Assembly (NCBI GenBank): GCA_030530875.1
Contig: JAUMUD010000001.1
Coordinates: forward strand, 84,286-148,285
Direction: 5' to 3'
Length of the DNA: 64,000 nt
DNA from: Corynebacterium sp.
GTDB taxonomy: Bacteria > Actinomycetota > Actinomycetes > Mycobacteriales > Mycobacteriaceae
The position numbers and the translations under genes were made by a program. A model generated the notes under the pieces. The model ran no database searches. It saw only the letters and a list, made by a program, of their open reading frames with translations, and was not told the DNA's origin. Positions 1-64,000 of the stretch are shown piece after piece (the first letter of the stretch is position 1; the number at the start of each line of letters is the position of its first letter).

Positions 1-1
1 T

Positions 2-115
2 GTTACCACCCACTCCTTGGTGATGCGCAGTCGTTCAGGCACCGTTCGTTACATCACTTCTCAGCATCAAATTGCCAAGCTCAATGAGTATTTTGCCCAC
101 CAAGGTGAACTCTAG
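2..115 (+). CDS. glpX: GlpX-type fructose-1,6-bisphosphatase, C-terminal end (partial)
   Basis: The reading frame is open from the window edge and ends at TAG 113-115, giving the last 37 residues. The segment [12 protein letters not shown] resembles the C-terminal part of class II fructose-1,6-bisphosphatases, the gluconeogenic enzymes that dephosphorylate fructose-1,6-bisphosphate. The next gene is fumC, the same neighbour as in mycobacteria and corynebacteria (known synteny, from memory). The active-site region lies outside the window, so the call rests on a short tail plus context. The 60-base gap to fumC leaves co-transcription possible. Confidence 0.6.
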
Positions 116-175
116 AAGCTGACACTGAGTACAATCGACTCTAGTTCATTTATTCACGATCGATTCGGAGAGATT

Positions 176-1558
176 ATGACTGAATATCGCATTGAGCATG
201 ACACAATGGGCGAAGTAAAGGTGCCCGTTGATGCACTGTGGCGCGCACAAACCCAGCGCGCTGTGGAGAATTTCCCAATCTCTGGTCGCGGTCTGGAATC
301 CACCCAGATTCGTGCGATGGGTCTGCTCAAGGCAGCCTGCGCCCAGGTCAACAAGGACCGTGGTCTTCTTGATCCAGCACAGGCTGATGCCATCATTGCC
401 GCCGCCAAGGAAATTGCTGATGGTAAGCATGATGACCAGTTCCCTATTGATGTTTTCCAGACTGGTTCTGGTACCTCATCGAATATGAACACCAATGAGG
501 TGATTGCTTCCATCGCCCATAAGAATGGCGTTGAGGTTCACCCAAATGACCACGTCAATATGGGTCAGTCCTCCAATGACACCTTCCCAACCGCAACCCA
601 TGTGGCTGCCACCGAAGCTGCCGTGAAGGATCTGATTCCAGGTCTGCGTGAGCTCCATGATTCCCTCGAGGCTAAGGCCAAGGAATGGGAGCATATCGTC
701 AAGTCCGGCCGCACCCACCTCATGGATGCTGTGCCAGTGACCCTTGGCCAGGAGTTCTCCGGCTACGCCCGCCAAATTGCTGCGGGTATTGAGCGAATCG
801 AAGCTACTCTTCCACGCCTCGGTGAGCTCCCAATTGGTGGTACTGCTGTCGGTACCGGCCTTAATACCCCAGCTGATTTCGGCGCCAAGGTGACTGCCGA
901 ACTGGTCAAACTCACCGGCGTTGAGGAACTGCGCGAGTGCGTTAACCACTTTGAGGCTCAGGCTGCCCGCGATGGCCTGGTTGAGTTCTCTGGCGCAATG
1001 CGCACCGTGGCTGTTTCCCTCAACAAGATTGCCAATGACATCCGCTGGATGGGTTCCGGCCCACTGACTGGTCTTGGTGAGATTCACCTTCCTGACCTGC
1101 AGCCAGGCTCCTCCATCATGCCAGGTAAGGTCAACCCAGTGCTCTGCGAGACTGCAACCCAGGTTGCTGCCCAGGTTATCGGCAATGATGCTGCTGTGGC
1201 CTTCGGTGGCTCCCAGGGCGCATTCGAGCTCAATGTCTTCATCCCAATGATGGCACGCAATGTTCTCGAATCTGCTCGCCTGCTGGCCAATACCGCTCGC
1301 GTCTTTGCTCATAGGCTTGTCGACGGTATCGAGCCAAACACTGAGCGCATGCGTACGCTGGCTGAGTCCTCCCCTTCCATTGTGACCCCTCTCAATAGCG
1401 CTATCGGCTATGAGAATGCCGCCAAGGTGGCTAAGACCGCTTTGAAGGAAGGCAAGACCATCCGCCAGACGGTCATCGACCTCGGTTTTGATATCAGCAT
1501 TGAGGAACTGGATAAGCGCCTCAACGTGCTCGATATGTGCAATACTGACCGCGACTAA
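176..1558 (+). CDS. fumC: Class II fumarate hydratase
   Basis: The 460-residue protein is a class II (iron-independent) fumarase, which hydrates fumarate to L-malate in the TCA cycle in the cytosol. Diagnostic features are visible: the [10 protein letters not shown] segment near residue 95, SGRTHLMDA near residue 177 and the superfamily signature [11 protein letters not shown] near residue 306, which carries the catalytic serine loop. Length is normal for the family. The ATG at 176 follows CGGAGAG, a usable ribosome binding site. The gene lies after glpX and ends in a strong intrinsic terminator. A closely related aspartase or argininosuccinate lyase is unlikely given these motifs. Confidence 0.96.
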
Positions 1559-1566
1559 AGCAAAAG

Positions 1567-1607
1567 AAAGCTGCTCCTAGGGAAAATTCCCTAGGAGCAG
1601 CTTTTCT
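1567..1607 (+). terminator. Intrinsic terminator after fumC
   Basis: A near-perfect stem of about 17 bp around an AA loop (arms AGCTGCTCCTAGGGAA and its complement) is followed by TTTTCTGT. It lies between the fumC stop and the convergent GntR gene and could also serve the minus strand, where the flank reads CTTTTGC. Confidence 0.9.
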
Positions 1608-1618
1608 GTGTTCGGAAC

Positions 1619-2266
1619 TTAGTAAGAACTATATTCCCCGCGATTAACCACTTCATCACGGATAACAGCCTCAGCCTGGTGGAAATAATCCTCGAGCAGA
1701 ATATAAGCCTTATCCAGCTCACCACGGCTAAGTGCATTGGCAATGGCACGGTTGGCATCCACGAATGGGCTGTGGGAAATTGACCAGTCAGTTGGGGTCA
1801 TAAAGGCAAGACGGGCCTGGGCCATAATCAGCCGCATATCCTGGCTGAGTCTCTCACAGCCAACACCGTCAACCAAGGCCAGGTGGAACTTTGAGTTAGC
1901 CGTGCCAACGGCCTGCCAGTCGCCCTCAGTACGCGCTGCCTCGGCCTCATCACAGGCCTCCAACATGATACGGCAGGTCTCATGGGGTGGGAGGGTACGC
2001 AAGGCGCCGAGTTCAACGAAGCGTCGATAAGCATAAATATCAGCGAGGTCCTCTTCATGAATTTCACGAATAAAGACTCCGCGACGTGGATAATGGACCG
2101 CTAAACCCTGCGCGCAGACAATTCGAAATGCCTCACGAAGCGTATTTCGCGAAACTCCAAATTCGCTACAAAAGGCATGCTCATGCAGCTGTTGCCCCGG
2201 TACGAGCTCACCACGGGCAATCTTGACGCTTATGTCATTGGTTAGTTGATCCACAATGCCTGCCAT
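1619..2266 (-). CDS. GntR-family (FadR/FCD-type) transcriptional regulator of the 5-oxoproline operon
   Basis: The 215-residue protein has an N-terminal winged helix-turn-helix (residues about 8-70, with the GVSRNTLREAFR recognition helix) and an all-helical FCD ligand domain from about residue 80, where acidic and histidine residues (for example H136 in SKFHLALVD) commonly bind a metal and a carboxylate ligand. It is divergent from the NRAMP-pxpABC genes, so it probably controls them; the effector could be 5-oxoproline or a related acid (inference). The minus-strand -10 TAATCT (2278-2273) lies 6 nt before the ATG, so a leaderless mRNA is likely. A FadR-type operator sits in the shared intergenic region. 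Confidence 0.85.
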   Translation of the reverse strand: MAGIVDQLTNDISVKIARGELVPGQQLHEHAFCSEFGVSRNTLREAFRIVCAQGLAVHYPRRGVFIREIHEEDLADIYAYRRFVELGALRTLPPHETCRIMLEACDEAEAARTEGDWQAVGTANSKFHLALVDGVGCERLSQDMRLIMAQARLAFMTPTDWSISHSPFVDANRAIANALSRGELDKAYILLEDYFHQAEAVIRDEVVNRGEYSSY

Positions 2267-2320
2267 ATTTACAGATTACCTAAATGTAGATTTATTGTCA
2301 CACGAATTCCCCTGACCTCG

Positions 2321-2331
2321 TTGTTCAACAA
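2321..2331. promoter_or_regulatory. FadR/GntR-type operator
   Basis: TTGTTCAACAA is a perfect 5+1+5 palindrome and matches the FadR-subfamily consensus TNGTNNNACNA at all fixed positions. It lies midway between the divergent GntR gene and the plus-strand promoter at 2348-2376, the expected place for autoregulation and control of the transporter-pxp genes. Binding is inferred, not shown. Confidence 0.65.
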
Positions 2332-2347
2332 TCCCTACGTTTTTCGC

Positions 2348-2376
2348 TTGAAAATTATAACGAAATAGTAGATAAT
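2348..2376 (+). promoter_or_regulatory. Predicted promoter of the NRAMP-pxpABC operon
   Basis: A -35 element TTGAAA (2348-2353), a 17-nt spacer and a -10 element GATAAT (2371-2376) precede the transporter gene. The predicted start near 2383 gives a short leader carrying AGAGAGG as ribosome binding site. Confidence 0.6.
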
Positions 2377-2409
2377 AACTGCACACAGTTAGAAAGAGAG
2401 GTTCGCGTG

Positions 2410-3594
2410 ATGAACACAAAGAAAAACGCCTTATTAGGCGCAATTTTCCTAATGGCGACAAGCGCCATTGGGCCCGGCTTCCTGACCCAAACCGCGAACT
2501 TCACCCAGAAAATGGGCGCGGCATTTGCATTTGCAATTTTGATCTCAATATTGATTGATATTGCAGTCCAATTAAATGTGTGGCGCGTTATTGGCGCGAC
2601 ACGCATGCGCGCGCAGGAACTCGGAAACACCCTGGTTCCTGGTCTGGGATGGGTTCTTGCAGTCCTGATTGCTATTGGTGGCCTGGTCTTCAACATTGGC
2701 AATATTGCTGGTGGTGGACTGGGCCTTAATGCGTTATTAGGGCTGGATGCTAAATGGGGTGGCGTGATTACCGCCGTCATCGCAATTATCTTCTTTGCCT
2801 CAGCACGCCTCGGTGTTGCTTTGGATAAGCTCCTTGTTGTTTTGGGTGTGCTGATGATGCTACTCACCCTCTATGTCTGCGTGGTGGCTCATCCACCCGT
2901 GGGCGATGCGCTGAAGAACACAGTGCTGCCGGAAAAGGTTGATGGTGTGGTCATTACCACCCTGGTGGGTGGTACCGTCGGTGGCTATATCACCTATGCC
3001 GGTGCGCATAAGATGCTGGATTCCGGCGAAACGGACCTGAAGGCAATTTCCCGCTCCTCCGTAACCGGTATTCTCCTTACCGGTGTGATGCGTGTGCTGC
3101 TCTTCTTGGCTGTACTCGGTGTGGTTGCTGGTGGTGTGAGCCTGGCTGAAGCTTCCAATCCTGCCGGCGCTGCTTTCGAATCCGCTGCGGGCACTATCGG
3201 CCTCCGCTTCTTTGGTGTTGTGCTGTGGGCTGCGTCGCTAAGCTCGGTCATTGGTGCGTCCTACACCTCGGCATCCTTCTTGACCAAGACAAATGCGACA
3301 AAGACCGTTCAGAATGCAATTACCATTGTCTTCATTCTGATTTCCTGCGCCGTATTCTTCTTCAACGGCACTGCCCCGAAGAACCTGCTGATTTTCGCTG
3401 GTGCCTTCAACGGTCTGGTACTGCCAATTGGCTTCAGCATCATTATTTTCATCGCGCTCTTCCGTCCACGCGGTTTGCTGCGTGACCGTCCTTATCCAAA
3501 GTGGCTGATTGCTATTGGTTTTATCGCGCTGATTGTGGCATGGTTCCTTGCCTACAAGTCCTTCGGTGGCGTATTCAACCTGCTCAAGGGCTAA
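2410..3594 (+). CDS. NRAMP-like transporter (YcsG type) of the 5-oxoproline locus
   Basis: The 394-residue polytopic membrane protein has about 11 hydrophobic segments. Its first helix contains the SAIGPGFLTQT motif, the variant of the NRAMP helix-1 metal motif found in YcsG-type proteins; canonical NRAMPs have a DPGN sequence there, so proton-coupled Mn/Fe transport should not be assumed. In Bacillus subtilis ycsG sits with the pxp genes, as here, so uptake of 5-oxoproline or a related substrate is a reasonable inference. The ATG at 2410 is 8 nt after AGAGAGG; a GTG at 2407 is an alternative start. It is followed after 34 nt by pxpA. Confidence 0.8.
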   Translation: MNTKKNALLGAIFLMATSAIGPGFLTQTANFTQKMGAAFAFAILISILIDIAVQLNVWRVIGATRMRAQELGNTLVPGLGWVLAVLIAIGGLVFNIGNIAGGGLGLNALLGLDAKWGGVITAVIAIIFFASARLGVALDKLLVVLGVLMMLLTLYVCVVAHPPVGDALKNTVLPEKVDGVVITTLVGGTVGGYITYAGAHKMLDSGETDLKAISRSSVTGILLTGVMRVLLFLAVLGVVAGGVSLAEASNPAGAAFESAAGTIGLRFFGVVLWAASLSSVIGASYTSASFLTKTNATKTVQNAITIVFILISCAVFFFNGTAPKNLLIFAGAFNGLVLPIGFSIIIFIALFRPRGLLRDRPYPKWLIAIGFIALIVAWFLAYKSFGGVFNLLKG

Positions 3595-3628
3595 ATCAGT
3601 AGAAATCACACAGTAGAAAGTTACTTCC

Positions 3629-4300
3629 ATGGTTGACCTCAATGCAGATCTCGGCGAAAGCTTCGGCTCCTACCGAATCGGAAATGATGACATTATCTCC
3701 ATCGTGGACCGCGCCAATATTGCCTGTGGCTTCCACGCTGGCGATCCGCTAGTTATCAAGAAAGCCTGCCAGCAAGCCACTGAAGCTGGTGCGCTCATCG
3801 GCGCCCATGTTGGCTACCGCGACCTAGCTGGCTTTGGCCGCCGCTTCATTGCCTATGATCCTGCCACCTTGCAGGCGGAAATTGAATATCAAATTGGTGC
3901 TCTTTCCGCCTTTGGTGAGGTCAGCTATGTGAAGCCCCATGGCGCACTCTATAACTACGCTTGTATGAACAAAGACCAAGCTATGCCTATTATTCATGCC
4001 CTTTTGGCTTATGATCCTGCGCTTTCTCTCATGTGCCTGGCCAATTCCCCAATTATTGGCTGGGCTGAGGAAGCCGGACTTGCCACAATTTCTGAGGCTT
4101 TCGCTGACCGTGCCTACAATCCGGATGGCACGCTCGTGGCGCGCTCCCAGCCCGGCGCAGTTTTGCGTTTCGACGATGCCCTCGCCCAAGCTCGCTCCAT
4201 GATTGAAAAGGAGTCGGCCGATAGTATCTGTGTGCATGGTGATAGTGAGGGGGCACTGAAGCTAGCCCACGCTATTAGGGAGGTGCTCGATGGAGTTTAG
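3629..4300 (+). CDS. pxpA: 5-oxoprolinase subunit A (LamB/YcsF family)
   Basis: The 223-residue protein starts with DLNADLGESFG and contains the ANIACGFHAGDP and GAHVGYRDLAGFGRR segments that define the LamB/YcsF family. PxpA with PxpB and PxpC forms the prokaryotic ATP-dependent 5-oxoprolinase that opens 5-oxoproline to glutamate, a damage-repair and scavenging reaction in the cytosol. It is slightly shorter than the usual 245-255 residues but keeps the conserved blocks. The end overlaps pxpB by 11 nt, indicating translational coupling. Confidence 0.93.
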   Translation: MVDLNADLGESFGSYRIGNDDIISIVDRANIACGFHAGDPLVIKKACQQATEAGALIGAHVGYRDLAGFGRRFIAYDPATLQAEIEYQIGALSAFGEVSYVKPHGALYNYACMNKDQAMPIIHALLAYDPALSLMCLANSPIIGWAEEAGLATISEAFADRAYNPDGTLVARSQPGAVLRFDDALAQARSMIEKESADSICVHGDSEGALKLAHAIREVLDGV

Positions 4301-4880
4301 GCCCTGCGGCTTAGAGGCCGTATTGATTGAACTTGGCGATTCCGAACGCCACATGCTGGTGGAGAATTTCCGACATCATGCCCCGCAGTACCGTATTGTG
4401 CCGGCTGCCCAGACTCTGCTTGTCTATGGCAACCCACAAGAGATCAAAGATACTATTGCGACTTTTAACCTCGAGGGCACCTGTACCAGGGATAAAGACA
4501 CCGTAGTCGAGATTCCGGTGCGATATGACGGCCCCGATCTTGAGCGTGCTGCTGCCCTTGCTAATAAGAGTGTTGAGGCTCTCATCCGTTGGCATCAGGA
4601 TGGTAAGTGGGTTGCTGATTTTGGTGGCTTCTCCCCTGGCTTTATGTATCTCACCCGCGATAATGAGCCCATTGATTTCCCACGCCTCGAGACCCCACGT
4701 CCACGCCTTGAGGCTGGTTCAGTCGGTCTTGCAGGTCTTTTTAGCGGCATTTATCCGCAGGCTAGCCCTGGTGGTTGGAATATTATTGGCCACACGGACT
4801 CGGTTTTGTGGGACATTGATCGCGATGCGCCTTCTTTGATTACTCCCGGTGACCGGGTGACTTTTAGGAGCGTGAACTAA
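4290..4880 (+). CDS. pxpB: 5-oxoprolinase subunit B (KipI family)
   Basis: The 196-residue protein is a KipI/PxpB subunit, recognised by VEIPVRYDGPDLE, the FGGFSPGFMYLT block near residue 115 and the ending GWNIIGHTD...PSLITPGDRVTF, all typical of the carboxyltransferase-domain family. It works with PxpA and PxpC in ATP-driven hydrolysis of 5-oxoproline. The Bacillus name KipI (kinase inhibitor) reflects an older function that should not be transferred. The gene overlaps pxpA by 11 nt upstream and pxpC by 1 nt downstream (TAATG). Confidence 0.93.
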   Translation: MEFRPCGLEAVLIELGDSERHMLVENFRHHAPQYRIVPAAQTLLVYGNPQEIKDTIATFNLEGTCTRDKDTVVEIPVRYDGPDLERAAALANKSVEALIRWHQDGKWVADFGGFSPGFMYLTRDNEPIDFPRLETPRPRLEAGSVGLAGLFSGIYPQASPGGWNIIGHTDSVLWDIDRDAPSLITPGDRVTFRSVN

Positions 4881-5725
4881 TGCTTCGTATAATCCAGCCC
4901 GCTGCCCAAATGCTTATTGAGGATGCCGGTCGATATGATTACATGTCCCAGGGCATCCCAGTTGGTGGCTTCTATGACAGGACTTCTGCCCGGCGCGCAA
5001 ATAGCTTGGTCGGCAATGAGCCCAATAGCCCAGTTGTGGAAATTCTTGGCGGAAATGCCATTTTTGAGGTTATTTCCGCAGGTTATATCACGATATGCGG
5101 TTTTAATGCGCCGATCACCATTGATGAGCAGCACTTTTATACCAATGAGCTTATCTATGTGCGTCCCGGTCAGCGTATCCATCTTGGTATAGCTGATAAT
5201 GGTGCCCGCAGTTATCTTGCTCTTCAGGGTGGGGTGCAGTGTCAGCGCATTCTTGGTAGCTCTAGTCGAGATATTCTCTCCAATATTGGCCCAGAACCCT
5301 TGGCTGCAGGCGACACTATTGAGGCTGGTGAGAAGACCGACTGGGCACCGCGCATTGGCACTATTCCTAATTACACCCCATCCAAGGCACAGTTCGCAGT
5401 AGTACTTGGACCACGCGATGATTGGTTCGATACCGAGGAGCTCTTTAACCAGGAATTCAGTGTCGAATCCGCTTCGAATCGCATTGGCATTCGTCTTAAA
5501 GCTACGCGTCCACTGAGTTTTACCAAGCACGAATCCCTCCCATCCGAGGGTATTGTGCGTGGTTCCATACAGGTGCCACCAGATGGTAACCCAGTAATTT
5601 TTGGCCCGGATCACCCCATCACCGGCGGTTATCCTGTGATTGGCGTTTTAGTGCCCACAGCCAGCGACTACACCGCCCAATTATTACCGGGTGAAAAAAT
5701 ACACTTCATAAAATTTTGCACTTAG
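4880..5725 (+). CDS. pxpC: 5-oxoprolinase subunit C (KipA/biotin-dependent carboxyltransferase family)
   Basis: The 281-residue protein belongs to the KipA/PxpC family, seen in the N-terminal QDAGR-like EDAGRYDYMSQGIPVGGFYD block, LVGNEPNSPVVEI and the QVPPDGNPVIFGPDHPITGGYPVIG block near residue 230. It completes the PxpABC 5-oxoprolinase. The start codon overlaps the pxpB stop in TAATG. The stop codon TAG (5723-5725) lies inside a palindrome and a predicted promoter for the next gene, so the operon end and the tetR control region share bases. Confidence 0.93.
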   Translation: MLRIIQPAAQMLIEDAGRYDYMSQGIPVGGFYDRTSARRANSLVGNEPNSPVVEILGGNAIFEVISAGYITICGFNAPITIDEQHFYTNELIYVRPGQRIHLGIADNGARSYLALQGGVQCQRILGSSSRDILSNIGPEPLAAGDTIEAGEKTDWAPRIGTIPNYTPSKAQFAVVLGPRDDWFDTEELFNQEFSVESASNRIGIRLKATRPLSFTKHESLPSEGIVRGSIQVPPDGNPVIFGPDHPITGGYPVIGVLVPTASDYTAQLLPGEKIHFIKFCT

Positions 5726-5744
5726 TGCACTTTGGGTGTAGACT
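5716..5744 (+). promoter_or_regulatory. Predicted leaderless promoter of the tetR-MFS operon with palindromic operator
   Basis: The -35 TTGCAC (5716-5721) and -10 TAGACT (5739-5744) are 17 nt apart, and the ATG at 5752 starts 7 nt after the -10, so transcription should begin at or next to the start codon. The palindrome TGCACTTAGTGCA (5717-5729) covers the -35 and the pxpC stop codon, where a TetR repressor would block RNA polymerase. Regulation is inferred. Confidence 0.65.
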
Positions 5745-5751
5745 TCAATAC

Positions 5752-6354
5752 ATGCCAAGCTTAAGAGAAAGAAAGCGTCGAGCCACGGCTTCGGCGATCA
5801 CGGAACATGCCGTGAAACTTGCTCTCGAGCACGGCGCAGACAATGTTACTGTCGAAGATATTTGTGATGCCGCGAATATTTCCAAGCGCACTTTCTTCAA
5901 CTATGTGGAGACCAAGGAGGCCGCTATTTATGGGCCTCCCCCACTCCCACTAACGGAGGAAGAAAAAGAGGAATTCGCAAGCACAAAGAAGGACAATGTG
6001 CTGCGTGCCGCGCTCGAGTCATTCTTCGCGCACATCGCATTAGACGATGCCTCCCGCGAGATTATGCAGCTGCGTAAGCGCTTAATCAAAGAAAAGGCCG
6101 ACCATATTACGCCCTTTGGCAATGGTCTTTTCGCCCTCATCCACTCCATTTCCGGTGCACTGACTATGTATTTTGACAAGTGGCCGGAAGAAAAAATCAT
6201 TGAGGATGAGGCCCGCGTCACTGCCAGCCTTGCCTTTACCGCCGTTCAAATCGGATTCTTCCGTTGGCTTAATAGCAAGGAATTAGAACCACAAGACTGC
6301 ATAGCATATGCAGTCAATGCGCTGACCGACATCAGCCGCGTTATTGAAAAGTAG
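5752..6354 (+). CDS. TetR-family regulator of the adjacent drug exporter
   Basis: The 200-residue protein has a TetR N-terminal helix-turn-helix (residues about 10-55, with VTVEDICDAANISKRTFFNYVETKEAA) followed by a helical ligand domain. The start MPSLRERKRR was chosen over upstream TTG codons because a -10 lies 7 nt before this ATG and nothing upstream resembles the family. The MFS exporter begins 26 nt downstream in the same direction, the usual repressor-efflux pump pairing. The ligand is unknown. Confidence 0.88.
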   Translation: MPSLRERKRRATASAITEHAVKLALEHGADNVTVEDICDAANISKRTFFNYVETKEAAIYGPPPLPLTEEEKEEFASTKKDNVLRAALESFFAHIALDDASREIMQLRKRLIKEKADHITPFGNGLFALIHSISGALTMYFDKWPEEKIIEDEARVTASLAFTAVQIGFFRWLNSKELEPQDCIAYAVNALTDISRVIEK

Positions 6355-6380
6355 CATTTAAAAATTCAAAAAGGACACTA

Positions 6381-7934
6381 ATGACTAACACTACCGCTTC
6401 AGGACCAAAGCAACTGGTCACGCAGCGTCAAATTTATTGGATCCTGGCCTCCTTGATGGCAACCATGCTGTTGTCTTCCCTTGACCAGATGATTTTCTCC
6501 ACCGCTCTGCCAACCATCGTAGGTGACCTCGGTGGCGTCGACCACATGATGTGGGTGGCTACCGCCTACCTCCTCGCAGAGACTGTGGTTATGCCTATCT
6601 ACGGCAAACTTGGCGATATTATCGGCCGTAAGAGCCTCTTTATCTTCGCTATTTCTGTCTTCCTTGTCGGCTCTATTATTGGTGGTCTTGCCACCAATAT
6701 GGGCATTTTGATTCTTGCCCGCGCTGTGCAGGGTCTTGGTGCTGGCGGCTCTATGCTGCTCTCCCAGGCCATTATCGCCGATGTTGTTTCTGCCCGTGAG
6801 CGTGGCCGCTACATGGGTATTATGGGCGGTGTTTTCGGTCTCTCCTCCGTTCTTGGCCCAACTCTTGGTGGCTACTTCACTGAAGGTCCTGGCTGGCGCT
6901 GGGCTTTCTGGCTCAACCTCCCAGTTGGCGTGATTGCTATCGCCATTGCTTTATGGCAAATGCGTCTTCCTAAGCGTGAGCGTCAGCCACTGCAGTGGGA
7001 CTACCTGGGTACTGTATTCTCCATTATTTCTGCTGGTTCCCTGGTTCTTGCGTGTTCCTGGGGCGGTAACCGCTACGCTTGGACTTCCACGGAAATCCTC
7101 AGCCTCTTCGCTGTCTTCGTAGTAACCGCAATCATCCTGGTTATTGTTGAGCTGCGTGCAAAGAACCCACTTATCCCAATGAACTTCTTTGCTAACCGCA
7201 ACTTCACCCTTACCACCATCGGTGGCCTCATCATTGGTATTGTGATGTTCGGTCTTATCGGCTACCTGCCTACCTACATGCAGATGGTTCACGGCATTTC
7301 CGCCACCGAAGCTGGCTATATGATGATCCCAATGATGGTTGGTATGCTCGGTTGCTCCATCTTGGTTGGTCGTCGCATTACCGCAACGGGTAATTACAAG
7401 CGCTACCCACTGATTGGTATTGTTCTTGTTATTATCGCAACCCTGCTTCTGCACACCCTGCACGTTTCTACCCCATTGTGGCAGCTTGGCGTGTACTTCT
7501 TCATCATCGGTCTTGGTCTTGGTTGCTGTATGCAGGTTCTGGTCCTCATCGTTCAGAACTCCCTGCCACTTTCCGTTGTTGGTTCCGCTACCGCTGTGAA
7601 TAACTTCTTCCGCCAGATTGGTGGTTCCATTGGTTCGGCTCTGGTTGGTGGTCTGTTCGTGGGTAACCTCACCAGGCTGCTTGAGGAGCGTATGCCAGCT
7701 GAGCTCGCTGCTCAGGCCGGCGGCATCAAGGAAAACTCCCTGACCCCAGCCCTGGTTAACCACCTCCCAGATCAGGTTCGCGAGATCATCATCACCGCCT
7801 ATAATGATGCTCTTACCCCAACCTTCCTCTACCTGGTTCCACTGGGCATCATCGCACTGATTCTCTTTGCCTTCATCACTCAGACGAAGCTCCGTGAGAC
7901 TGTGACTGACGAGCCAGCACCAGCTGCTGAATAA
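6381..7934 (+). CDS. DHA2-family MFS multidrug exporter (14 TM)
   Basis: The 517-residue membrane protein has about 14 hydrophobic segments and DHA2 landmarks: LDQMIFSTALPTIVGDLGG in helix 1, YGKLGDIIGRKSLF as loop 2-3 motif A, and a glycine-rich motif C around VFGLSSVLGPTLGGYF. It resembles proton-coupled drug exporters of the EmrB/QacA group. The substrate cannot be deduced. AAGGAC lies 6 nt before the ATG. It is co-directional with the TetR gene and ends in a strong terminator. Confidence 0.9.
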   Translation: MTNTTASGPKQLVTQRQIYWILASLMATMLLSSLDQMIFSTALPTIVGDLGGVDHMMWVATAYLLAETVVMPIYGKLGDIIGRKSLFIFAISVFLVGSIIGGLATNMGILILARAVQGLGAGGSMLLSQAIIADVVSARERGRYMGIMGGVFGLSSVLGPTLGGYFTEGPGWRWAFWLNLPVGVIAIAIALWQMRLPKRERQPLQWDYLGTVFSIISAGSLVLACSWGGNRYAWTSTEILSLFAVFVVTAIILVIVELRAKNPLIPMNFFANRNFTLTTIGGLIIGIVMFGLIGYLPTYMQMVHGISATEAGYMMIPMMVGMLGCSILVGRRITATGNYKRYPLIGIVLVIIATLLLHTLHVSTPLWQLGVYFFIIGLGLGCCMQVLVLIVQNSLPLSVVGSATAVNNFFRQIGGSIGSALVGGLFVGNLTRLLEERMPAELAAQAGGIKENSLTPALVNHLPDQVREIIITAYNDALTPTFLYLVPLGIIALILFAFITQTKLRETVTDEPAPAAE

Positions 7935-7948
7935 AATCCCAAAAACTA

Positions 7949-7980
7949 TGGCCCTAAGTATTCAACTTAGGGCCATTTTT
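7949..7980 (+). terminator. Intrinsic terminator after the DHA2 exporter
   Basis: An 11-bp perfect stem (TGGCCCTAAGT and complement, 5-nt loop) is followed by TTTTT. The T run reaches the stop codon region of the convergent GNAT gene, and the minus strand also has AGTTTTTGGG after the stem, so it may work in both directions. Confidence 0.9.
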
Positions 7981-8457
7981 CTATGTCAGGGAACTTTCCA
8001 AAACATATTCCATCAGATACGCATCACGCCAATGCTCATCCATATGCACCACCTTGTGCAAGGTCCCCACCTCAACAAAACCGGCCTTGGTATGAGTATG
8101 AATGGACGCCGTATTTTCCGGGAAAATCAGTGCATGAATCGCACCAAGTTCGCGATTCGAACAATGCTCAATCAGGGCCTTCAACAGTGCTGTACCAATG
8201 CCCTTTCCAGGCTCACCCACATATAGTGAATTTTCCACCGTCCATGGCCACCAGCCTGGTCGTGCACTAGCCCAACCAGTCACCGCACCTGATTCATCAC
8301 AGCTCACCAAGCACAAGTCAGCAATTTTGCCACCAATAAATTCCTCATAGCTATCAGGAAGACTAAACCGGTAACTGGCATTATGCCCCGCCACACCAGC
8401 CAAATAAATCTCCTTCACTGCAGGATAATCAGATTCCTGCATGAGTCGGATTTTCAC
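7981..8457 (-). CDS. GNAT-family N-acetyltransferase (phosphinothricin acetyltransferase-like)
   Basis: The 158-residue cytosolic protein carries the GNAT fold: SLYVGEPGKGIGTALLKALIEH holds the acetyl-CoA-binding V/x-G-x-G loop near residue 93, and the end (HTKAGFVEVG...WRDAYLMEY) matches the Pat/MnaT group that acetylates phosphinothricin, methionine sulfoximine or related amino acids. The real substrate is not known. The start is GTG at 8457, directly abutting the stop of the upstream gene (8458), so the two are probably one transcript. Confidence 0.85.
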   Translation of the reverse strand: MKIRLMQESDYPAVKEIYLAGVAGHNASYRFSLPDSYEEFIGGKIADLCLVSCDESGAVTGWASARPGWWPWTVENSLYVGEPGKGIGTALLKALIEHCSNRELGAIHALIFPENTASIHTHTKAGFVEVGTLHKVVHMDEHWRDAYLMEYVLESSLT

Positions 8458-9114
8458 TTACCTCTTCCTCCTATTTTTCGCACCACGAGCAGCTGGCTTA
8501 TTCGCCGTCTTTTTGGTGACTTTCTTGCCCACCTTCTTTGCAGGCTTCTTCGCCTTTTTCTTCTCAGTACTTTGACGGCTGGTCTGCTTGGTTCGCCCCT
8601 TAGTGATACCAACAAAGTCCTGGTAAGCATCACAGTCTTTGTCCTTATGCCACATCAGAGCAATGGTGGTTTTTTCACGGCCGTCGATAAAATCCCGATG
8701 CTCACATTCTTTATTATTAATTGCACGAAGCAGCGGGCGCGGAGCAATACACAAACCCACATTTGCCGCCACGACCTGCATGGCATCCAGAACATCGGTC
8801 ACTCGGTAGCCGTCATAATTAATAATCTCACCGGCGATATCCTCCGGGGTGATAGACTCCAAAAGACTCAGTTCAGAATCTTTATTCATCGCTATGCCCC
8901 AGGTCTCCTCATAAAGGCGCACGCAATGATAATTTTGTGTATCGACGCGCTCATCTGGAAGTCTCACAAAAGCCATATCGCACTGCCCTGTTTCGAGCTT
9001 CGCCCAGGAATCCACCGCCTCATAACTATCGACGGAATTCTCGGTCCATTCGGTATAGCGGTCAAACCACTTACCGGGGGCTGTGCCCTTAATAAAGGCG
9101 ATAATGACGTCCAT
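8458..9114 (-). CDS. LysR-type ligand-binding-domain protein without HTH, with lysine-rich tail
   Basis: The 218-residue protein aligns in character with the periplasmic-binding-like effector domain of LysR regulators (DMAFVRLPDERV, YEETWGIAM, IAPRPLLRAIN, ALMWHKDKD) but begins directly in that domain; no helix-turn-helix precedes it. From about residue 178 the tail is strongly basic and Ala/Pro/Lys-rich (KKAKKPAKKVGKKVTKK), like histone-H1-type tails that bind DNA non-specifically. It is divergent from the DUF5997 gene with only 17 nt between starts, a pairing I recall from other actinobacteria. A role as a DNA- or RNA-associated sensor is inference. Confidence 0.75.
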   Translation of the reverse strand: MDVIIAFIKGTAPGKWFDRYTEWTENSVDSYEAVDSWAKLETGQCDMAFVRLPDERVDTQNYHCVRLYEETWGIAMNKDSELSLLESITPEDIAGEIINYDGYRVTDVLDAMQVVAANVGLCIAPRPLLRAINNKECEHRDFIDGREKTTIALMWHKDKDCDAYQDFVGITKGRTKQTSRQSTEKKKAKKPAKKVGKKVTKKTANKPAARGAKNRRKR

Positions 9115-9118
9115 AAGA

Positions 9119-9124
9119 TAGAAT
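9119..9124 (+). promoter_or_regulatory. -10 element for a leaderless DUF5997 transcript
   Basis: TAGAAT ends 7 nt before the GTG at 9132. It lies in the 17-nt gap between divergent start codons, so the -35 region must lie inside the first codons of the LysR-like gene. Confidence 0.55.
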
Positions 9125-9131
9125 CATACAG

Positions 9132-9485
9132 GTGAGTCAGAATATGAAACCAGCAACCGCTGCTAAGAAGCTTGGAATTTATCTTCCTGCTACCCCAACG
9201 GAGTTCCAGGAAGGCTCTTTCACCCATGCGCAGTTTGTTGAGCTGCAAAAGAATCCTCCAGAGTGGCTGGCGGATCTCCGTCGCAATGGCCCACATCCAC
9301 GCCCCGTGGTAGCCCAAAAGCTCGGTATTACTATTACCGCTTTGAAGAAGAACGACATGGATAAGCCACTGACCACTGCCGAGATTAAGGAACTACTTGC
9401 AGATCAGCCTGAATGGCTGCGCAAGGCACGCACTACTCTCGCGGAGAATCGCCCAGCTCATAAGACGGACGAGGAACAAGAATAG
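9132..9485 (+). CDS. DUF5997-family protein
   Basis: The 117-residue soluble protein (MKPATAAKKLGIYLPATP..., DQPEWLRKARTTL) matches what I know as DUF5997, a small actinobacterial family of unknown function. The GTG at 9132 is preferred because a -10 sits 7 nt upstream; ATG at 9144 is the alternative and would give 113 residues starting MKPAT. It contains two related segments with PxWLxxLRxxxPHPRxV and PEWLRKAR patterns, hinting at an internal repeat. It is divergent to the LysR-ligand-domain gene, which suggests a functional link. Confidence 0.8.
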   Translation: MSQNMKPATAAKKLGIYLPATPTEFQEGSFTHAQFVELQKNPPEWLADLRRNGPHPRPVVAQKLGITITALKKNDMDKPLTTAEIKELLADQPEWLRKARTTLAENRPAHKTDEEQE

Positions 9486-9555
9486 GGCTGTCCATTACTC
9501 TGGGTGGAAGGCTTCAAACGGAATTAATGTCCGGATCGACTTTTACACTTAGAGT

Positions 9556-10686
9556 ATGAACACGAATCGCTCTATCCTCGCAGGCCCAGTTAACCCACTG
9601 AAGGTTAAATTTCGCACCGATGACTTAGCCGCCATGTTCCTTGGGGACTCAGCCCTACTTGACTGCTTTGACTTTGCTGATCCCGATGAGGCACGACTGG
9701 CGCTCTGCCGGTATTTTTATCATTCAGATAAAACGACCACAACCGATGAATGGGGACGCACTATCCCAGCCTCAGTATGCGGGGATTTTTTAGACAAACA
9801 CCATTACCCCCAATTGCTCAGAAAGCTAGGCTTTACCGAGGACTTCGTTCCCCCAATAGCCCACTATGTTGCAGCCGAGAACTTTTTTAACGAGCAAGGC
9901 TACTCAATTTTCCGCGCGTGCGGCGAATCCACTATTATCCGCAGTGGCATTGAAATGGCAATCTTTAGTCCCCTGTGGTTTGGGCCGGCCCGTGAAGTGC
10001 GAGAACCCGAATTTAGCCCCATTGCTCTTGATAATTACATGACCGAGTACGACACCATTGAGGCGATTTTCCGTGCTTCTTTTGATGCGCTTGGTGGGGT
10101 CGTCGAAAAGCTGCGGAGGGAAGATGGTCTCGAGTTTGAAAGGCGTGTGGCGCAGTTCCTCGCCGGTTTTTCCACCAATGCCCCGCGCGCTGACCAGCTT
10201 CCTCTTGGCGATGTGGATTTTGGCTACGGCAATAGCTTTCACAACCTTGGTGCGCTGTGCATCGCGGCAGATTTTGTCGCCCAAAACTATCACCATTCGC
10301 GCAATATTGAAGCACGAAAAGAAGAAATGGTTAGAGCGCTACAGGATAACGCCCCAGATAGTGCTGAGTTTCGGAACAGTCTTACGCAGCTGTGGGACCT
10401 GGACCACGAAGAAAAAGTACTTGCCTTCCCCTATCTGAAGGGAATTCTCCTTCGCGCTGGTTGCCACTATGATCCTGCAGAATTTGGGCAAGTTCTACAT
10501 ACGGCTATAATGCTTGCCTTTGCTGTAGCAACCATGGAGCGCTCCCATCGCTTTAGCATCAAAGGGGAGCCGAAATTAGTCGACTATGAGGAGCTATGCC
10601 GCTCCTATCCAATACTGGCTGAAAATCCCCACCCCAATATTTTCAAGGGCGAAAAAGAAAATTCCCACCCCGAAGGGTGGGAATAG
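9556..10686 (+). CDS. Protein of unknown function, 376 residues
   Basis: I do not recognise this gene. The product is soluble, acidic, and without signal peptide or membrane segments. It has many aromatic residues and a conserved-looking centre (FGPAREVREPEF, NYMTEYDTIEAIF, YGNSFHNLGALC). The -10 TACACT (9544-9549) lies 6 nt before the ATG, predicting a leaderless mRNA. Its last residues (NSHPEGWE) are encoded by the hairpin of the convergent glyA terminator. Codon use resembles its neighbours. A regulatory or enzyme role cannot be assigned. Confidence 0.7.
   Translation: MNTNRSILAGPVNPLKVKFRTDDLAAMFLGDSALLDCFDFADPDEARLALCRYFYHSDKTTTTDEWGRTIPASVCGDFLDKHHYPQLLRKLGFTEDFVPPIAHYVAAENFFNEQGYSIFRACGESTIIRSGIEMAIFSPLWFGPAREVREPEFSPIALDNYMTEYDTIEAIFRASFDALGGVVEKLRREDGLEFERRVAQFLAGFSTNAPRADQLPLGDVDFGYGNSFHNLGALCIAADFVAQNYHHSRNIEARKEEMVRALQDNAPDSAEFRNSLTQLWDLDHEEKVLAFPYLKGILLRAGCHYDPAEFGQVLHTAIMLAFAVATMERSHRFSIKGEPKLVDYEELCRSYPILAENPHPNIFKGEKENSHPEGWE
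10650..10685 (-). terminator. Intrinsic terminator of glyA, inside the end of the 9556 gene
   Basis: On the minus strand ATTCCCACCC and GGGTGGGAAT form a 10-bp stem around a 5-nt loop, followed by TTTCTTTTTC, 15 nt after the glyA stop. The plus strand has no T run. The hairpin is at the same time the last codons and stop of the convergent gene. Confidence 0.9.
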
Positions 10687-10700
10687 GGCTTGCGTGGAAA

Positions 10701-11990
10701 TTAATCCATCAGCTTCCAGTCTTCAAGACCGGTGTAGAGAGGATAATCCTCTGCAACCTTGGTGACACGTGCACGCAGGGAAGCAACATCAGCATCCTTG
10801 CCATTAGCAAGGGCAGTACCGATGATGTCAGCAACCTCACGGAAGCCAGCCTCATCCAGACCACGGGTAGCAAGAGCAGGGGTACCAATACGAAGACCGG
10901 AGGTCACCATTGGTGGACGTGGGTCATTAGGAACAGCATTACGGTTAACGGTAATGCCAACCTCATGGAGCAGGTCCTCAGCGTCCTGGCCGTTCATCTC
11001 GGACTTGCGCAGGTCGGCAAGAACGAGGTGGACATCAGTACCACCGGTAAGAACATCCACACCAGCAGCCTTGCAGTCAGCAGCGGTGAGACGCTCAGCA
11101 AGAATCTGTGCACCGAGCAGGGTGCGCTCCTGGCGCTCCTTGAATTCCTCGGTACCAGCAATCTTCATGGCCACAGCCTTAGCAGCAATAGCGTGCATCA
11201 GTGGACCACCCTGCTGGCCTGGGAAGACAGCGGAGTTAAGCTTCTTTGCCCACTCTTCCTTGGCAAGAATCATGCCGGAACGAGGACCGCCCAGGGTCTT
11301 GTGGACAGTGGTGGAAACCACATCGGAATAAGGAACTGGACTTGGGTGCAGACCAGCAGCGACCAGACCAGCGAAGTGAGCCATATCGGTCCAGAGCTTA
11401 GCGCCAACCTCATCAGCGATGGAGCGGAAAGCCTCGAAATCAAGGTGGCGTGGGTATGCGGACCAACCAGCAATGAGAACCTGTGGGCGCTCAGCCAGAG
11501 CCTGCTCGCGAACCTGATCCATATCAATGCGCATGGTCTCAGGGTTCACACCATAGGCCACGACATTGTAGAACTTACCGGAGAAGTTAATCTTCATACC
11601 GTGGGTAAGGTGGCCGCCGTGTGCCAGGGAAAGACCCATGATCTTATCGCCTGGCTCAGCCAGAGCCATCAGTACAGCAGCATTGGCCTGCGCACCAGCA
11701 TGTGGCTGAACATTGGCATACTCGGCACCGAAGACGCTCTTTGCACGCTCACGTGCGAGGTCCTCGATAATATCCACATTTTCGCAGCCACCGTAGTAGC
11801 GGCGGCCAGGATAACCCTCAGCGTACTTGTTGGTAAGGACAGAACCCTGTGCCTCCAGGACAGCACGTGGGACAAAGTTCTCGGACGCAATCATCTCAAG
11901 AGTATCGCGCTGACGTGCAAGTTCGCCATTGATAGCTGCTGCTACCTCTGGATCCAACTCACTCAGCGGCTGATAACGGACATCAGTCAT
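10701..11990 (-). CDS. glyA: Serine hydroxymethyltransferase
   Basis: The 429-residue PLP enzyme interconverts serine and glycine with transfer of a one-carbon unit to tetrahydrofolate. Motifs seen: [15 protein letters not shown] near residue 55, the active-site lysine loop [18 protein letters not shown] near residue 229 (lysine in HKT), and HLVLADLR near residue 320. Length is normal. It is the main source of one-carbon units and pairs functionally with the 5-formyl-THF cyclo-ligase at 50 kb. GAAAGGC upstream of the ATG on the minus strand is a usable ribosome binding site. Divergent from coaA. Confidence 0.97.
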
Positions 11991-12060
11991 TATTGCCTTT
12001 CGGAAGAATGTGGAATTGCACCATCATTCTAGCACCAATAAGGACTAGACTATCTACTTG

Positions 12061-12963
12061 ATGTATACAGAATTCGACCGCGCAACCTGGCGTAAGCTTC
12101 GTAAATCGATGCCTCAGGTTTTAAGCCCCGAAGAAGTTGAGCAGCTCCGAGGCATTGGTGAATGTCTTAATGTGGACGAAGTCGAGGAGGTTTATCTCCC
12201 ACTTTCCCGTCTGATTTATCTGCGATACCGCGCTCACCAGGAGCTTATTCGCGCCCAAAGAGAATTCTTGGATCGCCCACTGCCAAAATTCCCTTTCATT
12301 ATTGGCATTGCTGGCTCCGTGGCCGTGGGCAAATCCACCACTGCCCGTGTACTCCAGGTTCTTCTCCAGCGCTGGGAGAATAAACCAACAGTGGACTTGG
12401 TCACCACTGATGGTTTCCTCTACCCCACTGAGGAACTTCGTCGCCGTGGCATTCTTGGCCGCAAGGGCTTCCCTGAATCCTATGATCAGCGCGCGCTTTT
12501 GACATTCATGGATGAAGTCAAAAGTGGCGACCCACACGTCCACGCACCGGTCTATTCACATATCATTTATGACCGTGTTCCTGATGCATTTATCGACGTC
12601 AACCAGCCAGACATTATGATTCTTGAGGGCCTTAACGTGCTACAAACCGGCCCGGACCTCATGGTCAGTGATTTCTTCGACTTCAGCATCTATGTCGATG
12701 CCCCAACTAACCATATTGAGCAGTGGTACGTCGACCGCTTCCTGGAATTGCGCACCACGCACTTTAACAACCCCGAGTCACATTTCCGCACCTATGCGGA
12801 TTTGGATGATGCGGCAGCCATTGCGGTTGCTCACCAAATTTGGGCCACGGTGAACCTGCCCAACTTGTTAATGAATATTCTCCCCACAAAGAAACGCGCT
12901 GACCTGATTCTGCACAAGAGTGCCGATCATACAATCAATCAAGTCAGCATGCGTCATCTTTAA
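12061..12963 (+). CDS. coaA: Type I pantothenate kinase
   Basis: The 300-residue protein phosphorylates pantothenate, the first committed step of coenzyme A synthesis. The P-loop [18 protein letters not shown] lies near residue 82-99, with [12 protein letters not shown] and [11 protein letters not shown] following as in type I (CoaA) kinases. The -10 TAGACT (12046-12051) leaves at most a 3-nt leader before ATG 12061; a TTG at 12058 is an alternative start. The end overlaps the convergent uppS-type gene by 4 nt. Confidence 0.95.
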
Positions 12964-13712
12964 CGGCCGAAGCGGCGGCTGCGGCCAGCGTAACTGCGAA
13001 GGGCGCGCAAGAAGTCGACTCGTCGGAACGCTGGCCAATAAGTATCCGTGAACCAAATCTCAGAATAGGCCGCCTGCCAGAGCAAGAAACCCGAAAGTCG
13101 CTGCTCACCGGAGGTGCGAATCACCAAATCCGGGTCAGGCTGGCCGGAAGTATAGAGATGCTTGGAGATATTTTCCGTGGTCATCAGGGCCTTAAGTTCT
13201 TCCCCTGAAGCCTCCGGGTGAGCATCAATAATCTCGTGAATAGCATCCACAATTTCCTGGCGGCCACCATACCCAACAGCAACATTGATTGTTACCCCAG
13301 TATGGTTCTCCGTGGATGAAGCCGCCTCGCGCAGGCGCGCGGAAATCTCGGGCGGGAGCAAATCCAAATGCCCCACCAAACGCACTTTCCATCCCTTGGC
13401 AGGATCAGCAAGCTCCATCACAACATCACAAATAATGTCGAGAAGAAGTTGCAATTCCTCCGGCTCACGGCGAAGATTTTCCGTACTCAGAAGGTATACG
13501 GTGACCAAATCAATCTGAGACTGGGCACACCAACCAACAAGCTCACCAATCTTCTTTGCACCCACACGGTGCCCATGGCTAACATCTTCAAAGCCCGCTT
13601 CCCGTGCCCAGCGCCGGTTGCCATCGCACATCACAGCGACATGCTTAGGACGCGGACGGCCTTTTAGTTCCAGCCGGAGCCGCGCCTCATAGAGGGGATA
13701 GAGAATGCTCAC
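12960..13712 (-). CDS. uppS: Short-chain cis-prenyltransferase (Z-isoprenyl diphosphate synthase, UppS family)
   Basis: The 250-residue cytosolic enzyme condenses isopentenyl diphosphate onto an allylic diphosphate to make the polyprenyl carrier used for cell-wall polymers. Family motifs are clear: [14 protein letters not shown] near residue 24 (catalytic Asp), [16 protein letters not shown] and VGYGGRQEI, ending with [20 protein letters not shown]. Its position near coaA and mca matches the mycobacterial Rv1086 short-chain Z-farnesyl diphosphate synthase rather than the decaprenyl synthase Rv2361c, so the product may be short-chain (synteny-based). The start is GTG. Confidence 0.93.
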
Positions 13713-13719
13713 CCTTTAA

Positions 13720-13983
13720 CTATAACCACCAATTCTTAGATTTATCTTCAAGACCGGCTTCCTTCATGGCAGCATCCAACTTTTCCGAATCAAAAAAGTC
13801 GATATTATGCTCCTCAGCAAAAGCGCGACGACGGGCCATACGCTTGGTACGGCGGGTCAAGCAGTAGCCCAAGAAGAGCACCACAAGCAGCATGACAATA
13901 CTGATGAAAAGGCCAATTGGCTCGGCCTTACCAAAATCTGGGCCGCTTGGGTCCTCAAGAGCTGCAAGAACCAAAGTCGTCAT
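13720..13983 (-). CDS. Small single-pass membrane protein next to mca (Rv1083-like)
   Basis: The 87-residue protein has one hydrophobic segment (about residues 23-43, LFISIVMLLVVLFLGYCL) flanked by a short N-terminus and a basic cytosolic stretch (TRRTKRMARRRAF) with an acidic amphipathic tail. A conserved small protein occupies the same place after mca in mycobacteria (Rv1083, from memory). Its start overlaps the mca stop by 4 nt (ATGA), so it is translationally coupled to mca. Function unknown. Confidence 0.8.
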   Translation of the reverse strand: MTTLVLAALEDPSGPDFGKAEPIGLFISIVMLLVVLFLGYCLTRRTKRMARRRAFAEEHNIDFFDSEKLDAAMKEAGLEDKSKNWWL

Positions 13984-14831
13984 TCCGAAATCCCTTCAAG
14001 TAAATCATGTTCTGGCAAAACCGTGCGTACACGGCTCTTCGCCAATTCGAATTCCTCGGTAGGCCAGAGCTTCTTCTGCATCTCCAATGGCGCGGCAAAG
14101 AACATGCCATTAGGGTCAATCTGCGTAGCATGAGCACGCAGTGCATTATCGCGGGCCTCGAAATACTCCGCGCATTCCACCTGAGTGGTAACGCGGCTCA
14201 TAACATCATCTTTCCAGCGGTCGAGGATTTCTGCAAAAGGACTAGGCTTACCGGCCTTTTTAAATTCCTCGTCGAAAAGCTCCAGGCGCTTGCGAATAAA
14301 GCCGTGGGTATAGTACAGCTTCAAAGGCTCCCACACAGGACCAGCCTCAGGATACCAACGGGCATCACCAGCACGATCCCAAGCAAGCATGCTCACCTCA
14401 TGAACCTTCAAGTGGTCAGGATGCGGATAACCACCATGTTCATCGTAGGTAATGATCACATGGGGTTTAAAGTCGCGAATCACCTTCACAACCTTGCCCA
14501 CAACCTCATCGGTATCGGCAAGGCCGAAGCAGCCCTCAGGAAGTGGTGGCAGCGGGTCACCCTCAGGCAAACCCGAGTCCACATAACCGAGCCATTGCTG
14601 GTGAATTCCCAAGGCAGCAGCCGCGCGAGCCATTTCCTTTAGTCGGTACGCTGCAAGATTTTCCTGAACCTCTGGGTCATTCTTCAAGGCCTCGTTCAGG
14701 ACATCTCCACGCTCGCCGCCAGTGCAGGTCAAAACCAGCACCTCATGCCCCTCAGCTGCATATTTAGCATAGGTTGCAGCTCCCTTACTGGACTCGTCAT
14801 CGGGATGGGCATGAATAGCCAAAAGCCTCAC
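13980..14831 (-). CDS. mca: Mycothiol S-conjugate amidase
   Basis: The 283-residue LmbE-family zinc hydrolase cleaves mycothiol S-conjugates of electrophiles and drugs to mercapturic acids and GlcN-Ins. Metal-ligand motifs are visible: HAHPDDES at residues 7-14 and YPHPDHLKVHE near residue 140. The family also contains MshB deacetylase; the genomic position beside greA/DUF4307 and uppS argues for Mca. It is evidence for a mycothiol-using actinobacterium. Start is GTG at 14831. It is operonic with the small membrane protein. Confidence 0.92.
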   Translation of the reverse strand: MRLLAIHAHPDDESSKGAATYAKYAAEGHEVLVLTCTGGERGDVLNEALKNDPEVQENLAAYRLKEMARAAAALGIHQQWLGYVDSGLPEGDPLPPLPEGCFGLADTDEVVGKVVKVIRDFKPHVIITYDEHGGYPHPDHLKVHEVSMLAWDRAGDARWYPEAGPVWEPLKLYYTHGFIRKRLELFDEEFKKAGKPSPFAEILDRWKDDVMSRVTTQVECAEYFEARDNALRAHATQIDPNGMFFAAPLEMQKKLWPTEEFELAKSRVRTVLPEHDLLEGISE

Positions 14832-14893
14832 GCAAATACTCCTATTCTCATTCGGGCTCTACCAAAACTGTACAAAGCACTATTATAGATCCT

Positions 14894-15364
14894 GTGGAAT
14901 CTCAAAAACCTAGTCCCCGCCGGCAGTCGACCGGGAAGGCTCGTGCTCGTTATGGCACAAAGGCCACTAATTCTAACGCACAAAGCTCCAATAATATTGC
15001 AGGAAAAGCTGCAGTTTTAGTGATTATTGCGATTTTGGTCGTTGCTGGTGTCTTCTATTTCCAGCAGCATCGCACCGCAAGCAATAATACGGTGACGGCC
15101 TCCGAGCGCGGTTTTGAGACTGATTCTGATTCGCAGCTCACTCTTTATATGGATGTGACGCGCTCAACTCCATCCATGGATTCTTATTGCGTGGTGCGCG
15201 CCTTGGATTATGACAAGACTGAGGTTGGCCGCCGCGAGATTCTTATTCCTGCTGGTGAGAACTCTACAGTGAAGCTTTCTGTGCCGATTTCGACCCGTAA
15301 GCGCGCTGTTGCTGGCGACGTCTATGGTTGCGGCACGACCATTCCGTCCTATCTCAAGAGTTAA
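14894..15364 (+). CDS. DUF4307-family membrane protein
   Basis: The 156-residue protein has a basic, disordered N-terminus (RRQSTGKARARYGTK), one membrane helix around residues 38-56 (AAVLVIIAILVVAGVFYF) and an extracytoplasmic beta-rich domain with two cysteines (SYCVVRALDY, VYGCGTTIP) that may form a disulfide. It matches DUF4307, which lies between greA and mca in mycobacteria. The start is GTG with an AT-rich -10-like element TATAGA just upstream, so probably leaderless. Function unknown. Confidence 0.82.
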   Translation: MESQKPSPRRQSTGKARARYGTKATNSNAQSSNNIAGKAAVLVIIAILVVAGVFYFQQHRTASNNTVTASERGFETDSDSQLTLYMDVTRSTPSMDSYCVVRALDYDKTEVGRREILIPAGENSTVKLSVPISTRKRAVAGDVYGCGTTIPSYLKS

Positions 15365-15415
15365 AACACCCAACAGGCGTGACACATATCAATAAATATT
15401 GTTATTATTGACTTT

Positions 15416-15937
15416 ATGTCAGATCAACCAAAGCAGTATATTACTCCGGAGACCAAGGCCAAGCTCGAGGATGAGCTCAACCGCCTCATCGCCCACCGCC
15501 CGGTCGTGGCCGCCGAGATTAATGAGCGCCGTGAAGAAGGCGACCTCAAGGAGAACGCCGGCTACGATGCTGCTCGTGAAATGCAGGATCAGGAAGAGGC
15601 CCGCATCAAGCAGATCTCCCAGATTCTTGCTAATTCCACCACCGAGCGTAGCGCCATTGAAGAGGGCGTTGCTGTGGTCGGTTCCGTGGTTCACGTTTAT
15701 TACAATGGCGACGAGAATGCCAAGGAGACCTTCCTCATTGGTACCCGCGCCGCTGCTTCCGATAATAAGCACCTGGAGACCTACTCTGAGCAGTCCCCAC
15801 TCGGTGCTGCTGTTATCGGCGCCCACGAGGGTGAAACCCGCGAGTACACCGCTCCAAATGGTCGCACCATTTCCGTGACCATCGTCAAGGCAGAGCCTTA
15901 TGATTCTGCAAAGGCTGCTACCCCACGTGAGTCTTAA
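15416..15937 (+). CDS. greA: Transcription elongation factor GreA
   Basis: The 173-residue factor inserts a coiled coil into the secondary channel of stalled RNA polymerase to trigger transcript cleavage. The N-terminal coiled coil ends in the acidic tip EGDLKENAGYDAAREMQ near residue 40-56, whose Asp and Glu are the catalytic residues, followed by the FKBP-like C-domain. The -10 TATTAT (15403-15408) lies 7 nt before ATG, so the message is leaderless. Its terminator lies inside the following ORF. Confidence 0.95.
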   Translation: MSDQPKQYITPETKAKLEDELNRLIAHRPVVAAEINERREEGDLKENAGYDAAREMQDQEEARIKQISQILANSTTERSAIEEGVAVVGSVVHVYYNGDENAKETFLIGTRAAASDNKHLETYSEQSPLGAAVIGAHEGETREYTAPNGRTISVTIVKAEPYDSAKAATPRES

Positions 15938-16343
15938 TACTCAAAAATTAAGCGTCATAGCAATCCTTCCTGTGGTTGCTATGACGCTTATTTCTTGTTC
16001 ACACAATGAGCAAAGGGCGGAGGAACCAACCTCCACCCCAACCTCTTATCTGGAGCTTAGTCAGATTTCGCCGAGCCAAACAGCCTCTGCCCTTCCTGGC
16101 ATTATTGACTGCATTGGCAATCCCCTTGAGGGGCCTAGCGTTGTGCACCTAAGCTGCACGGAGCAGTCCAATGTTCTGGCCGGCATTAGCTGGGATCTCT
16201 GGGATAATAATTCCGCCCATGGCACCGGGACTGGCCCCGGTGGCACCACGCACGAGATCACTCTCGCCCATCCCGTCATCCTTCCCAGCGGCTTCTATGT
16301 CTTTAGCTCCATGCTTATCGACGGCTCCCCGAACACTCCTTAA
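15927..16343 (+). CDS. Predicted small lipoprotein overlapping greA
   Basis: Starting at GTG 15927, the 138-residue product has a hydrophobic signal peptide (LSVIAILPVVAMTLISC) with lipobox LISC near residue 22, a Pro/Ser/Thr-rich linker and a small beta-rich domain with two cysteines (IIDCIGNP, HLSCTEQ). It should be a lipid-anchored extracytoplasmic protein; its family is not recognised. The start overlaps greA by 11 nt, and the signal-peptide codons are the greA terminator hairpin, so expression needs read-through or an unidentified promoter. An upstream in-frame ATG at 15900 is less likely. Confidence 0.7.
   Translation: MSLNTQKLSVIAILPVVAMTLISCSHNEQRAEEPTSTPTSYLELSQISPSQTASALPGIIDCIGNPLEGPSVVHLSCTEQSNVLAGISWDLWDNNSAHGTGTGPGGTTHEITLAHPVILPSGFYVFSSMLIDGSPNTP
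15949..15996 (+). terminator. Intrinsic terminator of greA within the lipoprotein signal-peptide codons
   Basis: A perfect 15-bp inverted repeat (TAAGCGTCATAGCAA, 12-nt loop, complement at 15976-15990) is followed by TTTCTT. It starts 11 nt after the greA stop and encodes part of the signal peptide of the overlapping ORF. Confidence 0.85.
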
Positions 16344-17665
16344 ACTGCCACGGCTACTTTCTGGCGCTGCTCAGCCACATAATTGAGTGCACCCCAGCCG
16401 GCAAATACCAGGGAGAGAATAATCAGCACTGTGGAGCCAATAAATGGGTTATGCATGCTCATAACAATTGGCAAGCCGATAGTCGAACCCAGCTGCTGCG
16501 CAGAGTTGACCACACCACTAGCAGCACCGGAATCCGCAGCACTTGCACCATAAATGCCCAGGGCTGTAAGGGTGGCAAAGGCAAGACCTTGTCCCACACC
16601 CATCCAAGCATAAATACCAAGAACCACCAAGATATTTCCGCCATGGCTATTAAGTGGAATCATCGCTGCCACACCGATAGTGGTCATGAGCAGACCACCA
16701 ATAACGGATGCTGGGATACCAATACGCGCCTGAATCCGGCGCAGGTTCATAGCCACAATAAACTGTGGAACTGCATTAGCGCTAAATGCAAGGCCGATAG
16801 CCAGCGGGCTCAGACCATAGTGGTTAACCATGAACTGCGAAGCAATTAGGAAGAATGGGATGGCGGTCGCTGCAAAGAAGAAGCGGCCCAAACCCATGGG
16901 ACCACGAACAGCGTGGTTAATAATGGCTGGTGGAATAATCGGGTGGGTTGCACGGGTCTCATACCAAGCAAAGACGGCAACAATAAGACCACCGACGATG
17001 CTAATCCACCACATCTTTTCCATAATGCCGAAGCTAATGGCACCAAGACCCACAGTGGCCAAGAAAGCACCGAGAATGTCAAAGGACATAGGCTCCTGCG
17101 CGGTACGACGAGGATCAGCAGGCAGCACACGCAGCGCAATAGCAATCAACAGAATGGCGATTGGTGCATTAATAAAGAAGGCGAAGCGCCAAGAAATATA
17201 GGTTGTAACCAGACCGCCAATAATCATGCCCACTGCCGTGCCAATACCAGCAGCCGCACCATAAAGGCGGGTCGCCCTAGCACGCTCCTCCCCTTCTGGG
17301 AAGTGTTCCGCAATAAGAGACAAGGATGTCGGCGCAATAATGGCCGCACCCACACCCTGAAAGGCCCTGGAAATAATTAGCATGCCCGGCGCGGAACCAA
17401 GGCCCACTGTCACCGAGGAAATACCAAAGATAATCAATCCCGCAAAGAAGATGCGGCGCTTACCCAACACGGTACCAATCTGTGCACCAAGCACAAGCAG
17501 GCCACCGAAGAACAAGGTATAGGCATCCTGCACCCAGGTGCTAGCGGAAACACTCAAGCCTAAATCACGACGCATGGTATCCAAGCTCGTGAAAATCACG
17601 GAGGTATCCATAATGATCATGAAATAGGCAAGAATAATAATGGCGAGAATCCAGTTTCTTTTCAT
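16340..17665 (-). CDS. MFS drug exporter (DHA2-like)
   Basis: The 441-residue membrane protein has 12-14 hydrophobic segments, the N-terminal IMDTSVIFTSLDTMRRDLG, loop motif GAQIGTVLGKRRIFFAG and motif C-like AAAGIGTAVGMIIGGLV. It resembles proton-driven export proteins of the DHA2 branch, although it is shorter than the typical 14-TM form. Substrate unknown. Its promoter region holds a 31-bp palindrome, suggesting repressor control, but no regulator is adjacent. The stop overlaps the stop of the convergent lipoprotein gene by 4 nt. Confidence 0.87.
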   Translation of the reverse strand: MKRNWILAIIILAYFMIIMDTSVIFTSLDTMRRDLGLSVSASTWVQDAYTLFFGGLLVLGAQIGTVLGKRRIFFAGLIIFGISSVTVGLGSAPGMLIISRAFQGVGAAIIAPTSLSLIAEHFPEGEERARATRLYGAAAGIGTAVGMIIGGLVTTYISWRFAFFINAPIAILLIAIALRVLPADPRRTAQEPMSFDILGAFLATVGLGAISFGIMEKMWWISIVGGLIVAVFAWYETRATHPIIPPAIINHAVRGPMGLGRFFFAATAIPFFLIASQFMVNHYGLSPLAIGLAFSANAVPQFIVAMNLRRIQARIGIPASVIGGLLMTTIGVAAMIPLNSHGGNILVVLGIYAWMGVGQGLAFATLTALGIYGASAADSGAASGVVNSAQQLGSTIGLPIVMSMHNPFIGSTVLIILSLVFAGWGALNYVAEQRQKVAVAV

Positions 17666-17704
17666 GTTTTCTATTTAACCCGCCCTGACCTGCACTAACC
17701 AGGG

Positions 17705-17739
17705 GTAGTTTATCCATGGGTTGCTAGCCCATGGATAAA
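17705..17739 (-). promoter_or_regulatory. Large palindrome overlapping the MFS promoter
   Basis: TTTATCCATGGG (17709-17720) and CCCATGGATAAA (17728-17739) form a perfect 12-bp dyad with a 7-nt centre. On the minus strand the outer arm runs into a -10-like TAAACT (17710-17705), about 40 nt before the MFS start. It lacks a T run, so an operator is more likely than a terminator. The cognate regulator is unknown. Confidence 0.6.
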
Positions 17740-17748
17740 TCCGCGCAT

Positions 17749-17780
17749 AAAAAAAATGGCCCCCACCATAATGGGGGCCA
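17749..17780 (-). terminator. Intrinsic terminator of the Bax-inhibitor-like gene
   Basis: TGGCCCCC and GGGGGCCA form an 8-bp stem followed on the minus strand by TTTTTTTTA. It starts 12 nt after the stop of the 17793 gene. Confidence 0.92.
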
Positions 17781-17792
17781 GTAGCCAACTGC

Positions 17793-18596
17793 TTAGTTGG
17801 AGCGGTTGAAGTAGCTCAGCAGGCGAAGAATCTCTGTGTAGAGCCACACCAGGGTCACTGCCAGGCCAAGGGCAACGCCCCAAGCCATATTTGCAGGAGC
17901 ACCAGCACGGATGAGCCTATCAGCCTGGTCGAAGTCCTGCAGGAAGCTCACTGCGGCAAGACCAATGCAGAAGAGCGAGAAGATAATGGCAATTGGGCCA
18001 CCATTGGTAAGAATTGGGCTCGCACCCAGCAAATACAGAACGAGATTACCAATGGCCATGAGGGCCACACCGAAAATCATACCGGTCACAATACGGTTAA
18101 AGCGTGGGGTCACACGCACCGCACCGGACTTGTAGACAAAAATCATGCCGATGAACACACCGAGCGTACCCAAGACTGCCTGGCCAATCAGAGCACCAGC
18201 ATTAATGCCGGTAGCAATATTGGCAAAGACGAAGCTAATGCCACCAACTAGCAGGCCTTCGAATACTGCGTAGCCCAGGGTCACTGGCGCCGAAGCGAAC
18301 TTGCGGCCAAAGGTAGCCACACAGACCATGATGATGGAGCCCACCATACCAAGGGCCCACAGGCCCATAATGGCACCCGGATTAACAAGACCAATACCGA
18401 AGGAAATAACGGCCATAACGATGATGACACCAAGGGTAATACCGGTCTTAGTCACCACATCATCGATGGTGATTGCGCGCTCCGAAACAGGGGTCGGATA
18501 GCCGTATCCGGGCTGCTGTACACCATACGCAGAACCTGCATAGGGGTTTCGTGCTTCTTTTTCCAAGGAGCTAAATACAGGGTTGCTGCTTGGCAT
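17793..18596 (-). CDS. Bax inhibitor-1/YccA-family membrane protein
   Basis: The 267-residue protein has a cytosolic proline/tyrosine-rich N-terminus (about 50 residues) and seven hydrophobic segments ending in LYTEILRLLSYF, typical of the YccA/BI-1 (TMBIM) branch common in actinobacteria. Related proteins act as pH-sensitive calcium leak channels or FtsH modulators in other organisms; the role here is unknown. The start ATG follows GAAAGAAAGGACTGG on the minus strand. It is an isolated gene with its own terminator. Confidence 0.88.
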   Translation of the reverse strand: MPSSNPVFSSLEKEARNPYAGSAYGVQQPGYGYPTPVSERAITIDDVVTKTGITLGVIIVMAVISFGIGLVNPGAIMGLWALGMVGSIIMVCVATFGRKFASAPVTLGYAVFEGLLVGGISFVFANIATGINAGALIGQAVLGTLGVFIGMIFVYKSGAVRVTPRFNRIVTGMIFGVALMAIGNLVLYLLGASPILTNGGPIAIIFSLFCIGLAAVSFLQDFDQADRLIRAGAPANMAWGVALGLAVTLVWLYTEILRLLSYFNRSN

Positions 18597-18716
18597 TGTG
18601 CACCAGTCCTTTCTTTCTCAATTGGGTTTCTACTTATATTAACGAACAACTCCCCGCTATAGTTCCCAACCGTGCAAAATTTTTCTTAACCCCCTTTAAA
18701 CGCGCATAATAGAGGC

Positions 18717-19535
18717 ATGCTTAATAATGAGCTCTTGGGCAAGTTTCTTCGTAAGCGTCGTGAGCGTCTTCGCCCTGAAGATGTGGGCCTACCAGGCTCC
18801 TCACGTCGCCGTGTGGCAGGCCTGCGCCGCGAGGAGGTCGCTATGCTTGCTGGCCTGAGTGTGGATTATTATGGCCAGATTGAGCGCGGTGAAACAGCAA
18901 TGATTTCACCGGAGATCCTCACTACGCTGGGCAAAGCCCTACGCCTCAACCCGGAGGAGACTCTTTATCTGCGCAAAATTTCCGCCCCGGATTTCTTTGC
19001 CCATGAGTCTTTTGAAACTGAGCCGGAGCCCATCCGCCCAAGCCTCCAAGCGGTCCTTGATGCTTCTACCCTCCCTACCCGAATCCGTGATTATTGCATC
19101 ACCGAAGTGGGTTCGAATCGTGCCGCCAGGGCTCTTTACCAGCCACTTTTTGAAAATCCTATCGCCAAAAACAATATGGCGCTCTTTACTTTCCTCTGCC
19201 CGGAGGCCAAGGACTTTTTCCTCGATTGGGATGTAATTGCTCGCGGCCTTACTGCGACTTTACGTATGAATTATGCGGTGAGCGATAAAAAATCCGTGAT
19301 CTTTGATTTCGTCAAAAAGCTCAAAGAAGATAGCCCGGAATTTAAGGAGCTCTGGGAGGACCAGGATGTGCTCAATCATTCCAGCGGCTATAAAGATCTA
19401 AATCACCCGGTTTTGGGCCGCATTGAGCTTGATTATGAGGGCATGGCGCTGGCCAGCCCCAGTGATTGGATTATGTACACCTATGTGCCACGACCAGGCT
19501 ATGAGGATAAGGTCGCGGCACTCAATACGCTATAG
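18717..19535 (+). CDS. XRE-family regulator with MmyB-like ligand domain
   Basis: The 272-residue protein has an N-terminal XRE helix-turn-helix (residues about 7-75, RRRVAGLRREEVAMLAGLS, VDYYGQIERGE) and a C-terminal MmyB-like PAS-type domain thought to bind a lipophilic ligand. Members often control an adjacent oxidoreductase or transporter; here the only neighbours are a convergent surface-protein gene and the divergent BI-1 gene. The -10 CATAAT (18705-18710) is 6 nt before the ATG, indicating a leaderless transcript. It overlaps the stop of the surface-protein gene by 6 nt. Confidence 0.87.
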   Translation: MLNNELLGKFLRKRRERLRPEDVGLPGSSRRRVAGLRREEVAMLAGLSVDYYGQIERGETAMISPEILTTLGKALRLNPEETLYLRKISAPDFFAHESFETEPEPIRPSLQAVLDASTLPTRIRDYCITEVGSNRAARALYQPLFENPIAKNNMALFTFLCPEAKDFFLDWDVIARGLTATLRMNYAVSDKKSVIFDFVKKLKEDSPEFKELWEDQDVLNHSSGYKDLNHPVLGRIELDYEGMALASPSDWIMYTYVPRPGYEDKVAALNTL

Positions 19536-21308
19536 GTGCTGGGTGTTTAGGGCATTGGCAATAGTCGCCACAAGCCCACCAAGACCAAGCACAGCAAGCA
19601 AAATCATAATCCAGGTATTTTTCGAGAAACCCTGCTGGGTGCTTGGCTCCTGGCTAGCGCTGGTCGTGGGCTCCTCCTGCTCATAAGGAACCACCGGATC
19701 ACTATAGGCGAAGATTGCATCGAGGCTATCCTGCTGCATGACTTGCGCGAGTTGGTACTGTTTTACCTCATCAGTCCAGCTGCTTTGCTCAATATTGCGC
19801 TCGGCAATGCTGCGGGCAAGATCAATGAGCCCTTCTTTGGTGCTTATCGACGCCACTTGCGCGCGGAACTCTGCCTGATCCTCAGCGCTGAGATTCAACA
19901 GGTGCGTGAGCGCAAGATTAATCCGCGCACGCATATCCTCCACGCTTTCTTCGGTGGAATCAGTAGGCTCCTGGGAATCCGCCTGTGGCGATGTCACTTC
20001 CGCTGGCTTCTGCTCGATGGCGGTGAGCGGATTTACCTTGGCCTCGGCACTAATGCTACTTAGGAGCTCAGAGCCAGTGGTGGCCGCAGTCTTTACTTCA
20101 TTGGCTGCCGTTGTGCCATTTTCACCCATAGCCGTGGTGAGTCCATCGGTGAGCGAAACAGAATCCTGCAGCGCAGTGGAAATTTTCTCCGCACGGGCGG
20201 CACCATCACTGGTAATTGGCGGATTATCCTTGATTTTTTGCATCTCAGTTGCCATGAGTGTGGCAAACTCAGCCATAGCATTTGCTGCCTTATCCGAGGC
20301 CGCTTCTAGCGAGGCCAGCGCGGTGGACAAATCTGAAGGCGAGGCAGCATTGTTAATGGCAGTCTGCGCCTTGCGCGCATCATCCAGCGCACTATCGACA
20401 AGGGAGGCATAGCCGGAGGCCCCAACAATATCCCCAAGGCCCTCACCCTGCAGGGATTCGCGGAGGCGGTCACCCGCCCCATCGAGAGCGGCAATAACCT
20501 GGTTGGCCTTAGCTATACCGGCGGTACGGCTATTATTAAAGGCCGCGTATTCTTCACCCACAGCAAAGCGTGGGGCAGCCGACTTATAGGCATCAGCTTC
20601 AGCGGTCTTGGAAGCCTGGGCAATCAAGCTGGCCGCACGGCCATAGCTACTTGTACCCCAACCGAAGTGATTGCTAAGAGCGGTAGTTACGCCGAGCTGT
20701 TCAATCTGCCCCGAGGTGATGAGCAAAGCCTCAGCGATCTTTAGCTGCAGGTCAGCGGCCGTGGAGTGATTAATCGCATCGCGCATTACGCTGGAGGTCA
20801 GCACAATATCACGGTAATTACCATCAAGAGAGATGGTTGCATCCGCGCTCGCACTTTTAATGCCATTGAGGCTCACGGTCGCGGTCTGGCCGGCACCAAG
20901 ATAGGCCAAGCTTGGGTCATTGGCACTCTTGGCATTGGCATTATCAATGGTGGTTTGTGTAACCTCGCTACCGATGAAGGAAGCTGCCGGGAAGATATTC
21001 TTGGAACCAGTCTTGAGGGAATTAGTCACCACTGTGCCCTGCGGGCTGCCATTCACCCACTGAATATCGCCCGTAATATTTAGGTGGAGATCCACCAGTG
21101 GCACAGGGCCATTATTAGTAAGGACGAAAGTATAGGAGTAGCTCAGGTTCTGGGAATTATAGTAAATATAACCCCTCACCAGTGCAGCATTATCTGATTC
21201 TGCCGCCTGCGTGGTTGGTACGGGCGACAGACCAGTGACAGTAGTACTAATGGCGAGCATTGCTGCAAGGGCCATCTTCCCGCAGAAACTCCTGGAACGG
21301 ACTGCCAT
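19530..21308 (-). CDS. Large secreted, C-terminally membrane-anchored helical surface protein
   Basis: The 592-residue protein is not recognised. It has a signal peptide (cleavage likely after PTTQA), a beta-rich region to about residue 170 (YIYYNSQNLSYSYTFVLTNNGPVPLVDLHL, resembling a DUF11/CARDB-like immunoglobulin fold), a long Ala-rich helical or coiled-coil region (about 190-450), an acidic Ser/Thr/Glu linker, a second helical part (about 460-535) and a C-terminal membrane helix (NTWIMILLAVLGLGGLVATIA). No LPxTG motif is present, so anchoring should be by the helix, as in corynebacterial S-layer proteins. ATG 21308 is chosen because GGGAGAGG lies at proper distance; GTG 21317 is too close to it. 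Confidence 0.75.
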   Translation of the reverse strand: MAVRSRSFCGKMALAAMLAISTTVTGLSPVPTTQAAESDNAALVRGYIYYNSQNLSYSYTFVLTNNGPVPLVDLHLNITGDIQWVNGSPQGTVVTNSLKTGSKNIFPAASFIGSEVTQTTIDNANAKSANDPSLAYLGAGQTATVSLNGIKSASADATISLDGNYRDIVLTSSVMRDAINHSTAADLQLKIAEALLITSGQIEQLGVTTALSNHFGWGTSSYGRAASLIAQASKTAEADAYKSAAPRFAVGEEYAAFNNSRTAGIAKANQVIAALDGAGDRLRESLQGEGLGDIVGASGYASLVDSALDDARKAQTAINNAASPSDLSTALASLEAASDKAANAMAEFATLMATEMQKIKDNPPITSDGAARAEKISTALQDSVSLTDGLTTAMGENGTTAANEVKTAATTGSELLSSISAEAKVNPLTAIEQKPAEVTSPQADSQEPTDSTEESVEDMRARINLALTHLLNLSAEDQAEFRAQVASISTKEGLIDLARSIAERNIEQSSWTDEVKQYQLAQVMQQDSLDAIFAYSDPVVPYEQEEPTTSASQEPSTQQGFSKNTWIMILLAVLGLGGLVATIANALNTQHL

Positions 21309-21350
21309 TGCACTCACCTCTCCCTTTTATATTCCAAGAAATTACCTAAA

Positions 21351-21368
21351 GTTAAGAATAAACTTAAC
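21351..21368. repeat. Inverted repeat upstream of the surface-protein gene
   Basis: GTTAAG-AATAAA-CTTAAC is a perfect 6-bp dyad about 43 nt upstream of the surface-protein ATG, in an AT-rich 230-nt gap. It may be an operator; the AGTTAAGA core also occurs upstream of the other surface-protein gene (63805). Confidence 0.4.
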
Positions 21369-21547
21369 AGGATTCTCAGGATTAGTCAAAGTTTTTTAAG
21401 GAAAAGGGCATAATTTTACCTGCAACATATTCTTAGCAGGCAATTTATAAAGTCACACCTAGAACACTAACCTAAATTTTAGCTTAATATACGATTTCTT
21501 GAATGTATAAAAAAAGAGCCTTGCTTCAAGCAAGACTCTCAATTTTG

Positions 21548-21621
21548 TGCCCCCAGTGGGATTCGAACCCACACTTTGCAGATTTTAAGTCTGCTGCCTC
21601 TGCCAGTTGGGCTATAGGGGC
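21548..21621 (-). tRNA. tRNA-Leu (anticodon UAA) with short variable loop
   Basis: The 74-nt cloverleaf reads GCCCCTA...TGGGGGC A, with acceptor pairing, anticodon stem GCAGA/TCTGC around CTTAAAA (anticodon TAA) and T-arm GTGGG-TTCGAAT-CCCAC. The D-arm is of the 3-bp class II style (GCC...GGC), but the variable loop is only 5 nt (AAAGT), unlike ordinary bacterial tRNA-Leu. CCA is not encoded. Leucine identity is inferred from the anticodon and D-arm. Confidence 0.85.
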
Positions 21622-21658
21622 CGGCGGAAAAACCACCGCGAACTATTCTAATACAGAT

Positions 21659-22540
21659 CTATAGCGCGGTAATAATCCCATCGAGAAGATCATGAATGGA
21701 GATTGTCAAAGAATCAATACCTTCTTGTTCAAACAAGCTCATGACCTCTTCAATAACAATGCAGCCACCACCAATAACATCCTCACGCCCATGAAGAATA
21801 CGTGGGTCCTGAGCACGCTCAGCGGGTGTCTGATGAATCAATCGCTGGGTAACAGCACGGATACCATCAAAAGGCAGAACCGCCCCATGGATGCGCTCCT
21901 CATCATAGGAATCCAGATCCAAGACCAAGGCAGCAATAGTAGTAAAGGTACCGGCCACACCCACGACATTGGAAATGCCCTGGATATCGACATGTTCCTG
22001 CATAATTGCAAGCTGCTCGCGCACATACGCACGAGCCTGGGCACGCTCAGCCTCGGTGCGTAGCCCAAAGCGCTCGGTGAGGCGTACACATCCCATCTGC
22101 GTGGAATAAGCCGCATCCTTGGTCACAAACTCGGTTGAGCCGCCACCAAGATCAATGACAACCGGATTGGCCATATCACCCAAGGAAGCCGTAGCCCCAC
22201 GGAAGCTAAGCTCGGCCTCTTCTTCCCCGCTAATCACCTCAGCAGGCTTAGCCAAAAGACGCTCGGTCATGGCAAAGAAGTCCTCGCGATTAGAGGCATC
22301 GCGGGTCGCACTGGTGGCCACCATGCGATGGGCAGTCACACCATTCTCTTTCATAATGGCGACATAGTCACTAAGCGCTGCTTCCACACGCCCAATGGCT
22401 GTGGGAAGAAAACGGCCGGTTTCATCCACGCCCTCACCAAGGCGCACAATACGGTTGAGTCGGCAGATTTCGCGACCGTGGTCGTCGACAAGCAAAAGGC
22501 GGATGGCGTTGGTTCCGCAGTCAATGGCAGCGCGACTCAT
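21659..22540 (-). CDS. ppx: Exopolyphosphatase / guanosine pentaphosphatase family protein
   Basis: The 293-residue protein is of the Ppx/GppA ASKHA fold: AAIDCGTNAIRLLL at the N-terminus is the phosphate-1 loop, VIDLGGGSTEFV near residue 130 the second phosphate loop, and VGVAGTFTTIA near residue 200 a third. It hydrolyses inorganic polyphosphate or pppGpp. It is the short actinobacterial form lacking the C-terminal HD domain, like Rv1026. The start MSRAAID was chosen because the family begins there; upstream in-frame sequence overlaps the DUF501 gene. The gap to DUF501 is 4 nt. It relates functionally to PPK2 at 45 kb. Confidence 0.93.
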   Translation of the reverse strand: MSRAAIDCGTNAIRLLLVDDHGREICRLNRIVRLGEGVDETGRFLPTAIGRVEAALSDYVAIMKENGVTAHRMVATSATRDASNREDFFAMTERLLAKPAEVISGEEEAELSFRGATASLGDMANPVVIDLGGGSTEFVTKDAAYSTQMGCVRLTERFGLRTEAERAQARAYVREQLAIMQEHVDIQGISNVVGVAGTFTTIAALVLDLDSYDEERIHGAVLPFDGIRAVTQRLIHQTPAERAQDPRILHGREDVIGGGCIVIEEVMSLFEQEGIDSLTISIHDLLDGIITAL

Positions 22541-22544
22541 CCGA

Positions 22545-23084
22545 TTAATCCCACTCAAAGCTATCAAGATCAATGCCGAAGGAGGCCGCAGTTGGCCAAT
22601 CGGCAGGAATGGCAGTACCGCGAAGCCCACCATGGTCAGCAGCAATGGCCACCGCCTCATCACCAAGACGGAAGTGACCGGCGCCCTCAGCAAGGGCATA
22701 GCCGATGAGCACGTGGATGCACTTCACACGGTCTGGCATGCCGCCACCGGAGAAATTAGTGCCAAGATCTTCCATCTCATTGCGCTTGGCCAGGTAATAC
22801 TCGTGAGCCTTCTGATAATCGGCCTTGAGCTCCGCATCATTTTCGAGACGCTCAGTCATCCACTTCATCACATGAGCAACCTCCATGCGGGAAGCCTCGG
22901 CGGTCAGACGTGGATCCGTCAAATAGTACAGAGTTGGGAATGGAGTTCCATCCTCCAGGCGCGGGCGGGTTTTCACCACAGCAGGGGTCCCATCAGGGCA
23001 ATGATAAGAAACCTCGACCACACCGCGTGGGCGACGTCCAAGCTGCTGGGTAATAATCTCAATATCGGCGGGGTTAACCGTCAT
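22545..23084 (-). CDS. DUF501 family protein
   Basis: The 179-residue soluble protein matches DUF501 (Rv1025-like), recognised by the RRPRGVVEVSYHCPDGTPAVVKT beginning and the GMPDRVKCIHVLIGYALAEG block with conserved Cys/His near residue 125. The family is found between divIC and ppx across actinobacteria; its function is unknown. It lies 12 nt after divIC and 4 nt before ppx, a clear operon. Confidence 0.9.
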   Translation of the reverse strand: MTVNPADIEIITQQLGRRPRGVVEVSYHCPDGTPAVVKTRPRLEDGTPFPTLYYLTDPRLTAEASRMEVAHVMKWMTERLENDAELKADYQKAHEYYLAKRNEMEDLGTNFSGGGMPDRVKCIHVLIGYALAEGAGHFRLGDEAVAIAADHGGLRGTAIPADWPTAASFGIDLDSFEWD

Positions 23085-23096
23085 CGGGGCACCTTT

Positions 23097-23642
23097 CTAC
23101 TGGGTGGGAGCGGCAGCCTCACTGCTTGGCTCCGGGGTCGCATTAGCCGCAACTCCATTTGGCAGTGGCTCAACAGAGGTGGTTTCCTCCGTGCTCGTCG
23201 CCGGACGAGCAACAGAATTCCACAAAGTCTTATACCACGGGGAGACTGGATGATATTCCACACGCGAGCTATCAGTCGAATCCTGGCTCAGAATCCCCGG
23301 ATCCATCAGACGATAGGCGGTCTGCCCTGGGGCAATCACGCCCAGACGGTTCCTTGTGGCCTCGTCCAAATAGGCTGGATCATTGTATTTATCAATTTCG
23401 GCAAGCAGCTGCTCTTTTTCCGCTTGCTTTGCGAGAATACTTGCTTCCACTCGCGCCACTTCTGAGCGCTGCTGGAAGTAATTTCGCATCGGCATAGCAA
23501 TAGTAAGAGCAGCCAAAATCAGCACTGCAAAGCCCACAACCGCACGGGCCACCGTCACACGGGGCAAACCACGCTTAGTATTCTTAGGCTTTTTCGATCC
23601 GCGAATTTCCCTATTGCGAACCGGCACCGAATTTTTGCTCAT
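23097..23642 (-). CDS. divIC: Septum formation initiator (DivIC/FtsB-like) protein
   Basis: The 181-residue bitopic protein has a basic cytosolic N-terminus, one membrane helix (about residues 33-54, AVVGFAVLILAALTIAMPM), then a short coiled coil (YFQQRSEVARVEASILAKQAEKEQLL) and the GVIAPGQTAYRLMD-type tail of the DivIC/FtsB family that links FtsQ and FtsL in the divisome. Start MSKNS is chosen since TATAAT (23657-23652) lies just upstream. The proline-rich C-terminus is unconserved. It is followed by DUF501 and ppx, as in mycobacteria. Confidence 0.88.
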   Translation of the reverse strand: MSKNSVPVRNREIRGSKKPKNTKRGLPRVTVARAVVGFAVLILAALTIAMPMRNYFQQRSEVARVEASILAKQAEKEQLLAEIDKYNDPAYLDEATRNRLGVIAPGQTAYRLMDPGILSQDSTDSSRVEYHPVSPWYKTLWNSVARPATSTEETTSVEPLPNGVAANATPEPSSEAAAPTQ

Positions 23643-23658
23643 AACCCCACTATTATAC

Positions 23659-23698
23659 AAAAAAGGCGCCATCACCCTGCGGGTGACAGCGCCGAAAG
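23659..23698 (-). terminator. Intrinsic terminator of eno, abutting the divIC promoter
   Basis: GGCGCTGTCACCC and GGGTGATGGCGCC pair (one internal mismatch) and are followed by TTTTTTGT on the minus strand. The T run leads directly into the divIC -10 TATAAT at 23657-23652. Confidence 0.9.
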
Positions 23699-23744
23699 AG
23701 GAGTATTAATTCCTCTTAGTTATTGGCTAATCAATGAATATCGA

Positions 23745-25037
<1,293 letters not shown>

Positions 25038-25169
25038 CTAAGCCAATAGGAATTGTAATTAGTCTTCTTCACGCGCAAGGCTCCAGAGAATCTGGCTCCC
25101 GGCGCGCATCGGGATCCATTCTGACACGAAATTGGAAATCCCGCACGAGTTTTAAAAAATTAGTCGAAT

Positions 25170-25955
25170 TTATTGCGGCGGCTGATTAAGCGCATACGAT
25201 GCAGCCGCATGTACCACATCATCCCGATACTGCACCGAGGCATTGTACGCAGCAACCGCAGTTACCCACCCTTCGGGGGTAGAGAGATCCCCACCCTTGG
25301 CGCAGAGCAAATTGGCCGCCGAGAGCGCAGCATCATCAATCTGGTTCGGGTCAGCTACCCCATCACCGTTTCCATCAAGGCCATAGCGTCGCCACGTCTC
25401 AGGAATGAACTGCATAGGACCAACAGCGCGATCGTAGGCAGTATCCCCATCCAGCTCGCCATGATCTGTGTCCGGAATATTTTCGAAACCGGGGGAACCA
25501 TCGAGCTGAATACCAACAATATGCGGAATTACATTTCCGTTTTCGTCGATATGACTACCCCCGAATTTCTGCCCGTTATAGGTACCATGGCGGGTTTCCA
25601 CCCAACCAATACCCGCCAGTGTGTTCCATGTCACATGGCAGGTAGGGAACCGTTCTTGCGCCACAAGTTGGGCGTTTCCGTAGGCCTCCAAAGCGGCCAC
25701 AGGGATATCAGTTTGCTTAGAAAGAGGCTCCGCCCAGAAGCCAAGTTTGAGCGAGGTACGCCCACCGGTATGAATATCAATAGCTGGCACAGCCTCGCCA
25801 GCAGCAGGCGGAATAGTATCAGGAACAGGCTGAAGATTACGAAAAGGGCTCTTTGCGTCCATAAAAGTGACCGACCATCCAATAGCCGCAATCACCATAC
25901 ATAGAACCAAAACGCCGCAGCCCATTGCTGCGCAGCCCATTTTTCCTCTAGCCAT
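25170..25955 (-). CDS. Membrane-anchored lytic murein transglycosylase (MltB/SLT-like)
   Basis: The 261-residue protein has an N-terminal membrane segment (about residues 8-30) and an extracytoplasmic lysozyme-like domain: LAGIGWVETRHGTYNG holds the catalytic glutamate near residue 119, followed by AVGPMQFIPETWRRYG and AVAAYNAS, typical of the MltB-type transglycosylases that cleave peptidoglycan glycan strands. A DGNGDGVADP calcium-binding-like loop is present near residue 200. It corresponds in position to LpqU (Rv1022), but no lipobox is evident. The minus-strand -10 TAAACT is 6 nt before the ATG, so leaderless. Confidence 0.88.
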   Translation of the reverse strand: MARGKMGCAAMGCGVLVLCMVIAAIGWSVTFMDAKSPFRNLQPVPDTIPPAAGEAVPAIDIHTGGRTSLKLGFWAEPLSKQTDIPVAALEAYGNAQLVAQERFPTCHVTWNTLAGIGWVETRHGTYNGQKFGGSHIDENGNVIPHIVGIQLDGSPGFENIPDTDHGELDGDTAYDRAVGPMQFIPETWRRYGLDGNGDGVADPNQIDDAALSAANLLCAKGGDLSTPEGWVTAVAAYNASVQYRDDVVHAAASYALNQPPQ

Positions 25956-26098
25956 AGAGGTAGTTTATCCATATCGCAAGAGTGCCCCGCCATGCGACAC
26001 ACCTCCAATTGTTAATACTTATAACTCTAGTCACGATAGTCACTCTGGTAACATAATTTGCATTATTGCTTAGCCCACTGATTTATATAGGAGTATTT

Positions 26099-26536
26099 AT
26101 GAAGAAGCGCTTCGCTGCTCTCGCATTCGCCGCTCTCGCCGCCTGCGGTATCGCCACTGCCCCTCAGGCCAAGGCTGCTGATCTGACCCAGACCCTGGCC
26201 ATCTCCCAGCTCTTCAATACCAATACCGCCTCCAACCTGGACTGCAACACCCTCTCCACCGGCCTCAATGCTCTGGGCATGCTCAACACCAAGCCAACCC
26301 GCTACCAGCTCTCCCAGAACATCAACGCCACCGCCGGCACTCTCACCCAGAGCCTCGGCCTGAACCTCAATAGCGCTCTTATCACCAAGGCTGCTGGCGA
26401 TCTCTCCTACCGCGCCTCTGCCTGCGGTCTTACCCGCCCATCCGAATTCGAAAAGATTGTGACCGCCGCCGGTTCCTCCCAGCTCCTGAACTACAGTGAT
26501 GTAGTTTATAGCTTCGCACCACAGCTTGGTCAGTAG
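26099..26536 (+). CDS. Small secreted protein, unknown function
   Basis: The 145-residue product begins MKKRFAAL and has a signal peptide (cleavage probably after PQAKA near residue 27). The mature part is helical, Asn/Thr/Leu-rich, with two cysteines (NLDCNTL, ASACGLTRP) that could form a disulfide. I do not recognise the family. ATG 26099 is chosen over 26066 because TAGGAG lies 5-6 nt upstream. The gene ends in a hairpin that also carries the promoter and start of the next secreted gene. Confidence 0.72.
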   Translation: MKKRFAALAFAALAACGIATAPQAKAADLTQTLAISQLFNTNTASNLDCNTLSTGLNALGMLNTKPTRYQLSQNINATAGTLTQSLGLNLNSALITKAAGDLSYRASACGLTRPSEFEKIVTAAGSSQLLNYSDVVYSFAPQLGQ

Positions 26537-26556
26537 TATTTTCAGCTTTAAGTGCT

Positions 26557-26590
26557 AAGGTCGTGAGCATGTCTCATGACCTTTTTTCTT
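26557..26590 (+). terminator. Intrinsic terminator overlapping the start of the next gene
   Basis: AAGGTCGTGAG and CTCATGACCTT form an 11-bp stem with one G-T pair around CATGT, followed by TTTTCTTTT. The 5-prime arm overlaps a -10-like TAAGGT (26556-26561) and the loop contains the ATG (26569) of the following ORF. Confidence 0.75.
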
Positions 26591-27138
26591 TTGCTTTCCG
26601 ACGCCGCACTCTCGCAACCACAGTTGCTTGCGCAACTGTACTCGGCGGTTTTGGTGCGGTAGCGCAGGCTGATCCTCTCACCGATTTTCAAAATCAGATT
26701 GTGCCCCAGATTAACGCAGCCCTGGCCGCTGCTGGTAGCTCGGGGCTAATGCTTCCTACTGCTGGCTGGTCGGCTGCACAAATCAGCACAAACCCAAAGA
26801 TTTCCAGCATTTATGAATCCTCTGCCTATGGCTATTACCGCGCCATGCGCCAGTCCTCGAATCTTCCAGTTACCCCGTGGAATAGTGGCCTTTTTGCCGA
26901 AATTTCCCCACTAGTTGGTGCCACAATAAATGAGGGTAACTATAACCCGGCCCGTGGTGAAACCACGAAGATTTATAGCATCGCGAAAAATACTATTCTT
27001 GCAGCGAACCTCTATGATGCTGCTGGTTCTTTGGGCGTCATGTTTGCCCAAAGTGAGGGTAATACCGCCCATAGCTATCTTGCCTTCAAGATTTGGGAGG
27101 ATGCCGATAGCTATAATCTCGCGGTAGTAATGCACTAA
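26569..27138 (+). CDS. Second small secreted protein, unknown function
   Basis: The 189-residue product starts MSHDLFSFAFRRRTLATT and has a signal peptide with two or three arginines before the hydrophobic core (cleavage likely after AVAQA). RRRT resembles a weak twin-arginine start, but Sec export is equally possible. The mature protein has aromatic-rich segments (YGYYRAMRQSSNLP, HSYLAFKIWEDADSYNLAVVMH). Family unrecognised. The start is inside the terminator of the previous gene, with -10 TAAGGT 7 nt before ATG, predicting a leaderless mRNA; GTG 26563 is an alternative. It abuts the convergent mazG. Confidence 0.7.
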   Translation: MSHDLFSFAFRRRTLATTVACATVLGGFGAVAQADPLTDFQNQIVPQINAALAAAGSSGLMLPTAGWSAAQISTNPKISSIYESSAYGYYRAMRQSSNLPVTPWNSGLFAEISPLVGATINEGNYNPARGETTKIYSIAKNTILAANLYDAAGSLGVMFAQSEGNTAHSYLAFKIWEDADSYNLAVVMH

Positions 27139-27792
27139 TTAAATAGTGGGCTTCTTTTTGCCCTCTTGCCATAGACGTTCCTGCTCTTCAGCAGGGACGA
27201 TCTCCTTGGTGCCATCAAAAAGATAGGGCGCGCGCTTGCGCATCTTATCCACAAAGGCGGCCGCAACATCCTCGAATGTGAAAGCCCCGCGTCGAGAAGC
27301 TATCTCGGAGTGGAAGAGAACCTGGAGCAAAATATCAGAGAGCTCGCGCTTGAGCTGGCCCTCACCTGCCTCACCGAGGCGCTTCCACATATCCACGGCG
27401 ATGGCGAATTCCTCCGTCTCCTCGCGCAGATAAGGAATCAGGGACTCGTGGGTCTGCTCACGCTCCCAGGCACCAAGATGATTAGCCAAGTGCATGACCT
27501 GCATGGCTTCTTCAATGGAACGGAATCGTAGCGGCACCTCATGATCCCCACGGGACTCGGCCGCAATAAAAACCTCACCGCGATTGGCGCGCTCAATAAC
27601 CTTGGGATCCTCCGCATTCGTGGAGACCAAAATCGCGCCATTTTCCACGGTCTTTTTAGAAAAATCAGCGATATTCCATCGGACCCGAACGGGCACCTCA
27701 TCGGTGTACTCGATCTCAGCATCCGTAATAAAGCTCAAGGCTTCAAAGGGAATCATAGTCGGATACCGGGGGTCCAAGAGAACAACTGCCAT
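27139..27792 (-). CDS. mazG: MazG-family nucleoside triphosphate pyrophosphohydrolase
   Basis: The 217-residue protein has the MazG catalytic helices in its C-terminal half: LREETEEFAIAVD (EExxE metal-binding motif near residue 123) and ELSDILLQVLFHS (ExxD), which hydrolyse non-canonical NTPs to NMPs and pyrophosphate. The N-terminal 100 residues are the actinobacterial extension also seen in Rv1021. The -10 TACAAT (27805-27800) is 7 nt before the ATG, so leaderless. It lies next to mfd, as in mycobacteria, linking nucleotide-pool cleaning and transcription-coupled repair. Confidence 0.9.
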   Translation of the reverse strand: MAVVLLDPRYPTMIPFEALSFITDAEIEYTDEVPVRVRWNIADFSKKTVENGAILVSTNAEDPKVIERANRGEVFIAAESRGDHEVPLRFRSIEEAMQVMHLANHLGAWEREQTHESLIPYLREETEEFAIAVDMWKRLGEAGEGQLKRELSDILLQVLFHSEIASRRGAFTFEDVAAAFVDKMRKRAPYLFDGTKEIVPAEEQERLWQEGKKKPTI

Positions 27793-27849
27793 GAGGCCAA
27801 TTGTACCAAATTCGAACCCGCCGATACCCTATGAGTTTTCTGAGTGGAA

Positions 27850-30800
27850 CTAGCCGGTAATACTAATGATTTTCGGCTTTTTCTCAGGCTTTTTCTCACC
27901 CTTTCCACCCCGCACATCAATGAGCGGAATATTAAACATTGTGTGCAAGAACTCAGCCACCCACTGAACCAAATCCACATCACGCATTGGCGGATCAGTA
28001 AGCTTCTTACCCGACTTTGGAATGGACAGCTGAATAGCCTTAGCAGCCGCGCGATAAGTGGCACCCGGATAGAGGCGCTTGAGGCGCACCTGCTGGGAAT
28101 CGAGCAATTCCACCGGATGAACCTTAATGCGCGTGCCCTGAATACCAATATCAGTTATGCCGGCCAGACGGGCCGCCATGCGCAGGCGCGCAATAGAAAG
28201 CAGGCGTTCCACTTCCTGCGGAATAGGACCGTAACGGTCTTCCATTTCCTCCACTACCAGCTGAATCTCACCCTCGGTCGCGGCCTGGGCAAGCTTACGG
28301 TACACCTCCAAGCGCAGGCGCTCCGCATTAATATAGGCCTCTGGGATATGCGCATCGACGGGCAAATCAATACGGATTTCCTTCGGGCTCTGGTCAGTGG
28401 CATCAATGACCTTGCCATCAGCCATGGCACGGAAGGCCTCCACGGCCTCACCCACCAGACGAACATAAAGGTCAAAGCCCACACCAGCAATATGACCGGA
28501 CTGCTGGGCACCAAGCACATTACCCGCACCGCGCATCTCAAGGTCCTTCATGGCCACAGCCATGCCGGCACCCAGATCATTATTCTGCGCAATGGTGGAG
28601 AGACGATCATAGGAGGTCTCTGTGAGTGTCTCACCCTTTGGGTAAAGGAAGTAGGCATAGCCGCGCTCACGACTACGGCCCACACGGCCACGCAGCTGGT
28701 GCAGCTGGGAGAGACCCATATGGTGCGCATTTTCGACAATGAGCGTATTGGCATTGGCAATATCCAGGCCAGTTTCCACAATAGTTGTGCAAACAAGCAC
28801 ATCGAATTCGCGGTCCCAGAAACCCTGGACGGTGCGCTCCAGCTGCTCCTCACTCATTTGGCCATGGGCCACCACAATGCGAGCTTCAGGCACGAGTTCT
28901 CGCAACTCACGGGCGCGCTTTTCAATGCTCTTGACCTTATTGTGGACATAGAAGACCTGGCCATCGCGCAGAAGTTCACGCCTAATGGCCGCCGCAATCT
29001 GCTTTTCCTCCTGCGCACCAACATAGGTAAGCACCGGGTGGCGCGCCTGCGGTGGGGTCAAAATGGTGGACATTTCGCGGATACCCGCCATGGACATTTC
29101 AAGGGTTCGCGGAATTGGCGTTGCGGACATGGTGAGCACATCCACTGCCACACGCAGCGCCTTAATATGCTCCTTATGCTCCACGCCGAAGCGCTGCTCC
29201 TCATCAATAATGACAAGGCCAAGCTTCTTCCAGGAAACACCAGTCTGCAAAAGACGGTGGGTACCAATGACAATATCAATCTCACCATCGGCAAGGCCCT
29301 TGATAATCTCCTTGGCCTCCGACTTTGGGGTAAAGCGGGAAAGGGATCGGATAGTGACCGGGAAGCCCTCCATACGGGTGGTGAAGGTGGCCAAATGCTG
29401 CTGGGCAAGCAGGGTTGTTGGCACCAGCACCGCCACCTGCATGCCATCCTGCACTGCCTTAAAGGCGGCACGCACAGCAACCTCGGTTTTACCGTAGCCC
29501 ACATCACCCACGATGACGCGGTCCATAGGCACGGTTTTCTCCATGTCCTCCTTAACCGCATCAATGGCAGACATCTGGTCTTCGGTTTCCACATACGGGA
29601 AGTTATCTTCCATTTCCGCTTGCCAGGGGCTATCCGGTGCAAAAGCATGGCCCGGTGTGGACTGGCGCTTGGCATAGAGTTCGACCAATTCGCCGGCAAT
29701 TTCGCGCACTGCGGCGCGTGCCTTCTTCTTGGTATTCTTCCAGTCCGAACCACCCATCTTGGAAAGACTTGGGTTCTCACCACCCACATAGCGGGAAAGA
29801 AGATCCAAAGAATCCATTGGCACAAAGAGCTGATCAGGCGCACCACCGCGACGGCTTGGCGCATATTCCAGCACCAAATACTCGCGGCGGGTTTGGTCAT
29901 CACCAATGGTGATCGTGCGCTCCACCATCTCCTTAAAGCGGCCAATACCGTGGGTTTCATGAACCACCAAGTCGCCTGGCTTCAAGGCGAGCGGGTCCAC
30001 GCGGTGGCGTCGTTTAGCTGGGCGACGCTTCTCACCAGTTAAGTCCACAACGCGGTTACCGGTAAGGTCAGTCTCCGTAATGACCACCATCTTGGGGCCA
30101 CTAAAGACCAGGCCAGCATGGCTAAGGGCCAAATAAATATTGACCTGCCCCGCCTCAGGCTTAGCACCGGGCTCCATAATTTCGGCAGGAATATGCACCT
30201 CAAGGAAGCGCTCCTTCATGCGCTTGACCGTACCCTGCGCTGGGGCAATAAAGACACCAATGCCACCGGATTCCACATGGAGCTTGAGCTTTGCCATCAT
30301 GGCAGAAATCTCAGCAGGGTCACCCTTCGGGGCCGGTGCCGCCTCACAATCAATAGGAAGCAGGCTGGATTCATCGAGCTCCATCATGCCGGGTGGGGTC
30401 AGATTCCACACTGCCCCGCCGGGGGTCTTCTCCGCATTCTTAATTAGCGAATCATAGGAGCGGTAACTCGAAGGCTCCAAATCAAGATCAGCAGCTGCCA
30501 CAGGACCATTAGCACCCATGGCTGCGGCCTCCCAACCGGCCTCAAGGAATTCCATATCCGTATTAATGAGGTCAGCCACACGGGTACGGACCTTCTCCGG
30601 GTCCACAATCACAGTGTGGGTATTCTCCGGGAAAAACTCCGGTAAGGCCTTAAAAGGAGCATCGGAAAGAACCGGGGTCAAGGCCTCCATGCCCTCGGTA
30701 TAAATGCCATCGGAAATACGGCTAAGAATCTCCGCCAAGGTCTGGTGATCCACATGATTGGGATAGAGCTCAGCAGCACGATTTTTCACCGCATCGGTGA

Positions 30801-31485
30801 TAAGCAGGGACTTTGCAGGGTAGATATCCACATGGCGGGGTGAGAATTCCTCCGAAAGGGCACGCTGATCTGCCACGGAAAAGGCGCGCATTTCCGAGAT
30901 TTCATCGCCCCAGAATTCCACACGGACCGGATATTCGGAGGTCGTAGGAAAGATATCCATGAGGCCGCCGCGAATGGCATATTCGCCCTTCTTGGCCACC
31001 ATATCCACATGCTTATAAGCAAGGCCCTCAAGATCATGAGCCAATTCATTCAGGTCATATTCCGCATCAATATCGAGGCTAATGACCCGTCGCTCATAGC
31101 TCAGCGGCTGAGAATATGCCCTCGCAGGGGCAATGACCACGGATAATGCACCCTGACCCAAAAGATCGAGCACCCGCGCACGGGCACCAATCACCTCTGG
31201 GCTAGGCGAGAGCCTCTCATGAGGAAGAGTCTCCCAGGATGGCATGAGCGCCACCTTATCGGCCCCCAATAAAGAAGAAAGCTCACCATAAAGATCCTCG
31301 GCCTCACGCCCGGTGGCAGTCACCACCAAAAGCGGCACCTTCTTGGCAGCCACACCCAAAATCCACGGACGAGTTTGCACCGCACCGGTCACATGCAGGT
31401 GATTCTCACCAAGGTTATGGATAATGCCCTTAAATTTTGGATCAGTGGCCACACACTTTAGAACCCCCTCAAGTGCACCCGCCAT
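27850..31485 (-). CDS. mfd: Transcription-repair coupling factor
   Basis: The 1211-residue ATP-dependent translocase removes stalled RNA polymerase from damaged DNA and recruits UvrA. Domain order is standard: UvrB-like N-terminus (DLYGELSSLLGADKVALMPSWETLPHERLSP), CarD-type RNA-polymerase-interacting domain (KPGDLVVHETHGIGRF near residue 500), RecG-like helicase with Walker A VGDVGYGKTEVA, Walker B IIDEEQRFG and RGRVGRSRERGYAYFLYP, then the C-terminal TRCF domain. The start overlaps the stop of the upstream TetR gene by 1 nt. Confidence 0.97.
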   Translation of the reverse strand: MAGALEGVLKCVATDPKFKGIIHNLGENHLHVTGAVQTRPWILGVAAKKVPLLVVTATGREAEDLYGELSSLLGADKVALMPSWETLPHERLSPSPEVIGARARVLDLLGQGALSVVIAPARAYSQPLSYERRVISLDIDAEYDLNELAHDLEGLAYKHVDMVAKKGEYAIRGGLMDIFPTTSEYPVRVEFWGDEISEMRAFSVADQRALSEEFSPRHVDIYPAKSLLITDAVKNRAAELYPNHVDHQTLAEILSRISDGIYTEGMEALTPVLSDAPFKALPEFFPENTHTVIVDPEKVRTRVADLINTDMEFLEAGWEAAAMGANGPVAAADLDLEPSSYRSYDSLIKNAEKTPGGAVWNLTPPGMMELDESSLLPIDCEAAPAPKGDPAEISAMMAKLKLHVESGGIGVFIAPAQGTVKRMKERFLEVHIPAEIMEPGAKPEAGQVNIYLALSHAGLVFSGPKMVVITETDLTGNRVVDLTGEKRRPAKRRHRVDPLALKPGDLVVHETHGIGRFKEMVERTITIGDDQTRREYLVLEYAPSRRGGAPDQLFVPMDSLDLLSRYVGGENPSLSKMGGSDWKNTKKKARAAVREIAGELVELYAKRQSTPGHAFAPDSPWQAEMEDNFPYVETEDQMSAIDAVKEDMEKTVPMDRVIVGDVGYGKTEVAVRAAFKAVQDGMQVAVLVPTTLLAQQHLATFTTRMEGFPVTIRSLSRFTPKSEAKEIIKGLADGEIDIVIGTHRLLQTGVSWKKLGLVIIDEEQRFGVEHKEHIKALRVAVDVLTMSATPIPRTLEMSMAGIREMSTILTPPQARHPVLTYVGAQEEKQIAAAIRRELLRDGQVFYVHNKVKSIEKRARELRELVPEARIVVAHGQMSEEQLERTVQGFWDREFDVLVCTTIVETGLDIANANTLIVENAHHMGLSQLHQLRGRVGRSRERGYAYFLYPKGETLTETSYDRLSTIAQNNDLGAGMAVAMKDLEMRGAGNVLGAQQSGHIAGVGFDLYVRLVGEAVEAFRAMADGKVIDATDQSPKEIRIDLPVDAHIPEAYINAERLRLEVYRKLAQAATEGEIQLVVEEMEDRYGPIPQEVERLLSIARLRMAARLAGITDIGIQGTRIKVHPVELLDSQQVRLKRLYPGATYRAAAKAIQLSIPKSGKKLTDPPMRDVDLVQWVAEFLHTMFNIPLIDVRGGKGEKKPEKKPKIISITG

Positions 31486-32180
31486 TAACGCTCCTCACCA
31501 TTGTGCGCGGACTCTGCCTCTTGACCCTCATGGTGATGGGCATGGAGACTACCATCCTCGGAGTGCTCCTGCTCCTCCCAGGTCATTAGGGTTGGTTCCT
31601 TTTCCATCCCAGCCAAGCCATTCCAGCACAGGTTCACAATATGGGCGGCGACTACTTCCTTAGCGGGTTCGCGCACCTCCAACCACCACTGGGCCGTCAT
31701 GGACACCATACCCACCAGGGCCTGCCCATAAAGGGTCGCGGTATTAGGATCAAGACCCGCGCGCACAAAAGCCTTGGCCAGAATATAAGAGACCTGTTCG
31801 ACGGCGTCGACAAGCATGGTGGCATAAGAGCGCTCACCAGTTGGGGTCACATCGCGCGAGAGAATTTGGAAGCCGTCGGTATGCTCCTCCACATAGGTGA
31901 GCAGGGCCAATACGGCTTGCTCAATGCGGTACTTGGAGCGCCCCATTTGCAAAGAATCAGTAATGAGCTGCTCTAGGTTACGCATCTCGCGGTCCACAAC
32001 CACCGCGTAGAGCCCCTCCTTACCCCCAAAGTGCTCATAGATGACAGGCTTACTCACGCCAGCCCTTGCAGCAATTTCCTCAACACTAATGCCATCAAAG
32101 CCCTTTTCAGCAAAAGCCTGACGGCCAATAGTGATAAGTTGCTCTCTTCTTTGACTACCTGACATGCGCTGTCTAACCAT
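31485..32180 (-). CDS. TetR-family regulator upstream of mfd
   Basis: The 231-residue protein has a TetR DNA-binding domain near residues 10-56 (RREQLITIGRQAFAEKGFDGISVEEIAARAGVSKPVIYEHFGGKEGLY) and a helical effector domain. The C-terminal tail is rich in His, Glu and Asp (HAHHHEGQ), which might bind metal. The start was chosen because -10 TAAGAT (32193-32188) lies 7 nt before this ATG; it encodes MVRQRMSGSQ. It is the equivalent of Rv1019, is translationally coupled to mfd, and its target is unknown. Confidence 0.87.
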   Translation of the reverse strand: MVRQRMSGSQRREQLITIGRQAFAEKGFDGISVEEIAARAGVSKPVIYEHFGGKEGLYAVVVDREMRNLEQLITDSLQMGRSKYRIEQAVLALLTYVEEHTDGFQILSRDVTPTGERSYATMLVDAVEQVSYILAKAFVRAGLDPNTATLYGQALVGMVSMTAQWWLEVREPAKEVVAAHIVNLCWNGLAGMEKEPTLMTWEEQEHSEDGSLHAHHHEGQEAESAHNGEER

Positions 32181-32265
32181 AAAACCCATCTTAGCGTGTA
32201 GTGTGACATAAGCCTGATTTTCCGGTATAGTTCTCATTGCGTGCGCGCTCAGCGCAAAGACGCCA

Positions 32266-32337
32266 TTCCCCATGGTGTAATTGGCAACACTCTGGTTTTT
32301 GGTACCAGCATTCTAGGTTCGAGTCCTGGTGGGGAAG
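32266..32337 (+). tRNA. tRNA-Gln (anticodon UUG)
   Basis: A 72-nt cloverleaf: acceptor TTCCCCA/TGGGGAA, D-arm GTGT/ACAC, anticodon stem CTGGT/ACCAG around TTTTGGT (anticodon TTG), T-arm CTAGG-TTCGAGT-CCTGG, discriminator G. CCA is not encoded. It sits just upstream of glmU, the same arrangement as in mycobacteria. Confidence 0.95.
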
Positions 32338-32383
32338 CTCCCTTAGAGCACTACTAGTCATGACCCCCAGTCAGGAGACATCA

Positions 32384-33898
32384 ATGTCAGCACTGGTCGA
32401 GTCCCCACGACTCGATGACTTGGCCGTTATTATCCTTGCGGCTGGTTCCGGTACAAGGATGAAGTCCCATACCCCAAAGATGCTGCATTCTGTGGCGGGT
32501 CGCACTATGCTCGGCCATGCTCTTCATGCAGCAGCCGGCCTAAATCCCAAATATCTTTGCGCCGTGATCGGCCACGGTCGCGATCAGGTTATTCCCGCCA
32601 TTGAGCACACCATCCCTGAACTTAACCGCTATGGCGTGACCGAAGTTCTTACTGCCGTCCAGGAGGAACAAAAAGGCACCGGCCACGCTGTTGGTGTAGG
32701 CCTGGAGGCCCTGCCTGCGGATTTCACCGGCACGGTTCTGGTTACTACCTCCGATGTACCAATGCTCAATACTGAGACCCTTAAAGCTCTCTTGTCTGAA
32801 CATGACACTAAGCCTCGTGCGGCCGTGACTGTTCTTACTACCAGCATTGATAACCCAACCGGTTATGGCCGCATTACCCGCACCAATGATGGTGAGGTCA
32901 CCGGCATTGTGGAGGAAAAGGACGCAAGCCCCGAAATTAAGGCCATTAAGGAAGTCAATTCCGGCGTTTATGCTTTTGATGCCCAGTTGCTGCGCACCGC
33001 GGTGGGCCAGCTTGATACCAATAATGCCCAGGGCGAGTTTTATCTCACCGATGTGATTGGTATCGCCCGCCAGCATGATCGCAGTGTCCGCGCCCATCGT
33101 ATCGACGACTCAGTTCTTGTCGCTGGCGTTAATGACCGCGTGCAGCTGGCTGCATTGGCTAAAGAATTCAATCACCGCTTGTGTGAACAAGCAATGCGTG
33201 GGGGCGCAACCATTATTGATCCGGCAAGCACCTGGATTGATATCGATGTAAAGATTGGCCAGGACGTCACTATTGAACCTGGTACTCAGCTTAAGGGACA
33301 TACTGTTATTGCCGATGGATGCACCATCGGCCCGGATACCACTCTCACAAATATCACCGTCGGCGAAGGCGCCTCAGTCGTGCGCACCCACGGTTTTGAT
33401 TCTGAAATTGGTGCCGGCGCAACAGTAGGTCCCTTTACCTTTATCCGTCCGGGCACAAAGCTCGGGCCGAAGGCTAAGCTTGGTGGCTTCGTTGAGGCGA
33501 AAAATGCCACCATCGGTCGCGGCTCCAAGGTCCCTCACCTTACCTATATTGGCGATGCCACTGTGGGTGAGGAATCCAATATTGGTGCTTCGTCCGTCTT
33601 TGTTAACTATGACGGTGTGAATAAGCATCACACCACTGTTGGTAGCCATGTTCGCACTGGCTCCGACACGATGTTTATCGCCCCGGTCACCGTGGGTGAT
33701 GGTGCCTATTCTGGCGCCGGCACTGTCATTCGTCAGGATGTCCCACCAGGTTCCCTGGTTGTCTCCGGTGGGGCGCAGCGAAACATCGAAGGATGGGTTG
33801 CTGCGAAGCGTCCTGGAACCCCCGCCGATGAGGCAGCCCGCAAGGCCATTGAGGCCGGAGTGCCCATCCTTAACCCAAGTCATGAAGAGGAAAACTGA
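32384..33898 (+). CDS. glmU: Bifunctional UDP-GlcNAc pyrophosphorylase / GlcN-1-P acetyltransferase
   Basis: The 504-residue enzyme makes UDP-GlcNAc for peptidoglycan in two steps. The N-terminal uridylyltransferase has [18 protein letters not shown] near residue 17; the C-terminal left-handed beta-helix acetyltransferase shows hexapeptide repeats and the ending [38 protein letters not shown] 32384 is preferred, 8 nt after CAGGAG, over upstream in-frame codons that run through the tRNA. The prs gene follows after 5 nt, forming an operon that supplies nucleotide sugars and PRPP. Confidence 0.96.
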
Positions 33899-33903
33899 TA
33901 TCC

Positions 33904-34875
33904 ATGAACCAACTCTCTGATCCAAATAAGCTCATGCTTTTCACGGGTCGTGCTCATCCAAAGCTGGCCGAGGCCGTGGCCAAGGAGCTCGGTGTTGAGC
34001 TGGTCCCAACTACCGCCCGCGATTTCGCCAATGGTGAGACCTTCGTCCGCTACGAAACCTCCGTTCGCGGTGCTGATGCCTATGTGCTTCAGTCCCACTG
34101 CCAGCCAATCAACCAGTGGCTCATGGAACAGCTCATCATGATTGATGCGCTCAAGCGCGGTTCCGCTGACCGCATTACCGCCATTCTCCCCTTCTACCCT
34201 TATGCCCGCCAGGATAAGAAGGCCCGTGGCCGTGAGCCTATCTCCGCTCGTCTCGTTGCTGACCTGCTTAAGGCCGCTGGCGCTGACCGCATTGTCTCCG
34301 TGGACCTGCACACCGATCAGATTCAGGGCTTCTTCGATGGTCCAGTGGATCACATGCACGCCATGCCAATCCTGACCGACTACATCAAGACCAACTACGA
34401 TCTTGATGGTATCTGCGTGGTCTCCCCTGATGCTGGTCGTGTGAAGGTGGCTGAAAAGTGGGCCAATATCCTCGGCGATGCCCCACTGGCATTCGTGCAC
34501 AAGACCCGCTCCACTGAGGTTGCTAACCAGGTTGTTGCTAACCGCGTGGTTGGCGATGTGACCGGCAAGACCTGTGTGCTTATCGACGACATGATTGATA
34601 CCGGTGGCACCATTGCTGCTGCTGTGGGCGTGCTGCGTGATGCTGGCGCCAAGGACGTCATCATTGCCTGCACCCACGGTGTCTTCTCCGGCCCTGCCCG
34701 TGAGCGTCTCTCCCAGTGCGGCGCCAAGGAAGTTATCACCACCGATACCCTCCCACAGGAGCATGAGAACTGGGATAACCTCACCGTTCTCTCCATCGCC
34801 CCACTGATCGCCAAGACCATCAACGCCATTCACAATAATGGCTCGGTTACGGACCTCTTCATGGGCCAAGCGTAG
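33904..34875 (+). CDS. prs: Ribose-phosphate pyrophosphokinase
   Basis: The 323-residue enzyme makes PRPP from ribose-5-phosphate and ATP for nucleotide, His and Trp synthesis. Signature parts: FANGETFVRYETSVRG, the flexible ATP loop FYPYARQDKKARGREP, the metal signature DLHTDQIQGFFDGPVDH and the PRPP loop VLIDDMIDTGGTI near residue 223. It lies 5 nt after glmU. Confidence 0.97.
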   Translation: MNQLSDPNKLMLFTGRAHPKLAEAVAKELGVELVPTTARDFANGETFVRYETSVRGADAYVLQSHCQPINQWLMEQLIMIDALKRGSADRITAILPFYPYARQDKKARGREPISARLVADLLKAAGADRIVSVDLHTDQIQGFFDGPVDHMHAMPILTDYIKTNYDLDGICVVSPDAGRVKVAEKWANILGDAPLAFVHKTRSTEVANQVVANRVVGDVTGKTCVLIDDMIDTGGTIAAAVGVLRDAGAKDVIIACTHGVFSGPARERLSQCGAKEVITTDTLPQEHENWDNLTVLSIAPLIAKTINAIHNNGSVTDLFMGQA

Positions 34876-34898
34876 TGAAAAACTTCGTTTTTCACTAC
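34872..34898. repeat. Hairpin after prs
   Basis: GTAGTGAAAAAC and GTTTTTCACTAC form a perfect 12-bp stem with a TTC loop starting in the prs stop codon. No T run follows, so it is not a canonical terminator; it might still stop transcription or protect the 3-prime end. Confidence 0.6.
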
Positions 34899-34938
34899 GG
34901 GGAGTAGGATTTTCGTTACGGGAAGTAGGATTTTCCGT
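34896..34938. repeat. Two tandem copies of a 21-22 bp repeat
   Basis: TACGGGGAGTAGGATTTTCGT (34896-34916, shown in the first 21 positions) is followed directly by a second copy at 34917-34938 that differs by G to A at the seventh base and one added C before GT. The repeat lies between prs and the rplY promoter. No similar copy was noticed elsewhere in the window. Confidence 0.8.
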
Positions 34939-34977
34939 ACAGAAAATTTAAAAAGTGAAGGTGCAGCTCAGCAGAGT

Positions 34978-35006
34978 TTGCTCCTTCATTTTTCTTTTGC
35001 TAGAAT
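34978..35006 (+). promoter_or_regulatory. Predicted rplY promoter
   Basis: A -35 TTGCTC (34978-34983) and -10 TAGAAT (35001-35006) with a 17-nt spacer predict a start near 35013 and therefore a leader of about 145 nt before rplY. Confidence 0.6.
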
Positions 35007-35012
35007 TATTGA

Positions 35013-35157
35013 GTCTCGGCGAGGGCTTTAGGGCCGTTATCGACGCGATTATAGGTATATACCTGCGCAGACTCGACGAGCGTTCGAGCACCGCAGGTTT
35101 TTTCTTTATAAAAATCGCGGTGGGACAATGACACTTCGATTTAAAGGACTTTTTTAA
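35013..35157 (+). ncRNA. Long structured leader of rplY with internal intrinsic terminator (candidate attenuator)
   Basis: The leader contains a terminator-like hairpin: CCTGCG (35062-35067) pairs with CGCAGG (35092-35097), with inner CTCGA/TCGAG, then TTTTTTCTTT (35098-35107), about 50 nt before the rplY start. An alternative stem, AGGTATATACCT (35053-35064) extended by GCG/CGC, uses the same 5-prime arm and is mutually exclusive with it. This is the layout of a transcription attenuator, plausibly autoregulated by L25 or by 5S rRNA supply. Function is inferred. Confidence 0.55.
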
Positions 35158-35781
35158 ATGGCTCACAACGCTATTGCTCTTGAAGCAGCTGCACGTAATG
35201 AGTTCGGTAAGGGTGCTGCCCGCCGTGCACGTCGCGCTGGTCGTATCCCAGCTGTTATCTACGGCCACGGCACCGACCCAATCCACATCACCGTTGATCT
35301 GCTTGAGTTCCAGGCTATTGTTCGTAACCACGGCGTGAACACCGTTGTTAATGTCAACATCGAGGGTGAGCAGCAGCTCGCCATGATCAAGGCTGTTGAC
35401 CAGAACGTTCTGACCTTCAACATCGACCACGCTGACCTCCTGGCCATCAAGAAGGGCGAGACCGTCGACGTCGACGTTCCTGTTGTTCACGAGGGTGAGC
35501 CAGTTGCTGGCACCATCGTCATGCAGGCTGCTGAGACCATCAGCATTGCTGCTGAGGTTATGTCCATCCCTGAGGAAATCACCGTTAGCGTTGAGGGCCT
35601 CGAGGCTGGCGCACAGATCACCGCTGGTGATATCAAGCTCCCTGAGGGTTCCACCCTCGTTTCCGATCCTGAGACCCTGGTTCTCCACGTCGTTGAGCCA
35701 GCTGAGGCTCCAGCTGAGGAAGAGGAAGCTGTTGCTGAGGGCGAAGAGGCTCCAGCTGAGGAAGCTGCTTCTGAGGAGTAA
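35158..35781 (+). CDS. rplY: 50S ribosomal protein L25 (general stress protein Ctc form)
   Basis: The 207-residue protein is the long (TL5/Ctc) form of L25, which binds 5S rRNA loop E. The N-terminal domain (FGKGAARRARRAGRIPAVIYGHG, residues 14-38) is the 5S-binding part; the C-terminal beta domain follows and ends in an acidic Glu/Ala-rich tail (about residues 180-207). The start ATG follows AAAGGACTTTTTTAA. It has its own promoter and a structured leader and is ended by a strong terminator. Confidence 0.95.
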   Translation: MAHNAIALEAAARNEFGKGAARRARRAGRIPAVIYGHGTDPIHITVDLLEFQAIVRNHGVNTVVNVNIEGEQQLAMIKAVDQNVLTFNIDHADLLAIKKGETVDVDVPVVHEGEPVAGTIVMQAAETISIAAEVMSIPEEITVSVEGLEAGAQITAGDIKLPEGSTLVSDPETLVLHVVEPAEAPAEEEEAVAEGEEAPAEEAASEE

Positions 35782-35813
35782 AAACCTCTCTGCCCTGCTA
35801 CTGGGCACAAATG

Positions 35814-35847
35814 AAGGCCGTGAGTTTTTATACTCACGGCCTTTTTC
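35814..35847 (+). terminator. Intrinsic terminator after rplY
   Basis: AAGGCCGTGAGT and ACTCACGGCCTT form a 12-bp stem with TTTTAT loop, followed by TTTTC. The stem-loop is nearly identical in sequence to the glpR terminator at 45666-45700. Confidence 0.92.
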
Positions 35848-35864
35848 TATCCCCCGCCCGGCTT

Positions 35865-36638
35865 TTACCTGCCCGGCTTTCGCATACGGGTAGAAACATA
35901 CATGAAGATGGTGGCAAGGACGAGAATCCATACACCAATATAGACTGCCGATACCCACTGGAAATGACCAAAGCCAGCATAAACAATCAGGTCACGTGTA
36001 GCACGGCTTGGGGTTAAGCGGCTGAAGAAATCCGCATAACCATGAAGGGCATCTGGTGGCACATACATACCGCCAGCCACTGCAAGGATGAAGTAAAGAA
36101 CCTGCAGAATAGAGCTCACAGTGCGGATATTAAAGATGAGTCCCAGGATGCCACCAAGCAAGGACCACATCAGAACTGACCACAGCACTGCTGGTAGCAA
36201 AGCCAATAGCGCCCAGCTAAATTTCATGCTGGTAAGGGCGGCGCCAATCAGTACCATCACAAAGCCACCGAAAACCACCTGTACAATAACCGTCAAGGCG
36301 TGGGCGGTCAGGCGTGGGAATCTATTAATCGGCAGCGGATGAAGATACTCACTGTACCCATCCTTCTTATCCATAGCTGTCACGATCGAAACCGTAAAGA
36401 GCGTACAGGAGAAGGCAACCAGGGAAACAATCTGAAGAATAAAGCCGGTGGTCTGATCCCTGGTCGATTCGCCCGCATCCGAAGGAACCACATAAAAGAG
36501 CAGGAAGAGAATTGGCATAAAGAAGTTACCAGCAAGGGAACCGGAGTTACGCGCTAACTCTTTAAAGGCGATTCGAATATGGGCCCCGAGGACAGCAGGC
36601 ATGCTCGGTGGGGCAAAGGTCAATGTGTTAGTCGTCAT
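35865..36638 (-). CDS. ABC-2 type transporter permease
   Basis: The 257-residue protein has six hydrophobic segments in the ABC-2 arrangement (NFFMPILFLLFYVVP, IVSLVAFSCTLFTVSIV, VVFGGFVMVLIGAAL, ALLPAVLWSVLMWSLLGGILGL, LYFILAVAGGMYVPP, YIGVWILVLATIFMYV). It is the membrane part of an exporter for a drug, lipid or other hydrophobic compound. Its start overlaps the end of the ATPase gene by 11 nt. Because that ATPase is interrupted by a stop codon, the system may be inactive unless another ATPase serves it. Confidence 0.87.
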   Translation of the reverse strand: MTTNTLTFAPPSMPAVLGAHIRIAFKELARNSGSLAGNFFMPILFLLFYVVPSDAGESTRDQTTGFILQIVSLVAFSCTLFTVSIVTAMDKKDGYSEYLHPLPINRFPRLTAHALTVIVQVVFGGFVMVLIGAALTSMKFSWALLALLPAVLWSVLMWSLLGGILGLIFNIRTVSSILQVLYFILAVAGGMYVPPDALHGYADFFSRLTPSRATRDLIVYAGFGHFQWVSAVYIGVWILVLATIFMYVSTRMRKPGR

Positions 36639-37560
36639 CTTGCAACCTCACTGCCATTGCTTCTTCAAGATTTGGACGGCGGGAAACAAAGTCACGGACT
36701 TCAATATTCGCCAAGGCCAGATTCTTAATAAATAGGCCAATGTCCTGGGTACGGAGGGAAACATGATTCCCTGTAATTTCGAGTCCTTCAACAGGGCTAA
36801 TCCCATGAAGGAGCTCCGGGGTATCCGTATTAAATTCCACAGTGGTGGAGGTGGATACGGAGAGGAACTCTTCCTTGGAGCAATTGGTCTTGCATCTACC
36901 TTGGCTGATCAGGAGCAGGTCATCAGCAAGGTGCTCGACCTCATCAAGATAATGGGAAGTGAGCAGCACAGCGGTCCCCTGATCCACACGCTCACGGATA
37001 TAATTCTACAGCACTTGGCGCGCCTGAGGATCGAGACCGGTGGTTGGTTCGTCGAGAAGAATTAATCTGGGCTGTCCGATAAAGCCCAGGGCCACAGCCA
37101 CGCGATGCCGCTGACCACCAGAAAGGAAGCCCATGCGCTTATCCTTGAACTCGGCCAGATTCCACTTTTCCAAATGCTCAAGTGAATACTCTCGTCTTTG
37201 GGCTGTGGTCTTGCCAGTCACCGCATGGTGGGCGGCAAAAAATTGTGCAAGCTCAAAGGGAGTGAGCTCATTTGGCAGATAACTGTGCTGGCCAACAACC
37301 CCAAGCCCAATGCGGGAGGCAGGCTTGGTTGGGTCCTTGCCAAAAATTCTTACTGTCCCCGAATAGGGGGCATAGGTTCCGCAGAGAATTTTAATCAGTG
37401 TAGATTTACCAGCCCCATTGGGGCCAAGCACGCCAAGAATTCTTCCCTGCTTGAGCTCGAAGGAAACCCCCTTGAGGGCCTCAAAGTCCTTGTATCTCTG
37501 TGTTAAATTCTCGGCTTGAATTGCAGGTAAAGTCTTATTGAGCGATTGAGCGACTACCAT
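36628..37560 (-). pseudogene. ABC exporter ATP-binding protein interrupted by an in-frame amber codon
   Basis: Two pieces lie in one reading frame: residues 1-184 with Walker A LGPNGAGKST, signature LSGGQRHRVA and Walker B LILLDEPTTGLD, and a downstream part beginning NYIRERVDQGTAVLLTSHYLDEVEHLADDLLLI with the H-loop. They are separated by a single TAG (37008-37006) after QARQVL, where related proteins have Trp (TGG), so a one-base change explains it. The rest of the frame is intact over 310 codons, which suggests a recent mutation, a sequencing error or suppression. The truncated form would lack the H-loop histidine and C-terminal domain. It overlaps the permease start. Confidence 0.85.
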
Positions 37561-37942
37561 GCTTCAACTCCATTTCGAATAGCTATAATACGACAATTCC
37601 TAGGAACCGAAGAAACACGATAGTAGCACTCACACCACCTTATATTTCCACATTTCCGTAGGAAGATTTATGGATAATTCACAGTCAAAGAATCCATAAT
37701 TAAGTCAGCCCAACCCCGCTGGTTAGGCTGGGACACACCTCCTTCTTTCATATCGTCCCTACTGCGAAAAGATAGACTTTAGCCAATTATGCTAATGTTT
37801 GAAATGAATAATATCTAAAACGACAGCAAATAGCAAATGGGGGTAATTTTCCCTACCCCCGCTAATGCGATTTTTTTCAAGAAGGTCACTGAAGGCCGCT
37901 ATCGTCGAAAAGCAAAATATGGAAACGGGTATAGTTAGTGCT
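37561..37942. other. Intergenic region between divergent ABC and 37943 genes
   Basis: The 382-nt AT-rich gap holds a -10-like TATTAT for the minus strand just upstream of the ABC genes, an imperfect hairpin at 37706-37733 (AGCCCAACC/GGTTAGGCT) and a GGGGGTA/TACCCCC hairpin (37839-37860) without a T run. No gene is supported; an ATG-led extension of the next frame from 37865 is possible but lacks a ribosome binding site. Confidence 0.5.
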
Positions 37943-38692
37943 ATGGCACCAAGGAATCCCTACAACGAGAACCCATACCGGGGCGATAACCCTTATGGGC
38001 AGGACCCATATAAGGAAAATACTGAGTCGGCGGGCGCACGCGCGGGCCGCTTCCTTTTTGATGCGGCGGCGGCCATTTCCCAAGGTGCCGATGAGCTAGC
38101 CAAGCAGCGCAAGACCAATAAGCAACGCAAGCGCATTGAAACCGAGATTGAGCTGCAGAAGCTTGAGATGTGGCGAAAGCGCCAGCGTATGGAGCTGCGT
38201 CAGGAAAAAATGGCGCTTTTCCGCGACCAAATTAAGAGCTTTATGCCACCCCCAGCCCAGCCACGGATGCAAGCACCAATGCATCCGCAGTTCCAGCAGC
38301 AGGTGCCACCGCCAGCCCCAGCACCGCAGCGCATTCACACCGGCCTGCAGATCATTCCAGGCACGCCAATTCTGAGCGATGCAGAGGCAGTGGTACGCGC
38401 CTTTATGTATCAGAATTCCTCGTTATTCTCCCCCGCTGTGCATGAGCTTTTTGCCATTGAGCGTGTGACCCCGGCCATGTTTGATGATACGGTCGTGGAA
38501 ATGCTCAATGAATTCTATGATTTCCCGGAGCAAAATCGCCGCACGATTATCCAGAATGTGATTAATCACCGCGCGAAAATGCCGAAGCCAAATAAGAATT
38601 TGCCACAGCCTGATAGTGGCACAAATTATCGCATGATACAGGATTGGAAACCACTAAGTTTTGATGAGGACGACTCCGATAAGTCCTCGTAG
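37943..38692 (+). CDS. Cytosolic coiled-coil and proline-rich protein, unknown function
   Basis: The 249-residue protein starts MAPRNPYNENPY, has an N-terminal Asn/Pro/Tyr-rich segment with three NPY/DPY repeats, a charged coiled coil (about residues 55-105, Lys/Arg/Glu-rich KQRKRIETEIELQKLEMWRKRQRMEL), a Pro/Gln linker (about 110-145) and a C-terminal globular domain (about 150-230, ILSDAEAVVRAFMYQNSSLF) resembling a small helical fold. Family not recognised. The -10 TATAGT (37930-37935) is 7 nt before the ATG, hence leaderless. Confidence 0.7.
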   Translation: MAPRNPYNENPYRGDNPYGQDPYKENTESAGARAGRFLFDAAAAISQGADELAKQRKTNKQRKRIETEIELQKLEMWRKRQRMELRQEKMALFRDQIKSFMPPPAQPRMQAPMHPQFQQQVPPPAPAPQRIHTGLQIIPGTPILSDAEAVVRAFMYQNSSLFSPAVHELFAIERVTPAMFDDTVVEMLNEFYDFPEQNRRTIIQNVINHRAKMPKPNKNLPQPDSGTNYRMIQDWKPLSFDEDDSDKSS

Positions 38693-38713
38693 TGGCCATA
38701 AATACAGCCCGGC

Positions 38714-38747
38714 GCGACCCCAGAATTTCCTGGGGTCGCATTTTTTA
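38714..38747 (+). terminator. Intrinsic terminator after the 37943 gene
   Basis: GCGACCCCAG and CTGGGGTCGC form a 10-bp stem, followed by ATTTTTTA. Confidence 0.92.
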
Positions 38748-38869
38748 TGAGTAACATTTTACCTGGCTAAATTTCTTTTTTCCTGAATGTTTAGGTTAAG
38801 CTTAATAAAACGCTTTTATCCATGCCCGGCGCACACCGCCGGCCAGATATTTAGGAGGTGGCGTAGACT

Positions 38870-40783
38870 ATGAAAGCATATGTCCAACGCCTTGGACGGG
38901 CCTTAATGTTGCCCGTTGCCTGTTTACCGGCAGCCGCCCTCTTCCTGGGCTTAGGCTACTGGATTGACCCCGCCGGTTGGGGCGGAAATAATCTCATTGC
39001 TGCTTATCTGGTAAAAACGGGCGCAGCAATTCTTGATAATCTTGGTCTTCTTTTTGCCGTGGGTGTTTCCATTGGCATGGCCAAGAATCGCGACGGCGCA
39101 TCGGCACTATCCGGATTGGTTGGTTTCCTCACGGTGACCACAATCATGGGTGGTGCCGCTAATTTTTTGGGCCTTGATGCCGATGATCTTCCGGCGGCTT
39201 TTGCGCCCGGGGCTATTGGTAATAAGAATGTCTTCTTTGGCATTATGGTCGGCTGCATTGCGGGCGCCCTCTATAACCGCTTTAGTCAGACCAAGCTCCC
39301 GGACTTCCTGGCCTTCTTCTCCGGAAGGCGCTGTGTCCCTATTCTCACCGCCGCAGTCATGTCGGTGGTGTCACTGGCCCTTCTCTTCATTTGGCCGATT
39401 GTCTATAACGGCCTGGTCTCCTTCGGTGAGTCCATTATGGGCATGGGCGCGGTGGGCGCCGGCATCTACGGCTTCTTCAACCGCCTGCTCATTCCGACCG
39501 GCCTGCACCACGCACTAAACAATGTCTTCTGGTTTAACCTGGCTGGCATTGATGACATCACCAAGTTCTGGACGGGCGAAAATGCCACCCCAGCCACCGG
39601 CGGCTTCCACCCATTTGGCACCTATGTCACCGGCATGTACCAGGCCGGCTGGTTCCCAGTGATGATGTTCGGCCTTCCTGCCGGCGCCTATGCCATGTAC
39701 CGCAATGCCCGGCCGGAAAAGAAGAAGCAGGTTGGTTCGCTCATGCTTGCCGCCGGCCTTGCCTCCTTCCTCACCGGCGTGACGGAGCCAATTGAGTTTG
39801 CTTTCATGTTTGTGGCCTTCCCGCTCTATGTGCTCCACGCCTTCCTGGCCGCCGTCTCCGTCTTTATCGCCGCGGCCTTCCAGTGGATTGCTGGCTTCCA
39901 ATTCTCCGGCGGTCTCATTGACCTTATTCTTTCCTTCCGCGTCCCGCAGGCCCACCAGCCATATATGCTCTTTATCCAAGGCATAGTCTTTGCGGCCATT
40001 TACTTCTTTACCTTCAATTGGGCAATCAAGAAGTTCAATCTTATGACCCCAGGCCGCGAAGCGGATGAGGAAACTGCTACTACCAGTAACACTGATAGTT
40101 CCGGCCTTGCCGCGAAGCTCTTTGCCGCTCTTGGCGGGGCTGCCAATATTAAGGTCATTGAGCACTGCACAACCAGGCTTCGCCTGATTCTGGGGGACAC
40201 AAAGAAGGTCAATGCCAGCGCGATTAAGGGCCTGGGTCTACCTGGTCAGCAGCGCGTGAGCGATACTGACTACCAGGTCATTGTTGGCCCGCAGGTCCAG
40301 CATCTCTACGATGAGTTGATGGAATTTTTCCACAACCCTGATTCTTCTGGCGTATCGACGCCCCTCGAACTGCGCCGACCATGTTCCGGTTCCTATGTGA
40401 ACCAGGGTGATATCCCTGATGGTGCCTTTAGCTCCGGGGCTCTCGGTGAGGCCTTTGCCATCCGCCCAGAATCCGATAAATTCACAGTGACTAGCCCGAT
40501 TGCCGGTGAGGTCATTAGTGTGGCCCCAACTGGTCATGCCTATGGTATTCGCAGTACCTGCGGCCATGAGATTCTGGTCCATATTGGTGTGGATACGGTC
40601 AAATATGCTGAGGAATTCAGTATCTTTGAGCCACTGGTCACAATGGGCCAGGCCATTGAGGCCGGCACGCCGCTGGCCACAGTCGACTATTCGCGAGTCA
40701 ACGGCGAATTCGCCCCTGATGTTATTGTCCTTCTTCTTGATAATGAGAAGAATACAAAACATGAGATTTTGTTCGTCGAATAG
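38870..40783 (+). CDS. PTS sugar permease EIICBA, N-acetylglucosamine type
   Basis: The 637-residue protein fuses three PTS domains: EIIC membrane channel (about 1-385; signature IPTGLHHALNNVFWF and GVTEPIEFAFMF), EIIB (about 400-480; phospho-cysteine C433 in EHCTTRLR) and EIIA of the glucose family (about 500-637; phospho-histidine H571 in ILVHIGVDTV). It imports and phosphorylates a hexose; the LAGIDDITKFW segment after the substrate loop points to the NagE (GlcNAc) subgroup rather than PtsG, but specificity is inferred. AGGAGGTGG lies upstream of ATG. A CCGGCG/CGCCGG hairpin (38825-38841) precedes the ribosome binding site. Confidence 0.9.
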   Translation: MKAYVQRLGRALMLPVACLPAAALFLGLGYWIDPAGWGGNNLIAAYLVKTGAAILDNLGLLFAVGVSIGMAKNRDGASALSGLVGFLTVTTIMGGAANFLGLDADDLPAAFAPGAIGNKNVFFGIMVGCIAGALYNRFSQTKLPDFLAFFSGRRCVPILTAAVMSVVSLALLFIWPIVYNGLVSFGESIMGMGAVGAGIYGFFNRLLIPTGLHHALNNVFWFNLAGIDDITKFWTGENATPATGGFHPFGTYVTGMYQAGWFPVMMFGLPAGAYAMYRNARPEKKKQVGSLMLAAGLASFLTGVTEPIEFAFMFVAFPLYVLHAFLAAVSVFIAAAFQWIAGFQFSGGLIDLILSFRVPQAHQPYMLFIQGIVFAAIYFFTFNWAIKKFNLMTPGREADEETATTSNTDSSGLAAKLFAALGGAANIKVIEHCTTRLRLILGDTKKVNASAIKGLGLPGQQRVSDTDYQVIVGPQVQHLYDELMEFFHNPDSSGVSTPLELRRPCSGSYVNQGDIPDGAFSSGALGEAFAIRPESDKFTVTSPIAGEVISVAPTGHAYGIRSTCGHEILVHIGVDTVKYAEEFSIFEPLVTMGQAIEAGTPLATVDYSRVNGEFAPDVIVLLLDNEKNTKHEILFVE

Positions 40784-40822
40784 CAAAAATGTAAGGCACG
40801 TGACCCGCTGATTAAAAACTAT

Positions 40823-40856
40823 GGCGGTAGGACCTAACTGGGTTCTACCGCCTGTG
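40823..40856 (+). terminator. Hairpin between the PTS gene and pth
   Basis: GGCGGTAGGACC and GGTTCTACCGCC pair over 12 positions with one mismatch, but only TGTGTT follows, so it is a weak intrinsic terminator. The pth -10 follows immediately. Confidence 0.6.
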
Positions 40857-40869
40857 TTAGCATTATCTG

Positions 40870-41430
40870 GTGACTTTACTTGTGGTGGGTCTTGGTAATC
40901 CCGGACCAAAATATGAAACGACCAGGCATAATGCGGGCTACCTTGTGGTGGATGAGCTCGTTAGTGAACGCGGCGATTCTTTTAAGCTCCACAAGAAAAC
41001 CGGGGCCTTGATTTGTGAACTGCCTGGCATGATTGTGGCCAAGCCGGGTTCTTTTATGAATGAATCGGGCATTAATATTGCGAAACTCTGCCAGTTTTTC
41101 AAAATCACCCCGGATAATGTCCTGGTCATTCATGATGAACTGGACCTTCCTTTCGGTGCCCTGCGCCTGAAAAAGGGTGGCAGCGAAAATGGCCATAATG
41201 GCCTTAAATCCACCACCCAATACCTGCACACCAAGGACTATATGCGCCTGCGCTTTGGTATTGGTCGCCCACCGGGACGCATGAGTGTGGTGGATTGGGT
41301 CCTGCATGCTTTCAGCAAGGAAGAATGGGAGGAAATCCCGATTCTTACCGCTGACTGCGCCGATGCCATTAAGTTGCTTGCGCAGCGCGGCATGGCCATT
41401 GCCCAAAATGAGCTGCATAAGAACCACTAG
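40870..41430 (+). CDS. pth: Peptidyl-tRNA hydrolase
   Basis: The 186-residue enzyme recycles tRNA from prematurely released peptidyl-tRNA. Motifs: VVGLGNPGPKYETTRHNAGYLVVD (catalytic His in RHN near residue 21), KPGSFMNESG, HDELDLPFGALRLKKGGSENGHNGLKS, and GIGRPPGR. Start is GTG 40870 with -10 TAGCAT (40858-40863) 6 nt upstream, so leaderless. The gene overlaps the convergent Cys-rich mini-protein by 4 nt. Confidence 0.95.
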   Translation: MTLLVVGLGNPGPKYETTRHNAGYLVVDELVSERGDSFKLHKKTGALICELPGMIVAKPGSFMNESGINIAKLCQFFKITPDNVLVIHDELDLPFGALRLKKGGSENGHNGLKSTTQYLHTKDYMRLRFGIGRPPGRMSVVDWVLHAFSKEEWEEIPILTADCADAIKLLAQRGMAIAQNELHKNH

Positions 41431-41618
41431 AGTTTGCCTTTTCGGGCCTTTTTCATCATTTTTTCCAGGGCCTTATCATCGAGTTCCACGGCATTAACCT
41501 TCAGTAATGAGTGGATGACCTTGGGGCATTTTTTGCAGCGCGGCGAGGACTTGCAACACTTCTTCTTGCCAGCCTTGGGCCCCTTGCGGAGCATCTCGCG
41601 AACCTTTTGCGCCTTCAT
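41427..41618 (-). CDS. Small basic cysteine-rich protein
   Basis: The 63-residue protein is highly basic with the motif KKKCCKSSPRCKKCPKVI near residues 18-35; four cysteines (CC...C..C) could bind zinc or an iron-sulfur cluster. A small protein with this CC-x5-C-x2-C pattern is known to me in several actinobacteria without function. It lies tail-to-tail with pth (4-nt overlap) and divergent from prfC with 30 nt between starts. It is too small to judge by codon use, but the motif supports it. Confidence 0.72.
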   Translation of the reverse strand: MKAQKVREMLRKGPKAGKKKCCKSSPRCKKCPKVIHSLLKVNAVELDDKALEKMMKKARKGKL

Positions 41619-41648
41619 AGATATAAATTTACCTTAATATCTACTAGA

Positions 41649-43268
41649 ATGGGCACAGTGACTGAGCTTTTGAAAGAGGCGCAACGCCGCCGCACTTTTG
41701 CTGTTATTGCCCACCCAGACGCCGGTAAGTCCACCTTGACTGAGGCCCTGGCCCTCCACGCCCATGTGATTACTGAGGCTGGTGCGGTCCATGGTAAGGC
41801 TGGCCGTAAGGCCACGGTCTCCGACTGGATGGAAATGGAAAAGGACCGCGGTATCTCCATTGCCTCTTCGGCTCTGCAGTTTGAATATGCCCCTGAGGGC
41901 CATGAGGGCGAACCTTTCGTCATCAACCTTGTTGACACCCCTGGTCACGCCGACTTCTCTGAGGATACCTACCGTGTGCTCACCGCTGTTGACGCGGCTG
42001 TGATGCTTATCGACGGCGCCAAGGGCCTCGAGCCTCAGACCCTGAAGCTCTTCCGTGTCTGCAAGTCTCGCGGTCTTCCTATTATTACTGTGATCAATAA
42101 GTGGGACCGCCCCGGCAAGGCCCCACTGGAGCTTATCGATGAGATCGTCAACGAAATCGGCCTCCAGCCAACCCCACTCTATTGGCCAGTGGGTGAGGCC
42201 GGTGACTTCCGTGGCCTTGCACGCATCACCCCTGATGGTGAGCCTGATGAGTATATCCACTTTGAGCGCACTGCCGGTGGTTCCACCATCGCCCCTGAGG
42301 AATACTTCACCCCTGAGCAGGCTGAGGAACGTGAAGGTTCCGCCTGGTCCACTGCTGCTGAGGAAGTGGAACTGCTCACCATGGATGGTGCCATCCACGA
42401 CCAGGACCTCTTCCTGGACTGCACGACTTCCCCAGTGATCTTTGCCTCCGCCATGCTGAACTTTGGTGTGCACCAGATTCTCGATACCCTCTGTGCCCTC
42501 GCTCCCCATCCTGAGGCCCGCCCAACCGTGGTTCCGGAGGATGGCGAGCGTGAACTCTCCGATGATTTCTCCGGTGTGGTCTTTAAGGTTCAGGCCGGTA
42601 TGGATAAGAACCACCGTGACTCCCTTGCCTTCATGCGCATTGTCTCCGGCGAATTTGATCGTGGCATGCAGGTGACCCATGCTCAGTCGGGTCGCAGCTT
42701 CTCCACCAAGTACGCCCTGACTGTGTTTGGCCGTACCCGCTCCACTGTGGAAACCGCCTACCCTGGCGATATTGTGGGCCTGGTTAATGCTGGCTCCCTT
42801 GCCCCTGGTGACACCATCTTTACTGGCAAGAAGGTGCAATTTGCCCCAATGCCACAGTTCGCCCCTGAGTACTTCCAGACCCTTCGCGCGAAGTCCCTGG
42901 GCAAGTATAAGCAGTTCCGCAAGGGCCTTGAACAGCTCGAATCTGAGGGTGTTGTGCAGATTCTGCGCAATGATGCCCGCGGTGATGCTGCCCCAGTCAT
43001 GGCCGCTGTTGGTCCAATGCAGTTCGAAGTCATGATGGCCCGCATGGAAAATGAATACAATGTTGAGACCATCGCGGAACCAATCCCTTATAGTGTTGCC
43101 CGCCGCACCACCAAGGAAACCGCCCCTGAACTTGCCCGCCAGCGTGGCGTGGAAATCTTCACCCGCGGCGATGGCGAACTCATCGCGCTCTTTGGCGATA
43201 AGTGGCGCCTGCAGTTTATTGAAAAGGAGCACCCTGAGTTCGAACTTGAACCAATGGTTGCGGACTAA
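41649..43268 (+). CDS. prfC: Peptide chain release factor 3
   Basis: The 539-residue translational GTPase recycles RF1/RF2 after termination. GTPase motifs: G1 AHPDAGKSTLTE near residue 24, G3 DTPGHADFSEDTYRVL, G4 NKWDR, and the RF3-specific GRKATVSDWMEMEKDRGISI. The start is ambiguous: ATG 41649 or GTG 41658; the -10 TAGAAT (41645-41650) is 7 nt before GTG 41658, which would make that the true leaderless start, while TAATAT (41635-41640) would serve ATG 41649. It is followed by an unknown gene after 14 nt. Confidence 0.94.
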   Translation: MGTVTELLKEAQRRRTFAVIAHPDAGKSTLTEALALHAHVITEAGAVHGKAGRKATVSDWMEMEKDRGISIASSALQFEYAPEGHEGEPFVINLVDTPGHADFSEDTYRVLTAVDAAVMLIDGAKGLEPQTLKLFRVCKSRGLPIITVINKWDRPGKAPLELIDEIVNEIGLQPTPLYWPVGEAGDFRGLARITPDGEPDEYIHFERTAGGSTIAPEEYFTPEQAEEREGSAWSTAAEEVELLTMDGAIHDQDLFLDCTTSPVIFASAMLNFGVHQILDTLCALAPHPEARPTVVPEDGERELSDDFSGVVFKVQAGMDKNHRDSLAFMRIVSGEFDRGMQVTHAQSGRSFSTKYALTVFGRTRSTVETAYPGDIVGLVNAGSLAPGDTIFTGKKVQFAPMPQFAPEYFQTLRAKSLGKYKQFRKGLEQLESEGVVQILRNDARGDAAPVMAAVGPMQFEVMMARMENEYNVETIAEPIPYSVARRTTKETAPELARQRGVEIFTRGDGELIALFGDKWRLQFIEKEHPEFELEPMVAD

Positions 43269-43282
43269 GAGTAATAAAACCC

Positions 43283-44248
43283 ATGAGTGATTTTTCCTCC
43301 ATTGCCCAGGCCGGCATTATTGCCAATAATGCCGTGCGTGGCTATATCAAGTACCTCACCGGCCGCGCCAAAGCCGCAGAAGAACCCGTGGAATTCGACC
43401 GCTCCACTGAGCCCGCTACCCTGCGCATTGGCGAGCAACTAATCCCAATGCGTCCTTTCGCAAAGACAGTGCCGGTTCAGTCGAGTACCGATGAGGGCGC
43501 CGCCCCTGAATCCTCGCAGGAGCTTCTCGCATTCTCTTGGGTGGATCCACGCATCCCGCAGGTACTTCACTCAGAGGGTATTGAGGCGGAGAATATTGCG
43601 ATTTCTACCCCCTGGGCCTTGGAGGCAGCAATCACCATTCTTGGTTCACCGGTTGCTATTCATGCTGGTGATACCTACTATGCGGGCTATATTAATGTGC
43701 CCGCCACTGAGGCGCAGTTCGCTGCCCTCGCGGATTCGGTTACTGACCCCACTGACCCGCATGCGCTGATGACTTTGGTGGAGGAGTCCTTCTTCCTCAG
43801 CCGCGATGCCTTCTACTATTTCAACTCCTATGGCATTAGCGTGGATGAGGGCATTCGCCGCAAAGTAATTGTCCGCGCAGTCACCATTGCCCGCATGGAT
43901 GATGATTCAGTACCTAATCCGCAATTCCGCTGGGAGCCAGGCAAGATGCGTGAGAAATTGCGCGCCTATGGTTTTGCCCACTGCATCCCCGCCTTCCTGG
44001 CTGATTCACTACCAAAGAGTGCTGTGGAAAAGGACGCCCTCGTGGAAGCAGCATTGACGGTGACGAATCGCAATTTCTTTGCTGTTCTTGGTGACCGCGT
44101 CATTATTGGTGATGTGGAATTGCCACAGTCCAGCCAGCATATTATTGACCAGGTGCTTTTAACTGAGCCCCCGTCCTTTATTGACCGCCAGCGTGCAGCC
44201 ACACGCTATCAAGCCCTAAGGAGTGGCCGTGTTGCTAAAACTTCTTGA
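43283..44248 (+). CDS. Protein of unknown function between prfC and pnuC
   Basis: The 321-residue soluble protein is not firmly recognised. The centre has FSWVDPRIPQVLHSEGIEAENI, a Trp-x-Asp-Pro-x-Ile-Pro pattern that recalls DUF6882-like proteins, but this is weak. No membrane segment, signal or catalytic motif is obvious. No good ribosome binding site precedes ATG 43283, and the 14-nt gap after prfC suggests read-through expression. Its last 20 nt overlap the start of pnuC, so the two may be translationally coupled. Confidence 0.72.
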   Translation: MSDFSSIAQAGIIANNAVRGYIKYLTGRAKAAEEPVEFDRSTEPATLRIGEQLIPMRPFAKTVPVQSSTDEGAAPESSQELLAFSWVDPRIPQVLHSEGIEAENIAISTPWALEAAITILGSPVAIHAGDTYYAGYINVPATEAQFAALADSVTDPTDPHALMTLVEESFFLSRDAFYYFNSYGISVDEGIRRKVIVRAVTIARMDDDSVPNPQFRWEPGKMREKLRAYGFAHCIPAFLADSLPKSAVEKDALVEAALTVTNRNFFAVLGDRVIIGDVELPQSSQHIIDQVLLTEPPSFIDRQRAATRYQALRSGRVAKTS

Positions 44249-44876
44249 TGCAACACTCTATATTGGTGGCATCCCGATTCTGTGGCGCGAAATTATTGGC
44301 AATATCTTTGGTCTTGCCAGCGCCATTGGTGGCATGCGCCGCGCAATGTGGGCCTGGCCAATCGGCATTATCGGCAATATTTTGCTCTTTACTGTCTTCC
44401 TGGGCGGTGTCTTCCACACCCCACAGGCACTTGACCTCTATGGTCAGGCCGGCCGCCAGGTGATGTTCCTGGCAGTTGCCTCCTACGGGTGGCTTACCTG
44501 GAAGAAGAAAAAGACGGCCCGCACCCCGCACTGGGCTAGTGCCAAGGAGCGCCTCTTCATGGTGGCAATGGCCATTGTGGGCACCATTGGCTTCGCGCTC
44601 ATCTTTAAGGCTTTGGGCTCCTGGGGCCCATGGGCTGATGCGTGGATTTTCACAGGCTCCTGGCTGGCCACCTTCGGCATGGCCCGTGGATGGAATGAGT
44701 TCTGGCTCGTCTGGGTTGCCGTAGACATAGTAGGAGTGCCGCTGCTTTTTATCGCGGGCTACTACCCTTCAGCGGCACTCTACATTATCTACGCGGTCTT
44801 TGTGCTGTGGGGATTTATTGTTTGGGTTCGCTCTTCTTCCCGAAATCCGCAACATCAGGCACATAGCGATACATAG
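44229..44876 (+). CDS. pnuC: PnuC-type nicotinamide riboside transporter
   Basis: The 215-residue membrane protein has seven hydrophobic segments and PnuC motifs: WREIIGNIFGLASAIGGM, WPIGIIGNILLF, YGQAGRQVMFLAVASYGW and WNEFWLVWVAVDIVGVPLLF. It facilitates uptake of nicotinamide riboside for NAD salvage. AAGGAG (44217-44222) places the GTG at 44229 as the best start; GTG 44223 and TTG 44232 are alternatives. The 3-prime end overlaps the convergent ppk2 gene by 62 nt, an unusually long tail overlap. Confidence 0.88.
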   Translation: MLLKLLDATLYIGGIPILWREIIGNIFGLASAIGGMRRAMWAWPIGIIGNILLFTVFLGGVFHTPQALDLYGQAGRQVMFLAVASYGWLTWKKKKTARTPHWASAKERLFMVAMAIVGTIGFALIFKALGSWGPWADAWIFTGSWLATFGMARGWNEFWLVWVAVDIVGVPLLFIAGYYPSAALYIIYAVFVLWGFIVWVRSSSRNPQHQAHSDT

Positions 44877-45618
44877 ACCGTGGTGGTCGCACATAGGCAT
44901 TAGGTCCGGGCTTAAGCTCGGGCCTTTCTGGGATCTCAGGGAGTTTCTTCTCCAAACTCTCATAAGGCACAGTGGACAAAAGGTGCGCAATGACATTTAC
45001 ACGGCTAGCCTTCTTATCCTCACTCTCCACCACATACCATGGGGATTCGATGGTATCCGTGCGGGCGAACATCGCATCCTTGGCTCTGGAATAATCCTCC
45101 CAGCGGGTAATGGACTGAAGGTCCATTGGGGAGAGTTTCCAATGGCGCATTGGATCATTGAGGCGACCCTCGAAGCGTCGATACTGCTCCTCATCAGAAA
45201 CCGAGAACCAATACTTGCGCAGCATAATGCCATCCTCAATGAGCAGGCGCTCAAAGACTGGAACCTGGCGCATAAAGCGTTCATATTCCTCATCAGTGCA
45301 GAAACCCATCACGCGCTCCACACCGGCACGGTTGTACCAGGAGCGGTCAAAGATGACAATCTCACCAGCACTGGGAAGGCGCTCCACATAGCGCTGGAAA
45401 TACCACTGGCCGCGCTCACGGCTAGTTGGTGCGGGAAGGGCCTCAATACGGCAGGTACGTGGATTCAGATACTGCGTAATACGCTTAATGGCTGAACCCT
45501 TGCCCGCCGCATCACGGCCCTCCATGATAATGACAAGTCGTGCACCAGTCTCAACAACCCACTGCTGCATATCCACTAACTCCGCCTGTAGCTGGAGCAA
45601 TTGCTTCTTATAGCCCAT
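44815..45618 (-). CDS. ppk2: Polyphosphate kinase 2 (class I)
   Basis: The 267-residue cytosolic kinase transfers phosphate between polyphosphate and nucleotides. Walker A EGRDAAGKGSAIKR near residue 33, Walker B FDRSWYNRAGVERVMGF near residue 90 and the YWFSVSDEEQYRRFEGRL lid block are all present; the single-domain form is class I (NDP-phosphorylating). A -10-like TATGAT (45630-45625) lies 6 nt before ATG, so leaderless. Its C-terminal 62 nt are antisense to the end of pnuC. It acts on the same substrate pool as Ppx at 22 kb. Confidence 0.94.
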   Translation of the reverse strand: MGYKKQLLQLQAELVDMQQWVVETGARLVIIMEGRDAAGKGSAIKRITQYLNPRTCRIEALPAPTSRERGQWYFQRYVERLPSAGEIVIFDRSWYNRAGVERVMGFCTDEEYERFMRQVPVFERLLIEDGIMLRKYWFSVSDEEQYRRFEGRLNDPMRHWKLSPMDLQSITRWEDYSRAKDAMFARTDTIESPWYVVESEDKKASRVNVIAHLLSTVPYESLEKKLPEIPERPELKPGPNAYVRPPRSMYRYVPDVADFGKKSEPKQ

Positions 45619-45665
45619 ACCCTAATCATAAGCAAAGGCCTGCAGAAAAATAAAGAGCTGGGCAA

Positions 45666-45700
45666 TAAAAATGGCCGTGAGTTTTATTACTCACGACCAT
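45666..45700 (-). terminator. Intrinsic terminator of glpR
   Basis: On the minus strand ATGGTCGTGAGT and ACTCACGGCCAT pair (one G-T), followed by TTTTATTG, 13 nt after the glpR stop. The sequence closely resembles the rplY terminator. Confidence 0.88.
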
Positions 45701-45712
45701 AAAGTCTAGGTT

Positions 45713-47173
45713 TTAGCTGACGCGCAACTCGCGATCAAGCTCGACCACATCTGGCTCCTCGACGGCCAATTCCGCATTGGTCAGTGGGAGGAGGTCGAAG
45801 TCGGGGCTTTCATCACTGGCCTCAACGACAATGGCTCCGGGGCGCCGAAGACGGTCCGGGATGCCGAGCTTCTCATCCTGATTGCTTCGCACACCCAGGC
45901 GTGCGCGGCGCATCTGCTTAATACGGCGGGCACGAAGCTCAGCCTCAGCCTTCACATTCTGGCGCAGTGCCCACAGGTACAGCACCGTAATCACTGCGAC
46001 CACAATTGGAGCGGCCCATACGCCACTGCCAAGAATAATGGCGGCCACGAGCGTAATCAGCAGCGCAATACCGAGGCCCACCAGGGTGCGCTTGCGGCGC
46101 TGGTAGCGGGTAACACGATTGGCGGCATCCGCCTTTGGGTCATAACCACCACGGCCGCGGCGCTTCTCAGCGAAGGCAATCTCCTCGGCGGTGAGCTCCT
46201 CGGAATCGGAAACCTCAACCTCTGGCTCTGGCTCCGGCTGTGGTAGCTGCTCATAGGTGGCACCTGGGTGGAGCAAATCAGCGGGGCTCAGTGCACTCTC
46301 ATCCACCGGCACCTGAGGCTGCGATTTATCCTCGACTGCCTCTTCACCAGCGGAAAGAGAAACTGCCTCGGAATCTTCAGCGGAGGATTCGGTGGTGTCT
46401 TCGGCGACAATTTCGCCCTCAGCCTCGTCCTCGAGCTCTTCCTCCTGAAGCTCCGCAAGGGCCTCAGCAAGGTCTGCTTCATCCACTGGAATGGTGGCGG
46501 TTACGGTGGACTCGGCATCGGCGACTACTGCCTCAGCCTCATCGGCAAGAGCCTCATCCAAGGAGTCGGCGGCGATGATCTCAGCTTCACGTTCCTCAGC
46601 AGCATCGGCCTTGGCCTCAATATCGGACTCGGCTTCAACCTCAGCCTCAGCAAGAATTTCTGCTTCAGCTTCAGCATCGGCGTCCTCGGTGTGCTCACCA
46701 AGGTCCATGCTGATTTCCTCGTTCTCGCCGAGGGCGGGGAGGACCGAGTCCTCTTCCTTAACGGTGATTGCGTGTGGGGCTAGTTCGTCTTCGGATTCAC
46801 GCTGGGCGCTGGTGTCAGCGGTGGCAGCGGATTCATCGGCTGGGACTGCTGGGGATTGAGTGCGGGACGCAGCATTGCGTACTTCCTTCTTCCTAGGGGC
46901 GTCATAGTCCTCATCCTCACCAATGAGCGGATCGAGCTCATCAGTCAGTGCGGGCTCCTCATCATCAAGAAGCAGTTCCTCATCGGCCATGAAGAAACGA
47001 GGACGGCGACGGCGCGTGCCCTCATTCTCATCATTGCCCTTCAGAACCACGCGGGTCTGATCAAAGCCCTCATTGGTGCGACTAATAGGCTTTTGGTTAC
47101 GCAAAATCAGTGGCGTGAGTACGCACAGCCACAGAAGCACAATGAGGCCAATTCCCAGGGGACCCGACAGCAT
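45713..47173 (-). CDS. glpR: GlpR/SepX-like divisome membrane protein (receptor of Glp)
   Basis: The 486-residue protein has an N-terminal membrane helix (residues about 5-24), a very acidic, Ala/Glu/Asp-rich low-complexity region (about 60-330), a basic stretch and two further membrane helices (about 365-410), then a cytosolic tail with RRARLGVRSNQDEKLG. In Corynebacterium glutamicum the equivalent gene near moeA-like glp encodes the membrane receptor GlpR that, with Glp, links FtsZ and the cell-pole machinery (published; recalled, not checked). Synteny with galU-glp-rimJ (Rv0993-Rv0996) supports the call. MLSGPLG was chosen as start; AAAGGG lies about 9 nt upstream. Confidence 0.8.
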   Translation of the reverse strand: MLSGPLGIGLIVLLWLCVLTPLILRNQKPISRTNEGFDQTRVVLKGNDENEGTRRRRPRFFMADEELLLDDEEPALTDELDPLIGEDEDYDAPRKKEVRNAASRTQSPAVPADESAATADTSAQRESEDELAPHAITVKEEDSVLPALGENEEISMDLGEHTEDADAEAEAEILAEAEVEAESDIEAKADAAEEREAEIIAADSLDEALADEAEAVVADAESTVTATIPVDEADLAEALAELQEEELEDEAEGEIVAEDTTESSAEDSEAVSLSAGEEAVEDKSQPQVPVDESALSPADLLHPGATYEQLPQPEPEPEVEVSDSEELTAEEIAFAEKRRGRGGYDPKADAANRVTRYQRRKRTLVGLGIALLITLVAAIILGSGVWAAPIVVAVITVLYLWALRQNVKAEAELRARRIKQMRRARLGVRSNQDEKLGIPDRLRRPGAIVVEASDESPDFDLLPLTNAELAVEEPDVVELDRELRVS

Positions 47174-47281
47174 AAAGGTAGCCCTTTCTGAATAGACTAA
47201 TTTCACAGAAACACGGCCATAAGCAGGAGTTTTCCAAACCCGTAATGCCGTGCAAAATCACATCGAATAAAATCTTAAAGC

Positions 47282-47911
47282 CTATTGAAACCCGTATGGT
47301 TCAGGCGCGCCGTTTTCGCGCACTTTAGTCACAGCTTTCACTTTACAGTCCTCACGTATCAGCCCCATGAGGTAGTGATCCTGCCAGCGACCATCGATAT
47401 GAATATTGCGTCGCAAATAGCCCTCACGGCGGAAACCGACCTTGCTCAGCACCCGCCCGGAGGCAGGATTATTCGGCAAATAGGTGGCATAAAGCCGGTG
47501 CAAATCAGTGGTGCTGAAAACAAAATCCACCATCATGGCAAGGGCCATAGTGGCAATTCCATGCCCGGTATAATCTGAATCCACCCAATAGCCCACCCAG
47601 GCATCGGTCTGTTCAATACCACCCACAGTAATTTGGCCGATAAAGCGGCCATCAAGTTCAATCACATAGGGCATGCAGCGGCCCTGACGGCCATACTGCT
47701 TCAATACCCCATACAGATTAAGCCACTCACCGGCCGTATGCGCCATACCCCAATCGCGCACGGTTGGCTCAACGGGACGCAAGTGTTCCTCATCCTTAAT
47801 GCGGATACGCGCCCAGTCACCATAATCACGAAAGCGCAGCGCACGCAGGCGCAGAACACCAATGGGAAGTTCTTCCTCCCCTGTAGTACCACGGGTAAAA
47901 GGAAAGGCCAT
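47282..47911 (-). CDS. rimJ: RimJ/RimL-type GNAT acetyltransferase
   Basis: The 209-residue protein belongs to the RimJ/RimL branch of GNATs that acetylate N-termini of ribosomal or other proteins. Seen: WVGYWVDSDYTGHGIATMALAMMVDF (acetyl-CoA loop), LYATYLPNNPASGRVLSKVGFRREG and GRWQDHYLMGLI at the end. It lies 2 nt after glp (stop 47914) and upstream of glpR, an arrangement conserved with Rv0995. The substrate is unknown; a role in acetylating a ribosomal or divisome protein is inference. Confidence 0.87.
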   Translation of the reverse strand: MAFPFTRGTTGEEELPIGVLRLRALRFRDYGDWARIRIKDEEHLRPVEPTVRDWGMAHTAGEWLNLYGVLKQYGRQGRCMPYVIELDGRFIGQITVGGIEQTDAWVGYWVDSDYTGHGIATMALAMMVDFVFSTTDLHRLYATYLPNNPASGRVLSKVGFRREGYLRRNIHIDGRWQDHYLMGLIREDCKVKAVTKVRENGAPEPYGFQ

Positions 47912-47913
47912 AG

Positions 47914-49167
47914 CTAATTACGCGAGGAGAGGAAGATTACATCAACAACATCACCAGGACGGATGAGTTCCACATCCTCCGGGATACGAATCATGGCATT
48001 GGCCTCACCAAGACCGGCAAGCAGATGGGCCGGTGCACCAGTGGCACCAGAAAGACCCTCCACCAAATAATCAAAGGTCTGGGCATCGCGCATAAGAGAA
48101 CCACGCACATAGCCACGACGGCCAGGACGCGACTCAATACGGTTAAGTGCACGGGCCTTCACCACACGCCTATCAGGCTTGCCCATGGACCTACGGATCA
48201 GTGGGCGGATAAAGACCTCAAACAAAGCCAAACTACCCACTGGATTAGAAGGCAGCAGGAAGATCGGCTTACCGTCCGCCAGGCAGATACCAATTATGGA
48301 ACCAGGGTGCATGGCCACACGGGCCACATCCACTGGACCAAATTCCGCCAGCACCTCACGCAAGAGCTCAGAGGCATGGCCACCCACACCACCAGCAATC
48401 ACGAGCATCTCAGAGCGCATGAGCTGGGATTCAATAATGTCACGCAGCTTGCGTGGCTCACCCACCGCAATACCCACACGGTGCACATCCGCACCAGCAT
48501 CACGGCCAGCAGCAGCCAACGCATAAGAATCCACGTCAAAGACTTGACCATGGCCAGGATGGCGGTCAATATCCACCAATTCATGGCCATAAGAAATGAC
48601 AGACATGCGTGGGCGTGGATAAACCAGGACCTTGTCACGGCCGACAGAGGCCAATAGGCCAATCTGAGCCGGACCCAGAACCGTACCTTGGCGGACAGCG
48701 ACGTCGCCAGGCGCAATATCATCACCGATCTGACGGACAAATTCACCCTCAGCCACGGGCCGCAGTGGAGTCACGCGCTTTTCACCGCGGTCACTCCAGT
48801 CATAGGGAAGAACAGCATCAGCCAAGGCAGGCAGCGGTGCGCCGGCCTCAACGCGCATGGCCTGCTTAGGCTGCAGGCGCAGTGGCTGCTGGGAACCGGC
48901 AGGAATCTCACCCACCACGGGCAGGGATCGGGCCGGCTCAGAAGAAACCGCACCCAAACCCTCACGGGTCTCAGTAAATTCACCCGTATCACCACTGCGC
49001 ACAGCATAACCATCAATAGCGGCCTGCGGGAAGCATGGCAGCGGCTCACTGGCCACAACTTCCTCAGCGCACATTAAGCCCAGCGCCTCAGTAATAGCAA
49101 TGCGCACTGGCGCAGGATCAATACTGGTGCGGGCTAGAAGAGCTTGCTGTTCCTCAACGCTTCTCAT
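47914..49167 (-). CDS. glp: Glp, gephyrin/MoeA-like protein of the divisome
   Basis: The 417-residue protein has the MoeA/gephyrin fold, with AAIDGYAVR near residue 48, AGAPLPALADAVLP near residue 120 and GKPIFLLPSNPVGSL near residue 310. The catalytic MoeA motifs are altered: TGDEL reads SYGHEL and SGGVSxGxxD reads AGGVGGHASEL, so molybdate insertion activity is unlikely. Corynebacterial Glp was described as an FtsZ-binding moonlighting homologue that pairs with GlpR (recalled). The start overlaps galU by 14 nt; rimJ follows after 2 nt. It is often annotated molybdopterin molybdenumtransferase. Confidence 0.82.
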   Translation of the reverse strand: MRSVEEQQALLARTSIDPAPVRIAITEALGLMCAEEVVASEPLPCFPQAAIDGYAVRSGDTGEFTETREGLGAVSSEPARSLPVVGEIPAGSQQPLRLQPKQAMRVEAGAPLPALADAVLPYDWSDRGEKRVTPLRPVAEGEFVRQIGDDIAPGDVAVRQGTVLGPAQIGLLASVGRDKVLVYPRPRMSVISYGHELVDIDRHPGHGQVFDVDSYALAAAGRDAGADVHRVGIAVGEPRKLRDIIESQLMRSEMLVIAGGVGGHASELLREVLAEFGPVDVARVAMHPGSIIGICLADGKPIFLLPSNPVGSLALFEVFIRPLIRRSMGKPDRRVVKARALNRIESRPGRRGYVRGSLMRDAQTFDYLVEGLSGATGAPAHLLAGLGEANAMIRIPEDVELIRPGDVVDVIFLSSRN

Positions 49168-50059
49168 CGGCTAGAAGTTCTTTCAGATATTTCCGTAGGC
49201 CGGGGCCATATACTGGGGATTCCAAAGCAAAGTCTACACAAGCACGGATATATCCACCAGGATTACCCACATCGTGGCGCTTACCATCATGGACAATAAT
49301 ATGGACCGGATGTCCTTCTTCAATCAGAAGCTGGATGGCGTCGGTGAGCTGCAATTCACCGCCCTTACCCGGAGTAATCCTACGCAGGGCATCAAAAATT
49401 GCACGGTCAAGCAGATAACGGCCGGTGGCAACAAAGGTGGATGGGGCATCTTCCTGGGCTGGCTTTTCCACCATGCCCTTAACCTTCTTCACATTATCAT
49501 GCTCTGTCTCACCAATATCGAAAACACCATAATTGGAGACCTCCTCCGGGGACACCTCCACAGCACAAAGCACAGAGCCACCAAATTCCTGACGCACACG
49601 CGCCATGGCCTGCATTGGGCTTGGATCAGTGAGCTCATCAGGCAGCATAACTGCCACCACATCTTCATCCTCATCCAAAACAGACTCGGCCAAACCCACA
49701 GCATGACCAAGGCCCAGTGGCTGCTCCTGAATCACACCCACTGCAGTAATCAGCGATGGGGCGCGGCGCACCTTGGCCAGCAGTTCATCCTTGTGATGCT
49801 CCTCCAGATTTGCTTCCAGCTCTGGCTGTGGCTGGAAATGCGCCAAAACCGAAGGCTTATTTGGGGCACTGATAACGGCTAGTCGGCTAGCGCCAAGCTC
49901 TGAGGCCTCGGCGGCAATTCGCTCAATACCCGGTGTATCCACCACGGGGAGCAGCTCCTTTGGGACAGTCTTCGTTGCCGGCAAAAATCGGGTACCCAAG
50001 CCCGCAGCGGGCACAACGACTGTCTTGACCGCATAAGTATGCTCATTAATCGGTCTCAT
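49154..50059 (-). CDS. galU: UTP-glucose-1-phosphate uridylyltransferase
   Basis: The 301-residue enzyme makes UDP-glucose for trehalose, glycogen-type and cell-wall polymers. Motifs: VVVPAAGLGTRFLPATKTVPKELLPVVDTP near residue 12, EQPLGLGHAV, VMLPDELTDPS, KGMVEKP and GGELQLTDAI. Start MRPINEHTYAVK is chosen; -10 TAAGGT (50072-50067) is 7 nt before it and no ribosome binding site is present, so leaderless. Downstream glp overlaps by 14 nt. Confidence 0.94.
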   Translation of the reverse strand: MRPINEHTYAVKTVVVPAAGLGTRFLPATKTVPKELLPVVDTPGIERIAAEASELGASRLAVISAPNKPSVLAHFQPQPELEANLEEHHKDELLAKVRRAPSLITAVGVIQEQPLGLGHAVGLAESVLDEDEDVVAVMLPDELTDPSPMQAMARVRQEFGGSVLCAVEVSPEEVSNYGVFDIGETEHDNVKKVKGMVEKPAQEDAPSTFVATGRYLLDRAIFDALRRITPGKGGELQLTDAIQLLIEEGHPVHIIVHDGKRHDVGNPGGYIRACVDFALESPVYGPGLRKYLKELLADEKR

Positions 50060-50152
50060 ACCCACTACCTTAACGCAAAGACGCATAGTGTTCTCATAAC
50101 ACTCCCGAGGGGCATGTATTTAATTTCTAGTCTATAAACTATCCTATAACTA

Positions 50153-50731
50153 ATGAACACACCCGATTCTCAGCCCAAAAGCGCACATCGGCACATAATT
50201 CGCGCGCTCCGTCGTCCGCAGCGCTATTCGCCCCGCCACGCTTTCCTCGCCCGCTGCTGGGTCCACTCGCTCGGCCTTCCCACCGGTGCGCGCGTCGCCT
50301 GTTTCGCCCCAATCCCCGGCGAACCCACCTTCAATGCCCCGCGCCCTCTCTTTAATTTGCTTATCGACGACTCCTATCACGCTCTCCTTCCCAAAATCCA
50401 CGGCGATGAGCTCCGCTTTGGCACAGCCCCCCTCACTGCGGGCAAGTTCAATATTCCTGAACCCACCGAAGCACCCTATACATGGAAGGACTTGGATGCC
50501 ATTATCATTCCTGCCCTTGCCGTGGACTTTGCCGGCCATCGCCTCGGCCAGGGTGGTGGCTTCTACGATAAGACCTGGGCTCGGGCTGGAAAACCGCAGA
50601 TCCCCACCGCTGCTCTTATTTGGGAAAGCGAATTCCGCCCCATCGCCTATGAGGAACATGATATGAAGGCCACCGCCGTCATCACTGAGCGCCGTATTTA
50701 TCCCCTGCCGTGGATGCCAACCTCCGGGTAG
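50153..50731 (+). CDS. 5-formyltetrahydrofolate cyclo-ligase
   Basis: The 192-residue enzyme converts 5-formyl-THF to 5,10-methenyl-THF with ATP. The family core is visible: IIIPALAVDFAGHRLGQGGGFYDKTWAR near residue 125-150 (the GxGGGFYD phosphate loop) and the final TERRIYPLP. The N-terminal basic helix (HRHIIRALRRPQRY) is as expected. It complements glyA in one-carbon metabolism. It is divergent from galU with 93 nt between starts. A -10-like TATCCT 7 nt before ATG suggests a leaderless mRNA. Confidence 0.9.
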   Translation: MNTPDSQPKSAHRHIIRALRRPQRYSPRHAFLARCWVHSLGLPTGARVACFAPIPGEPTFNAPRPLFNLLIDDSYHALLPKIHGDELRFGTAPLTAGKFNIPEPTEAPYTWKDLDAIIIPALAVDFAGHRLGQGGGFYDKTWARAGKPQIPTAALIWESEFRPIAYEEHDMKATAVITERRIYPLPWMPTSG

Positions 50732-50821
50732 CCTGTTACACAGAAATATCCATTGACATTGAGAAACAGCCAATTTAACGCCCAGCTCTAATGAATTTCT
50801 GCCTCAAACCGTCTAATGGTT

Positions 50822-51583
50822 ATGAGTACCAGGGATCCCAATATTTCACACTCCCCTGCTTCGGAGCTCTCCGACTCAGCTCTGAGCAGTCCTCGAGGCG
50901 CGCCTGCCCGCCGTGAGATTTCACGGGGCGGAAAGAGTAAGAAGACCAAATTCCTTGAGAAGTGGACAAAGAAGCTCTCGCGCTATGAGCGTAAGTGGCG
51001 TGCGTTTCATCGGCGCCTCAAGAAACGTGCTGGTGGTAGCTGGCGTAGTGAGTTAAAAAGCCGAAAGATTCTTGCTGCTGCTCTTATTCTTGCAGGCCTC
51101 TTGAGTCTCTTTTATCGGCCGAGTGGCACAACTGGGTGGGTTGCTGCGCGTACTCTCCCGCCGGGCCACACCGTGGAAGCCGGGGATTTTATACTGCAAA
51201 AAATTCATCCTGTTCCAAATCAAGCCTTAGAAGAGGATCCTACTGGGCGTGTAACCACTCAGCCTTTTACAAAAGGCCAAAGCGCAGTGGAACCCGGATT
51301 CTTAGGTGTGGATTTTAGCGAGTTATTTCCTGATTTTGAATTAGTCCCTATTATTCTTTCTGACCCCGGTAATTCGACCCTTTTACATGCCGGGGATATT
51401 GTGACGGTAATTGCCCGCGTGGGCCAAGAATCACTGGTTATCGCTTCAAATGTCCTGGTTGCTGTGGCAGCACAACCACGTCTATTAATTGCTCTTCCAC
51501 AAGAGGAAGCCTATAATCTCGCAGCTGCTTCTTTAAACCTGCCCCTGACGGTAGTTTTGAGTACCACACGTGAAAACTGGTAA
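50822..51583 (+). CDS. SAF-domain, CpaB-like membrane protein
   Basis: The 253-residue protein has a long basic cytosolic N-terminus (about residues 20-80, Lys/Arg-rich), one membrane helix (about 84-100, ILAAALILAGLLSLFY) and an extracytoplasmic SAF domain (VAARTLPPGHTVEAGDFILQKI, near residue 110) like CpaB of pilus machines or flagellar P-ring assembly proteins. No tad genes are in this window, so the role is open; mycobacteria carry a similar SAF protein near mscL. ATG 50822 is chosen; ATG 50816 in frame is an alternative. mscL follows 11 nt later. Confidence 0.8.
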   Translation: MSTRDPNISHSPASELSDSALSSPRGAPARREISRGGKSKKTKFLEKWTKKLSRYERKWRAFHRRLKKRAGGSWRSELKSRKILAAALILAGLLSLFYRPSGTTGWVAARTLPPGHTVEAGDFILQKIHPVPNQALEEDPTGRVTTQPFTKGQSAVEPGFLGVDFSELFPDFELVPIILSDPGNSTLLHAGDIVTVIARVGQESLVIASNVLVAVAAQPRLLIALPQEEAYNLAAASLNLPLTVVLSTTRENW

Positions 51584-51594
51584 CATACTTGCTC

Positions 51595-52062
51595 GTGTTG
51601 AAAGGCTTTAAAGATTTTATTATGCGCGGCAATGTCATTGACCTTGCTGTCGCCGTTGTGATTGGTTCGGCTTTCACGGCCATTGTGACCGCACTTACTA
51701 AGAATATTATTAACCCACTGATTGCTCGTATTGGTGGCTCCGGCCCTAATGTGGACGGTCTTGGTATTCAGCTTGGTACCGCCGGTAACCAGGCTACCTT
51801 CATGGACATTGGTGCCCTGATCACTGCTGTTATTAACTTCTTCATTATTGCAGCCATTGTGTACTTCATCTTTGTTGCTCCAATGAATGCTTTCAAGGAG
51901 CGCTCTGAGAAGCGTAAGAAGGCACTCGAAGGCGATATGGAAGAAGAAAAGGAGCCAACCGAGGTTGAGCTCCTGAAGGAAATTCGTGATCTTCTTCTCA
52001 CCAATGGGGAGGCCGGTTCTCACGCAGCTGCGTCTCATCTAAACCCCAAGGCTTCGGAGTAG
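51595..52062 (+). CDS. mscL: Large-conductance mechanosensitive channel
   Basis: The 155-residue channel opens on membrane tension to relieve hypo-osmotic stress. GFKDFIMRGNVIDLAVAVVIGSAFTAIV forms the N-terminal amphipathic helix and TM1 pore constriction, TM2 is around residues 78-100, and a charged C-terminal bundle (VELLKEIRDLL) follows. Start GTG 51595 (MLKGF) matches the family; a -10-like CATACT (51584-51589) is 5 nt upstream, and TTG 51589 is less likely. Strong terminator follows. Confidence 0.95.
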   Translation: MLKGFKDFIMRGNVIDLAVAVVIGSAFTAIVTALTKNIINPLIARIGGSGPNVDGLGIQLGTAGNQATFMDIGALITAVINFFIIAAIVYFIFVAPMNAFKERSEKRKKALEGDMEEEKEPTEVELLKEIRDLLLTNGEAGSHAAASHLNPKASE

Positions 52063-52113
52063 CTTTATCCACACTCCGGTCAATATTCTTGGCCTCTGAT
52101 GGCCGAAAAAATC

Positions 52114-52148
52114 GCCTCCTCTTCCGTCTGGTTGAGGAGGCTTTTTCT
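52114..52148 (+). terminator. Intrinsic terminator after mscL
   Basis: GCCTCCTC and GAGGAGGC form an 8-bp stem with 12-nt loop, followed by TTTTTCTG. Confidence 0.9.
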
Positions 52149-52149
52149 G

Positions 52150-52683
52150 TTAATTCTCCCATAGTTCCTTATCCACCAATTGGTCAATAATATGCTCAGC
52201 CATTGGTGGCAGCATGGCCATGCCATCACGAATGGCCGGACGGGAGCCAGCAATATTCACAATGAGAGTGGAACCAGAAATACCCGCTACGCCACGGGAT
52301 ACGCAGGCATCCACTGCCCCGCAGGCAAGACCGGATGCGCGCAGTGCCTGCTGAATACCTGGCAGGCTTTGGTCAAGCACAGCCTCAGTAGCATCTGGGG
52401 TCTTATTTCGTGGGCCTACACCGGTACCACCCACGGTGAGAATCAAATCCGTGCCGCCGACAATACCTGTCTCGAGTGCTTTGCGGATTTCATGTTCATC
52501 GGCATCGACGGTAACTGCTCCATCAACCATGAAGCCAGCCTCATGAACCAATTCCACCACAAGGTCCGCTTCTTTCTTGGCCTCACCGACCAAAATAATC
52601 AGGGAACGGCGCCGTGGTGGCGCCATTGGGGCAAGCAGAATTTCCGGTGTTGGCTCAAGCAAATCATCAAAGTTGATGGACAT
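52150..52683 (-). CDS. moaB: MoaB/Mog-type molybdopterin-binding protein
   Basis: The 177-residue protein has the MoaB/Mog fold: LIILVGEAKKEADLVVELV near residue 28, LILTVGGTGVGPRNKTPDATEAVLD near residue 80 and GSTLIVNIAGSRPAIRD near residue 135. These bind molybdopterin for adenylylation; mycobacteria have a moaB2 copy beside mscL (Rv0984). No other molybdenum cofactor gene is near, since the gephyrin-like Glp appears catalytically dead, so the cofactor role here is uncertain. Upstream of it runs a 215-nt gap to htrA. Confidence 0.88.
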   Translation of the reverse strand: MSINFDDLLEPTPEILLAPMAPPRRRSLIILVGEAKKEADLVVELVHEAGFMVDGAVTVDADEHEIRKALETGIVGGTDLILTVGGTGVGPRNKTPDATEAVLDQSLPGIQQALRASGLACGAVDACVSRGVAGISGSTLIVNIAGSRPAIRDGMAMLPPMAEHIIDQLVDKELWEN

Positions 52684-52771
52684 AATTCTTTCTTTCTGGC
52701 CCGTGATTCACAGTTATTTCTAGACTATCAAAGTCGCCCCGAAAAGCAAGAGAAGCTTGGGCGAGGAGTAT

Positions 52772-52808
52772 AAGAAAAAGAGGGCCCATCCTAATGGATG
52801 AGCCCTCC
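52772..52808 (-). terminator. Intrinsic terminator of the htrA-like gene
   Basis: On the minus strand AGGGCTCATCC and GGATGGGCCCT pair with one mismatch around ATTA, followed by CTTTTTCTTA. It lies 90 nt after the htrA stop. Confidence 0.85.
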
Positions 52809-52897
52809 TGAGGATAAGAATCCGACTATTCGACCAGCGAATTTTTCCCTATGGGTATGCCCTCAGTGGATAAATTGAGCGAAACCCGAGTTATTCA

Positions 52898-54274
52898 CTA
52901 GGAACCCTGGGAACCGCTAGAAGCCAAGGTCACCTGAACGGTACGGACATCATCGGAGTCCGGACGCTTGACCTTCAGGGTTACAGTATCGCCGACATTA
53001 TACGAGCGAATTGCGGCAATCAGGGCATCGGCGGAGTCGATGTTGCGGTCATTCACGCCAACAATCAGGTCGCCCTGGGTGATACCAGCCTGGGATGCAG
53101 GACCATCATCAACTTGTGCCACGAGTGCACCCTCATACTGGCTGGTCTGCTGAACGCGAACACCAATCATTGGCTGGGTGACCTTGCCAGTATCAATGAG
53201 CTGCTGAGCATACTTGCGGGCAAGGTTGGAAGGAATAGCAAAGCCAAGGCCAATGGAACCGGACTGACCAGAGTCAGAGGAACCGGTGGAGGCAATCACG
53301 GAGTTCATACCGATGAGGTTGCCGTCCATATCGACCAATGGGCCACCAGAGTTACCAGGGTTAATAGCCGCATCGGTCTGAATGGCATCGATCAGGGAGC
53401 TCTGACCTGTGGTCTCACCAGAGGCACGCACTGGGCGGTTCAAGGCAGAAACAATACCGCTAGTCACGGTGGAGGAAAGGCCAAGTGGAGAGCCGATAGC
53501 AACCACGCCCTGACCAACGGCGAGCTGGGAGGAGTCACCGAAGGAAATAACTGGGAGGTTGGATACGCCCTCAATCTGAACCACGGCTACGTCGGTGGAG
53601 GCATCGCCAGCAATGACGTGGGCGTTATGGGAGGTGCCGTCATTCAGGGTGACTGTCACCTGCGCATTCTGGTTATTAATGGCATCTGCAACCACGTGGT
53701 TATTGGTCAGCACCTTACCGTCGGAGCTAATAATGGAACCGGAGCCCTCATCGGAAGCCTGCTGGGTAACCACGCGAATACTCACAACACTTGGGAGCAC
53801 CTTGGCTGCCACGGTCTCAACAGAGCCGTCACCGGAGGTGGACTTTGCAGCCACTGGCTGGGTCAAAGAGCTAGTGACATTAGAATTAGAACCACCCTTA
53901 TCGGATGCGTTGTGGACTACATAGCCACCAACACCGCCACCGATGATGGCAGCAACCAGGGTGGAAACACAGACCATGGCCACTGGAACACCGGCACGAC
54001 GTGGCTTCTCATGCTTGCCCTGTTCTGGCATCTGAGGATAAGGGGATGCACCGGCCTCGCCTACTGGCTGGCCATTGAAAGCTGGTGCACCAGGAGTAGT
54101 CGCAGTTACTGGAATCTCCTGGGTTTGTTCATTGGCATTATTATTGGCGCCCCAGCCACCCCAACCACCGGTAGAAGAGTTGGAAGCGGCGGAACCATTG
54201 CCATTATTTTCTGCTTCTCCAGGACGAGACTGTGAAGCATATGGATTGTTGTCATTGATATTCTTATCGCTCAT
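52898..54274 (-). CDS. HtrA/DegP-like serine protease (PepD type)
   Basis: The 458-residue protein has a disordered Asn/Pro/Gly-rich cytosolic N-terminus (about 1-95), a membrane helix (about 98-118), a trypsin-like domain with triad H193 (NNHVVAD), D228 (STDVAVV) and S309 (NPGNSGGPL), and a C-terminal PDZ domain (about 360-450). It degrades or refolds damaged extracytoplasmic proteins. It lies directly after the MprB-like kinase gene, as PepD does with MprAB in mycobacteria, indicating an envelope-stress response. MSDKNIND is chosen as start. Confidence 0.92.
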   Translation of the reverse strand: MSDKNINDNNPYASQSRPGEAENNGNGSAASNSSTGGWGGWGANNNANEQTQEIPVTATTPGAPAFNGQPVGEAGASPYPQMPEQGKHEKPRRAGVPVAMVCVSTLVAAIIGGGVGGYVVHNASDKGGSNSNVTSSLTQPVAAKSTSGDGSVETVAAKVLPSVVSIRVVTQQASDEGSGSIISSDGKVLTNNHVVADAINNQNAQVTVTLNDGTSHNAHVIAGDASTDVAVVQIEGVSNLPVISFGDSSQLAVGQGVVAIGSPLGLSSTVTSGIVSALNRPVRASGETTGQSSLIDAIQTDAAINPGNSGGPLVDMDGNLIGMNSVIASTGSSDSGQSGSIGLGFAIPSNLARKYAQQLIDTGKVTQPMIGVRVQQTSQYEGALVAQVDDGPASQAGITQGDLIVGVNDRNIDSADALIAAIRSYNVGDTVTLKVKRPDSDDVRTVQVTLASSGSQGS

Positions 54275-54346
54275 ATCAACGAGCCTACACAATGCTACTG
54301 CACATTTACTATGCAGTTACTGAAAGCTTCCTGTGAACAGTAACGA

Positions 54347-55756
54347 CTACTCTGGATCAGGCGATCCCGGCAGGACAAGGCGCATAAGTGCGCCACCACC
54401 TGGGGCTTCTAGAGCCTCAATTGTGCCGTTATGGCGTTCCACAACACGCTTCACAATAGAGAGGCCAAGACCAGAGCCTGGCATAGACCTGGACTGGATA
54501 GAACGGTAGAAGCGCTCGAAGACCTTCTCGCGATCTTCCTCTGGAATACCTGGACCAGAGTCAGCCACAGTGAGCTCCATGTGGGAGTGATCCAGCTGGC
54601 GCATATCAATACGCACCACGCCATTTTCTGGGCTCCACTTAGCCGCATTATCCATGAGGTTAAGCACACAACGACCAAGGGAGAACGGGTCGCCTTCGAG
54701 ATACCAAGGCTCGGTATTGATGCGGAATTCCACATCGGTACGACGACGACGTGCACGAACAGAAGCATCGTCGATAATGCCGACGAGATCCACTGGCTCC
54801 ATAAGTTCAGGGCCACTATCCTCACGGGCAAGGTCCACGAGGTCACCAATCAAGGTAGAGAGCTCCTCGAGCTGAGCAATCACATCACGCTCCAGGTCCG
54901 CACGGTCCTGAGGCGCGATCTGAGCACCCGAACGGGTCGCCATCATGAGAAGTTCGATATTGGCGCGCAAACTCGTCAGAGGCGTTTTGAGCTCGTGTCC
55001 GGCATCAGCCACAAGCTCCGACTGCCTCTTGCGTGACTCTTGCAGTGCCGCAAGCATCTCATTAAAGCTTGTGGTGAGTTGTGCAAGTTCATCCGAACCA
55101 TAAACAGGAATCGGACTCAGGTCATCAGTTTCTGTCACGCGATTAACGGCCGTTTGGAGGCGAGTCAGTGAACGAAGTCCTGTAGCAGCAGCCACCGTAC
55201 CCGCTGAAATAGCGACCAAAACGCCAATACCACCGATGACCAGAAGGGCTACACCGAGAGAACTAATCAGGGAGAAGGTGGCTGCCATATCTTTGGCCAG
55301 CACCACTACTGCCCCATTAGAGCCTCTGCGTACTAATACACGGGTATCACCAGCATTACCGATGGCTCTATCTTGCGTACCGTGCAAGACATCTGAAATC
55401 CCCCCATAAGCGATACTATCGCCCACACCAGTAAAAGAACCGGAGGGGAAATAGGCAACCTTGGTATCAGGATTGTAATCCTTAAAAGCACGAATCTCGC
55501 TTGAAGGGTCACTCAGGAAACTCGCGGTCTGAGTCTTAGCCAGAAGCGAGTTCGCCTGATTTTCAAGGCCACTGGTGACATTGTTGGAGAGAGAAGCCGA
55601 AAGAATCCAATAGGCTGCCACGGTCATGACGCCCACTGCCAATGCCACCATGCACGCAGTGACCAAAGACAGCTGCCAGCGCAGCGAGGTCGTGCGTGTA
55701 TACGAAGCGTTGGTGCTTTCCTTCGACTGCCCAACTCCAGCCGTGCGTAAGATCAC
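54347..55756 (-). CDS. Sensor histidine kinase (MprB/CgtS2-like)
   Basis: The 469-residue kinase has two membrane helices (about 30-55 and 165-192) around an extracytoplasmic sensor of about 110 residues, a HAMP linker, a phospho-acceptor H254 in [12 protein letters not shown]-box [11 protein letters not shown] (N370) and G-boxes [18 protein letters not shown] and [11 protein letters not shown]. Its start overlaps the response-regulator stop by 4 nt. Gene order regulator-kinase-htrA matches mprA-mprB-pepD of mycobacteria and, from memory, cgtR2-cgtS2 of C. glutamicum. Confidence 0.93.
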
Positions 55757-56466
55757 AGAAGGGTCTCCCTCAGAACATAGCCGACACCACGGACGGTATG
55801 AATAAGACGAGGTGCACCCTCATCTTCAGTCTTACGGCGAAGGTAGCCGATATACACTTCAAGAGCGTTACCCGCAGTTGGGAAGTCATAGCCCCAGACC
55901 TCTTCGAGGATCTCATTACGGGTCATTACCTTGCGTGGGTTACGCATGAGCAACTCGAGAAGTGCAAACTCAGTACGGGTAAGCGAAATTGGACGACCTG
56001 CACGGCTCACCTCACGGGTGTCAGGGTTGAGAACCAGATCCTCGAAGGTAAGAATCTCCTGCTTTGCTGGTGCTTCCTCAGAAGACTCAGAGGAAGTGGA
56101 CTCTGCACTAGAGCGACGAAGCAGGGAACGGACGCGAGCAAGAAGCTCCTCAAGAGCGAATGGCTTTGGAAGATAATCATCCGCGCCTGCATCCAGGCCA
56201 GCAACTCGGTCTGGCACTCCATCACGTGCAGTCAGCAAAAGAATAGGACGAATATCCCCTTCTGCACGAAGAGCACGAGACACCTCGAGGCCATCCATGC
56301 GAGGCATCATCACGTCAAGAATACAAAGATCTGGCTGCTCACGCTGAATAAGCTCCAAGGCGGTCGCGCCATTATCTGCAAGGGTCACGATATAACCGTT
56401 GAAGGTAAGGGAGCGGCGCAAGGACTCGCGCACAGCCTGATCGTCATCTGCTACTAGGATTTTCAT
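55753..56466 (-). CDS. OmpR-family response regulator (MprA/CgtR2-like)
   Basis: The 237-residue regulator has a receiver domain with acidic pocket DDDQ, phospho-acceptor D51 in [15 protein letters not shown] residues in LLLTARDG and DDYLPKPFA, then a linker of acidic/Ser residues ([11 protein letters not shown]) and a winged-helix domain ending [12 protein letters not shown]. It is the first gene of the regulator-kinase-protease set. The minus-strand ATG is at 56466. Likely targets are envelope-stress genes including htrA (inference). Confidence 0.94.
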
Positions 56467-56543
56467 AACTACTATTATTAGTCAAAAGCTGAGAAATGTC
56501 ATCACTTAAAAGAATTGCGTGATTTTCTCAGGAAACTTAGCAA

Positions 56544-56579
56544 AAATTAAGAGCCGGCCACAAGTGCTGTGACCGGCTC
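56544..56579 (-). terminator. Intrinsic terminator of rpmE2-rpmF
   Basis: GAGCCGGTCACAG and CTTGTGGCCGGCTC form an interrupted stem on the minus strand followed by TTAATTTTTGC, 22 nt after the rpmF stop. Confidence 0.8.
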
Positions 56580-56601
56580 AAAGTTCTAATTTAAAAGAAA
56601 A

Positions 56602-56775
56602 TTAGAACTGCTCCACCTCGATGAGGCCCATCTTAGCGGCCTTAACAAGGCGGCGTGGGATGCGGTAGGTGGTGCCATCAATGTTTACGTTCTGGAGGGC
56701 GACATTGTCAGCCTTCCACTGCGAACGACGTGCGTGGGTGTTAGCACGGGACATACGACGCTTTGGTACTGCCAT
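56602..56775 (-). CDS. rpmF: 50S ribosomal protein L32, cysteine-free form
   Basis: The 57-residue protein begins [21 protein letters not shown], as L32 does, and ends [21 protein letters not shown]. The zinc-binding cysteine pairs of the normal C+ form are absent, so this is the C-minus paralogue made under zinc shortage in other actinobacteria. It lies 11 nt after rpmE2 in the same transcript. Zur control is expected from the family, but no Zur box was recognised. Confidence 0.93.
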
Positions 56776-56786
56776 CTGTCTACTCC

Positions 56787-57056
56787 TTAAGCATTCTTCT
56801 TAGCGCGACGTGCCATGTTGCCATAGCGACGCTGGAACTTCTCGACGCGACCAGCGGTGTCCATAACACGCTGCGCACCGGTCCAGAATGGGTGGGATTC
56901 ACTGGTAACGTCAACGACGATCAGTGGGTACTCATTGCCATCTTCCCATGCAACGGTGCGATCGGAGGTGGCGGTGGAACGAGTCATGAACTGGTGACCC
57001 GTACCGGCATCCTGAAAAACTACCTTGTGGTAGTCAGGGTGGATATCCTTCTTCAT
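56787..57056 (-). CDS. rpmE2: 50S ribosomal protein L31 type B (zinc-independent)
   Basis: The 89-residue protein ([19 protein letters not shown]..., [26 protein letters not shown]) is type B L31, lacking the CxxC of type A. It occurs with other C-minus ribosomal proteins in this locus. AAGGAAAG precedes ATG 57056. The 130-nt leader is structured and may be a ribosomal-protein leader; I recall that comparative studies proposed L31 leaders in Corynebacteriaceae. Confidence 0.95.
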
Positions 57057-57186
57057 ATCTTTCCTTACTTAATAGGACGGCGGGGCTGTTGACCCTAATG
57101 GGTACCCAAAACAGCGAATCGCCTTAATTAACTGCTTTCCGTCCAGCTAGCCATTTAGGCATGGGTGAGCGGGCCAATTAATTTGA
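57057..57186 (-). ncRNA. Structured leader of rpmE2 (candidate L31 leader RNA)
   Basis: The minus-strand promoter at 57223-57194 predicts a 130-nt leader. It contains GCTGTT...AACAGC (about 57116-57085) enclosing GGGTACCC and ACCCATTAGGGT pairings directly before the ribosome binding site region, and AATTAATT-rich unpaired stretches. Such leaders usually bind the encoded protein for autoregulation. No covariation test could be done here. Confidence 0.5.
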
Positions 57187-57193
57187 CTTGTCC

Positions 57194-57223
57194 ATCCTAG
57201 TAAATGACATGCACTTATGGCAA
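57194..57223 (-). promoter_or_regulatory. Predicted rpmE2-rpmF promoter
   Basis: On the minus strand -35 TTGCCA (57223-57218) and -10 TAGGAT (57199-57194) have an 18-nt spacer. Confidence 0.5.
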
Positions 57224-57495
57224 ATCAGCCCCCAAGTTTTCCCATTAGTAACTCTAGCATCGCCACCCAGTAACCAAACTGCCCCATCCACATCTTCCGA
57301 ACAGAACTGTCGGGCGCGTTAACTATCTCCCTACAACCAACCATCGACCAGAACCGAACAGCGCAGCCTATTTTCGAACGCTATTACCAAGTTTTCGAGG
57401 TATTCATAGCCATTCTTTTTAAGCCTTTCCCCAGCATATGGGATATTTGGGCGTTCATTCGCCTAGAGGTTCGAATTCATGTCCCGAACCCAATG
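57224..57495. other. Intergenic region between rpmE2 and the 57647 gene
   Basis: About 270 nt without a supported gene. It contains two copies of CCGAACAG (about 57298 and 57354) and otherwise unstructured sequence leading to the -10 TAGACT at 57496-57501. Confidence 0.4.
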
Positions 57496-57646
57496 TAGAC
57501 TATTGACCATGAACACGAACAAAAACACGAATACTATATCTACTAATGGCTCTTCGCTCGGAAGGTTTAGGCCTCAGAGCATAGTGCCGACACCGCGAGC
57601 ACAGAAACACAGTCATACTACTCATCGATCAGGAGAAGAATTCATC

Positions 57647-58513
57647 ATGTATTCCAGTTCATTCACTACACGCACCGCTAACCCAAAGCCAGCCAAGCAC
57701 CTCCCAGTTGGTAGCCGCGTAACTCTCTTTAGCGCTAGCGCAATAGGCTTCCTTGCGGCAAGTGTGCTTAACCCGATGCTTCAGGCAAAGTCACCTTCCC
57801 CTAGTTCTAACCTCGCCGGCTTCCCAGAAATTCTCTTCGCGGTACTAATGGGAATTGCCACTCTCTCTACCCTGCTTGCTGCGTTCAGCTTGCGCAGCAC
57901 CCTCACGCGGATAACTAAGAGGAGAGGAGAGCCTTTAGGGGATTCCACTATTGAAGGCTCGATGATCGCTCTTGTCGTAGCAGAATTGGCCACCCCAACC
58001 ATTCTTCTTAGCGCCATCCTTAATACCGGCTATATTCTTTCCGGTCTCGGTTTAGTAGCAATTGGACTGTGGGCAATTCTCCATAGCGCACTGGGGCTAG
58101 CAAGTGCAGTGCAGGCATTTAGTTATGCAGCACCAACAAGGCTTCCTATGACCACTGCCCTAGCAGTAAAGCCAAATACCTATGTTTATAGTGCTTCCAA
58201 GACTGCGAAGGCTCAGCCACTTCCGGTGGTACATGCACCAAAACAGGAAGAACCTCTCACGGAGGGCTCCAATACAAAAACTCAAGAGTCGGTAATTATT
58301 ACCGCCGGCGAGGTGCGCCGTAGTCCAGAGGCCTATGTCATTGAGACCGAGACTACTAAGCCAGTCGTGGCCAAGAGCACTCGCAGGCCAACCGCTTTGA
58401 GCGCACAACAGCGCCCAGAACTGCGCCTCAAGACACCACTATCCCGGAAGGCGCCTCAGGAAGATACTCAGCCTAGGAGGCTTAAGCCACGAGCACGTGG
58501 CCGCGCAGCGTAA
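57647..58513 (+). CDS. Membrane protein of unknown function
   Basis: With the start at ATG 57647 (AGGAGA, 10-nt spacing) the product has 288 residues: four membrane segments in the first 160 residues ([75 protein letters not shown]) and a basic, disordered Pro/Thr/Lys-rich tail from about residue 170. A second in-frame start, ATG 57509, lies 7 nt after -10 TAGACT and would add 46 Asn/Ser/His-rich residues. Which is used is unknown. Family unrecognised; flanked by ribosomal protein genes. Confidence 0.65.
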   Translation: MYSSSFTTRTANPKPAKHLPVGSRVTLFSASAIGFLAASVLNPMLQAKSPSPSSNLAGFPEILFAVLMGIATLSTLLAAFSLRSTLTRITKRRGEPLGDSTIEGSMIALVVAELATPTILLSAILNTGYILSGLGLVAIGLWAILHSALGLASAVQAFSYAAPTRLPMTTALAVKPNTYVYSASKTAKAQPLPVVHAPKQEEPLTEGSNTKTQESVIITAGEVRRSPEAYVIETETTKPVVAKSTRRPTALSAQQRPELRLKTPLSRKAPQEDTQPRRLKPRARGRAA

Positions 58514-58854
58514 TTAACTGCGGTAGATACTGACATTATCTGCCGCTACTAATACAATTAAGACTCGGACTATACGCACAGTCAGTCCGAGTCTTCCTCT
58601 ATAATGGGTAAAGAATCATAGCAGGTTGTGGGCGGATTTTTGCTATTTCCACCCGCGTGCCGAGTGCACGATTATACAAAATCACAGTTCTCGTGTAAGA
58701 TTGATTCTCGCTGTTGTCGAATTGTACGTTTAACGCCCATTCGGCTGAAGTGATTGAGCTTTTTAAACATGCCCAAGCGGGGTTGGAGCCGCTAAGCAAT
58801 AACTTAAAAGAGCACAACACAAGCAGACGTGGGCGGCTAGGAGAAAGAAGACCC
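58514..58854 (+). other. Leader and intergenic region before rpmB
   Basis: The 341-nt gap holds the terminator at 58560-58599, a -10-like TAAGAT (58696-58701) and, closer to rpmB, a possible stem between GCGG and CCGC (58777-58792). A leader of up to about 145 nt precedes rpmB. No Zur-like operator (TGAAAATNATTTTCA) was recognised. Confidence 0.4.
58560..58599 (+). terminator. Intrinsic terminator after the 57647 gene
   Basis: AAGACTCGGACT and AGTCCGAGTCTT form a perfect 12-bp stem with 12-nt loop, followed by CCTCT; the T content is modest. Confidence 0.75.
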
Positions 58855-59091
58855 ATGTCGGCTATTTGCCAGGTCACGGGACGCAAGCCAGGTTTTGGTA
58901 AGAGCGTCTCCCACTCGCACCGACGCACCAACCGCCGTTGGAATGTCAACGTGCAGCGTCGTAAGTTCTACCTCCCTTCTGAGGGTCGTACCATCACCCT
59001 TACGGTTTCCGCTAAGGGCCTGAAGGTCATTGACCGCGACGGCATCGAGTCCGTTGTTGCTCAGATCCGTGCACGTGGGGAGAAGATCTAA
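58855..59091 (+). CDS. rpmB: 50S ribosomal protein L28, cysteine-free form
   Basis: The 78-residue protein ([33 protein letters not shown]...) is L28 with one cysteine but no CxxC pairs, the C-minus type. AGGAGAAAG lies 7-8 nt before ATG 58855. It starts the rpmB-rpmG-rpsN-rpsR operon found in C. glutamicum and in many actinobacteria; the stop overlaps the rpmG start (TAATG). Confidence 0.95.
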
Positions 59092-59255
59092 TGGCACGTA
59101 ATGATGTTCGTCCAATTATCAAGCTGAAGTCCACTGCAGGCACTGGTTACACCTACGTGACCCGCAAGAACAAGCGCAATAACCCTGATCGTATGACCCT
59201 GAAGAAGTACGATCCAGTTGCCCGCAAGCACGTCGAATTCCGCGAGGAGCGATAA
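59091..59255 (+). CDS. rpmG: 50S ribosomal protein L33, cysteine-free form
   Basis: The 54-residue protein ([41 protein letters not shown]) is L33 lacking the two CxxC zinc motifs. The ATG overlaps the rpmB stop by one base, and rpsN begins 3 nt after its stop. It belongs to the zinc-independent set. Confidence 0.95.
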
Positions 59256-59258
59256 TTT

Positions 59259-59564
59259 ATGGCTAAGAAGTCCAAGATCGCCAAGAACGAGAAGCGCAAG
59301 GAAATCGTCGCCCGCTACGCGGAGCGTCGCGCTGAACTCAAGGCTATTATCAAGAACCCTAAGTCCACCGATGAAGAGCGTATGGATGCGCAGTACGAGC
59401 TGAACCGTCAGCCTCGTGACGCCGCTCCTTGCCGCGTTCGTAACCGTGACGCCGCTGACGGTCGTCCACGCGGTTACCTCCGCAAGTTCGGTCTTTCTCG
59501 TGTCCGCGTTCGCCAGATGGCTCACCGTGGTGAGCTCCCAGGCGTTCGCAAGTCCAGCTGGTAA
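59259..59564 (+). CDS. rpsN: 30S ribosomal protein S14, long cysteine-free form
   Basis: The 101-residue protein ([22 protein letters not shown]..., [43 protein letters not shown]) is the long S14 form without the CxxC-CxxC zinc site. It is the third gene of the ribosomal operon. Confidence 0.96.
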
Positions 59565-59579
59565 TTAGGGAGTATTGAT

Positions 59580-59828
59580 ATGAAGCGCAATAACATGAAA
59601 AAGGTGCGCATGGAGCAGTCGCGCCGTCCTAAGAAGAACCAGCTCAAGGCTGCTGGTATCGAGAAGGTTGACTACAAGGACGTCAACACTCTTCGTCTCT
59701 TCATTTCTGATCGCTACAAGATTCGTTCTCGTCGCGTTACCGGTCTGACCCCGCAGCAGCAGCGTCAGGTCGCTACCGCCGTCAAGAACGCACGCGAAAT
59801 GGCTCTCCTGCCGTTCACCAGCCGCTAG
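59580..59828 (+). CDS. rpsR: 30S ribosomal protein S18 (second-copy type)
   Basis: The 82-residue protein has the S18 core [50 protein letters not shown]. This operon normally carries the alternative S18 copy, with the main copy elsewhere beside rpsF, but the other copy is outside the window. AGGGAG precedes ATG 59580. Confidence 0.94.
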
Positions 59829-59862
59829 GCCGGTTATCTTCGTAGCGATAACAGTATTACTT

Positions 59863-59897
59863 ACCGCTCGTGCTTCGGCACGGGCGGTTTCTTTTTT
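59863..59897 (+). terminator. Intrinsic terminator of the ribosomal operon
   Basis: ACCGCTCGTGC and GCACGGGCGGT pair (one G-T) around a UUCG tetraloop, followed by TTCTTTTTT. Confidence 0.93.
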
Positions 59898-59972
59898 CTA
59901 TCTATTATCCACTAAATATTTATTTTCCTCATTTGATTTGGTATTCTATAACCTGTCGAAAGGAGTTTTTAG

Positions 59973-60770
59973 GTGCTACACGCTTCCCTAGTTGAATTGG
60001 GCGAACAGGCTTCGCTCTGTGAAGATGAAGCAAATGCACGTGGCGTGCTTCGTGAGGCTCTAGATCTAGCACGTAACGCAGCGGATCATAACGCGGATCC
60101 TATTGAGGTTGCCGCATGGCTCTCACGGCTCGTCAAAGACGTCCTTTCAAGCCCAGCTCTGCATTCTAAAACTCGAATCGCCGGTGCTTTCGGTCGTGAT
60201 GAAGGTCTGCCAGCTTCCCCGCTAATCCTGGTGGATGCTGACCCTGAGCTTCTGGAGTTTTTCCGCTCTGCTGGATATAACGCCTTGGCTGTTGCTTTGA
60301 GCGACCCGAATAATATCGAGGCCCTTATTGCACGTGCCGATCTTGGTGAGCCTTTGACTCGTGAAGAGGCTAAGAGGCTTGCTGAGTATGCATTTGAGCA
60401 TCGACCACCTGCCTTGCAGGTTCAGGACGGTCTTCCTTCGAAGGCTGTTTCGGTCGATATTCATGCCGACCTTATTGTCCCAGTTGTTGCTCTCGCCCGC
60501 TGGGCCGCCATTGATTCGGGTGTGTGTTGTTCCAACACCATGACACGTCTCAGTGAGCAGACTAGCCTTCTAGTAGCAGAGACAGATTCCTTGAGGGAAG
60601 CGTGGCAGGCGGGTATGCGCCTCCAGCTTGCCAATTGGAGTGACAAGATTCATGTGGAGACATATGAAGAGATGTCGCAGATTCAGCGAGCACAGTTCGG
60701 CGCTAGTTGCCGTGCTGTCGCTGATACTATTCGCGCAGTTAGTGACCGTTTGAACAACAACAATAAGTAA
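59973..60770 (+). CDS. DUF294-like putative nucleotidyltransferase substrate-binding-domain protein upstream of amtR
   Basis: The 265-residue soluble protein is helical and contains LVDADPELLEFFRSAGYNALAVALSDP and ALARWAAIDSGVCCSNTMTRL, which resemble the substrate-binding helical region of DUF294/GlnD-like nucleotidyltransferases; a catalytic GS...D.D motif is not evident, so activity is doubtful. GTG 59973 follows AAGGAG by 7 nt. amtR begins 18 nt later, so a role in nitrogen-signal control is suggested by position only. Confidence 0.65.
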   Translation: MLHASLVELGEQASLCEDEANARGVLREALDLARNAADHNADPIEVAAWLSRLVKDVLSSPALHSKTRIAGAFGRDEGLPASPLILVDADPELLEFFRSAGYNALAVALSDPNNIEALIARADLGEPLTREEAKRLAEYAFEHRPPALQVQDGLPSKAVSVDIHADLIVPVVALARWAAIDSGVCCSNTMTRLSEQTSLLVAETDSLREAWQAGMRLQLANWSDKIHVETYEEMSQIQRAQFGASCRAVADTIRAVSDRLNNNNK

Positions 60771-60788
60771 TCGCCGAAAGGATCCAAA

Positions 60789-61472
60789 ATGGCAGGAAAC
60801 GTAGGACGTCCAAGGAAACAGAGCCCACGACGTCGCGGTAGCACTGCGCGTGAAGAAATTCTGGATGCTTCCGCCGAGCTTTTTACTACCCAAGGTTTTG
60901 CCACGACTTCTACCCACCAGATCGCTGATGCTGTGGGTATCCGTCAGGCATCTCTTTATTATCACTTCCCTTCCAAGACCGAAATCTTCCTGACTCTTCT
61001 GAATTCCACAGTGGAGCCTTCGATAGTCCTGGCACAGGAGCTTGCTAAGTCTGATGCTGATGCAGGCATGAAGCTTTGGGCACTGGTCGCAGCAGAGACC
61101 CGCCATCTTCTGTCTACCCGATGGAATCTTGGACGCCTCTATCAGCTGCCAATGGCTTCTTCTGAGGACTTTGTCGAATTCCACGAAAAGCGTCTGGAAT
61201 TGCGTAACGCATTTATCGACTTGGCAGCAAGTCTCCTTGGTAATAGTGAAGATCATCGCGCTGAGCTTCCTTTCTATATTGCCCAGAGCGTCACTGAGAT
61301 GCGTCCGAACACCGGTCACGTGCCGGAGCCTATTTCGGTAGATGCATTCCCTGATCTCTCCGTAATGCTCGCGGATGCGGCTCTTGCAGTGCTCAATGCT
61401 CCGCTTCCGGAAAACCGTGTTGAGCGCGCTCTTGAACTCATCACAGTCACCACGACTGACGAGTCCGAGTAA
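60789..61472 (+). CDS. amtR: AmtR, TetR-family master regulator of nitrogen control
   Basis: The 227-residue protein carries the TetR domain EEILDASAELFTTQGFATTSTHQIADAVGIRQASLYYHFPSKTEIF, which I recall as nearly identical to C. glutamicum AmtR, including the flanking GRPRKQSPRRRG basic arm. AmtR represses ammonium transport and assimilation genes and is released by adenylylated PII (GlnK). It lies after the DUF294-like gene (18-nt gap) and the ribosomal operon, the C. glutamicum order. No AmtR box was recognised in this window. Confidence 0.92.
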   Translation: MAGNVGRPRKQSPRRRGSTAREEILDASAELFTTQGFATTSTHQIADAVGIRQASLYYHFPSKTEIFLTLLNSTVEPSIVLAQELAKSDADAGMKLWALVAAETRHLLSTRWNLGRLYQLPMASSEDFVEFHEKRLELRNAFIDLAASLLGNSEDHRAELPFYIAQSVTEMRPNTGHVPEPISVDAFPDLSVMLADAALAVLNAPLPENRVERALELITVTTTDESE

Positions 61473-61493
61473 AGAACTACCTTTATTATTTTT

Positions 61494-61529
61494 GAAGCTT
61501 TCACAGGCCCTGTGGAAGCTTCTTTTTTA
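61494..61529 (+). terminator. Intrinsic terminator after amtR
   Basis: GAAGCTTTCACAG and CTGTGGAAGCTTC form a 13-bp stem with GCC loop (one G-T pair), followed by TTTTTTA. Confidence 0.93.
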
Positions 61530-61548
61530 GATTCCAATGGGTGTTTAG

Positions 61549-61593
61549 AAAAACAAAAAGTGGGGTCTCAGGAACTAATCCTGAGACCCCACT
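61549..61593 (-). terminator. Intrinsic terminator of the large surface-protein gene
   Basis: On the minus strand GTGGGGTCTCAGGA and TCCTGAGACCCCAC pair over 14 bp, followed by TTTTTGTTTTTC. It faces the amtR terminator. Confidence 0.93.
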
Positions 61594-61641
61594 GGCCTAC
61601 CTGGGTGACTAGAAGTTAGTCACTCCCCCCACTGCTAGGGC

Positions 61642-63744
61642 TTACTGACCTGCTGGTGGGAAGTTGGAGTAGAACCACCACATTGGTGGATTACCGACCC
61701 AACCTGGGTTGAGCTGGAACCAGTTCACCCAACGAACGCCGACAATCGCAGCAATGATAGCCGGGATGGACAGCAGCCACCAGGAGCTACCGGAAGCCTT
61801 TGGTGCCGTGGAAGGCGCCGCTGGAGTCTCATTGTCGTTGGTGGTTGGAGTCTCGGTGTTGTCGCTTGCAGGGGTCAGCTTAGCAAGTGCGGCCTTATAA
61901 TCAGTAACAGCCTTATCAATTGCGGCCTGATCGGTGCTGGAATCAACCAGTTTGTTCAGCGCATTATAGGCATCGATAACCGCATTCTTGGATTCAGTAG
62001 AAGCGTTCTTGTAGTCATCGGAACTTTGCTGGGATGCAAAGCCATCACGAGCTGTCTTAGCGGCGGCTACAGCAGCGGCGAGGTTGTTAGCCTTGGTCAT
62101 GACGTTAGTGCGGTCACCATCAGTCGTAGCCTTGACGTAATCGGAACGCAAAGATTCAATCTGGGCCTTGCTAAGGCTCAGATCTGCAAGACCGTTCCAC
62201 TGATTCCATTGTGCACCAAGGGTGTTAAGCTGATCTGTCAGACTCTTAACCTTATCCAGATCAGGATTCGTTTCAAGCACAGCTGCCCTGAGATCATCAT
62301 GAGCCTTGCTGTAGGCGTTGCTCAGATCATTGGAGGAGTCGGTGGTGCCACCATAGGTCTTAAGAGCAGTCCTAGCTGCAGAAAGTACTTCATTAGCCTT
62401 GGCAGCATCAGTCAAGGCGGCGGTCTTGGCAGCATTGTCGCCGTTCTTAGCCTTGGTCTTGTATGCTTCAAGCTGAGCAGGGGTCAAGCCATCAAATCCA
62501 CTCTTAGCGAATGCATAATCTACGAGAGCATCGCTGACAGCCTTATTGATGTCGCTGACAGAATTGTTAGTAACGGTGTCAGCAAGTGCAGATGGGTGAT
62601 CGGTTTCCGCGCCCTTTGTCACTGTAGCCAGGAAATTATTAGCACTCGTACGGGTCGAGGCTGCAGCATCAGACTGAGCTGTGACATTGTATTGTCCAAC
62701 GCTCAAATTCAGTGCCTGAGCAACGCCACTCCAGTTGTGAACCGCAGCATCGGAATTAATCTTACCCAGATTATACTGCGCAACGGACTTCGTTGCATCA
62801 TCCAGGTAGGCCTTCTGGAGGGAAGTGACATCGGCACTATCACCGAAATACTTAGTGGCGGTGCCAAAAGCATCAAGATTAGCGAGTTTATTACCATCGA
62901 TGCTGATAGAGTTCGTGGCATCATCGGAAGTCAGATTAGTGAAGGAGATGGCTGCACTAGATGGGCTGTAATAAGAACCATCAGCAAGCTTATAGAAATA
63001 CTTGCCCTGAACATCCTTGTAACCAGCAAGAGTAACTGCATTATTAACTGGAGTATTGTAGTCCGTTGGCTCAGTACCACCATTCTTCCACAGCTTTACC
63101 TTGACCTTGTCAGCGGCGTTATTAAGCAAAGTAACCGTGGCGGTGGCATAAGCATAGTTGCCAGTTGTAGGCAGCGTATAGATTGGCATGCCATTGTCAG
63201 TCTTCTTGTAGACGGTGTTGCCAACCTGGACGCTAAAGTCAGTGCTTGGCACGAAACTTGCGGTGGTGTAGTTAGTATCATTCAAGGTCTGAGTATATAC
63301 GAAAGCTACCTTGGCAACATTCTTCGTATATGTCTTGTCCAGTGTAGCAGCATCAAGTTGCTCGTTGGTGCCATCAGCAAAGGTGACAGTGGTGGCACGA
63401 GTCCAACCAGCGAGATCAACATTGGCCAGCTTAAGGGAAGTGCCCTGGCTATCGGTTGGGACGTTTAGCGTCCAGTCGACCTCAAGAGTATCGCCAATGG
63501 CAAGAATCGTGTGTTGATTATCTTTGATATTAGTGCCCGCATAGGCATAGACAGCCTGAGAGATAGCACTGCCACTGTTGGTAAGTACTTTATTTGGCAC
63601 CAATGAGCCAGCGCCAGCAACTGTGGTGCTGTCAGAATCAGCAGCAAAAGCGAAGTTGTGGGCATTGCCGACAGCGGCGACGCCGGAGAAAGCCACGGCA
63701 GTAGCGGTGACTACTGCGATGGCACTGCGGGAGAATTTCTTCAC
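61642..63744 (-). CDS. Secreted 700-residue surface protein with GA/FIVAR-like helical modules and Trp-rich tail
   Basis: The protein has a signal peptide (residues 1-35, cleavage after NFAFA), a beta-rich N-terminal half (about 40-300) and three helical modules: two GA-like (about 418-452 LTPAQLEAYKTKAKNG and 521-560 LSKAQIESLRSDYVK) and one FIVAR-like (about 574-624). Such modules bind albumin or host and cell-wall partners in other Gram-positives. A Pro/Thr/Asn linker leads to a membrane helix (about 655-670) and an odd 30-residue tail with seven Trp, in GWVGNPPMWWFYSNFPP. No LPxTG is present. Start GTG 63744 follows AAAGG. Family as a whole is unrecognised. Confidence 0.75.
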   Translation of the reverse strand: MKKFSRSAIAVVTATAVAFSGVAAVGNAHNFAFAADSDSTTVAGAGSLVPNKVLTNSGSAISQAVYAYAGTNIKDNQHTILAIGDTLEVDWTLNVPTDSQGTSLKLANVDLAGWTRATTVTFADGTNEQLDAATLDKTYTKNVAKVAFVYTQTLNDTNYTTASFVPSTDFSVQVGNTVYKKTDNGMPIYTLPTTGNYAYATATVTLLNNAADKVKVKLWKNGGTEPTDYNTPVNNAVTLAGYKDVQGKYFYKLADGSYYSPSSAAISFTNLTSDDATNSISIDGNKLANLDAFGTATKYFGDSADVTSLQKAYLDDATKSVAQYNLGKINSDAAVHNWSGVAQALNLSVGQYNVTAQSDAAASTRTSANNFLATVTKGAETDHPSALADTVTNNSVSDINKAVSDALVDYAFAKSGFDGLTPAQLEAYKTKAKNGDNAAKTAALTDAAKANEVLSAARTALKTYGGTTDSSNDLSNAYSKAHDDLRAAVLETNPDLDKVKSLTDQLNTLGAQWNQWNGLADLSLSKAQIESLRSDYVKATTDGDRTNVMTKANNLAAAVAAAKTARDGFASQQSSDDYKNASTESKNAVIDAYNALNKLVDSSTDQAAIDKAVTDYKAALAKLTPASDNTETPTTNDNETPAAPSTAPKASGSSWWLLSIPAIIAAIVGVRWVNWFQLNPGWVGNPPMWWFYSNFPPAGQ

Positions 63745-63791
63745 CTCTATACCTTTCGTGTTTATTAAAAAAGGGTAAGAAAATATACGCT

Positions 63792-63813
63792 TATCTTACA
63801 CCTAGTTAAGATA
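63792..63813. repeat. Inverted repeat in the surface-protein promoter
   Basis: TATCTTA (63792-63798) and TAAGATA (63807-63813) form a 7-bp dyad with 8-nt gap, about 50-70 nt upstream of the GTG start; on the minus strand TAAGAT could be the -10. It may be an operator. Confidence 0.4.
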
Positions 63814-63883
63814 GAGTTCCATTTTTCCTAATAAATCTGGGTTAATTCGAGGAAGTTGACATAATAAAAAGCCGGTAGCAAAT

Positions 63884-64000
63884 TGAACTGCTCCCCAAAA
63901 GTTGACCGATAAAAATAAAACTTGGTTGACTTGGAAGGGAGCAGTTTTTTTGTATCCAACTAGTAAATTGTCCGAAGAGGTGCGTGAGCAGCTAGTTTGT
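63884..64000 (+). mobile_element. Left end of an IS3-family-like insertion sequence (partial)
   Basis: TGAACTGCTCCCCAAAAGTTGAC beginning at 63884 resembles IS3/IS150-group termini, and its arm AACTGCTCCC is repeated inverted as GGGAGCAGTT at 63937-63946, just before the first ORF. The rest of the element lies beyond the window, so target duplication and right end cannot be seen. It interrupts the region downstream of the surface-protein promoter. Confidence 0.6.
63950..64000 (+). CDS. Transposase orfA N-terminus (partial, IS3-like)
   Basis: From TTG 63950 the first 17 residues read MYPTSKLSEEVREQLVC and are cut by the window edge. They fit the beginning of a small helix-turn-helix OrfA protein, as expected 66 nt inside an IS3-like left end. 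The short length makes the call depend on the terminal repeat. Confidence 0.5.
   Translation, partial: MYPTSKLSEEVREQLVC

Follow-up and report, generated by a model that had tools for sequence, protein, structure and literature searches.

Ebh and Embp are giant staphylococcal surface proteins made up of FIVAR and FIVAR-GA repeats. Embp reaches 10,204 amino acids and, in the available part of the published account, both its FIVAR and its FIVAR-GA modules bind fibronectin, with cell aggregation being promoted by FIVAR-GA and not by FIVAR (PMC7403478). A different question is how surface proteins come to be held at the envelope of corynebacteria, and here a 2025 paper on the ZnuF protein, as far as its available text goes, suggested a novel mechanism by which a protein can arrive at the cell wall without sortases (PMC12445094). 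A gene found near one end of a 64,000-nucleotide stretch of Corynebacterium DNA (the window) touches on both subjects. GA/FIVAR repertoires of the kind seen in the giant staphylococcal proteins also occur in a small number of corynebacteria, bacteria with a mycomembrane in their envelope. In addition, for the retention of corynebacterial surface proteins without sortase, a short and strongly constant tail carried by fast-changing proteins provides a concrete candidate element.

The reading frame encodes a 700-residue protein with a membrane helix ahead of its C-terminal tail, as a first-pass annotation of the window had reported; it has a GTG start and a signal peptide (Table 1). Judged by sequence comparison, the frame is a real gene and not a chance frame, because it has two relatives at 41 and 38% identity and because pN is lower than pS across the regions compared (in 18 of 18 region-by-pair rows of the three relatives, and barely so in the helix of two pairs). 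Reading the sequence upstream reveals a Shine-Dalgarno-like GAAAGG 7 bases 5' of the start codon. The terminator-like hairpin listed in Table 1 belongs to a class that is not enriched, with 2 found against a shuffle mean of 2.3.

The protein contains no cysteine and has two hydrophobic segments, at residues 7-26 and about 652-674, with hydropathy values up to 2.08 in 17-residue windows; the core of the C-terminal segment lies before Arg671. Four acidic residues and one Lys are found in the linker that precedes the helix, and one Arg behind it. No known family was found for the N-terminal part in Pfam, NCBIfam and profile searches, and a galactose oxidase match of this part was nonsignificant (E 0.04). 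The helical nature of the Ala-rich part is presumed from its composition. NCBIfam matches to Rad50 and SMC over this part fell far below the cut-offs and were taken as composition effects, as was a Pfam match to a plant virus nucleocapsid family, likewise far below its cut-off.

Table 1. Features of the gene and its surroundings (window coordinates), followed by examples of two other C-terminal types (coordinates within the loci named)
Feature	Position	Strand	Basis
Whole gene, 700 aa, GTG start, stop TAA	61642..63744	-	ORF listing and relatives
Residues 1-35, signal peptide with the first part of the mature protein; identity in the three relatives 59-66%	63640..63744	-	Hydrophobic windows at residues 7-26; regional identity
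Residues 36-290, N-terminal part without a recognised fold; the shorter relative lacks most of it	62875..63639	-	
Residues 291-572, rich in Ala and presumed helical; one of four models gives a weak GA-like stretch at 417-449	62029..62874	-	
FIVAR-like module, residues 573-623	61876..62028	-	Lineage model, hhalign, Pfam match below cut-off
Acidic Pro/Thr/Asn linker, residues 627-654, ends SGSS	61783..61866	-	Sequence
Predicted membrane helix, core about residues 655-670; boundary with tail approximate	61735..61782	-	Hydropathy
Trp/Pro-rich tail, residues 671-700	61645..61734	-	Composition, tail model, relatives
Terminator-like hairpin, 15 pairs, then T run	61559..61593	-	
TetR-family regulator gene, convergent neighbour; marks same locus in relative	60789..61472	+	
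Examples with WGYVHD tail	L041:1575-4898, L126:7004-15670, L129:307-3405		
Examples of (D/N)GDL(P/A)RK type	L117:193-3552, L118:4875-11306, L146:5146-16781		

Of 201 Corynebacterium genomes searched, one besides its own (G000) yielded relatives of the protein, namely G058 (Corynebacterium sp. MAG S11A_Sa_2_sub, contig JAUMTX010000005.1). This genome carries a tandem pair of 698 and 463 amino acids, the shorter without most of the N-terminal part, adjoining the same TetR-family gene as the window gene. The tandem sits between that TetR gene and a gene that we take to be purH. The neighbours found were the TetR-family gene and, in the relative, the purH-like gene, with no specific enzyme or partner among them. 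The place adjoining the TetR gene varies in other genomes, among the matches listed. One genome_contigs search returned a single locus, on the same G058 contig, and another returned none, from a set that possibly excludes the own genome, and searches of viral contigs and of plasmids returned no relatives. When the full-length profile was run against 401 family genomes (a sample for which G058, absent from the matches listed, was probably not drawn), it found the own genome, through the window protein and, in part, through an 872-codon FIVAR frame, and G187, by a marginal match confined to the first 84 residues (E 1.8e-4). In the relative genome, another copy lies upstream of the full-length gene. 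The own contig stops 256 bases upstream of the gene, at the window end, and a second copy in the own genome may have been lost in assembly.

The protein was originally read as carrying both GA- and FIVAR-like modules. One FIVAR-like module is supported by profile comparison, although below the Pfam cut-off, and the GA part of the claim lacks clear support; GA modules do occur elsewhere in the genome. With the whole protein as query, Pfam FIVAR (PF07554) did not match at E<=1, and it is absent from the Pfam listing for the fragment 410-630. On residues 574-630 it scored 15.3 bits (E 0.031), short of the curated cut-off of 29.2 and slightly behind SabA_adhesion on the same piece (E 0.016); the two relatives scored 18.1 and 9.3 bits against the same cut-off. 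Four lineage FIVAR models were then built from frames of G000, G058 and G082, with the window protein and its relatives left out. The seed model F0 missed the window protein and matched its relatives (11.9 and 16.2 bits). Each of the next three rounds matched every one of the three proteins at the corresponding place, so that the window protein scored 19.7-20.8 bits at residues 573-623 in three of the four rounds. The best scores among 600 shuffles were 6.5 bits for a domain (last round) and 9.2 bits for a whole sequence (any round), and the best other frame of the window reached 6.2 bits. By hhalign, three family segments gave 95.1% over 46 columns with the lineage FIVARs and 2.4% with lineage GA. 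The lineage models and hhalign together show a sequence-profile relation to FIVAR modules of the protein's own lineage. A PDB search with a FIVAR profile found 2dgj (E 9e-21), 4kjm, 6gv5 and 6gv8, all of them Ebh/Embp structures; family segments make up three of the eight rows of that profile, and the five clear FIVAR rows drive the result. The whole-family profile touched 6gv5 at a nonsignificant E of 0.6.

Pfam GA (PF01468) had no match in the window protein, and the shorter relative reached 19.1 bits against a cut-off of 24. One of the four lineage GA models gave 15.4 bits at residues 417-449, another gave 7.7 bits (a shuffle gave 7.5), and two gave none. With hhalign, the region of residues about 397-465 gave 48.7% for GA over 19 columns. 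GA modules in the window protein thus have no clear support from Pfam, from the four lineage models or from profile comparison.

Behind the helix core the protein ends in a tail of 30 residues, RWVNWFQLNPGWVGNPPMWWFYSNFPPAGQ, which contains nine aromatic residues, five Pro and one charged residue. The tail had been credited with seven tryptophans; it is indeed Trp-rich, but five Trp (672, 675, 682, 689 and 690) lie after residue 670, and Trp 655 and 656 lie at the start of the membrane helix. The many prolines and the motif GNPPMWWFY had been described correctly. In the three relatives 18 of the 30 tail positions are invariant, and the order NPGWxGxPPxWWxxSNFPP is common to all three proteins despite strong divergence elsewhere. 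With regions set by hand, tail identity in the three pairs was 75, 72 and 68%, versus 38, 32 and 27% in the helical part, and the corresponding dN values were 0.24, 0.20 and 0.20 versus 0.68, 0.87 and 0.93. The signal peptide (dN 0.24-0.29) is the sole other region comparable to the tail in all three pairs. Among overlapping helical-part windows of tail length, those with a pN as low as that of the tail numbered 0 of 317, 0 of 309 and 0 of 317; for pN/pS, which draws on 15-17 synonymous sites per pair in the tail and on high, partly saturated synonymous distances elsewhere, the counts were 0 of 317, 8 of 309 and 0 of 317. The known carriers of the tail are three sequences from two draft genomes. 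They are also precisely the three proteins that have at least three Trp in the last 30 residues among 279 frames of at least 200 amino acids, a set taken from the fetched stretches of G000, G058 and G082 plus the window protein, and in which not all frames are real genes.

Purifying selection is the likeliest reason for the constancy of the tail, as far as these sequence comparisons go. In the pair formed by the window protein and the shorter relative, C-terminal ends may also have been exchanged and so have contributed to the constancy, because in that pair the linker (74%), helix (76%) and tail (72%) are equally constant, the tail pS of 0.36 is below that of all 309 windows, and, when corrected distances are used, dN/dS in the tail (0.20/0.49) is no lower than in the helical part (0.87/3.04). 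Exchange appears less likely as a cause in the other two pairs, because their tail pS lies inside the range of the windows.

A model of the tail found three strong matches in 242 Corynebacterium genomes, a single one in G000 and a pair in G058, with E values from 2e-30 to 7e-27. With the threshold set at E<=0.1, 31 of the 242 genomes had a match, the weak ones having a per-genome E of 0.003 or worse, such as chance may give over 242 genomes. The first-pass annotation had proposed looking for the tail in other secreted proteins, and this search led back to a single place in the own genome at E<=0.1, with no second match. The tail was accordingly rejected as a general sorting signal of the genome. 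Among 150 genomes of the order, three had a match at E<=0.01, the own one included, which alone was strong. The two foreign matches (E 0.003 and 0.009) look spurious; one is in a frame unlike a real protein, and one falls in a membrane protein that presumably resembles PgsC. Among the titles and abstract openings listed by a literature search, none concerned such a Trp-rich tail or GA/FIVAR proteins in Corynebacterium. Beyond its three carriers, then, the tail has no convincing match in the libraries, genomes or literature listings covered. A link had also been drawn to the protein encoded at 19530-21317 of the window (minus strand), and this link is weak. That protein, of 595 amino acids, has a signal-like start and a C-terminal hydrophobic segment without a sortase motif, but its short end is LNTQHL, with no sign of the Trp tail, and it had no Pfam match at E<=0.01.

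Modules of the GA and FIVAR kind had been called unusual in corynebacteria, and the genus-wide counts agree. FIVAR was found over the Pfam cut-off at E<=1e-4 in 3 of 242 Corynebacterium genomes (G000, G058 and G082), and GA at E<=1e-4 in 8 of 242. Three Corynebacterium genomes, the own one included, hold a large GA/FIVAR surface-protein repertoire. In G000 the matches at E<=1e-4 number at least 22 for FIVAR and at least 26 for GA, and the open frames that carry them reach 6146 codons. G000 has several very large genes for surface proteins. The 6146-codon frame is among them (G000:C34, from 38001; FIVAR row G000:C34:46755); it has a Pfam FIVAR match and many lineage GA matches, and it ends in a LARTG-like signal with a long basic end.

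The C-terminal ends of this repertoire were sorted by a simple pattern test, applied to those frames that a lineage FIVAR or GA model matched, 48 in all from the fetched stretches of the three genomes plus the window protein. LAxTG accounted for 16 frames, the WGYVHD tail for 8, the DGDLPRK-helix for 5 and the Trp tail for 3, leaving 16 as other or unclear, which include frames cut by stretch ends or by stretches left out; a 1129-codon frame of G082 was counted as LAxTG but ends in a DGDLPRK-like helix and may be misfiled. Sortase matches numbered one in G000, one in G058 and two in G082. From these sequence patterns, sortase seems to serve one part of the repertoire in this lineage, and other C-terminal ends, the Trp tail among them, the remainder.

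The WGYVHD tail, of which WGYVHDADFRAVVDGAIAN..RALGIRR is typical, is found behind the C-terminal helix on GA-module proteins. At E<=1e-5 it occurs in these three genomes out of 242 (10 matches in G000, 7 in G058 and 4 in G082). FIVAR proteins of about 970-1540 codons with a C-terminal helix after (D/N)GDL(P/A)RK represent a further anchor type, found in G000 and G082. The 872-codon frame of G000 (L042:4500-7118, G000:C1) has FIVAR over the cut-off and a Pro/aromatic end after an SKWWLL-helix, PRWPWLPHLPYPVIP, with no more than partial, weak matches in G058 and G082. One could conjecture, though we think it unlikely, that a small Corynebacterium lineage uses its several conserved tails (Trp, WGYVHD and DGDLPRK-helix, beside LAxTG) as addresses for sorting GA/FIVAR surface proteins, each with its own receptor or membrane, which would make the Trp tail a new signal for retention independent of sortase.

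The C-terminus of the window protein bears no sortase motif, just as the first-pass annotation stated. There is no L[AP]xTG near the C-terminus and no TG in the last 100 residues, and the sole match to the pattern, LPTTG at residue 191, is internal. LPXTG_anchor (TIGR01167) gave no match at E<=1 in the window protein; a sister protein of the own genome exceeds the cut-off of this model. The arrangement of a sortase substrate, L[AP]xTG before a C-terminal helix and a basic end, is thus absent. We consider it somewhat probable that the protein is a modular adhesin like Ebh/Embp, with a sortase-independent C-terminal membrane anchor and a conserved tail that docks to a partner or to a membrane face. 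The signal peptide would export the protein, the C-terminal membrane helix would most likely hold it without sortase, and the helical rod with its FIVAR-like module would be placed next to the envelope. The Trp/Pro tail would act as a functional retention or docking element, probably with a fixed local structure at the membrane face and with a partner bound there. The fast-changing outer part would meet ligands, by analogy with Embp either host matrix or neighbouring cells. Surface exposure, the side of the membrane, docking and ligand are all points that we infer from the features described above. The first-pass proposal for the tail, insertion into the inner face of the membrane or binding to a partner, is possible on the same grounds.

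The position of the helix is the point at which a different arrangement deserves attention. By the positive-inside rule, the charges of the linker and helix flank are in line with an outside-to-inside orientation. On the other hand, a single positive charge is unusual for a cytoplasmic tail, and a protein of 700 residues might scarcely reach through the wall from an inner-membrane anchor. Both points would be met by a PS2-like anchor, with the helix in the mycomembrane (the corynebacterial outer membrane) and the tail on its inner side. In PS2, about 27 residues at the C-terminus do keep the protein in the mycomembrane, but its anchor is the very C-terminus, and the available part of the source mentions no tail of this sort (PMC12337289). 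This placement strikes us as somewhat unlikely.

Docking by the tail can also be questioned, as no obvious partner gene adjoins in both genomes. The aromatic tail might simply be an interfacial belt that stabilises a short helix, with no partner and no specific fold. Trp has an established preference for the interface, and a belt would suit a tail with so many aromatics and prolines and one charge, behind hydrophobic windows that extend into its first residues. However, in the three proteins Asn, Pro, Gly, Trp and Ser follow one another in exactly the same order, beyond what an amphiphilic belt should need, which argues for a fixed local structure or a partner instead; and in the own genome the tail model matches this one protein and no other at E<=0.1. 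A mere belt is therefore quite unlikely. The conserved SGSS, the helix and the conserved end that follows would also fit a sorting signal cut by some enzyme in the manner of exosortase-type systems, and C. diphtheriae ZnuF, according to the available text, is in the cell wall with none of six sortases required (PMC12445094). Most of the conservation, however, lies behind the helix and not before it. Furthermore, dedicated sorting systems usually serve many proteins, whereas the carriers here are just one protein in G000 and two in G058, and we hold cleavage of this kind to be highly improbable.

The preferred reading, a modular adhesin held by its C-terminal helix and docked by its tail, has parallels in several described systems and differs from each. 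The window protein resembles Ebh and Embp in its FIVAR-like module, but it has one module and not dozens, 700 residues and not the length of Embp, no sortase signal, and the Trp tail. PS2 (CspB), the S-layer protein of C. glutamicum, is likewise secreted and held by a C-terminal hydrophobic end in the part of the source drawn on (PMC12337289); the window protein differs in its long conserved tail after the helix and its FIVAR-like module. ZnuF is also a surface protein with a C-terminal helix and no sortase motif, but its end is positively charged, the protein binds zinc, and the available text describes no Trp tail (PMC12445094). The nearest parallels within the own genome are the WGYVHD proteins, which have an SGSS-like stretch, often aromatics, a helix and a conserved tail of about 30 residues; the Trp tail differs from theirs in sequence, and theirs recurs at 10 places in this genome. 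On this comparison the general type, a surface protein of FIVAR-like modular build anchored C-terminally without sortase, would be known, and what appears to be new is the Trp tail.
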